A DNA stretch of 23,469 nt from Bacillus salipaludis (lineage in GTDB: Bacteria; Bacillota; Bacilli; Bacillales_B; DSM-18226), in NCBI RefSeq assembly GCF_004358205.1, contig NZ_SMYO01000030.1, positions 1-23,469 on the forward strand, in the 5' to 3' direction. Shown here piece after piece: positions 1 through 23,469 of this stretch. The notes under the pieces are model-generated. The model did no database searches and had not been told where the DNA came from. It worked only from the letters and a program-made list of their open reading frames with translations. The translations under genes were made by a program, and so were the position numbers. The stretch's first letter is position 1, and the number at the start of each line of letters is the position of its first letter.

Positions 1-112
1 CACCCGTCCGCCGCTAACCAACAGGAGCAAGCTCCTATTGATTCGCTCGACTTGCATGTATTAGGCACGCCGCCAGCGTTCGTCCTGAGCCAGGATCAAA
101 CTCTCCAAGAAA
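1..112 (-). rRNA. 16S ribosomal RNA, 5' end (partial)
   Basis: The reverse complement carries the universal 16S start region: AGAGTTTGATCCTGGCTCAG at about 85-104, then the conserved 'GACGAACGCTGGCGGCGTGCC' region and a Bacillus-like V1 stretch. By alignment with the Bacillus mature end (TTTATCGGAGAG), the 5' end should lie near position 112. The gene runs off the left edge of the window, so only about 112 nt are present. Confidence 0.97.
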
Positions 113-330
113 GTTGATATAGCTCATTTGTTACGTTGGCTCATGTTCTATATAATAGAAGAAACATGATTATTATTGTTTGTTGACGTTTTTGTTTGTT
201 TAGTTTTCAAAGAACAATAGCACTTATAAAAAGTGACAGGAATATTATTTTATCAAACTTCTTAAATTCTATCAATCATCAATTATTTCCAATTCCGATT
301 GATTTTTGCACTCTTTTCAAGAGCAGCTTT
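113..330 (-). other. 16S rRNA leader with boxA-like antitermination signal
   Basis: This is the transcribed leader between the rRNA promoters and mature 16S. On the minus strand it contains TGTTCTTTGAAAAC (about 203-216), the Bacillus version of boxA that binds the NusB/NusE antitermination complex. Nearer the gene is a block with an imperfect hairpin (about 141-167) of the kind involved in pre-16S processing. The plus-strand open frame across this stretch is not a gene. Confidence 0.75.
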
Positions 331-333
331 TAC

Positions 334-362
334 ATTATATCACGTTATGCACATCAAAACAA
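334..362 (-). promoter_or_regulatory. rRNA operon promoter P2 (proximal)
   Basis: On the minus strand a perfect -10, TATAAT (334-339), is preceded by an extended -10 TG. A weak -35 TTGTTT (357-362) lies 17 bp upstream. Transcription would begin near 327, about 215 nt before mature 16S, which is normal for Bacillus rrn operons. Confidence 0.6.
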
Positions 363-419
363 GAGTAAATTTTACTTAATCTTGTTTACATATCCACTCT
401 TTCTGGGAGCGACTTTATT

Positions 420-448
420 AATATAACACCGTGGGTGTTAACTTGCAA
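420..448 (-). promoter_or_regulatory. rRNA operon promoter P1 (distal), with a palindrome in its spacer
   Basis: On the minus strand TTGCAA (443-448), a 17-bp spacer and TATATT (420-425) form a sigma-A promoter 86 bp upstream of P2, the usual tandem layout. An AT-rich, UP-like stretch lies upstream. The spacer is nearly filled by a perfect inverted repeat, TAACACC-GTG-GGTGTTA (424-440), which touches the -10. A DNA-binding protein there would block this promoter, but none is known to me. Confidence 0.55.
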
Positions 449-526
449 TAGAAAGTTTTTATAAAATTACTTTTTTGATTCTATTTTCTTCCTACCCAAT
501 TTTTAGTGGAAGTTGTAGGTAGAAAG

Positions 527-925
527 CTAGCCCTCTTTAAATGCTTTGAATTTTTTAGCCAACTGCTTGAAATAAGGGGTGAAATCATTAAATAAAGGTT
601 GTAATTGTTTAGTTGTCGCAACGAACATATCAACTGTTTCCATCAGCTGCATCAAATCGATCTGGTTAAGGAGACCTTCTATCTGATTTAGATTGTTTTG
701 TGAGGAGGTCGGAGCTTCTTTTTCCTGAAAGCCAAATAGCCAACCATCCATTCGATTGGTGGTGCGATTAAAAGATGCCCGCCCAGGTTGCTCCAGAAAT
801 TCTTGTGAAGTATTTTCATTCATTTGATAAGGTTCTCTGCGGTTATGACTGCCAAGCATGAGTCTTGAAAACCGGTCGATTTCCTCAATTGGTTCCCTTT
901 TTAATTCATTATCGTTCTCCAGCAT
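527..925 (-). CDS. Small hypothetical protein, possibly sporulation-linked
   Basis: This encodes a 132-residue soluble protein of unknown function, without signal peptide or membrane helix. The N-terminal half is polar and probably disordered, rich in Asn, Glu and Arg. The last 50 or so residues form a helical segment with the pattern 'QIDLMQLMETVDMFVATTK', followed by a Lys-rich end. That tail resembles the C-terminal helices of small Bacillus proteins of the YppG/VrrA kind, but I cannot assign a family. The ATG at 925 has a GGAAG-type ribosome site. The gene lies in the same direction as the downstream rRNA operon, about 80 bp before promoter P1. A sigma-K-like promoter upstream suggests mother-cell expression. 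Confidence 0.65.
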   Translation of the reverse strand: MLENDNELKREPIEEIDRFSRLMLGSHNRREPYQMNENTSQEFLEQPGRASFNRTTNRMDGWLFGFQEKEAPTSSQNNLNQIEGLLNQIDLMQLMETVDMFVATTKQLQPLFNDFTPYFKQLAKKFKAFKEG

Positions 926-960
926 TGACCCTCTTCTTCCTTTCTTCTTCTTCTTTTAAA

Positions 961-988
961 TAGAATATGATGGATTTCAAATCAAGGT
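961..988 (-). promoter_or_regulatory. Possible sigma-K promoter for the 527-925 gene
   Basis: The minus strand reads CATATTCTA (961-969), which fits the sigma-K/sigma-E -10 form CATANNNTA, with AC at 987-988 exactly 17 bp upstream as expected for a sigma-K -35. The motif is short and could arise by chance, so this is tentative. Confidence 0.3.
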
Positions 989-1138
989 GTGGACAATCTA
1001 CCTAATAAATCAAGTTACCGCACCTCATGACTCCGAAAAATGATTAGACCTCATAAAATGATGGGCAAATGAGGATGTATTTTTACACTCTAGTATAAAT
1101 CCTTATCACCGCAAGTGTAGGGAGCCCCACCCAAAAAC

Positions 1139-1167
1139 TTGAAAATAACCATTAACTAATGTATTTT
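1139..1167 (+). promoter_or_regulatory. Sigma-A promoter for the GIY-YIG gene
   Basis: TTGAAA (1139-1144), a 17-bp spacer and TATTTT (1162-1167) predict transcription starting near 1174, about 40 nt before the ATG at 1214. Confidence 0.45.
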
Positions 1168-1213
1168 AAGAGAGCTAAAATTACGTTTTACCTTAGAATA
1201 GGAAGTGAAGTTT

Positions 1214-1588
1214 ATGATAAAAATTGAAATACCAAACCCTGATGTAGTATTAACGAAACAAAAACAGCTAGGTGAAAAAGTAGAAGCCGTGATTAGCAGC
1301 CAATATGGTTTTACCGATTATCATCGAATTCCGCGTGATAAAGGCGGGATCATCCTACTTTTTAACGCAGAGGATCAACTATTATATGTCGGCAAAGCCC
1401 GGAAGCTGCGTCCAAGGGTAAAGAAACACTTTGAGGATACGGTTTCTCCAATAAAGTCGCACCGCGATGAGGTATACAAGATTGCGGTATCTGTTGTCGA
1501 AGATCCGATGGAAAGAGAAATTTACGAAACTTACATCATCAACCAGCAGCATGCCAAATACAATATTGACAAAGTCTTTTATAAATAA
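1214..1588 (+). CDS. Stand-alone GIY-YIG nuclease domain protein
   Basis: A 124-residue protein with one GIY-YIG nuclease domain, as in the N-terminal half of UvrC. The first strand appears as GGIILLF (residues 44-50) and the second as LLYVGKA (56-62), followed by LRPRVKKHF with the conserved arginines. A later helix has Glu104 in EIYETYIIN, the usual place of the metal-binding Glu, and Asn117 lies near the end. It has no UvrB-binding or helix-hairpin-helix region, so it resembles Bacillus YurQ-type single-domain proteins rather than UvrC. The open frame reaches a GTG at 1205, but AGGAAGTGA (1200-1208) is a good ribosome site for the ATG at 1214, so I chose that start. Its role in DNA processing is inferred from the fold. 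Confidence 0.85.
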   Translation: MIKIEIPNPDVVLTKQKQLGEKVEAVISSQYGFTDYHRIPRDKGGIILLFNAEDQLLYVGKARKLRPRVKKHFEDTVSPIKSHRDEVYKIAVSVVEDPMEREIYETYIINQQHAKYNIDKVFYK

Positions 1589-1602
1589 ATCCCGCCCCCA
1601 TC

Positions 1603-1640
1603 AAAACACCTTGCGCCATTAGCGCAAGGTGTTTTTCCCA
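1603..1640 (+). terminator. Rho-independent terminator after the GIY-YIG gene
   Basis: A 14-bp perfect stem (1603-1616 with 1622-1635) and a 5-nt loop, ending in a T-run. The 5' arm starts with a run of A, so it could also work on the minus strand. Confidence 0.9.
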
Positions 1641-1740
1641 TTTTCAACCTCAATATTATTCGTGCTTTCCCGCTTTAATTCCTTACCCGAGCGGGGGTCA
1701 GACTCTTGAAATAAAGTTCAATTTTTCTAAAAATTTTAAG

Positions 1741-1769
1741 TTGTGCAACATATTTTTGAATGCTATACT
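1741..1769 (+). promoter_or_regulatory. Promoter of the CocE-family hydrolase gene
   Basis: TTGTGC (1741-1746), a 17-bp spacer and TATACT (1764-1769) preceded by an extended -10 TG (TGC-TATACT). The start would be near 1776, giving a leader of about 135 nt that contains the cre-like site. Confidence 0.5.
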
Positions 1770-1839
1770 GAACATAGTAATTTAGTAATCATGATTATAA
1801 AATCACTTTGATTGTTTTTTAACAATGATTTAAAGCTTT

Positions 1840-1854
1840 TAGAAAGCGCTTTAA
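1840..1854 (+). promoter_or_regulatory. cre-like catabolite control site
   Basis: TAGAAAGCGCTTTAA matches the Bacillus CcpA operator consensus WTGAAARCGYTTWNN with one mismatch and contains the perfect palindrome AAAGCGCTTT. It lies about 65 bp downstream of the predicted start, where CcpA would act as a roadblock. This suggests repression of the hydrolase gene, and perhaps the transporter, by good carbon sources. Confidence 0.6.
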
Positions 1855-1911
1855 GGTGAAACTTTTTATGTTAAACCTCTTGTGGCGAAAGAGGAAGAAA
1901 GGGATGTTAAC

Positions 1912-3957
1912 ATGTCAACAGAATGCAAAGAAAGAGAAATTATCACCAATTTTCCTTATACGTATCAAGCGATTGAAAACACTTGGATTGTTTTAAAAGA
2001 CGGAACGAGACTCTCCAGTCGGATCTGGCTGCCTGAAGTTCCGGAAGGTGAAAAAGTACCGGCTATTTTAGAGTACATTCCTTACCGTAAAACTGATGGT
2101 ACAAGGACAAGAGATGAACCGATGCATGGTTATTTTGCCGGACATGGTTATGCAGCAGTCAGAGTGGATATGAGAGGTTCGGGGGAATCCGATGGTCTCT
2201 TACAAGATGAATACCTAAAGCAAGAACAAGATGATGCCCTAGAAGTAATTGAATGGATTTCAAATCAACCTTGGTGTGATGGAAACATCGGAATGATGGG
2301 TAAATCTTGGGGAGGATTTAATTCCCTTCAAGTTGCAGCCAGAAGACCCAAAAATTTAAAAGCCATTATTACCCTTGGATTTACCGATGACCGCTATAAC
2401 AATGATATCCACTATAAAGGCGGCTGTCTGTTAAACGATAATTTCTGGTGGGGAAACATTATGCTCGCCTATCAGGTACGTCCGCTTGACCCTCATATTG
2501 TCGGCGACAGCTGGCGGGAAAAATGGCTGGAACGGTTAGAAAATATGCCGTTATGGATGGCGCAGTGGATGGAGCATCAAACAAGGGATGAATATTGGAA
2601 GCATGGTTCAGTTTGTGAAAATTATGATGACATTGAAGTGCCCGTTCTTGCCATTGATGGCTGGGAAGACTCTTATACAAATACCGTATTCAGCTTAATG
2701 AAAGGGCTTTCGGTCCCTAGGAAAGGGATCATCGGTCCATGGGCACATGTTTATCCTCAGGATGGTGTTCCAGGTCCGGCGTTGGGCTTTTTACAAGAGG
2801 CTGTTAAATGGTGGGATCATTGGCTAAAAGGAATCGAAAATGATTGCATCGATGGACCAATGATCGATGTATGGCTTGAGGAAAGCATGCCCCCTTCTTC
2901 TATTAAACCGGTTAGTAAAGGAGAGTGGGTTGGACTTCAATCATGGCCATCCAATGAGGTTCTTACAAAAACGTATCAATTGACGCGTGGTAAATTACTG
3001 GAAGAACAAGATGATAGAGAAGAGCAAGTGTTGTTAAAAACCCCTCTAAATCACGGCCTTTTATCAGGTGAATGGATGGGTGCAGGAGTACTTGGAGAAA
3101 GTCCTTCAGACCAGCGATTAGATGATGGAATGGCGATGGTCTTTGAAAGTGACCTTTTAGAAAACCCATTAGAAATCGTAGGCTACCCGAGATTCGAAGT
3201 ACAATTATCAAGTGACAAACCTAAAGCAATGCTTTTTGCACAGTTATCAGATGTGGCGCCGGACGGAGCAGTTACCCGTGTTTCCTACGGTGTAATGAAT
3301 TTAACCCATTTAAATGGACAGGACCGGGTAGACTTGCTGACCGCTGGTGAGAAAGTAAATGCTTATGTGAATCTTGACTGTTGCGGACACAAATTTAAAG
3401 CCGGACACCGGGTTCGTTTATCAATTGCTACCACTTTTTGGCCAATGTTTTGGACCATGCCGGAGGATGCAACACTTACATTGAATCTGGAAACCGCTAA
3501 GTTTTCATTGCCAATCTTTAACGGCAGCCGAACAGCAGGACCGAATATGAGTCCGGAGAGTGCGCCATTAACTCCGATAACCATAATTTCAGAGGGCAAA
3601 GTCAATCGTTCGATTTCCTATGATATTGTAACCGATACATGGACTTGTATAACGGATGGTGTCGGCGGGGTATTTGGTGAAGGGGTCTATCGCTTTGATG
3701 AAATTGATGTGACCGTTGAACACAATTTGAAGCGGGAGTTGACATTAAGCAATGCTGATCCTCTTTCCGCAAAGTATACCATTTATCAAAAAATGAGAAT
3801 TGGCCGTGAGGGCTGGTGGATTGAAGCTGACATTACCGTTACGCAAACTTCAGATGCGGAAAACTTTATCATCGTTGGCGAAATGGATGTAAAAGAGAAC
3901 GGCGAGCCGGCATTCAAGAAAAATTGGGACCAAAAAATTAAACGCGTAGGGCTTTAA
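1912..3957 (+). CDS. CocE/NonD family alpha/beta hydrolase (X-Pro dipeptidyl-peptidase S15-like)
   Basis: A 681-residue cytosolic serine hydrolase of the family that includes cocaine esterase, glutaryl-7-ACA acylase and X-prolyl dipeptidyl peptidases. The N-terminal alpha/beta hydrolase domain has the strand RVDMRGSGES and the nucleophile elbow GKSWGG with Ser132. The triad is completed by Asp253 in GWEDSYTN and His279 in GPWAHVYP. The C-terminal part (from about residue 390) fits the beta-rich PepX_C domain. It has no signal peptide. The frame opens at GTG 1882, but the ATG at 1912 has an AAAGGG ribosome site 8 nt away and removes an unlikely extension. The MFS gene 135 bp downstream on the same strand suggests uptake and hydrolysis of one compound, perhaps an ester, amide or peptide. 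The substrate cannot be told from sequence. Confidence 0.9.
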   Translation: MSTECKEREIITNFPYTYQAIENTWIVLKDGTRLSSRIWLPEVPEGEKVPAILEYIPYRKTDGTRTRDEPMHGYFAGHGYAAVRVDMRGSGESDGLLQDEYLKQEQDDALEVIEWISNQPWCDGNIGMMGKSWGGFNSLQVAARRPKNLKAIITLGFTDDRYNNDIHYKGGCLLNDNFWWGNIMLAYQVRPLDPHIVGDSWREKWLERLENMPLWMAQWMEHQTRDEYWKHGSVCENYDDIEVPVLAIDGWEDSYTNTVFSLMKGLSVPRKGIIGPWAHVYPQDGVPGPALGFLQEAVKWWDHWLKGIENDCIDGPMIDVWLEESMPPSSIKPVSKGEWVGLQSWPSNEVLTKTYQLTRGKLLEEQDDREEQVLLKTPLNHGLLSGEWMGAGVLGESPSDQRLDDGMAMVFESDLLENPLEIVGYPRFEVQLSSDKPKAMLFAQLSDVAPDGAVTRVSYGVMNLTHLNGQDRVDLLTAGEKVNAYVNLDCCGHKFKAGHRVRLSIATTFWPMFWTMPEDATLTLNLETAKFSLPIFNGSRTAGPNMSPESAPLTPITIISEGKVNRSISYDIVTDTWTCITDGVGGVFGEGVYRFDEIDVTVEHNLKRELTLSNADPLSAKYTIYQKMRIGREGWWIEADITVTQTSDAENFIIVGEMDVKENGEPAFKKNWDQKIKRVGL

Positions 3958-3960
3958 GAG

Positions 3961-4060
3961 AAAAGCAGAAGCGCCTTGGTCAGCCTCAGGCATAGCACAA
4001 GCCAAGCCTTCTTAACAGATTGGCTTGTAACCTCGAGGGGCAGGACGCTTGCGCTGGACA
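3961..4060 (+). repeat. AGCGC-type intergenic hairpin repeat, copy 1
   Basis: The gap between the hydrolase and transporter genes holds an imperfect inverted repeat: AGCAGAAGCGCC on the left (about 3964-3975) and GGACGCTTGCGCT on the right (4043-4055). Inside it is a perfect 9-bp stem, ACAAGCCAA (3997-4005) with TTGGCTTGT (4020-4028). A relative with the same ends lies at 16288-16404. It has no T-run, so it is more a repeat than a terminator. Its 3' part overlaps the upstream extension of the MFS open frame, which argues against that extension. Confidence 0.6.
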
Positions 4061-4091
4061 ATTCTTAAAGCCAGCGATTGGGGGAAATGCG

Positions 4092-5393
4092 ATGGAAGGA
4101 AAATTAAGAAAAAATATACCTACTCTAATCATTTTAATTATTGCAGGTGAAATGATTTATACATTGCCATATTTTCGAAACTATTATTATGATGTATTTC
4201 TAAAGGACTTTCACTTAACAAATACACAAATGGGTTCGCTCGGAAGTGTGTTTGGAATTACTTGTTTGATTTCCTATATCTTTGCAGGTTATGTGGCAGA
4301 TCGTTGGAAAACGAAACACTTATTGACGCTCTCCTTAATCGTGACAGGAGCTCTAGGCTTTACCTTACTATTGTATCCCCCTTACTCTGTATTGGTCTTA
4401 ATTTATGGAGCTTGGGGATTTACATCCATCCTGACCTTTTGGGTAGCATTAATAAAAGCCGTCCGTTCGTTAGCAAATGAAAATGAACAAGGAAAAGCAT
4501 TCGGCTTTTTTGAAGGCGGACGCGGTGCTGCCAAAGTAATCGAATCCGCTTTGGTTTTAGGACTCTTCGCCTTTGTTTCAAAGCAGCTGAGTGACAAGGT
4601 CGCATTGTCCACAGTAATTATTTTCTATTCCGTGATGTGTATTCTTTTAGGGATCATGGTTATGCTGCTTTACAAGAGTCCTGAACAAAACAACAGCAGT
4701 GATCAAGGTAACGAAAAGGATCATACAAAATTTAATTGGGATATCCTTTGGAAGATTCTAAAAATGCCAACAACCTGGCTGGCAGCCGTTCTTATTTTAA
4801 CATCTTATGCAATGATTAATAGTTTCTATTATATTACTCCTTATGCACATGCAGCATTTGGTGCTTCCACCATCATTGCCGCAGCACTGGGTTACTTTTC
4901 ACAATACTGCCGCCCAGTCGGAAGTTTCTCCTCCGGAATCATCGGGGATCGAATTGGGATTTCCAATATGGTCATCATTGCCTATAGTTTATTGGCAGCC
5001 GGCTTAGTCGCTCTCATTCTTTTGCCCGGAAAGCCTTCTCTTATCCTGTTACTGTTAGTCTTTATCGCCGTTGTTTATGTAGCCATGTATGCCTTACAGG
5101 CAACGCACTTCGCGATTTTGGTGGAAGGAGACTATCCCGTTGAAACAACAGGAACCGTCGCTATGCCATTAATGATCATCGGGTATAGCGGGGAAATCTT
5201 TATGCCGATTATTGCCGGAGCTTGTTTGGACCACTGGGATGGTACCACTGGTTATAAGGTATTATTCGCCATTTTATTAGGCTTAACGATCTTTGGATTG
5301 ATTACCGCTGTCATTTGGCAAAGAGTAACGAAAGAAAAACGAAAAGAGATTGCCCTTCAGAGAAAAATAATGAAAGAAAAAAAAGCAAGTTAG
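4092..5393 (+). CDS. Major facilitator superfamily transporter
   Basis: A 433-residue inner-membrane protein with about 12 hydrophobic helices in two halves of six, split by a polar cytoplasmic loop (about residues 195-215, rich in Asn, Asp and Lys). After helix 2 the loop YVADRWKTKH fits the MFS signature (G-x-x-D-R-x-x-x), with a related IGDRIGISN in the second half. The C-terminus is strongly basic and cytoplasmic. The substrate cannot be read from sequence; linkage to the CocE-type hydrolase and a TetR regulator suggests an organic acid, ester or drug-like compound. The start is ATG 4092 with GGGGA 7 nt upstream. The frame is open to 4020, but that part lies in an intergenic repeat. Confidence 0.88.
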   Translation: MEGKLRKNIPTLIILIIAGEMIYTLPYFRNYYYDVFLKDFHLTNTQMGSLGSVFGITCLISYIFAGYVADRWKTKHLLTLSLIVTGALGFTLLLYPPYSVLVLIYGAWGFTSILTFWVALIKAVRSLANENEQGKAFGFFEGGRGAAKVIESALVLGLFAFVSKQLSDKVALSTVIIFYSVMCILLGIMVMLLYKSPEQNNSSDQGNEKDHTKFNWDILWKILKMPTTWLAAVLILTSYAMINSFYYITPYAHAAFGASTIIAAALGYFSQYCRPVGSFSSGIIGDRIGISNMVIIAYSLLAAGLVALILLPGKPSLILLLLVFIAVVYVAMYALQATHFAILVEGDYPVETTGTVAMPLMIIGYSGEIFMPIIAGACLDHWDGTTGYKVLFAILLGLTIFGLITAVIWQRVTKEKRKEIALQRKIMKEKKAS

Positions 5394-5404
5394 AATGAGC
5401 CCCT

Positions 5405-5460
5405 AAAATGAAAAGAAGCTGGCGATAAAGTTTTGTTTTTCGCCAGCTTTTTCATTTTGA
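5405..5460 (+). terminator. Terminator after the MFS gene
   Basis: A 9-bp perfect stem, AGCTGGCGA (5417-5425) with TCGCCAGCT (5440-5448), is extended outward by A-rich and T-rich arms and followed by TTTTTCATTTT. The A-rich 5' arm makes it potentially bidirectional. Confidence 0.85.
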
Positions 5461-5510
5461 ACCAGTTCCACTACGGATCATTATTACTTCGGCTTCTGAG
5501 CCAATAGTTT

Positions 5511-5519
5511 GGTATAATT
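5511..5519 (+). promoter_or_regulatory. Extended -10 promoter for the TetR gene
   Basis: TGGTATAAT (5511-5519) is a perfect extended -10 (TG-N-TATAAT) without a good -35. Transcription would start near 5526, just before the short MITE, which would then lie in the 5' untranslated region of the regulator gene. Confidence 0.4.
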
Positions 5520-5541
5520 TTTCTATCATCTTTTTTAAAAA

Positions 5542-5618
5542 GACTATGTTAAAGAACATTGTTGAATTTTTAGCCCTGTTGATTGGAGCGGAAATCAACA
5601 GCCAAAGTTAACATAGCC
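5542..5618 (+). mobile_element. Short (77-bp) internally deleted MITE copy
   Basis: The ends match those of the longer elements at 17330-17517 and 20682-20866: GACTATGTTAAAGAAC on the left and GTTAACATAGCC on the right, an imperfect terminal inverted repeat. The middle reads GTTGATTGGAGCGGAAATC, exactly what the long copy would become after deletion between its two GGAGCGGAA direct repeats. I see no clear target duplication, so the insertion may be old. It sits between the predicted promoter and the start of the TetR gene. Confidence 0.7.
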
Positions 5619-5685
5619 CTTAGATCTCACTTCGCCTAAGAACGAAATAACTTATATGGATATAAAATTTGTAAGGAGTATAACG

Positions 5686-6375
5686 ATGAAAAAAAAGGAA
5701 ATACAATTGAGCCGCATGTGGAAATACTTTGTCGACGCAACGGCTGAAATTATCGAAGAAGAAGGTTTAGAGAATGTAACGATCAGGAAAGTTGCGGATA
5801 AGGCAGGTTATAATAGCGCCACCATTTATAACTATTTTTCTGAAATCTCCCATCTGATCTTTTTCGCATCCATGAAATTCTTGAAATCTTACACGGATGA
5901 GGTAGCTGTTTATATTGAAAAAGGAAAAGATCCCATTGAAAAGTACTTGTTAGCCTGGGAATGTTTTTGTATTCACTCCTTTAAGCAGCCACAAATTTTT
6001 AATGCGGTATTTATTATGGATTTAGGGGATCAACCCGAAAAGCTGCTTGAAGAATATTATAAAATCTATCCTGCTGATTTGATTAACATTCCTGAGGAGT
6101 TAAAGATTATTCTCTTTGAACGGAACGTGTCAAAACGGGGGCGGTCCTTCTTAGAAAATGCACTAAGAGAGGGATATATCAAAGAAGAAAACGTTGATGC
6201 GATTAATGAATTAACCATTTTAATCTGGCAAGGAATGTTTACAAATATCTTAAATAATCGCAAAAGCTATGAGTTTCAGGAGGCAGTGAAAATCACCATG
6301 AACTATATTACAGAGATTGTTCACAACGCGAATCTTTTTTCTTTTAAAAAATATGATCATACGAATCAGCAGTAA
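5686..6375 (+). CDS. TetR/AcrR family transcriptional regulator
   Basis: A 229-residue one-component repressor. The N-terminal helix-turn-helix covers about residues 14-55, with the signature VTIRKVADKAGYNSATIYNY (31-50). The rest is an all-helical ligand-binding and dimerisation domain without recognisable specificity. The start is ATG 5686, with AAGGAG (5673-5678) 7 nt upstream; the in-frame ATG at 5656 lacks such a site. It follows the MFS transporter on the same strand but behind a terminator, so it is transcribed separately. It probably controls the hydrolase/transporter pair, although I found no clear palindromic operator there. The stop lies 3 bp before a long perfect hairpin repeat. 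Confidence 0.88.
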   Translation: MKKKEIQLSRMWKYFVDATAEIIEEEGLENVTIRKVADKAGYNSATIYNYFSEISHLIFFASMKFLKSYTDEVAVYIEKGKDPIEKYLLAWECFCIHSFKQPQIFNAVFIMDLGDQPEKLLEEYYKIYPADLINIPEELKIILFERNVSKRGRSFLENALREGYIKEENVDAINELTILIWQGMFTNILNNRKSYEFQEAVKITMNYITEIVHNANLFSFKKYDHTNQQ

Positions 6376-6378
6376 AAG

Positions 6379-6430
6379 CCATAGGGACGGTTCTGGTGGC
6401 TCCAAAAAGCCAGCAGAACCGTCCCTATGG
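6379..6430. repeat. GGGACGGTTC hairpin repeat, copy 1
   Basis: A 17-bp perfect inverted repeat, CCATAGGGACGGTTCTG (6379-6395) with its complement at 6414-6430, and an inner stem TGGCT/AGCCA around the loop. It fills the gap between the converging TetR and histidine kinase genes and ends on the base next to the kinase stop codon. There is no T-run, but a hairpin of this size could protect both messages or help end transcription. A second copy lies at 14687-14757. Confidence 0.85.
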
Positions 6431-7912
6431 TTACCCCATCGGCAAAAACACAATAAAGATGGTTCCGGTCCCGAGCTTGCTCTCGACCTCAATTCTTCCT
6501 CCATGTGCCTCTACAATAGATTTAGTAATCGATAATCCAAGGCCTGCTCCTCCCGTTCTTCTTGCACGGGAAACATCTGCACGATAAAAACGGTCGAAAA
6601 TGAGCGGCAGACTTTCTTCGCTCACCCCTGTGCCATTGTCTTCTACGGAAAGCTTTGCAAACTGATTAGATGCTTCAAGCGAAACCTTAATCACCCCGGA
6701 TACTGGATCCGTATGCTGGACAGCATTATTAAATAGATTAAGAATCACTTGCTTTAACTTATCTGATTCATAGAATCCAACAACATCTTGAGCAAGCTGA
6801 AATTGAATCGCGCGATCTCCCGCCAAAACGTTTAGTTGAGGTTCCATCTCTTCGATTAACATGGAAAGATTGCTCTCTTTAGCCTGTAATTCAGGAGCAC
6901 GGTCCAGCTTCGTAAGCAATAATAAGTCCTCTACTAATTTAATAATCCGCCTTGATTCCCCCTGCATGCTATTTAATGCTTTGTACAGCTGTTCTGGACG
7001 ATTGGCAGCTCCCCTTAATAAAACCTCAATGAATCCGGAAATGGAAGTAAGCGGTGTTCGCAGCTCATGAGAGGCATCCGCGATGAAACGTCTCATTTGT
7101 TCTTTCGTTTCTCTTTCATACTCAAAGGATTTTCCCAATCTCGCTAACATGTCATTAAACGACTCCGCTAAACGATCAATCTCTTCCTGCCCCTGTTCAA
7201 CCGGAAGGCGCTCTTCTAAGTTTCCGGCATTGGTTTTCTTCACCGCTTTCACAATCCGTGATAACGGCACAAGGGTTTGGTTCAGAACGCGCAAGTAAAT
7301 TCCAAGTCCACCAGCTAAAGCTAAAGCGGAAAGAATGGAAAAAATCAATAATTGCTGAAGAAGTACATGCTTGAGCGGTGCCGTATTCGTTCCCAGCTGC
7401 AGGATTCCGGAGATTTGATCCTGGAAACCTCCCCCCGCTGGCTTAAACACAATCAATTGCTCGACTCCCTTTGAATTCGTTTCGATACGATAGGAAACAT
7501 CCTGATGAGTTGAAAAATCCTGCAAAATATTTTGATATTCCTTTTTAGAAAGTATTGGAGCTTGGATACTACTATTTTCTAAAAGGTCTTGAAAATTGCC
7601 GTTATTCTTAATCAGCGCAAGCGACATATCCTGTAAAAAGAAAAACTTATGATTTGGCCCCGGGAAAGTGTCCCCGTTGTCATGAGGCTTTTCATTATCA
7701 TCTGGTAAATCTACATTTAAACCAATATCTTTTGGCAATGACATCAGCCTTGCACTTAGCGTTTCTGCCTCATTCTGAAACAGGAAATCCTTCATAACCA
7801 AGTACTGCGTAAGCCCAATCGCCAGTAAAATAAAAGCCAAGATGACTAACGTCCGTGCAAGAAGTTGATAGCGTAAGGAACGGGAAAAAAATAAATTCTT
7901 TACCCCCTTCAT
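6431..7912 (-). CDS. Sensor histidine kinase (HAMP, HisKA, HATPase)
   Basis: A 493-residue membrane sensor kinase. Helix 1 (about residues 20-40) and helix 2 (about 186-208) flank a 145-residue extracytoplasmic sensor domain with an acidic, Asn-rich patch near 70-90. A HAMP linker (about 209-262) leads to the HisKA domain with phospho-acceptor His282 in DASHELRTPLTS. The ATP-binding domain has an N box (LNLFNNAVQHT), G1 (VEDNGTGVS) and G2 (GGAGLGLSITKSIVEAHGG). It overlaps the upstream response regulator by 4 nt (ATGA), so the pair is translationally coupled. The overall type is close to Bacillus YkoH/CssS-like EnvZ-class kinases. The signal is unknown; the neighbourhood suggests envelope stress or wall state. 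Confidence 0.95.
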   Translation of the reverse strand: MKGVKNLFFSRSLRYQLLARTLVILAFILLAIGLTQYLVMKDFLFQNEAETLSARLMSLPKDIGLNVDLPDDNEKPHDNGDTFPGPNHKFFFLQDMSLALIKNNGNFQDLLENSSIQAPILSKKEYQNILQDFSTHQDVSYRIETNSKGVEQLIVFKPAGGGFQDQISGILQLGTNTAPLKHVLLQQLLIFSILSALALAGGLGIYLRVLNQTLVPLSRIVKAVKKTNAGNLEERLPVEQGQEEIDRLAESFNDMLARLGKSFEYERETKEQMRRFIADASHELRTPLTSISGFIEVLLRGAANRPEQLYKALNSMQGESRRIIKLVEDLLLLTKLDRAPELQAKESNLSMLIEEMEPQLNVLAGDRAIQFQLAQDVVGFYESDKLKQVILNLFNNAVQHTDPVSGVIKVSLEASNQFAKLSVEDNGTGVSEESLPLIFDRFYRADVSRARRTGGAGLGLSITKSIVEAHGGRIEVESKLGTGTIFIVFLPMG

Positions 7913-8595
7913 GAGAAATCTACCCTGTAGCCTGAACCTCTTATCGTACGAATCACCTGGTGCTGCTTATCCCCCAGCTTATCTCGTAAAGAGCGAATAT
8001 ACACTTCCACAATATTCTCTTCCCCAAGAAAATCATAGCCCCAAACCCGATCTAAGATGATGGCTTTGCTCATCACGATCCCGTGGTTCATCACTAAGAA
8101 TTTGAGAAGCTCATATTCAGTTGGAGAAAGCTCCAAAATTCGGCCGTTATACGTAAATTCTTTTCTTCGGTCGTCCAGCTTAAAGGGTCCATACGTGACT
8201 TCATTAAATAGATTCGGGAATTGATTGCGCAGCCGGGCCCGAATTCTAGCCAATAATTCTTCAAAACTAAATGGCTTTATCACATAATCATCGGCTCCGA
8301 TGGTTAACCCCTTCACCCGGTCTTCCACCTCATCTTTGGCCGTAAGCATAATAATGGAGGTTTGCGCACCGCTTTTTCGAATCATTTTGCACACTTCAAA
8401 CCCATCCATTCCAGGCATCATCACGTCTAATATCGCAATATGCGGCTCAAATTCCTTCGCTACATTAATCGCCATCAACCCATCTAATGCTGTTTTTACC
8501 TCATACCCTTCCCCTGTAAGACCCATCTCTAAAAATTGCAAAATATGTGGTTCGTCATCGACGAGTAAGATTTTAATACCTTCTTTAGCATTCAT
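7909..8595 (-). CDS. OmpR/PhoB-family response regulator (kinase partner)
   Basis: A 228-residue regulator. The receiver domain (about 7-120) has the acidic pocket DD at 13-14, phospho-acceptor Asp57 in ILDVMMPG, the Thr in MLTAK and Lys107 in VIKPFSF. The C-terminal winged helix (about 130-228) has the LSPTEYELLKFLVMNHG and IRTIRGSGYRVD blocks of OmpR/PhoB proteins. The open frame starts at 8601, but GGAGGT directly abuts that ATG; the third codon, ATG at 8595, has ideal 6-nt spacing and is preferred. It is first in the operon with the histidine kinase. A TTCAG 11-bp repeat array lies upstream, so autoregulation is likely. It is a close paralog of the regulator at 8879-9562. Confidence 0.95.
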   Translation of the reverse strand: MNAKEGIKILLVDDEPHILQFLEMGLTGEGYEVKTALDGLMAINVAKEFEPHIAILDVMMPGMDGFEVCKMIRKSGAQTSIIMLTAKDEVEDRVKGLTIGADDYVIKPFSFEELLARIRARLRNQFPNLFNEVTYGPFKLDDRRKEFTYNGRILELSPTEYELLKFLVMNHGIVMSKAIILDRVWGYDFLGEENIVEVYIRSLRDKLGDKQHQVIRTIRGSGYRVDFS

Positions 8596-8641
8596 GATCA
8601 TACCTCCAGATCCCCTAATAGATATAGTTTCGTCTATTTAG

Positions 8642-8679
8642 CTGAAAATTAGCTGAATGAAAACTGAATATCGGCTTAA
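8642..8679 (-). promoter_or_regulatory. TTCAG operator array upstream of the regulator-kinase operon
   Basis: On the minus strand TTAAG (8679-8675), TTCAG (8668-8664), TTCAG (8657-8653) and TTCAG (8646-8642) follow each other at exact 11-bp steps, one helical turn, as for PhoB/PhoP-type regulators. At the -10 position used by the three plus-strand arrays this copy has only GAAACT; TATATC lies 5 bp further on. It probably mediates autoregulation. Confidence 0.65.
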
Positions 8680-8749
8680 TCGATATAAAAATGTCGGAAT
8701 CGTTATGTAAATACCTATTATACTATGAATCAACTAGTTTGCTGAATTT

Positions 8750-8803
8750 TTCAGGAAACCTTCAGCTTTCCTTCAAGTCTAATTCAGGTTGGCCGTGCAC
8801 AAT
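8750..8803 (+). promoter_or_regulatory. TTCAG operator array and promoter of the second regulator
   Basis: TTCAG, TTCAG, TTCAA and TTCAG start at 8750, 8761, 8772 and 8783, exactly 11 bp apart. Ten bases after the last one is a -10 CACAAT (8798-8803). There is no consensus -35; the last half site covers that position, as in promoters activated by OmpR/PhoB proteins. Transcription would start near 8810. Confidence 0.7.
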
Positions 8804-8831
8804 ACAGACATGAACAAAACGGGGAGGAGAC

Positions 8832-8900
8832 ATGAAAATGGGGAGAAAGAAAATAACATCCTTAGGAGTAGCGAAACGATGCGGACAACTAAAAATATAA
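8832..8900 (+). CDS. 22-codon upstream ORF overlapping the second regulator
   Basis: A short frame beginning MKMGRKKITS and ending with TAA at 8898-8900. It has a strong GGGGAGGAG ribosome site (8821-8829) and ends 22 nt inside the regulator gene in another frame. It may be a leader peptide coupling translation of the regulator. Alternatively it may be the remnant of a duplicated gene: promoter, leader and first codons resemble those of the small protein gene at 12234. Whether it is translated is unknown. Confidence 0.35.
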   Translation: MKMGRKKITSLGVAKRCGQLKI

Positions 8901-9562
8901 AAATACTACTAGTGGATGATGAATTATCGATTTTGCAATTTTTAGAGCTCGGATTAATAGAGGAAGGATTCGAAGTAAGGACCGCTCAAGACGGTGCATC
9001 AGCCATCGACTTAGCCAAAGATTTTGAACCACATGTTGTCATCCTCGATGTCATGATGCCGGGAATGAGTGGGATTGAAGCATGCAAGATTCTTAAAAAA
9101 TTAGGAAATCTGGCTGTTATTATGCTGACGGCAAAGGGGGACGAGGAGGATCGAATGAAAGGACTCGATCTAGGTGCCGACGATTATATGGTCAAGCCCT
9201 TTAGCTTTGGAGAACTGGTGGCGCGAATCCATGCAAGAATAAGAAATCAATTTCCCATTCTTTCAGAAAATATCGCAATCGGTCCTTTTGAAATTGATGA
9301 CCGTCGGAGGGAAATTCGTTTCAATGAAACAGGTCTGAAACTTTCACCAACGGAATATGAACTCCTTCGATTATTGGTGATTAATCACGGAATGGTCCTA
9401 AGCAAAGCAACTATTTTAAAGAAGGTGTGGGGCTATGACGCTGGTGGTGAAGAAAATATTGTGGAAGTTTATATCCGCCTATTGAGAGAAAAGCTTCATG
9501 ATCATAAACGTACCTTAATCCGGACAATCCGTGGTGCCGGTTATCGGCTGGATCTAGCATGA
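8879..9562 (+). CDS. Second OmpR/PhoB-family response regulator (paralog)
   Basis: A 227-residue regulator very similar to the one at 7909-8595; by eye about two thirds of residues are identical. Asp57 (ILDVMMPG), the DD pocket and Lys106 (VKPFSF) are kept, so it should be phosphorylatable. The winged-helix domain is also conserved (LSPTEYELLRLL, IRTIRGAGYRLD), so both proteins should recognise the same TTCAG sites. There is no second kinase gene; it may share the kinase at 6431-7912. The open frame reaches a TTG/GTG region near 8789, but that lies inside the promoter. ATG 8879 with TAGGAG (8863-8868) upstream is the plausible start. The GT-C glycosyltransferase gene follows after 52 bp, probably in one operon. 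Confidence 0.92.
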   Translation: MRTTKNIKILLVDDELSILQFLELGLIEEGFEVRTAQDGASAIDLAKDFEPHVVILDVMMPGMSGIEACKILKKLGNLAVIMLTAKGDEEDRMKGLDLGADDYMVKPFSFGELVARIHARIRNQFPILSENIAIGPFEIDDRRREIRFNETGLKLSPTEYELLRLLVINHGMVLSKATILKKVWGYDAGGEENIVEVYIRLLREKLHDHKRTLIRTIRGAGYRLDLA

Positions 9563-9614
9563 TAAGTAAAATAATTGCTGACCTCTTAAAAGGCAGCAAA
9601 AGGAAAGGAATCAT

Positions 9615-11879
9615 ATGATGGAAAAAACAAATCAATCCGAACCATTGCAAACGAGTAATATGAATGTAAGAGGCCGGCCAGGAAATCCGCCATGGGAACG
9701 GCCTGCTCTGTTGACCCTATTGCTGTTGACAGTAATCGCATATATATGGGGGCTTGGCCAATCAGGCTGGTCCAATTCCTTTTACAGTGCCGCAGTACAA
9801 GCGGGTACGAAAAGTTGGAAGGCGTTCTTCTTCGGATCCATTGATGCATCTAATTTTATTACCGTCGATAAGCCCCCTGCTTCCTTGTGGATCATGGAAT
9901 TATCGGCGCGAATATTCGGCCTGAATTCCTGGAGTATGCTTGTTCCAGAAGCACTGATGGGTGTCGCTTGTGTATGGGTCCTTTACCTGACGATTCGCCG
10001 CTGGTTCAGTGCCGGTGCAGCGCTAATCGCGGGAACAGTCCTTGCAATGACACCGGTGGCCGCGCTCATGTTCCGTTTTAATAATCCTGATGCGCTCCTA
10101 GTTCTGTTACTTACAACAAGTGCCTATGCCTTTACAAGAGCACTTGAGGAAGGGAAAACAAAATGGCTCGTGTGGGCCTCTGTCTTCATTGGCTTTGGCT
10201 TTTTGACTAAAATGATGGCCGCATTCCTGATCATCCCTGTGTTTGTAGTCGTCTATCTGTTATTTGCCCCTGTATCGGTACGCCGGCGACTAGTGCAAAT
10301 GGTGATCAGTGCGATTACGGTTGTGGTTTCAGCAGGTTGGTGGGTGGCGATTGTTCAGCTTGTCCCGGCTGCGAACCGTCCATATATCGGGAGTTCTCAG
10401 AAAAACAGCATTCTGGACTTGATTTTTGGATACAACGGTTTAGGCCGGCTTACCGGGAATGAGTCCGGTATGGGCAGCCCAAAAGCTGCGACAGGAGTTT
10501 CAACTGCCAATGATATGGTAAATCAAGCGGCCAATATGGGCAGACCCGGCGGCGCCATGGGCGGGAGTTTCAGTGGCAGCACTGGTCTGACACGTCTATT
10601 TAACTCCGAAATGGGAGGCCAGATTTCTTGGCTGATTCCTGCGGCACTGATTCTTTTAATCGTTGCGGTTTGGCTTGTCCGCCGGAACTGGAAAAGTGAT
10701 CGCACCATTCCTGCCATGCTTTTGTGGGCTGGAACGTTCTTCGTGACCGGTATTGTGTTCAGCTATAGTGCGGGAACAATTCACCCGTATTACACAGTTG
10801 CCCTGGCTCCAGCTATTGGTGCCATCATCGGGATTGGTGTTGAAGTTCTTTGGACGAGACGTGAACAATTGGCTGCCCGTTTAGGGTTAACGGCGACTAT
10901 TGCAGCGACAGCAGTTTGGTCTTATATTTTACTTGACCGTACTTCAACCTGGTACCCGTGGCTGCGTGTGGCCACCCTAGTGATCGGGTTGGTTGCTGCT
11001 ATTACGATGATGATCGCACCAAAGCTTCGGCGAAATTTAATGATGGGTGCTGCCGCAGCTGGATTGGCTGCCTGCCTGGCTGGTCCGTTTGCCTATACAG
11101 TCCAGACCATTGCGACACCACATACTGGATCGATGCCTTCTGCAGGTCCTTCGACGGGTGGCGATGGATTCCCTGGCCGCTTTGGCGGAGGTCAAATGCC
11201 GCCTGGGGCTAATTCAAGTAATTCGTCTACAGGACAATCCGGGAATTCCGGTTTTGGCGGGCAAATGTCTCCTGGGAACAATTCAGGTAATTCGTCTACA
11301 GGACAAACTGGAAACTCCGGCTTTGGCGGGCAAATGCCTCCTGGGAACAGCTCAACTAATTCTTCCCCAGGACAGTCCGGCTTTGGTGGTCAAATGCCAC
11401 CTTCATCCGCAGGAGGAACCAGGAACGCTAAACAGGGTGGTCCTGATGACAACGCCACACCTGGCAAGAATATCGTAAAATTGTTTAAAAAGGATGCCAC
11501 GAAATACACCTGGGTGGCTGCAACGATCGGTTCACAGTCTTCGGCTCCATATCAACTAGCGACAGGTGCGCCCATCATGGACATCGGCGGCTTTACCGGC
11601 AGTGATCCGACCCCTACCCTTGCCCAGTTTAAGAAATACGTGAGTGATGGAAAGATTCATTATTTTATTAACTCCGGCAGAGGCGGCATGGGCGGCGGCA
11701 TGTCCACTGATAATACGAATGGAAAAACAAATGGAAGCACTTCTAATGGTAACTTCCAAAGAGGACCAATGGGCGGTGGTTCTAATTCAGAAATCACCAA
11801 TTGGGTTCAAAACAATTTTAAGACAACAACAGTCGATGGTGTGACTCTCTATGATTTGACTCAACCGAAATCTAAATAA
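9615..11879 (+). CDS. GT-C membrane glycosyltransferase, PMT/GT39 (YkcB/ArnT-like)
   Basis: A 754-residue polytopic membrane protein. After a short cytoplasmic N-terminus, helix 1 (about 31-48) leads to the first outer loop with the family block WSNSFYSAAV, SIDASNF and VDKPPAS; Asp77 and Asp85 are candidate catalytic or sugar-lipid-binding residues. About a dozen further helices run to residue 495. Next comes an outer Gly/Ser/Asn/Pro-rich segment (about 500-600) with repeated GFGGQMPPG units, then a folded C-terminal domain ending near 754. Family members move a sugar from undecaprenyl phosphate to an acceptor on the outer face of the membrane. The layout closely resembles B. subtilis YkcB. 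The start ATG 9615 has AAAGGAA 4 nt upstream. It probably uses the lipid-linked sugar made by the GT2 at 13266-14228. The acceptor is unknown. Confidence 0.88.
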   Translation: MMEKTNQSEPLQTSNMNVRGRPGNPPWERPALLTLLLLTVIAYIWGLGQSGWSNSFYSAAVQAGTKSWKAFFFGSIDASNFITVDKPPASLWIMELSARIFGLNSWSMLVPEALMGVACVWVLYLTIRRWFSAGAALIAGTVLAMTPVAALMFRFNNPDALLVLLLTTSAYAFTRALEEGKTKWLVWASVFIGFGFLTKMMAAFLIIPVFVVVYLLFAPVSVRRRLVQMVISAITVVVSAGWWVAIVQLVPAANRPYIGSSQKNSILDLIFGYNGLGRLTGNESGMGSPKAATGVSTANDMVNQAANMGRPGGAMGGSFSGSTGLTRLFNSEMGGQISWLIPAALILLIVAVWLVRRNWKSDRTIPAMLLWAGTFFVTGIVFSYSAGTIHPYYTVALAPAIGAIIGIGVEVLWTRREQLAARLGLTATIAATAVWSYILLDRTSTWYPWLRVATLVIGLVAAITMMIAPKLRRNLMMGAAAAGLAACLAGPFAYTVQTIATPHTGSMPSAGPSTGGDGFPGRFGGGQMPPGANSSNSSTGQSGNSGFGGQMSPGNNSGNSSTGQTGNSGFGGQMPPGNSSTNSSPGQSGFGGQMPPSSAGGTRNAKQGGPDDNATPGKNIVKLFKKDATKYTWVAATIGSQSSAPYQLATGAPIMDIGGFTGSDPTPTLAQFKKYVSDGKIHYFINSGRGGMGGGMSTDNTNGKTNGSTSNGNFQRGPMGGGSNSEITNWVQNNFKTTTVDGVTLYDLTQPKSK
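11184..11410 (+). repeat. In-frame tandem repeats in the GT-C gene
   Basis: Units beginning GGQMPPG or GGQMSPG start at 11187, 11259, 11328 and 11388, so the steps are 72, 69 and 60 bp (24, 23 and 20 residues). The last unit is partial. They encode a flexible Gly/Asn/Ser/Gln linker on the outer side of the membrane. All steps are multiples of three, so changes in copy number keep the frame. Confidence 0.8.
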
Positions 11880-11898
11880 TGTGGTTGGAAACGAGCAA

Positions 11899-11940
11899 GG
11901 ATTGAGCCCTGGATAAACAGGGCTCGATCCTTTTTATTTT
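11899..11940 (+). terminator. Terminator after the GT-C gene
   Basis: A 13-bp stem (11899-11911 with 11918-11930, one G-T pair), a 6-nt loop and a T-rich tail (TTTTTATTTT). It ends the regulator-glycosyltransferase operon. Confidence 0.92.
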
Positions 11941-12015
11941 GCTTTTCTAAATTCGTTATCATAAAAATTGTTGTTTTTACACTAAGAAAGCTACTGTATG
12001 CGTGCGTTAACAACT

Positions 12016-12092
12016 TTTATCAGCGAATTTAGACCCTTTATCAGCGAATTGAAAGGTTTTATCAGTGAATTCGGCCTGTTTATCAGCGAATC
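12016..12092 (+). repeat. Four 21-bp-spaced TTTATCAG repeats
   Basis: TTTATCAGCGAATT-like units start at 12016, 12037, 12058 and 12079, exactly 21 bp apart (two helical turns). Fourteen or so bases of each unit are conserved and the remaining seven vary. They lie between a terminator and the next TTCAG promoter. No protein-coding reading is evident. The function is unknown. Confidence 0.8.
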
Positions 12093-12131
12093 AAGAAAAA
12101 TCACCATTTTCCAAAAAACATTTCATTATTT

Positions 12132-12185
12132 TTCAGGAAACCTTCAGCTTACGCTCATGCTGAATTCAGATTGAAAATCCATAAT
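12132..12185 (+). promoter_or_regulatory. TTCAG operator array and promoter of the small protein/ferric reductase unit
   Basis: TTCAG, TTCAG, CTCAT and TTCAG start at 12132, 12143, 12154 and 12165, 11 bp apart. After 10 bp comes a -10 CATAAT (12180-12185). The geometry matches the arrays at 8750 and 13176; the third half site is degenerate. The bases after the -10 (AATACAGACAT) are shared with the 8750 copy. Confidence 0.7.
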
Positions 12186-12233
12186 ACAGACATAGACAAA
12201 AAGAAGTCATTTAAATACAAGGAGGCAACAAAA

Positions 12234-12527
12234 ATGAATAAAAAGAAATTTACTTCTTGGAGTGTAAGCTTTGCCAGTCTAGCATTCGTCGCTGGCATGA
12301 TCTCATACCTTGGGATCAACAAAGATACCATAAACAAAACAACTGCCACCACTCAAGCTCAGGTCACAACACAAAGTCCAACCCAGAGTGGAAGTTCTTC
12401 GATCACCTATGAACTCCCAAACCGAAACAGAATCAGCGATTCCAAGCAGTCTAATACTCAATCTGTTTCACAAGACCAATCGTTTAGCCAGCATGGCGGT
12501 TTCGATACGACGACTGGAGGAACCTGA
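12234..12527 (+). CDS. Small secreted or membrane-anchored Ser/Thr/Gln-rich protein
   Basis: A 97-residue protein that I cannot assign to a family. The N-terminus MNKKKFTSW is basic, followed by a hydrophobic stretch (about residues 10-27) with small residues, so it is a signal peptide or membrane anchor. The remaining 70 residues are low-complexity, rich in Thr, Ser, Gln and Asn, and probably extracellular and disordered. It ends with a GGFDTTTGGT tail. AAGGAGG (12219-12225) lies upstream of ATG 12234. It is first in a unit with the ferric-reductase-like gene 36 bp downstream, under a TTCAG promoter. Its many Ser/Thr residues would make it a possible acceptor for the neighbouring glycosylation system; this is only a guess. 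Confidence 0.75.
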   Translation: MNKKKFTSWSVSFASLAFVAGMISYLGINKDTINKTTATTQAQVTTQSPTQSGSSSITYELPNRNRISDSKQSNTQSVSQDQSFSQHGGFDTTTGGT

Positions 12528-12563
12528 TCATGAGGACGAAATGGAAACGAGGAGGAAAATAAA

Positions 12564-13094
12564 ATGGAGACATTTGAATGGTATGCGATTCGGGCAACCG
12601 GAACGATAGCTTATCTATTATTATATGCGGCCGTTCTTACTGGACTGTATTCCATGGTCCAGAAGAAACGAAAAAAGAAAGTAAACAACCTACTTCATCT
12701 TCATGAAGTACTGTCAGATTGGTCGTTAATTCTTACAGGGGGACACTTAGGAATTTTGCTAATAGATTCTTATCTCCCCTTTAAACTGTCTGAAATCTTG
12801 ATTCCATTTGCCAGCGGCTATGAAACGATCTCCATGGCGATGGGTTCAATTGCGACTTATTTTTTAATCTTAACGATCATTACGTCAAAATTCCGCAATA
12901 AAATTGGGTATCAAAGATGGCGAAAACTGCATGCGCTAAATCCCATACTCTATATACTCGTTACGTTACATGGATTATTGAGCGGTACGGACTTCCAAGG
13001 AACGATTTTGGCGGCCGTGAATATCGCACCCGTCATCATCTTTGGGGGGATGCTGTTTTCGAGTAAGAAAAAGCTAACAGCTGCACAAGGATAA
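12564..13094 (+). CDS. Ferric-reductase-like di-heme transmembrane protein
   Basis: A 176-residue membrane protein with about five to six helices. His47 and His61 are 14 residues apart in one helix; His123 and His136 are 13 apart in another. This is the two-heme spacing of the ferric reductase/NADPH oxidase membrane domain (gp91phox His101/115 and His209/222). A further His45 lies in LLHLHE. There is no flavin or NAD domain, so electrons must come from a partner or the quinone pool, as for MsrQ-type proteins. The start ATG 12564 has GAGGAGG 8 nt upstream. It is cotranscribed with the small secreted protein and ends in a strong terminator. Its link to the envelope locus is notable and its electron acceptor unknown. 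Confidence 0.85.
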   Translation: METFEWYAIRATGTIAYLLLYAAVLTGLYSMVQKKRKKKVNNLLHLHEVLSDWSLILTGGHLGILLIDSYLPFKLSEILIPFASGYETISMAMGSIATYFLILTIITSKFRNKIGYQRWRKLHALNPILYILVTLHGLLSGTDFQGTILAAVNIAPVIIFGGMLFSSKKKLTAAQG

Positions 13095-13128
13095 ATGGAT
13101 TGCTTCCGCCAGTAAAAATCAATTTTTC

Positions 13129-13157
13129 AAAAAAGGGGGTTCATCCCCCCTTTTTTA
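13129..13157 (+). terminator. Terminator after the ferric-reductase-like gene
   Basis: Stem AAAAAAGGGGG (13129-13139) pairs with CCCCC and a T-run (13146-13156) around a short TTCAT-containing loop. Confidence 0.9.
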
Positions 13158-13175
13158 TGGATTCCAGCAACTAAT

Positions 13176-13229
13176 TTCAGGAAACCTTCAGCTGATCTTC
13201 AAGCTGATTTCAGGTTGCAGGCCCATAAT
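13176..13229 (+). promoter_or_regulatory. TTCAG operator array and promoter of the GT2-GtrA operon
   Basis: TTCAG, TTCAG, TTCAA and TTCAG start at 13176, 13187, 13198 and 13209, 11 bp apart. CATAAT (13224-13229) follows after 10 bp, the same geometry as at 8750 and 12132. No -35 box is present. Confidence 0.72.
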
Positions 13230-13265
13230 GAATTCAATGAGATATTTCGTGAAGGAGTGATAGAA

Positions 13266-14228
13266 ATGAATCAAGTTGTTCAATATTCAATCGTTGTACC
13301 CGTGTACAACGAAGAAGCAGTGATTCATGAAACCTACCGTAGATTGACCGAGGTAATGAGATCGACAGGAGAATCTTACGAGCTTCTCTTTGTGAACGAC
13401 GGCAGCCGTGATCGCACAGCCGACATCATAAAGGAATTTAGTGAAAAGGACCCCGCTGTTATTTTAGTAGATTTTTCAAGGAATTTCGGCCACCAAATTG
13501 CCATCACAGCAGGAATGGATCATTCAAAAGGAAGGGCCGTAGTCGTGATTGATGCCGACTTGCAGGATCCGCCCGAGCTTATTTTGGAAATGATTGGAAA
13601 ATGGAAACAAGGCTACGATGTGGTGTATGCAAAACGGACGAAACGAAAAGGAGAAACATTTTTAAAAAAATACACTGCCAAACTGTTTTACCGCTTTTTA
13701 CATTCGATGACAGATATCGACATCCCGCTTGATACAGGAGATTTTCGTTTATTGGACCGTAAAGTATGTGATCAAATGAATAACCTGCAAGAAAAAAACC
13801 GTTTTGTCCGCGGGTTAGTGAGCTGGGTTGGGTTTAAACAAATTGCCGTCGAGTATGAACGGGACGAGCGTCTGGCGGGCGAATCTAAATACCCGCTCAA
13901 GAAAATGCTGAAATTGTCGATGGATGGCATTACCTCCTTTTCCTATAAACCATTAAAACTAGCAAGCTTTGCTGGTGCGGGTTTATCGGTCATCGGCTTT
14001 TTCTACTTGTTCATTGTCCTATACTTAAAACTGTTTACCCATACTACCATCACAGGTTGGTCCTCCCTGATTGTGATTCAGTTGCTTTTTAACGGGTTTA
14101 TACTTTTTATTCTCGGAATCACTGGTGAATATATCGGCCGAATCTATGACGAATCGAAACATCGTCCACTCTATATTGTTCAAGAGATCTATCAAAAGAA
14201 GCCAGAAAAGAAAATGATATACAGATGA
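13266..14228 (+). CDS. GT2 glycosyltransferase, CsbB/YkcC/GtrB type
   Basis: A 320-residue membrane-associated enzyme expected to move a sugar from a nucleotide donor to undecaprenyl phosphate on the inner face of the membrane. The GT-A domain starts IVVPVYNEE, with VNDGSRD (43-49) and the metal-binding DADLQDPP (Asp96, Asp98), the signature of dolichol-phosphate-mannose synthase-like GT2 enzymes. Two C-terminal helices (about 232-255 and 266-288) match the GtrB/CsbB arrangement. The frame can be read from a TTG at 13215, but that lies in the promoter; ATG 13266 with AAGGAGTGA upstream is the start. It overlaps the flippase gene by 4 nt. The sugar cannot be predicted. Confidence 0.93.
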   Translation: MNQVVQYSIVVPVYNEEAVIHETYRRLTEVMRSTGESYELLFVNDGSRDRTADIIKEFSEKDPAVILVDFSRNFGHQIAITAGMDHSKGRAVVVIDADLQDPPELILEMIGKWKQGYDVVYAKRTKRKGETFLKKYTAKLFYRFLHSMTDIDIPLDTGDFRLLDRKVCDQMNNLQEKNRFVRGLVSWVGFKQIAVEYERDERLAGESKYPLKKMLKLSMDGITSFSYKPLKLASFAGAGLSVIGFFYLFIVLYLKLFTHTTITGWSSLIVIQLLFNGFILFILGITGEYIGRIYDESKHRPLYIVQEIYQKKPEKKMIYR

Positions 14229-14617
14229 CCAAGCGATGGCTTTCTTTTATAAAATTTGCAATTGTGGGTGCGGTCAATACCTCGATTGATTTTAGCGTCT
14301 ATGCATTCTTGACTTGGTTCAATGTAAACTACATCGTCGCTCAATGTATTTCGTACAGTGCCGGGGTGTTAAACAGCTATATCATGAACCGAAAATGGAC
14401 ATTTGAACAAAAAGGAAAAGGAAGTAAGCGAGAATTTTTCACTTTTCTTGGTGTGAACCTGATTACTTTGGTTATGACTTCTTTTTTATTAACGATGTTT
14501 TATAAGCATTTGCGACTTCCATTATGGATCAGTAAGTTACTCGTCACAGCAGCAAGTGTTGGAATGAATTATATTGGAACGAAAAGAATGGTATTTACTA
14601 GGGGGGTTCAACCATGA
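14225..14617 (+). CDS. GtrA/GtcA family lipid-linked sugar flippase
   Basis: A 130-residue membrane protein with four helices, typical of the GtrA family in length and pattern. It starts with the basic MTKRWLSFIKFAIVGAVNT block, and helix 1 contains the small GAVNT turn. ATG 14225 overlaps the GT2 stop (ATGA), so the two are coupled. Family members move the undecaprenyl-phosphate sugar across the membrane, here linking the GT2 to the GT-C enzyme at 9615. It ends inside another ATGA overlap with a very short frame. Confidence 0.92.
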   Translation: MTKRWLSFIKFAIVGAVNTSIDFSVYAFLTWFNVNYIVAQCISYSAGVLNSYIMNRKWTFEQKGKGSKREFFTFLGVNLITLVMTSFLLTMFYKHLRLPLWISKLLVTAASVGMNYIGTKRMVFTRGVQP

Positions 14618-14643
14618 AGATTAAAAAAGCAGTCAACCATTGA
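14614..14643 (+). pseudogene. Vestigial 9-codon ORF after the flippase gene
   Basis: ATG 14614 overlaps the flippase stop by 4 nt and has an AGGGGGG ribosome site, as for a coupled next gene. The frame reads MKIKKAVNH and stops at 14641-14643. This looks like the start of a lost operon member, cut short by a deletion or mutation near the hairpin repeat 40 bp further on. I cannot identify the lost gene, and a chance overlap is possible. Confidence 0.3.
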
Positions 14644-14686
14644 AGCAGCCCTTATGAGGGAGGACTTAAAGCATATTGTTCTGATA

Positions 14687-14757
14687 CCATAGGGACGGTT
14701 CTCTTGGTCTACTTTTTTATCTTTCTGACAAAAAAAGCCGACAGAACCGTCCCAAAG
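14687..14757. repeat. GGGACGGTTC hairpin repeat, copy 2
   Basis: CATAGGGACGGTTCT (14688-14702) pairs with AGAACCGTCCC (14743-14753). The arms are the same as in the copy at 6379-6430, but the middle is different and longer. It lies between the converging envelope and ABC transporter genes. Confidence 0.75.
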
Positions 14758-14764
14758 GTCCAAT

Positions 14765-14801
14765 TAAAAAGCAGCCCCCTAAAAAATTAGGAAAGCTGCC
14801 T
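14765..14801 (-). terminator. Terminator of the ABC transporter operon
   Basis: On the minus strand GGCAGCTTTCCTAA pairs imperfectly with TTAGGGGGCTGC and is followed by TTTTT. It begins about 11 bp after the stop codon of the ATP-binding protein gene. Confidence 0.8.
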
Positions 14802-14811
14802 TACCATTCTA

Positions 14812-15564
14812 TTAATGTTCCACTTTCTGAATAAATTCCCGTGTTCTGTTGTGTTTCGGGTTGTGGAAGAATTCCTTCGGCGGACCTTCCTCCACGATGA
14901 CGCCTCCGTCCATAAAGATAACACGATCGCCCACTTCCTCAGCAAATTTCATTTCATGGGTAACCAGCACCATGGTCATTCCCTCTTTGGCCAAATCACG
15001 AATAACATTTAAAACTTCGCCAATTAGTTCCGGATCGAGTGCAGAGGTGGCTTCGTCAAACAGCATTGCTTTCGGCTCCATCGCAAGGGCCCGGGCAATC
15101 GCGACACGCTGCTGCTGTCCACCTGATAATTGGCTCGGATAATGATTCATCCGTTCTGCCAAACCTACTTTACGCAGGTAGGTTTCAGCCGTTGCACGAG
15201 CCGCCTCCTTGGATTTTTTACGGATTTTCATTTGAGCAGCCATCACATTTTCCAACGCCGTCATTGTTGGGAATAAGTTAAACCTTTGAAATACCATTCC
15301 CACTTCCGTCCGAAGCCTGGCTACATGCTTCTCATCAAATTTTTCGCCCGGCTTTACGAAATAATCACCATGGACTTTTACAGTCCCCGCCGTTGGGATT
15401 TCTAAAAAATTAAGGCAGCGAAGAAAAGTAGATTTTCCTGATCCCGATGGGCCGATGATAACTACCTTTTCGCCTTCCTTTATCTCTAAATCGATTCCTT
15501 TTAAAATTTCGTTGGAACCAAAGGATTTTCGTAATTGATTGACTTCAATGATCACATTAGACAT
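14812..15564 (-). CDS. Polar amino-acid ABC transporter, ATP-binding protein (GlnQ-like)
   Basis: A 250-residue ATPase. Walker A is GPSGSGKST (38-46), the Q loop [10 protein letters not shown], the ABC signature LSGGQQQR, Walker [14 protein letters not shown], and the switch His lies in LVTHEM. These are typical of the GlnQ/HisP/TcyC branch that serves polar amino-acid importers. It overlaps the permease gene by 8 nt and has an AGAGGAGAT ribosome site. It is the last gene of the operon. Confidence 0.95.
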
Positions 15565-16264
15565 GACGACGTAATCTCCTCTCTAGTACTCGTACAACTT
15601 GAGCCATTGGTAAACTTAAAACCAAATAAGCTAAAGCTAATAGTGTATAAGATTCAATCGTTAAGAATGTTTGAGAGGCGTAAGCTTGAGTCCGCAATAA
15701 TAATTCATACACGGTTATAAATGCAAGAAGTGAAGTATCCTTTACCATCATAATGATGTAATTACCAAAGGTCGGCAATGCCACTCGAGCCGCTTGTGGG
15801 ATCACAATCGACCACATCGCCTGCTTGCTCGTATACCCCAGGGCAAGTGCTGCTTCCGTTTGCCCGCGGTCAATTGAAATAATTGAGGATCGAATAACTT
15901 CTGACAAATAAGCCCCATAGTTAATTCCCATCGCAACAGTACCTGCTGTAAAGGCGTTAAAATTGATTTGATAATTTGGAATCCAAAATTGGACTACAAG
16001 TGAGAGGAGCAACGGTACTACATAATACATATAGACGAGTTGGACAAGTAGAGGAGTTCCGCGAATAATTTCTAGGAATATCACCAATATTCGATTCAGC
16101 CACTTGAATTTAGAAATCCGCCCTAAAGCAATCAGTGTTCCAAGGATTAATGCCAGAGCGAACCCGCACACGGTGGCTCCAAGAACAGTCCCCAGTGCTT
16201 TTACCAATTCTGGAGAAAGATCTTTAAACGCTGTAGCAAAATCTAAATTTTTTAAAATGTTCAT
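15557..16264 (-). CDS. Polar amino-acid ABC transporter, permease
   Basis: A 235-residue membrane protein of the HisM/GlnP type. It has about five helices and the EAA-type loop [20 protein letters not shown] that docks the ATPase. The long frame starts further upstream, but ATG 16264 with AAAGGGTGA 7-8 nt upstream is the start. It probably forms a homodimer, because no second permease gene is present. A 120-bp hairpin repeat separates it from the binding-protein gene. Confidence 0.93.
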
Positions 16265-16287
16265 ATGAGAATCACCCTTTTTAGAAA

Positions 16288-16404
16288 AGCACAAGCGCCC
16301 GATAAGCGGCTCTGGGACTGGAACTTCGACTAAGGTAAATGAAGAAAACCAACAACATTCAATTGAAGTATAATGAAGTCCTTTTGCCGCTAGGCGCTTG
16401 AGCT
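16288..16404. repeat. AGCGC-type intergenic hairpin repeat, copy 2
   Basis: The terminal inverted repeat is AGCACAAGCGCC (16288-16299) with GGCGCTTGAGCT (16393-16404), one mismatch. It lies inside the ABC operon, between the binding-protein and permease genes, and resembles the copy at 3961-4060. It may lower transcription into the permease gene relative to the binding protein, a common need in ABC importers. Confidence 0.65.
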
Positions 16405-16453
16405 AAACCATGATAGAAGTCAGGAGCATGTAAGACAAAGAATCTCTTTAAAT

Positions 16454-17305
16454 CTATTTTCCAGCAGGTACGAAATTATCTTCATTTAATCCATACTTTT
16501 TCAAGGTCTTCAGGATAAAGCCATCTTCCTTCATCTTATCCAGTTCCTTATTTACCGCATCTAACAGATCTTTATCTGACTTACGGACCGCTGCACCAAT
16601 ATTTCCAGCTGCTTCAGCCTTATAAGGTGATACTAATTTTAAGTTCAACGTTTTATCATTTGTGATACTATAGCCCGCAACCGCACTATCTGTGATACAT
16701 GCATCAATTTTGTTCGTATTTACGGCAAGAAGAAGCTCAGATTGTGAATTAAACACCTTAACCTCTTTAATTTCGCCTTCCTTTTGAAGCTTTTGCGCAA
16801 ACTCAAGGAATGCGGTTCCTTTTTGTCCGCCGACAACCTTATCTTTTAAATCATCCAAACCTTTAATAGGAGAATCTTTCACGACAACCAATGCTTCCCC
16901 TTCGGTGTACCAAATGTTCGTGAAGTCAGCAATTTTTTGACGCTCAGGCTTGATATACATACCATCGGTTACCATATCCACATTGTTATTATTAAGATCA
17001 AGCAGCAAGTTTTCGAACTTTACTTCTTTCATTTCTACTTTTGGAATGCCTAAACGCTTAGCCACTTCCGTGATAATTTCAGCATCAATCCCTGAAAACT
17101 TTTTTGTATCCTTATCAATGTAGGCAAATGGAACGTCGTTAGAGGATGCGACAACAAGCACTCCTTTATCTTTAATCCTTTGTAACGCACTTGCGGAGCT
17201 ATTTTTTGAACCATCCGCATTTCCATTTGACTTTTGGCCGCCGCAGCCTGCTAATAGAATAATAGAAAGAACCGTAAGCAAAAACATTTTGGTCAATCGT
17301 TTCAT
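16454..17305 (-). CDS. Amino-acid ABC transporter substrate-binding lipoprotein
   Basis: A 283-residue family 3 solute-binding protein. The N-terminus MKRLTKMF is followed by a hydrophobic stretch and the lipobox LLAGC, so Cys21 is lipidated and the protein is anchored outside the membrane. A Ser/Asn linker leads to two lobes; the typical early block is KGVLVVASSNDVPFAYID, then GIDAEI and GMYIKPERQKIADF. The frame is open further upstream, but ATG 17305 with AGGGGGA upstream gives the correct signal peptide. Binding specificity cannot be read; neighbouring genes suggest an amino-acid-like or amide compound. Its upstream region was split from the HisD-family gene by a MITE. Confidence 0.93.
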   Translation of the reverse strand: MKRLTKMFLLTVLSIILLAGCGGQKSNGNADGSKNSSASALQRIKDKGVLVVASSNDVPFAYIDKDTKKFSGIDAEIITEVAKRLGIPKVEMKEVKFENLLLDLNNNNVDMVTDGMYIKPERQKIADFTNIWYTEGEALVVVKDSPIKGLDDLKDKVVGGQKGTAFLEFAQKLQKEGEIKEVKVFNSQSELLLAVNTNKIDACITDSAVAGYSITNDKTLNLKLVSPYKAEAAGNIGAAVRKSDKDLLDAVNKELDKMKEDGFILKTLKKYGLNEDNFVPAGK

Positions 17306-17321
17306 CGAAAAAAATCCCCCT

Positions 17322-17525
17322 TTTAATTTGGCTTTGTTAAAGAACAATGTTGATATTTAAAACAAAGTTGATTGGAGCGGAAGGTGCGAGACCCCAGCGG
17401 GAGCAGCGGGACAGGTGAGACCCCACAGGCGCTTTCAGCGCCGAGGAGGCTCACCGCCCGCCCCGCTTAAAAGCGAGCATCCTGGAGCGGAAATCAACAA
17501 CCAGGTTTAGCACAGCCTTTAATTT
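17322..17525 (+). mobile_element. MITE copy A with 8-bp target duplication
   Basis: The 188-bp non-coding element (17330-17517) starts GGCTTTGTTAAAG and ends TTTAGCACAGCC, an imperfect terminal inverted repeat. It is flanked by identical TTTAATTT at 17322-17329 and 17518-17525. It contains GGAGCGGAA twice (17374-17382 and 17484-17492) and a GC-rich hairpin core. The right target copy overlaps the HisD-family stop codon. The GGC ends and 8-bp duplication resemble those of ISL3-family elements, but no transposase is present, so the mobilising enzyme is unknown. Confidence 0.85.
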
Positions 17526-18804
17526 AGCTTTTCACTTCGAGATCAAGCATTCCGCTCCATCTGACATTGGCAGAACGAAGGTGACCAATCAAACCCTCTT
17601 GGTTAGACTGCCGTACACAATGTGGTGCCAGGACATTGACGCCTTCTGGCTTGATTTGCTGATAGGTCACCACTTTTAAAAATGTCCCAACCCACACACC
17701 GCCTGTATATTTAGCAGCAGCCCGAGTCGGAAGAATGTGGTTCGTTCCACACACTTTGTCTGCATAAACAACAGAGGATAGGTCTCCTAGAAATAATGAT
17801 CCATAGTTGATAAATTGTTCTTTAATGTCATACGCATTGATGGTTTGAACATGGAGATGTTCTGGCGCCCACTCGTTTACAATAGCAATGGCCTCTTCTA
17901 AACTGTCGGCAAGGAATACTTGTCCCCATTTTTCCCATGAAGCACGTGCCGTTACCGCAGTTGGCAAGGTTTTTAGCTGTTCTTCAATTTCCTGAAGAAC
18001 TGCCACGCCTAAATCACGGTCGGTGGTAACTAAGGCCACCCTGGCATTTACATCATGCTCTGCTTGAGCGAGTAAATCGGAAGCGACATAAACAGGGTTG
18101 GCAAATTGATCGGCTATCACCAACACTTCACTCGGGCCCGCTAATAAGTCAATTCCCACCTGGCCATGAACTTGCCGCTTGGCCTCGGTCACATACAGGT
18201 TACCTGGTCCGGTAATTTTATGAACCGGTGCAATCGTTTCCGTGCCGTAAGCAAGCGCGGCAATCGCTTGAGCCCCGCCCACGCGGTAGACTTCATCCGC
18301 ACCGGAAAAGTGAGCCGCCGCCAATACAGCCGGGTGGACTTCTCCCGATTTAGTAGGCGGTGTACAGACCTTCACATTCGAAACACCTGCAACCTTAGCG
18401 GGAATGATCGCCATTTGTGCAGAAGATAACAATGGATATCTTCCCCCGGGAACATAAGCCCCAACTGTTTCAATCGGAATCACCCGCTGTCCCAAATACA
18501 CCCCCGGAATCATTTCTTGCTCAAATTCTGTTAGTGTTCGCCGCTGCGCCTCGGCAAAAGCGCGAATTCTCTCCACCGAAAACTGAAGGTCTTCAATCAT
18601 CGTTTGCGGTAATTGGGAAATGGCTCTCTGAATGTCGTCCTCTTGGACACGAAGTTCTTCAATCTCCACTCCGTCAAACTGTTTTAGGTAGGCTTTAAGG
18701 GCAGCATCCCCCTCTTGCCGAACTCGTTGAATAATGGAAGCAACAGCTTCTTCTACACGAACTGCCTCACCATTGTTCAGCTGTTCCTGTTTTAACATTT
18801 CCAT
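17524..18804 (-). CDS. Histidinol dehydrogenase-family protein, probably a catabolic paralog
   Basis: A 426-residue NAD-dependent dehydrogenase of the HisD family, which oxidises an amino alcohol or alcohol to the acid in two steps. The zinc and catalytic residues match E. coli HisD: Gln247, His250, Asp349 and His408 for zinc, and Glu315-His316 (WAPEHLH) for catalysis. Other blocks differ from biosynthetic HisD: VPGGRYPLLSSAQM instead of the usual YPSSVLMNA type, and CGTNHILPTRAAAKYTGG. This pattern resembles HisD paralogs such as sulfopropanediol or other alcohol dehydrogenases. No other his gene is nearby; the neighbours are a GntR regulator, an amidase and an amino-acid ABC importer. ATG 18804 has AAAGGAG 8 nt upstream; ATG 18810 is too close to it. 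The stop overlaps a MITE target duplication. Confidence 0.88.
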   Translation of the reverse strand: MEMLKQEQLNNGEAVRVEEAVASIIQRVRQEGDAALKAYLKQFDGVEIEELRVQEDDIQRAISQLPQTMIEDLQFSVERIRAFAEAQRRTLTEFEQEMIPGVYLGQRVIPIETVGAYVPGGRYPLLSSAQMAIIPAKVAGVSNVKVCTPPTKSGEVHPAVLAAAHFSGADEVYRVGGAQAIAALAYGTETIAPVHKITGPGNLYVTEAKRQVHGQVGIDLLAGPSEVLVIADQFANPVYVASDLLAQAEHDVNARVALVTTDRDLGVAVLQEIEEQLKTLPTAVTARASWEKWGQVFLADSLEEAIAIVNEWAPEHLHVQTINAYDIKEQFINYGSLFLGDLSSVVYADKVCGTNHILPTRAAAKYTGGVWVGTFLKVVTYQQIKPEGVNVLAPHCVRQSNQEGLIGHLRSANVRWSGMLDLEVKS

Positions 18805-18901
18805 GTTCATTTCTCCTTTGTAGGCATATACTGGTTACCCAGCAGTTTTAAAAATGGCAGAATCCGACATGTGTTGGAAAACCATCATTACGATAGATCA
18901 G

Positions 18902-18940
18902 ATTGTATCCCCCTAGCGTGTACAATGATTGTATACAATT
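18902..18940. promoter_or_regulatory. Probable GntR/FCD operator upstream of the HisD-family gene
   Basis: ATTGTATACAAT (18928-18939) is a perfect 12-bp palindrome of the form used by many GntR/FCD regulators. Further half sites, TGTACAAT (18919-18926) and ATTGTAT (18902-18908), stand close by. It lies in the 153-bp gap between the regulator and the HisD-family gene, so the regulator may control hisD-type and downstream ABC genes. Confidence 0.5.
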
Positions 18941-18957
18941 AACCCTAAAAAAAATGA

Positions 18958-19647
18958 CTAGAGTGTGTACCGAGTAATAATTTGATCAATGGGTAACGCA
19001 TGATTTAATTTTTTCGTGAAGTCAATATCTCGTATGATGAAAGGAATATGTTCAATTGCAAGTTGCTTTGCGCGGATGGAATCTCGTTGTTTAATGGCTT
19101 CATACAATTCCCGGTGCTGATGATTCGAATGGGTTGTTTCCGTTACTGTCACGTCATAAAATGTTTGAATGATAAGCGTTAAGGAAAGAATCTCCCGCAA
19201 ATATTGTATGAGATAGGAGTTTTTACAAGCCTCAATCACGGCTAGATGAAAGGATTGAATGGCCTGCAGGGCATTCTGTGGCTGATCTTGCTGGTAAAAC
19301 TGTTCCTCCTGATCCAAGAAAAAGTTCATCCTTTCCAGGTCAGAGGGACTCGCTTGTAGTGCAGTTAAATATGTAGCTTCCGGTTCTAATATTTTTCGAA
19401 TATAAAAGATTTGTTCCGCTTCCTCAGGTGTCGGGCAATAAACAAAAGTGCCCTTATTGGGAATAAAACGAACCAAAGATTCATATTTCAGACGAGAAAG
19501 AACCGCTCGAATCGGGGTTCGGCTCACGCCAAATCCTTCAGCAAGTGAAGATTCTACTAATTGGGTACCTGGAGGAAGTTCTGCATTGAAAATTGCATTC
19601 CGTAAAATTTGATAAATCTGCTGTTCCCCCATTTTTGAATTTGGCAA
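18958..19647 (-). CDS. GntR family regulator, FCD (FadR-type) subfamily
   Basis: A 229-residue repressor. The winged helix (about 5-75) shows LVESSLAEGFGVSRTPIRAV, the GntR recognition helix. The C-terminal all-helical FCD domain (about 85-215) has the metal/ligand-binding pattern with FHLAVIEACKNS and HSNHQHRELYEAI. FCD regulators usually sense an organic acid or amino-acid intermediate. The frame starts at TTG 19647 with an AAGGGGGG ribosome site; ATG 19632 lacks one. It lies between the acetamidase and HisD-family genes in the same direction and has its own promoter. Confidence 0.92.
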   Translation of the reverse strand: MPNSKMGEQQIYQILRNAIFNAELPPGTQLVESSLAEGFGVSRTPIRAVLSRLKYESLVRFIPNKGTFVYCPTPEEAEQIFYIRKILEPEATYLTALQASPSDLERMNFFLDQEEQFYQQDQPQNALQAIQSFHLAVIEACKNSYLIQYLREILSLTLIIQTFYDVTVTETTHSNHQHRELYEAIKQRDSIRAKQLAIEHIPFIIRDIDFTKKLNHALPIDQIITRYTL

Positions 19648-19679
19648 ACTAGCCCCCCCTTCAATTATTCTATAATAAT

Positions 19680-19708
19680 AGTTTAGTCCTATTTATCTGA
19701 AACGTCAA
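19680..19708 (-). promoter_or_regulatory. Promoter of the GntR gene
   Basis: The minus strand has TTGACG (19703-19708), a 17-bp spacer and TAAACT (19680-19685). Transcription would start near 19673, 25 nt before the TTG start codon. Confidence 0.55.
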
Positions 19709-19770
19709 TATATTTATAATTTTTGAATAATTTTGAATATATTTGTCGAAGGCTGACAATAAAAGTCAAT

Positions 19771-20652
19771 TCATATAGACACCAGGCATTTTGGCAACAT
19801 AAGCCGAACAGTGATTTTCGGATTGACAAGCTGACTAACTCGAATGTCCCCTTTTGCACTGATCATGCGATAGGCATCGGCAAACTCCAGGTTATGTTCC
19901 TTTTGTAAAAGCCTAATCCCTTCGATCATAGCCTCTCTTACAGCAGTACGAAATTCTGTTGCGCTTTTAATGATGAGAATATGACTGTCTGTTTCCACGA
20001 TGGGCGTAAAAAGTTCTACGTTTTCCTTTTTGTTAATTTGAAGTGTGACTTTCCCGCCGATTTCAACACCAGTCCCATTCAATTCCCCATCTCCCATAGA
20101 TGCGTGCAGATCTCCCAAAGCCAAAAGGGCACCAGTCTGAAAAACCGGTAAATATAGGGTATTCCCTTCCGTAATATCTTTCGTATCCATATTACCGCCA
20201 TGTTCTCCTGGTGTTGAAGTTGGAATCGCTTCATTAAGGGGGGCAACGCCTATAACCCCGATCATTTTATTAACGGGAAATGTCATCGTGTTATTTAGGA
20301 TCACCATGTCGTTTTCGATCTTTAAAATCCGGGTTTGTGCTTCACGAATGTAATCACCAAGAAGCCCACCTCCTGGTCTGGTTGACATCACGCCTGCAGA
20401 ATCAAGTTCAATTTTTTTTATGATAATTTCAAGTACATCCCCCCTTTTCACATCTTCAATGTAAATAGGTCCTGTTGCAGGGTTTACTTTTAAATGAGGG
20501 AAGTCAGTGATTAAATCTTTTTCCGTTTTTAAATGTCCCCCATAACAGTCAATCGTTTCGATATCCACTATTTCGCCAAGTTTAACCGAAGCGATTGGTT
20601 TATTCGCACTCGAAAACTCGTATACATACTTTCCTTTTATTGTTTGTCTCAT
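19771..20652 (-). CDS. Acetamidase/formamidase family protein
   Basis: A 293-residue soluble hydrolase of the FmdA/AmdA family, which releases ammonia from short amides such as formamide or acetamide. Conserved blocks seen are the ETIDCYGG region, VNPATGPIYIEDVKRGD, TSTPGEHGGNMDTKDI and LGDLHASMGDGELNGTGVE, which carry the metal-binding His/Asp/Glu residues. It is at the short end of the family, like many Firmicute members. ATG 20652 has AAGGTGA upstream. It is first of three minus-strand genes with the GntR regulator and the HisD-family protein. Its promoter region has been split by MITE copy B, which begins 30 bp upstream. The substrate is inferred only at family level. Confidence 0.9.
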   Translation of the reverse strand: MRQTIKGKYVYEFSSANKPIASVKLGEIVDIETIDCYGGHLKTEKDLITDFPHLKVNPATGPIYIEDVKRGDVLEIIIKKIELDSAGVMSTRPGGGLLGDYIREAQTRILKIENDMVILNNTMTFPVNKMIGVIGVAPLNEAIPTSTPGEHGGNMDTKDITEGNTLYLPVFQTGALLALGDLHASMGDGELNGTGVEIGGKVTLQINKKENVELFTPIVETDSHILIIKSATEFRTAVREAMIEGIRLLQKEHNLEFADAYRMISAKGDIRVSQLVNPKITVRLMLPKCLVSI

Positions 20653-20673
20653 GTTTTCACCTTGCCTATTTTA

Positions 20674-20874
20674 TTTTTCTTGGCTGTGTTAAACTTGGTT
20701 GTTGATTTCCGCTCCAGGATGCGCGCTTTCCGCGGGGCGGGCGGTGAGCCTCCTCGGCGCTTTAGCGCCTGTGGGGTCTCACCTGTCCCGCTGCTCCCGC
20801 AGGAGTCTCGCACCTTCCGCTCCAATCAACTTTGTTTAAAAATTAACATTGTTCTTTAACAAAGCCTTTTTCTT
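20674..20874 (-). mobile_element. MITE copy B with 8-bp target duplication (inverted relative to copy A)
   Basis: The 185-bp element (20682-20866) is flanked by identical TTTTTCTT at 20674-20681 and 20867-20874. Read on the minus strand it aligns with copy A over its whole length with few differences, including both GGAGCGGAA repeats and the GC-rich core. Copies A and B are therefore inverted repeats around a 3.2-kb segment holding the HisD-family, GntR and acetamidase genes. Confidence 0.85.
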
Positions 20875-21158
20875 AAGAATAAATCTTGATAAGTAGCTCT
20901 GCTCTTATTCTTTTTGTTTCCGCTTAATTCGTCAGATGTGTTCCTTGAGAATTAAAGGTTTTCTCCCTTTTTTCCTCCCTCCCTTGTAATTTTCTACATG
21001 ATTAAAATAATTCCTTTACGATAAATTAAATCCCCAAAAATCAGGCTTAACCATTTGATTATTTTGCCTAGCCATACGCATACGCTAGAGTGTAGCCGTT
21101 ACAACTATCCCTCATTACCCCTTGTGTGCACATAGGTCATATAAAGAGTAATCCCAAA
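20875..21158. other. AT-rich non-coding stretch
   Basis: About 280 bp without a credible gene, hairpin or strong promoter. It probably held the original upstream region of the acetamidase gene before the MITE inserted. Confidence 0.4.
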
Positions 21159-21159
21159 C

Positions 21160-21186
21160 AAAAAAGCCCTTAAAGGGCTTTTTTAT
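21160..21186 (-). terminator. Terminator of the YjcZ-family gene
   Basis: AAAAAAGCCCTTAAAGGGCTTTTTT is a compact hairpin with A-run and T-run, lying just past the microprotein stop on the minus strand. It can act in both directions. Confidence 0.85.
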
Positions 21187-21195
21187 TGTTCTTAC

Positions 21196-21339
21196 TTAAT
21201 AAAAGATTACTGCACCAACGATAATTAACAAGATAAACAATACAACGATTAATGCAAAACCGCCGCCGAAGCCGACACCTCCGTAGCCAAAACCGCCGCA
21301 ACCGCAGCCACCAAATCCGCCGTATCCAAATCCATCCAT
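21196..21339 (-). CDS. YjcZ-family sporulation microprotein
   Basis: A 47-residue protein starting [16 protein letters not shown]. The first 28 residues are almost only Gly, Phe, Tyr and Cys; the rest is one hydrophobic helix, [19 protein letters not shown]. This is the exact layout of the YjcZ/YuzJ-type tiny proteins of Bacillus, made during sporulation and found in spore membranes or coat. ATG 21339 has GGAGGG 7-8 nt upstream, a terminator follows, and a sigma-K-like promoter precedes. Its function is unknown in the family. Confidence 0.93.
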
Positions 21340-21368
21340 TTTGTAGCCCTCCTCTTTTTTATTCCTTA

Positions 21369-21395
21369 TAAAATATGTTGATAAGTTATGGAGGT
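21369..21395 (-). promoter_or_regulatory. Sigma-K-like promoter of the YjcZ-family gene
   Basis: The minus strand has CATATTTTA (21369-21377), which fits CATANNNTA, and AC (21394-21395) 16 bp upstream, the sigma-K pattern. The start would be about 20 nt before the ribosome site. Confidence 0.45.
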
Positions 21396-21490
21396 AAGGG
21401 CGTTTTCCCTAACTTTTTTTAGGATACACCCAGTAATTTATTACAAAATCTGAGCTTTTCAGGGAAATTATAATTATCTAAATAAGATGA

Positions 21491-21694
21491 CTAAGTAGTA
21501 GTTAGCCACCTTTGCCTTTTGGAAAACGAACATCCTCTAGTTTCCGAGGAAGTTTTTTGTCGATAAATTCGTAATTCGAATTTTAACTGTTTATAGCCCG
21601 TTTCTTGTAATAGGCATCGCCCGGCCGGAACTTGCTTTTCTCCTAAAAAATCTTGTCTTTCCGTACACGGTTCCTTTTTTTCGTAAATTCCCAT
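21491..21694 (-). CDS. Small hypothetical protein, possibly frameshifted
   Basis: A 67-residue frame starting MGIYEKKEPC, 3 bp after the stop of the isoaspartyl dipeptidase gene and in the same direction. It has three Cys residues, no membrane helix and no family that I recognise. Its ribosome site is poor. The last 18 residues look unnatural (rich in Ser, Thr and Arg), while the neighbouring frame reads KLPRKLEDVRFPKGKGG before a stop; a one-base change in a run of six A would join the two. It may be a broken or mis-sequenced small gene, or no gene. Confidence 0.35.
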   Translation of the reverse strand: MGIYEKKEPCTERQDFLGEKQVPAGRCLLQETGYKQLKFELRIYRQKTSSETRGCSFSKRQRWLTTT

Positions 21695-21697
21695 TTT

Positions 21698-22870
21698 TTA
21701 TTCGAAAGTTCCCTTTATCAGCGGAACCCCCTTTTCAACCATTACCTGTCCTCTTGCCATTACAGTGTCAATTGTTAATGTTTCCTTTTGCAACAATACG
21801 ATATCAGCATCCTTTCCGGTTTGGATGCTGCCCTTGCTTGAAAGCCTTAACACTTGTGCGGGATTCGTGGTGATGACCTCCAATGCCGTTTCCAACGGGA
21901 TGCCTTCCTCTAAAACAGCATCTCTTACTTCATGATATAACGACGATACTTTTCCGACTTGAAGGCCTACATACGCCCCATCGCTGTCAAAGAAGGGAAG
22001 GCTTGCCTGTCCGTCTGAAGAGAAGGTGATGTGTCCGACTGGAATCCCCTCTTCAAGCATCCTGCGCAATGCCTTGCTGCACTTCACTTCGCCTTCCTCC
22101 AAAAACTGAGGAATGGTACTTGTAGTAAAGTCAACATATCCCCCTTGCTTTGCGTAATCAATTCCCGCCTTGAATAATTCTTCATTTCGGTTGATATGTG
22201 TCGGATGGAGATGCCGAATCGGAATGTTAGTTTGATCTGCAATTTCATGCAGCAATGAAAGCTTCCCCTCCCCGTCCCCTACATGAATTTCTATTATGCC
22301 GGCTTTCCCTGAAAGGATCCCACCATTTCGTGCCGCAGCAGCGACTTTAGCCAGTTCCTCAAATGTGGGTTCTGATGATCGATGGTCAGAAATGGCAATC
22401 TCTCCAACACCGATAATTTTGTCGATTAAAATAATATCGTCTTCGATTGTGTCCGTTAGTGTTTTTACGGGCACTTGATAGGAGCCTGTATGAATGAAGC
22501 AGGAAACACCCTCTTCTTCAAGCGCCCGCGCCTTGGCAAGTAGACTCTCCATTTTTCGTGTTGTCCCGTCCGTACCAAGTAAGCCAACTAGTGTTGTAAT
22601 ACCTGCGGTTGTAATATCAGTGAGCATAAGCTCGGGAGTGCGGGTTTTGAATCCGCCCTCGCCGCCTCCACCAATAATGTGAACATGTGAATCTATAAAT
22701 CCCGGAACAACTAAAAGATTTGCTGCATTCATAATTTGAATAGGAACAAAGTTGTCAGGAATCTCAATTTTGTTATCGATAAATGCGATTTTATCGTCTG
22801 CTATCAATATGTCTTTCCGTCCTAGGTAATTGGGTGCGTATACTTCGCCATTTTTGATTAAGGTAAGCAA
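21698..22870 (-). CDS. iadA: Isoaspartyl dipeptidase (beta-aspartyl peptidase, M38)
   Basis: A 390-residue metal hydrolase, the same length as E. coli IadA, which cleaves isoAsp-X dipeptides left from damaged proteins. Metal ligands His62 and His64 (DSHVH), His196 (EIHVGD), His225 (PTHINRN) and Asp286 (SSDGQAS) are present, as are the substrate residues Glu71 and Tyr131. The bridging carboxylated Lys of E. coli (Lys162 in GVKCAISDH) is replaced by Glu157 in GVGEIAISDH. The start is TTG 22870 with AGGAGGAG 7 nt upstream; the longer frame to 23008 overlaps the preceding gene and is unlikely. It follows the YfcC-type carrier after 32 bp, so uptake of a dipeptide or amino acid is probably linked to its hydrolysis. 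Confidence 0.92.
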   Translation of the reverse strand: MLTLIKNGEVYAPNYLGRKDILIADDKIAFIDNKIEIPDNFVPIQIMNAANLLVVPGFIDSHVHIIGGGGEGGFKTRTPELMLTDITTAGITTLVGLLGTDGTTRKMESLLAKARALEEEGVSCFIHTGSYQVPVKTLTDTIEDDIILIDKIIGVGEIAISDHRSSEPTFEELAKVAAAARNGGILSGKAGIIEIHVGDGEGKLSLLHEIADQTNIPIRHLHPTHINRNEELFKAGIDYAKQGGYVDFTTSTIPQFLEEGEVKCSKALRRMLEEGIPVGHITFSSDGQASLPFFDSDGAYVGLQVGKVSSLYHEVRDAVLEEGIPLETALEVITTNPAQVLRLSSKGSIQTGKDADIVLLQKETLTIDTVMARGQVMVEKGVPLIKGTFE

Positions 22871-22902
22871 TTTTTTTCTCCTCCTGTTAATAATTCTTGG
22901 CC

Positions 22903-23469
22903 TTAAAATGGACCATATCCGATAAAGTAAGCTGTGATGACAGCTATTAATCCGATGAGATATTGAATGAGTACCAGCGGAAGAATCCACCTCGCCCACT
23001 TTGTCCAAGAAATACCGGCAATGGCCAAACTTGCCATTAAGGTGGTGGCAGTCGGAAAAATCATATTTCCGATTCCGTCTGCAAAAGAGAAAGACAACAC
23101 CGCAGTTTGGCGTGTAATATGCAGTAGGTCCGCGAGCGGCGCCATAATCGGCATTGTCAGCATTGCATGACCGCTGCCGGACGCTAGAACAAAGTGAATA
23201 AGCGTCTGGAAGCTATACATACCGGCAACGCTTAAATAGCCAGGAAAATGTTTGATGGACTCAGATACTTGATGCAGGAGAGGGTCGATGATATGCCCTT
23301 CATTTAATACAACAAGAATCGCACGTGAAACGCCGATGATCAAGGCTCCACCGATTAAGGAAGCAGAACCTTTTGTAAAGGAGTTAACAATACGATCTGC
23401 AGACATGTTTCCGATGATTCCAACTACGATTGTCAATATAATGAATAAGGCTGCAATTTCTGTAATGTA
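22903..23469 (-). CDS. YfcC-family basic amino acid/C4-dicarboxylate carrier (C-terminal part)
   Basis: The last 188 residues of a membrane transporter; the frame is open to the right edge of the window, so the start is missing. It has several hydrophobic helices and the conserved blocks FTKGSASLIGGALIIGVSRAI (in part), LASGSGHAMLTMPIMAPLADL and FADGIGNMIFPT. These are typical of the YfcC/AitC carriers related to the C4-dicarboxylate and arginine/ornithine family. The Ser/Gly-rich hairpins probably form the substrate path. It is upstream of iadA in one operon, which suggests import of dipeptides, aspartate or related compounds. Confidence 0.85.
   Translation of the reverse strand, partial: YITEIAALFIILTIVVGIIGNMSADRIVNSFTKGSASLIGGALIIGVSRAILVVLNEGHIIDPLLHQVSESIKHFPGYLSVAGMYSFQTLIHFVLASGSGHAMLTMPIMAPLADLLHITRQTAVLSFSFADGIGNMIFPTATTLMASLAIAGISWTKWARWILPLVLIQYLIGLIAVITAYFIGYGPF

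Follow-up and report, generated by a model that had tools for sequence, protein, structure and literature searches.

Promoters activated by PhoB-type response regulators carry direct repeats of about one helical turn that end close to the −10 element, and they have no good −35 element. In Bacillus subtilis the box of PhoP is TT(A/C)ACA; that of YclJ, as Ogura is said to have reported in 2010, is TTCATA. The YclJ-YclK regulon of B. subtilis takes in ykcBC and yngABC, i.e. the GT-C glycosyltransferase YkcB, the GT2 glycosyltransferase YkcC, the GtrA-type YngA and the UGPase YngB, and what the YkcB/YkcC/YngA module modifies in the envelope of this organism is given as unknown as of 2021 (PMC7961091). 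The genes ykoST (GT-C plus GT2) are reported under YkoGH (PMC5836110, in part). YrkP-YrkQ and HexR-HexK of C. difficile have been described as two-component systems for envelope sugar/lipid genes, and YkcB and YkcC are listed in the YrkP regulon (PMC10128005, in part). PhoP of Mycobacterium tuberculosis binds the direct repeat TCACAGC with a period of 11 bp, as tandem dimers that can be extended to tetramers (PMC4832192, in part). Here we describe arrays of TTCAG boxes in a window of 23,469 nucleotides from Bacillus salipaludis (the whole stretch of DNA that was analysed) and their relation to a clade of response regulators.

Results

Genes and arrays of the window

The window encodes two OmpR/PhoB-type response regulators, RR1 (7909..8601, minus strand) and its paralogue RR2 (8879..9562, plus strand; 64% identity). 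Both contain a receiver and a winged-helix DNA-binding domain (Response_reg, PF00072, and Trans_reg_C, PF00486, above the cut-off). The second gene of the RR1 operon encodes the sensor histidine kinase HK (6431..7912, minus strand; HAMP, HisKA and HATPase_c). For the extracytoplasmic domain of HK a small PAS/PDC-like fold is predicted (model of residues 34-189, pLDDT 84.5); the model of the whole kinase varied in quality (pTM 0.43), and Foldseek gave no confident match for the sensor fold (best E 2.3e-3, TM <0.5 among the 50 matches listed). No kinase gene adjoins RR2, which is the first gene of an operon with a YkcB-like GT-C glycosyltransferase (9615..11879, plus strand; PMT_2 and YkcB_C). 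Further along the plus strand are a small protein (12234..12527; no Pfam match; on visual inspection rich in S/T/Q, with a single hydrophobic stretch at the N terminus) and a Ferric_reduct-like transmembrane protein (12564..13094; PF01794, E 7e-9), which the initial annotation had taken for a di-heme protein. These are followed by a GT2 glycosyltransferase (13266..14228, plus strand; Glycos_transf_2), YkcC/CsbB-like by domain and operon rather than by a named sequence, and by a GtrA-type membrane protein (14225..14617, plus strand; GtrA_DPMS_TM).

Exactly four (TTCAG-N6)x4 arrays with scores of 18-19/20 are present in the window, one for each of four transcription units. Array A (8642..8679, minus strand, boxes 8679-8642; TTAAG TTCAG TTCAG TTCAG, 19/20) precedes RR1-HK, and array B (8750..8787, plus strand; TTCAG TTCAG TTCAA TTCAG, 19/20) precedes RR2-GT-C. 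Array C (12132..12169, plus strand; TTCAG TTCAG CTCAT TTCAG, 18/20) lies ahead of the genes for the small protein and its ferric-reductase-like neighbour, and array D (13176..13213, plus strand; TTCAG TTCAG TTCAA TTCAG, 19/20) before GT2-GtrA. Four half-sites at exact 11-bp steps before each of four units had been described in the initial annotation; every box step is indeed 11 bp, with the correction that only 12 of the 16 boxes are exact (75 of 80 letters match). At a threshold of at least 17/20, matches fall at the places of A-D and at no others, and the window scan gave zero places at this score for periods 7 to 20 besides 11. The arrays had also been judged very unlikely to arise by chance, and the controls bear this out: first-order Markov sequences (n=2000) contained a mean of 0.005 places (0.45% had any), and TTCAG and its complement were the sole 5-mers among 1024 to reach four places at 18/20 or better in the window. 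The pair TTCAGN6TTCAG with 2 mismatches was not enriched in the window (35 versus 27 expected); the signal resides in the four-box form.

Promoter layout

A −10 hexamer is located 10 bp past box 4 of array B (CACAAT, 8798..8803), array C (CATAAT, 12180..12185) and array D (CATAAT, 13224..13229), all on the plus strand. The hexamer at N10 of array A (8626-8631) is GAAACT, a poor −10, in keeping with the initial restriction of the fixed distance to the three plus-strand copies. Nor was a −35-bearing promoter reported at A, B, C or D in a sigma-70 scan of 8400-14800, which agrees with the earlier claim that the plus-strand copies have no −35. Two terminator-like hairpins on the plus strand separate the units, one at 11897..11932 (15 pairs, T tail), which closes the RR2-GT-C unit, and one at 13135..13149 (from the hairpin scan), with an overall terminator count no higher than in shuffles (6 versus 6.3).

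The −10 offset was counted over 161 arrays (L081-L111, L240, L241, L246, L299 and L301 were skipped). A −10-like hexamer matching at least 4/6 was present at N10 in 98 of them, and one matching at least 5/6 in 70; the next best offsets gave 28 and 10. Base frequencies were taken from these 98 arrays, whose −10 is at N10. The arrays are thus direct repeats one helical turn apart and upstream of a −10, as in OmpR/PhoB-type operators, and the activator-type layout proposed for them is supported by the exclusive period of 11 and by the N10 peak across arrays.

Association with the RR1 clade

An array at 17/20 or better was found up to 400 bp upstream (either strand) in 54 of 66 clade loci, 43 of the 66 being aimed at the regulator itself; 12 had none near the regulator. 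The 66 loci contain three repeats (L246 and L301 equal L006; L299 equals L017), all positive, so that the distinct count is 51/63. Other OmpR-type regulator loci, mostly from other genera and phyla, had the array in 0/57, and the reversed pattern gave 0/66 at the clade loci. Among relatives, the array precedes the YkcB-like gene in 14/14 loci that hold both this gene and a clade regulator, and it is found in 0/36 YkcB-like loci without a clade regulator nearby. Co-occurrence by genome was similar: 12 of 13 clade-positive versus 11 of 286 clade-negative genomes in a drawn set of 299 (Fisher p 2e-14), and 55 of 73 versus 25 of 325 in 398 Bacilli genomes (Fisher p 3e-32), where related genomes are non-independent counts and both p-values ignore kinship. 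The reversed pattern matched in 5/299 genomes and in 9/398 (by-eye count). At up to 2 mismatches, 18 of the 73 clade-positive Bacilli genomes had no array. Ten of the 25 clade-negative genomes with a match share one near-identical array (TTAAG/TTCAG/TTTAG/TTCAG), and hence another regulator probably reads a related box.

Array matches were present in all 21 genomes of relatives searched (21 of 23 close genomes, L004 and L011 being left out), and many of these matches stand ahead of further envelope genes. Of the 61 ORFs listed, 50 were scanned. In the site list 11 of 108 rows lie inside long ORFs, and in other genera the arrays are mostly intergenic with a fixed −10. Within the genus of G133 a clade member occurs in 7 of 44 genomes. 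The "local regulon" of the initial annotation therefore stands for the four units of the window but is too narrow for the relatives, where the arrays spread beyond them. Related loci do not lack the array, and the relatives speak against the notion that it is widespread irrespective of these genes. With the array tracking the clade and the −10 kept at the same distance, the suggested link to regulators of the kind of RR1 and RR2 has become a strong one.

The recognition helix is near invariant over 63 clade members. RR2 falls inside the clade on a long branch, and its helix differs from that of RR1 by Ser to Leu and by Asp to Glu, the latter conservative and common in the clade. In the 398 Bacilli genomes the best relative of RR2 had 71% identity, with no closer orthologue, and each positive genome had one clade gene. 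The clade member of G705 is 73% identical to RR1, the next OmpR-type regulators there at most 46%. The conserved partner of the array is RR1 together with its kinase.

Discussion

We consider it highly probable that the RR1 clade uses the arrays as its operators, at which phosphorylated RR1, head to tail on four boxes, activates an envelope-glycosylation regulon, much as YclJ reportedly does in B. subtilis by way of a different box. Upon a presumed signal, RR1~P would occupy four half-sites (T)TTCAGC one helical turn apart. Box 3 would stand in for the −35, with box 4 between box 3 and the −10, and RR1~P would therefore recruit RNA polymerase to a −35-less promoter. It would activate its own operon, the lipid-linked glycosylation module (YkcB-like GT-C, GT2 and GtrA) and the accessory membrane protein pair. 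RR2 has nearly the same helix and is encoded at the head of the GT-C operon; it probably recognises these boxes too and so forms a second component of the circuit.

In principle, RR2 instead of RR1 could act at the four arrays, with RR1 limited to its own operon. RR2 belongs to the same clade, has kept the helix save for the two substitutions, and its gene is the first behind array B. However, relatives with one clade gene and a following kinase have arrays of the same type before the same kinds of genes, and with the long branch of RR2 and the lack of an adjoining kinase gene we regard this as unlikely. It is still less probable that another OmpR-type regulator (PhoP, WalR, ResD or YclJ-like) owns the arrays and that the neighbourhood of RR1 is incidental. 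Two-box TTCATA arrays of the same geometry do occur before YkcB-like genes elsewhere, from which we infer that related regulators use related boxes, and the clade-negative genomes with a match also fit such an owner; yet the array tracks the clade by genome as well as by locus and is absent from the other OmpR-type loci, even if these are mostly from other genera. In addition, six genomes (G161, G304, G133, G213, G262 and G305) hold the clade with TTCAG arrays alongside a YkcB-like promoter that has none.

A would-be −35 would fall in the region taken up by boxes 3 and 4, as expected if RR1 blocked RNA polymerase across this region and the arrays were repressing operators. There is no −35 to block, and the N10 distance, fixed over many genera, is needed by activation but not by repression, so that repression seems very improbable. 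The resemblance of arrays B, C and D (40-43 of 54 letters in common, first spacer included) could also betray a dispersed repeat without regulatory role, but the boxes are kept among them even where spacers 2 and 3 diverge, array A combines the boxes with other spacers, and the intergenic position and fixed −10 in other genera leave this idea hardly credible. Activation by RR1~P remains our preferred reading.

Among the loci compared, L173 comes nearest to the window in its GT-C (69%) and has no array or clade regulator nearby. The GT2 and the GtrA protein (where whole) are at 82-83% and 62-63% to the TTCATA-box loci L143-L146, and at 65-74% and 35-41% to the array loci. The module may have changed hands recently: its GT2 and GtrA are closest to TTCATA loci, yet TTCAG arrays are present. 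Tentatively, and with rather less confidence than in the activation itself, we suggest an old, undescribed two-component regulon of the Bacillota that has a four-box TTCAG code to itself and runs the YkcB-YkcC-GtrA kind of module in parallel to, and in place of, YclJ. The regulators would come from different clades and their operators would be equal in geometry and different in letters; the window would record the recent change of hands, and the second regulator, with no kinase in its neighbourhood, would form a feed-forward or titration loop from within a target operon. The TTCAG code would mark control of the module in relatives belonging to Paenibacillus, Brevibacillus, Bacillus and Desulfosporosinus and yield a testable list of co-regulated genes, and the unnamed regulator clade would gain a specific candidate operator. 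Two box types in one geometry would also be a good natural case for a change of specificity in OmpR-type regulators.

Comparison with known systems

The window has the same kind of module, GT-C plus GT2 plus GtrA, as that reported under YclJ, and the target logic is therefore known, while the box differs and the regulator probably does too: YclJ-type promoters have two TTCATA-type boxes, the window four of TTCAG and none of the TTCATA form. No UGPase was found among the window genes scanned; one lies beside GT2/GtrA in the relatives L331 (Pfam) and L334 (by eye). In other Bacillales, 12 of 37 YkcB-like promoters (by eye) show TTCATA and TTCA(T/C)A at an 11-bp step; where the position of the −10 was also inspected visually, it was again N10. 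A regulator adjoins 11 of the 37 loci; it shares 35-38% identity with RR1 or RR2, has a different recognition helix and may be YclJ. YkoG was weighed as the B. subtilis counterpart because ykoST is reported under YkoGH; the G705 clade member, near 4.14 Mb, has a further OmpR-type regulator at a distance of 9 kb and is presumably at a place other than that of ykoG. YrkP-YrkQ and HexR-HexK resemble the circuit in the target genes described for them.

With PhoB-type promoters the window shares the layout from repeat to −10, with a different half-site. B. subtilis PhoP was rejected as owner of the arrays on account of its box, TT(A/C)ACA instead of TTCAG, a distinction that the initial annotation had also drawn. 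A literature search, with most subscription journals outside its scope, turned up no response regulator with direct TTCAG repeats as its operator. The pattern TCACAGC-N4-TCACAGC of M. tuberculosis PhoP is not present either, only CAGC being common to both boxes. Asn, Glu and Tyr of the RR1 helix align with PhoP residues reported to read TCACAGC; the 5' half of the box differs, and Val213, Ser216 and Tyr220 of PhoP are Ile, Val and Ser in RR1. Overall, the comparison points to an undescribed regulon of an otherwise ordinary type, with a mechanism that is not new.

TTCAG arrays and their transcription units

The TTCAG arrays are real and conserved, and, judged from sequence, are most likely the operator code of an undescribed clade of OmpR-type regulators, serving envelope genes. 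Array A (8642–8679, minus strand) precedes the genes of the response regulator RR1 and its histidine kinase HK, array B (8750–8787) those of the RR1 paralogue RR2 and the YkcB-like glycosyltransferase GT-C, and array D (13176–13213) those of GT2, a second glycosyltransferase, and the membrane protein GtrA; each consists of four TTCAG-like boxes recurring every 11 bp without deviation. Array C (12132–12169), likewise four boxes at 11-bp steps, precedes a small protein and a Ferric_reduct-like protein. Hairpins at 11897–11932 and 13135–13149 end the units ahead of arrays C and D, respectively. The initial annotation had proposed four such arrays, one before each of these transcription units, and both points were borne out: 0.005 arrays per window were expected in Markov sequences of the same composition, 11 was the sole period that worked among periods 7–20, and no further array scoring at least 17/20 was present anywhere in the window. 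The claimed fixed 10-bp gap in the three plus-strand copies also held, the hexamer 10 bp after box 4 (N10) being CACAAT for B and CATAAT for C and D; for array A it is GAAACT.

Among 161 unique arrays, −10-like hexamers peaked at N10 (at least 4/6 in 98, at least 5/6 in 70; the next-best offsets gave 28 and 10). The consensus of the 98 arrays was TTCAG-CAAAC(T/A)-TTCAG-N6-TTCAG-N6-TTCAG-N10-TATAAT, with box 2 the strictest and box 3 the loosest. Given the usual −10 placement, box 3 occupies the −35 position. The arrangement fits the layout of PhoB-type activators.

Other features were seen close by. A 22-codon open frame, MKMGRKKITSLGVAKRCGQLKI (8832–8900), lies between array B and RR2, overlaps the RR2 start, is accompanied by a strong ribosome-binding-like GGGGAGGAG, and is possibly a leader peptide. 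A 69-bp repeat (2.9 copies, 11179–11380) within the GT-C gene encodes a Gly/Asn/Ser-rich stretch, and a 21-bp repeat, TTTATCAGCGAATTCAGACCC (3.6 copies, 12016–12091), is immediately upstream of array C.

Association with the regulator clade

The closest named relatives of RR1, its own entry aside, are from Bacillus sp. AFS076308 and Neobacillus drentensis (94% identity), which points to a Neobacillus-like source. The same promoters were compared in 23 loci of RR1 relatives (62–75% identity) taken from named genomes, with genera including Paenibacillus, Brevibacillus, Ectobacillus, Desulfosporosinus, Moorella and Desulforamulus. An array stood ahead of the regulator gene (15), a YkcB-like gene (10) or both at 21 loci; L008 and L023 had none. 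The proposed tie to the adjacent kind of regulator was supported: 54 of 66 clade loci (51/63 distinct) had an array no more than 400 bp ahead of the regulator gene, versus 0/57 loci of other OmpR-type regulators (36–49% identity, mostly other genera). Arrays pointed toward the regulator at 43/66 clade loci, the remaining positives only toward the divergent gene; the reversed pattern gave 0/66.

Within one order the clade was present in 13/299 genomes, 12 of which held an array at up to 2 mismatches; the thirteenth (G119) has one at 17/20 ahead of a YkcB-like gene. Matches occurred in 11/286 clade-negative genomes of that order (kinship ignored), and the reversed pattern matched 5/299. One of the 11 clade-negative genomes with a match, G187 (locus L285), has its relatives' arrays, with some in common with G213, although no clade gene was found in it, which may reflect loss or an assembly gap. 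Class-wide, 73/398 genomes held the clade, and arrays matched in 55/73 with it versus 25/325 without (kinship ignored). Ten of these 25 matches are one common array of different make-up, TTAAG/TTCAG/TTTAG/TTCAG. Because this near-identical array, like TTAAGGTTCCTTTCAGAAAAACTTTAGGAAACTTTCAG, is common to ten genomes that lack the regulator and measure roughly 2 Mb (G346, G378, G445, G455, G494, G503, G519, G527, G550 and G636), a different regulator probably uses the mixed TTAAG/TTCAG code there.

Genes behind the arrays

Genes downstream of arrays were surveyed in 50 loci with fuller flanks (the window and 49 from relatives, including L285), kinds being assigned by similarity, with Pfam for examples. 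Arrays preceded clade regulators (34), YkcB-like GT-C (14), PepSY proteins (9), FtsX permeases (5), YceI proteins (2), GT2 (2) and HlyD (1); nine loci had an array with an unassigned gene and two had no array. Each of the 14 YkcB-like genes that relatives contributed to this set followed an array, and none of 36 YkcB-like loci lacking a clade neighbour had one.

Genome-wide, matches at up to 3 mismatches were found in 21/21 genomes (122 versus 6 for the reversed control). Of 50 downstream ORFs examined for domains, six from six genomes carried a VTC (polyphosphate polymerase-like) domain (L185, L187, L203, L209, L220, L231), and seven matched DUF2680, SHOCT or Cu_amine_oxidN1 (one below cut-off), these proteins appearing secreted. 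Four chemoreceptors, three NAGPA and two DedA-like proteins were also found, others being single or paired, and ten ORFs gave no domain match. Eleven of 108 site rows fall within long ORFs, and some genome-wide sites may be without function. At a Paradesulfitobacterium locus (L005, 6425–9925) arrays lead to an HtrA-like protease and to an ApbE-like gene, behind which lies a stretch resembling the window's Ferric_reduct-like protein (29%); these could form an extracytoplasmic redox branch, possibly resembled by the array C unit.

Possible recognition of the boxes

The helix (E/D)(E/D)N-IVEVYIRSLR is near invariant across 63 clade members. The nearest solved relative of RR1 is M. tuberculosis PhoP, in which, according to PMC4832192, Asn212, Val213, Glu215, Ser216, Tyr217 and Tyr220 contact TCACAGC, and tandem dimers at an 11-bp period can extend to tetramers. 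Like PhoP, RR1 has Asn212 and Glu215, the residues with contacts across the CAGC common to both boxes; unlike PhoP, it is altered at Ser216 and at two residues that touch the 5′ half, Val213 and Tyr220. The match is imperfect, since Tyr217 is kept though it likewise touches the 5′ half. This one alignment would be consistent with TTCAGC as the sequence read by RR1.

RR2 (64% identical to RR1) lies inside the RR1 clade on a long branch of uncertain position, and had no relative above 71% identity among 398 genomes. Set against the clade helix it differs only by Ser to Leu, and RR2 probably reads the same boxes, whether as helper or competitor.

Comparison with the YclJ system

B. subtilis YclJ is reported to activate ykcBC and yngABC, with a proposed role in sugar addition to an unknown envelope component at low oxygen (PMC7961091); ykcBC is also assigned to the YrkP regulon, and ykoST is controlled by YkoGH (PMC5836110). 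The window has a glycosylation module of the YclJ-target kind, but behind TTCAG arrays. TTCATA pairs with the same period were seen by eye in 12/37 YkcB-like promoters of other Bacillales, ten of them adjoining a different two-component regulator (35–38% identity). Six genomes hold the clade and TTCAG arrays together with a YkcB-like promoter lacking them. Window GT2 is closest to the TTCATA-box loci L143–L146 (82–83%, versus 65–74% to array loci), as is GtrA (62–63% where whole, versus 35–41%), and GT-C is closest to L173 (69%), a locus with no array and no clade neighbour; the module genes may therefore have changed regulator in the window's lineage. At L173 (G062, 5255–7420) a GT2-like gene with just 41% identity precedes the GT-C relative. 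The system in the window works in the manner of YclJ's and need not be the same one; the arrays mark a new regulon of an already known kind.
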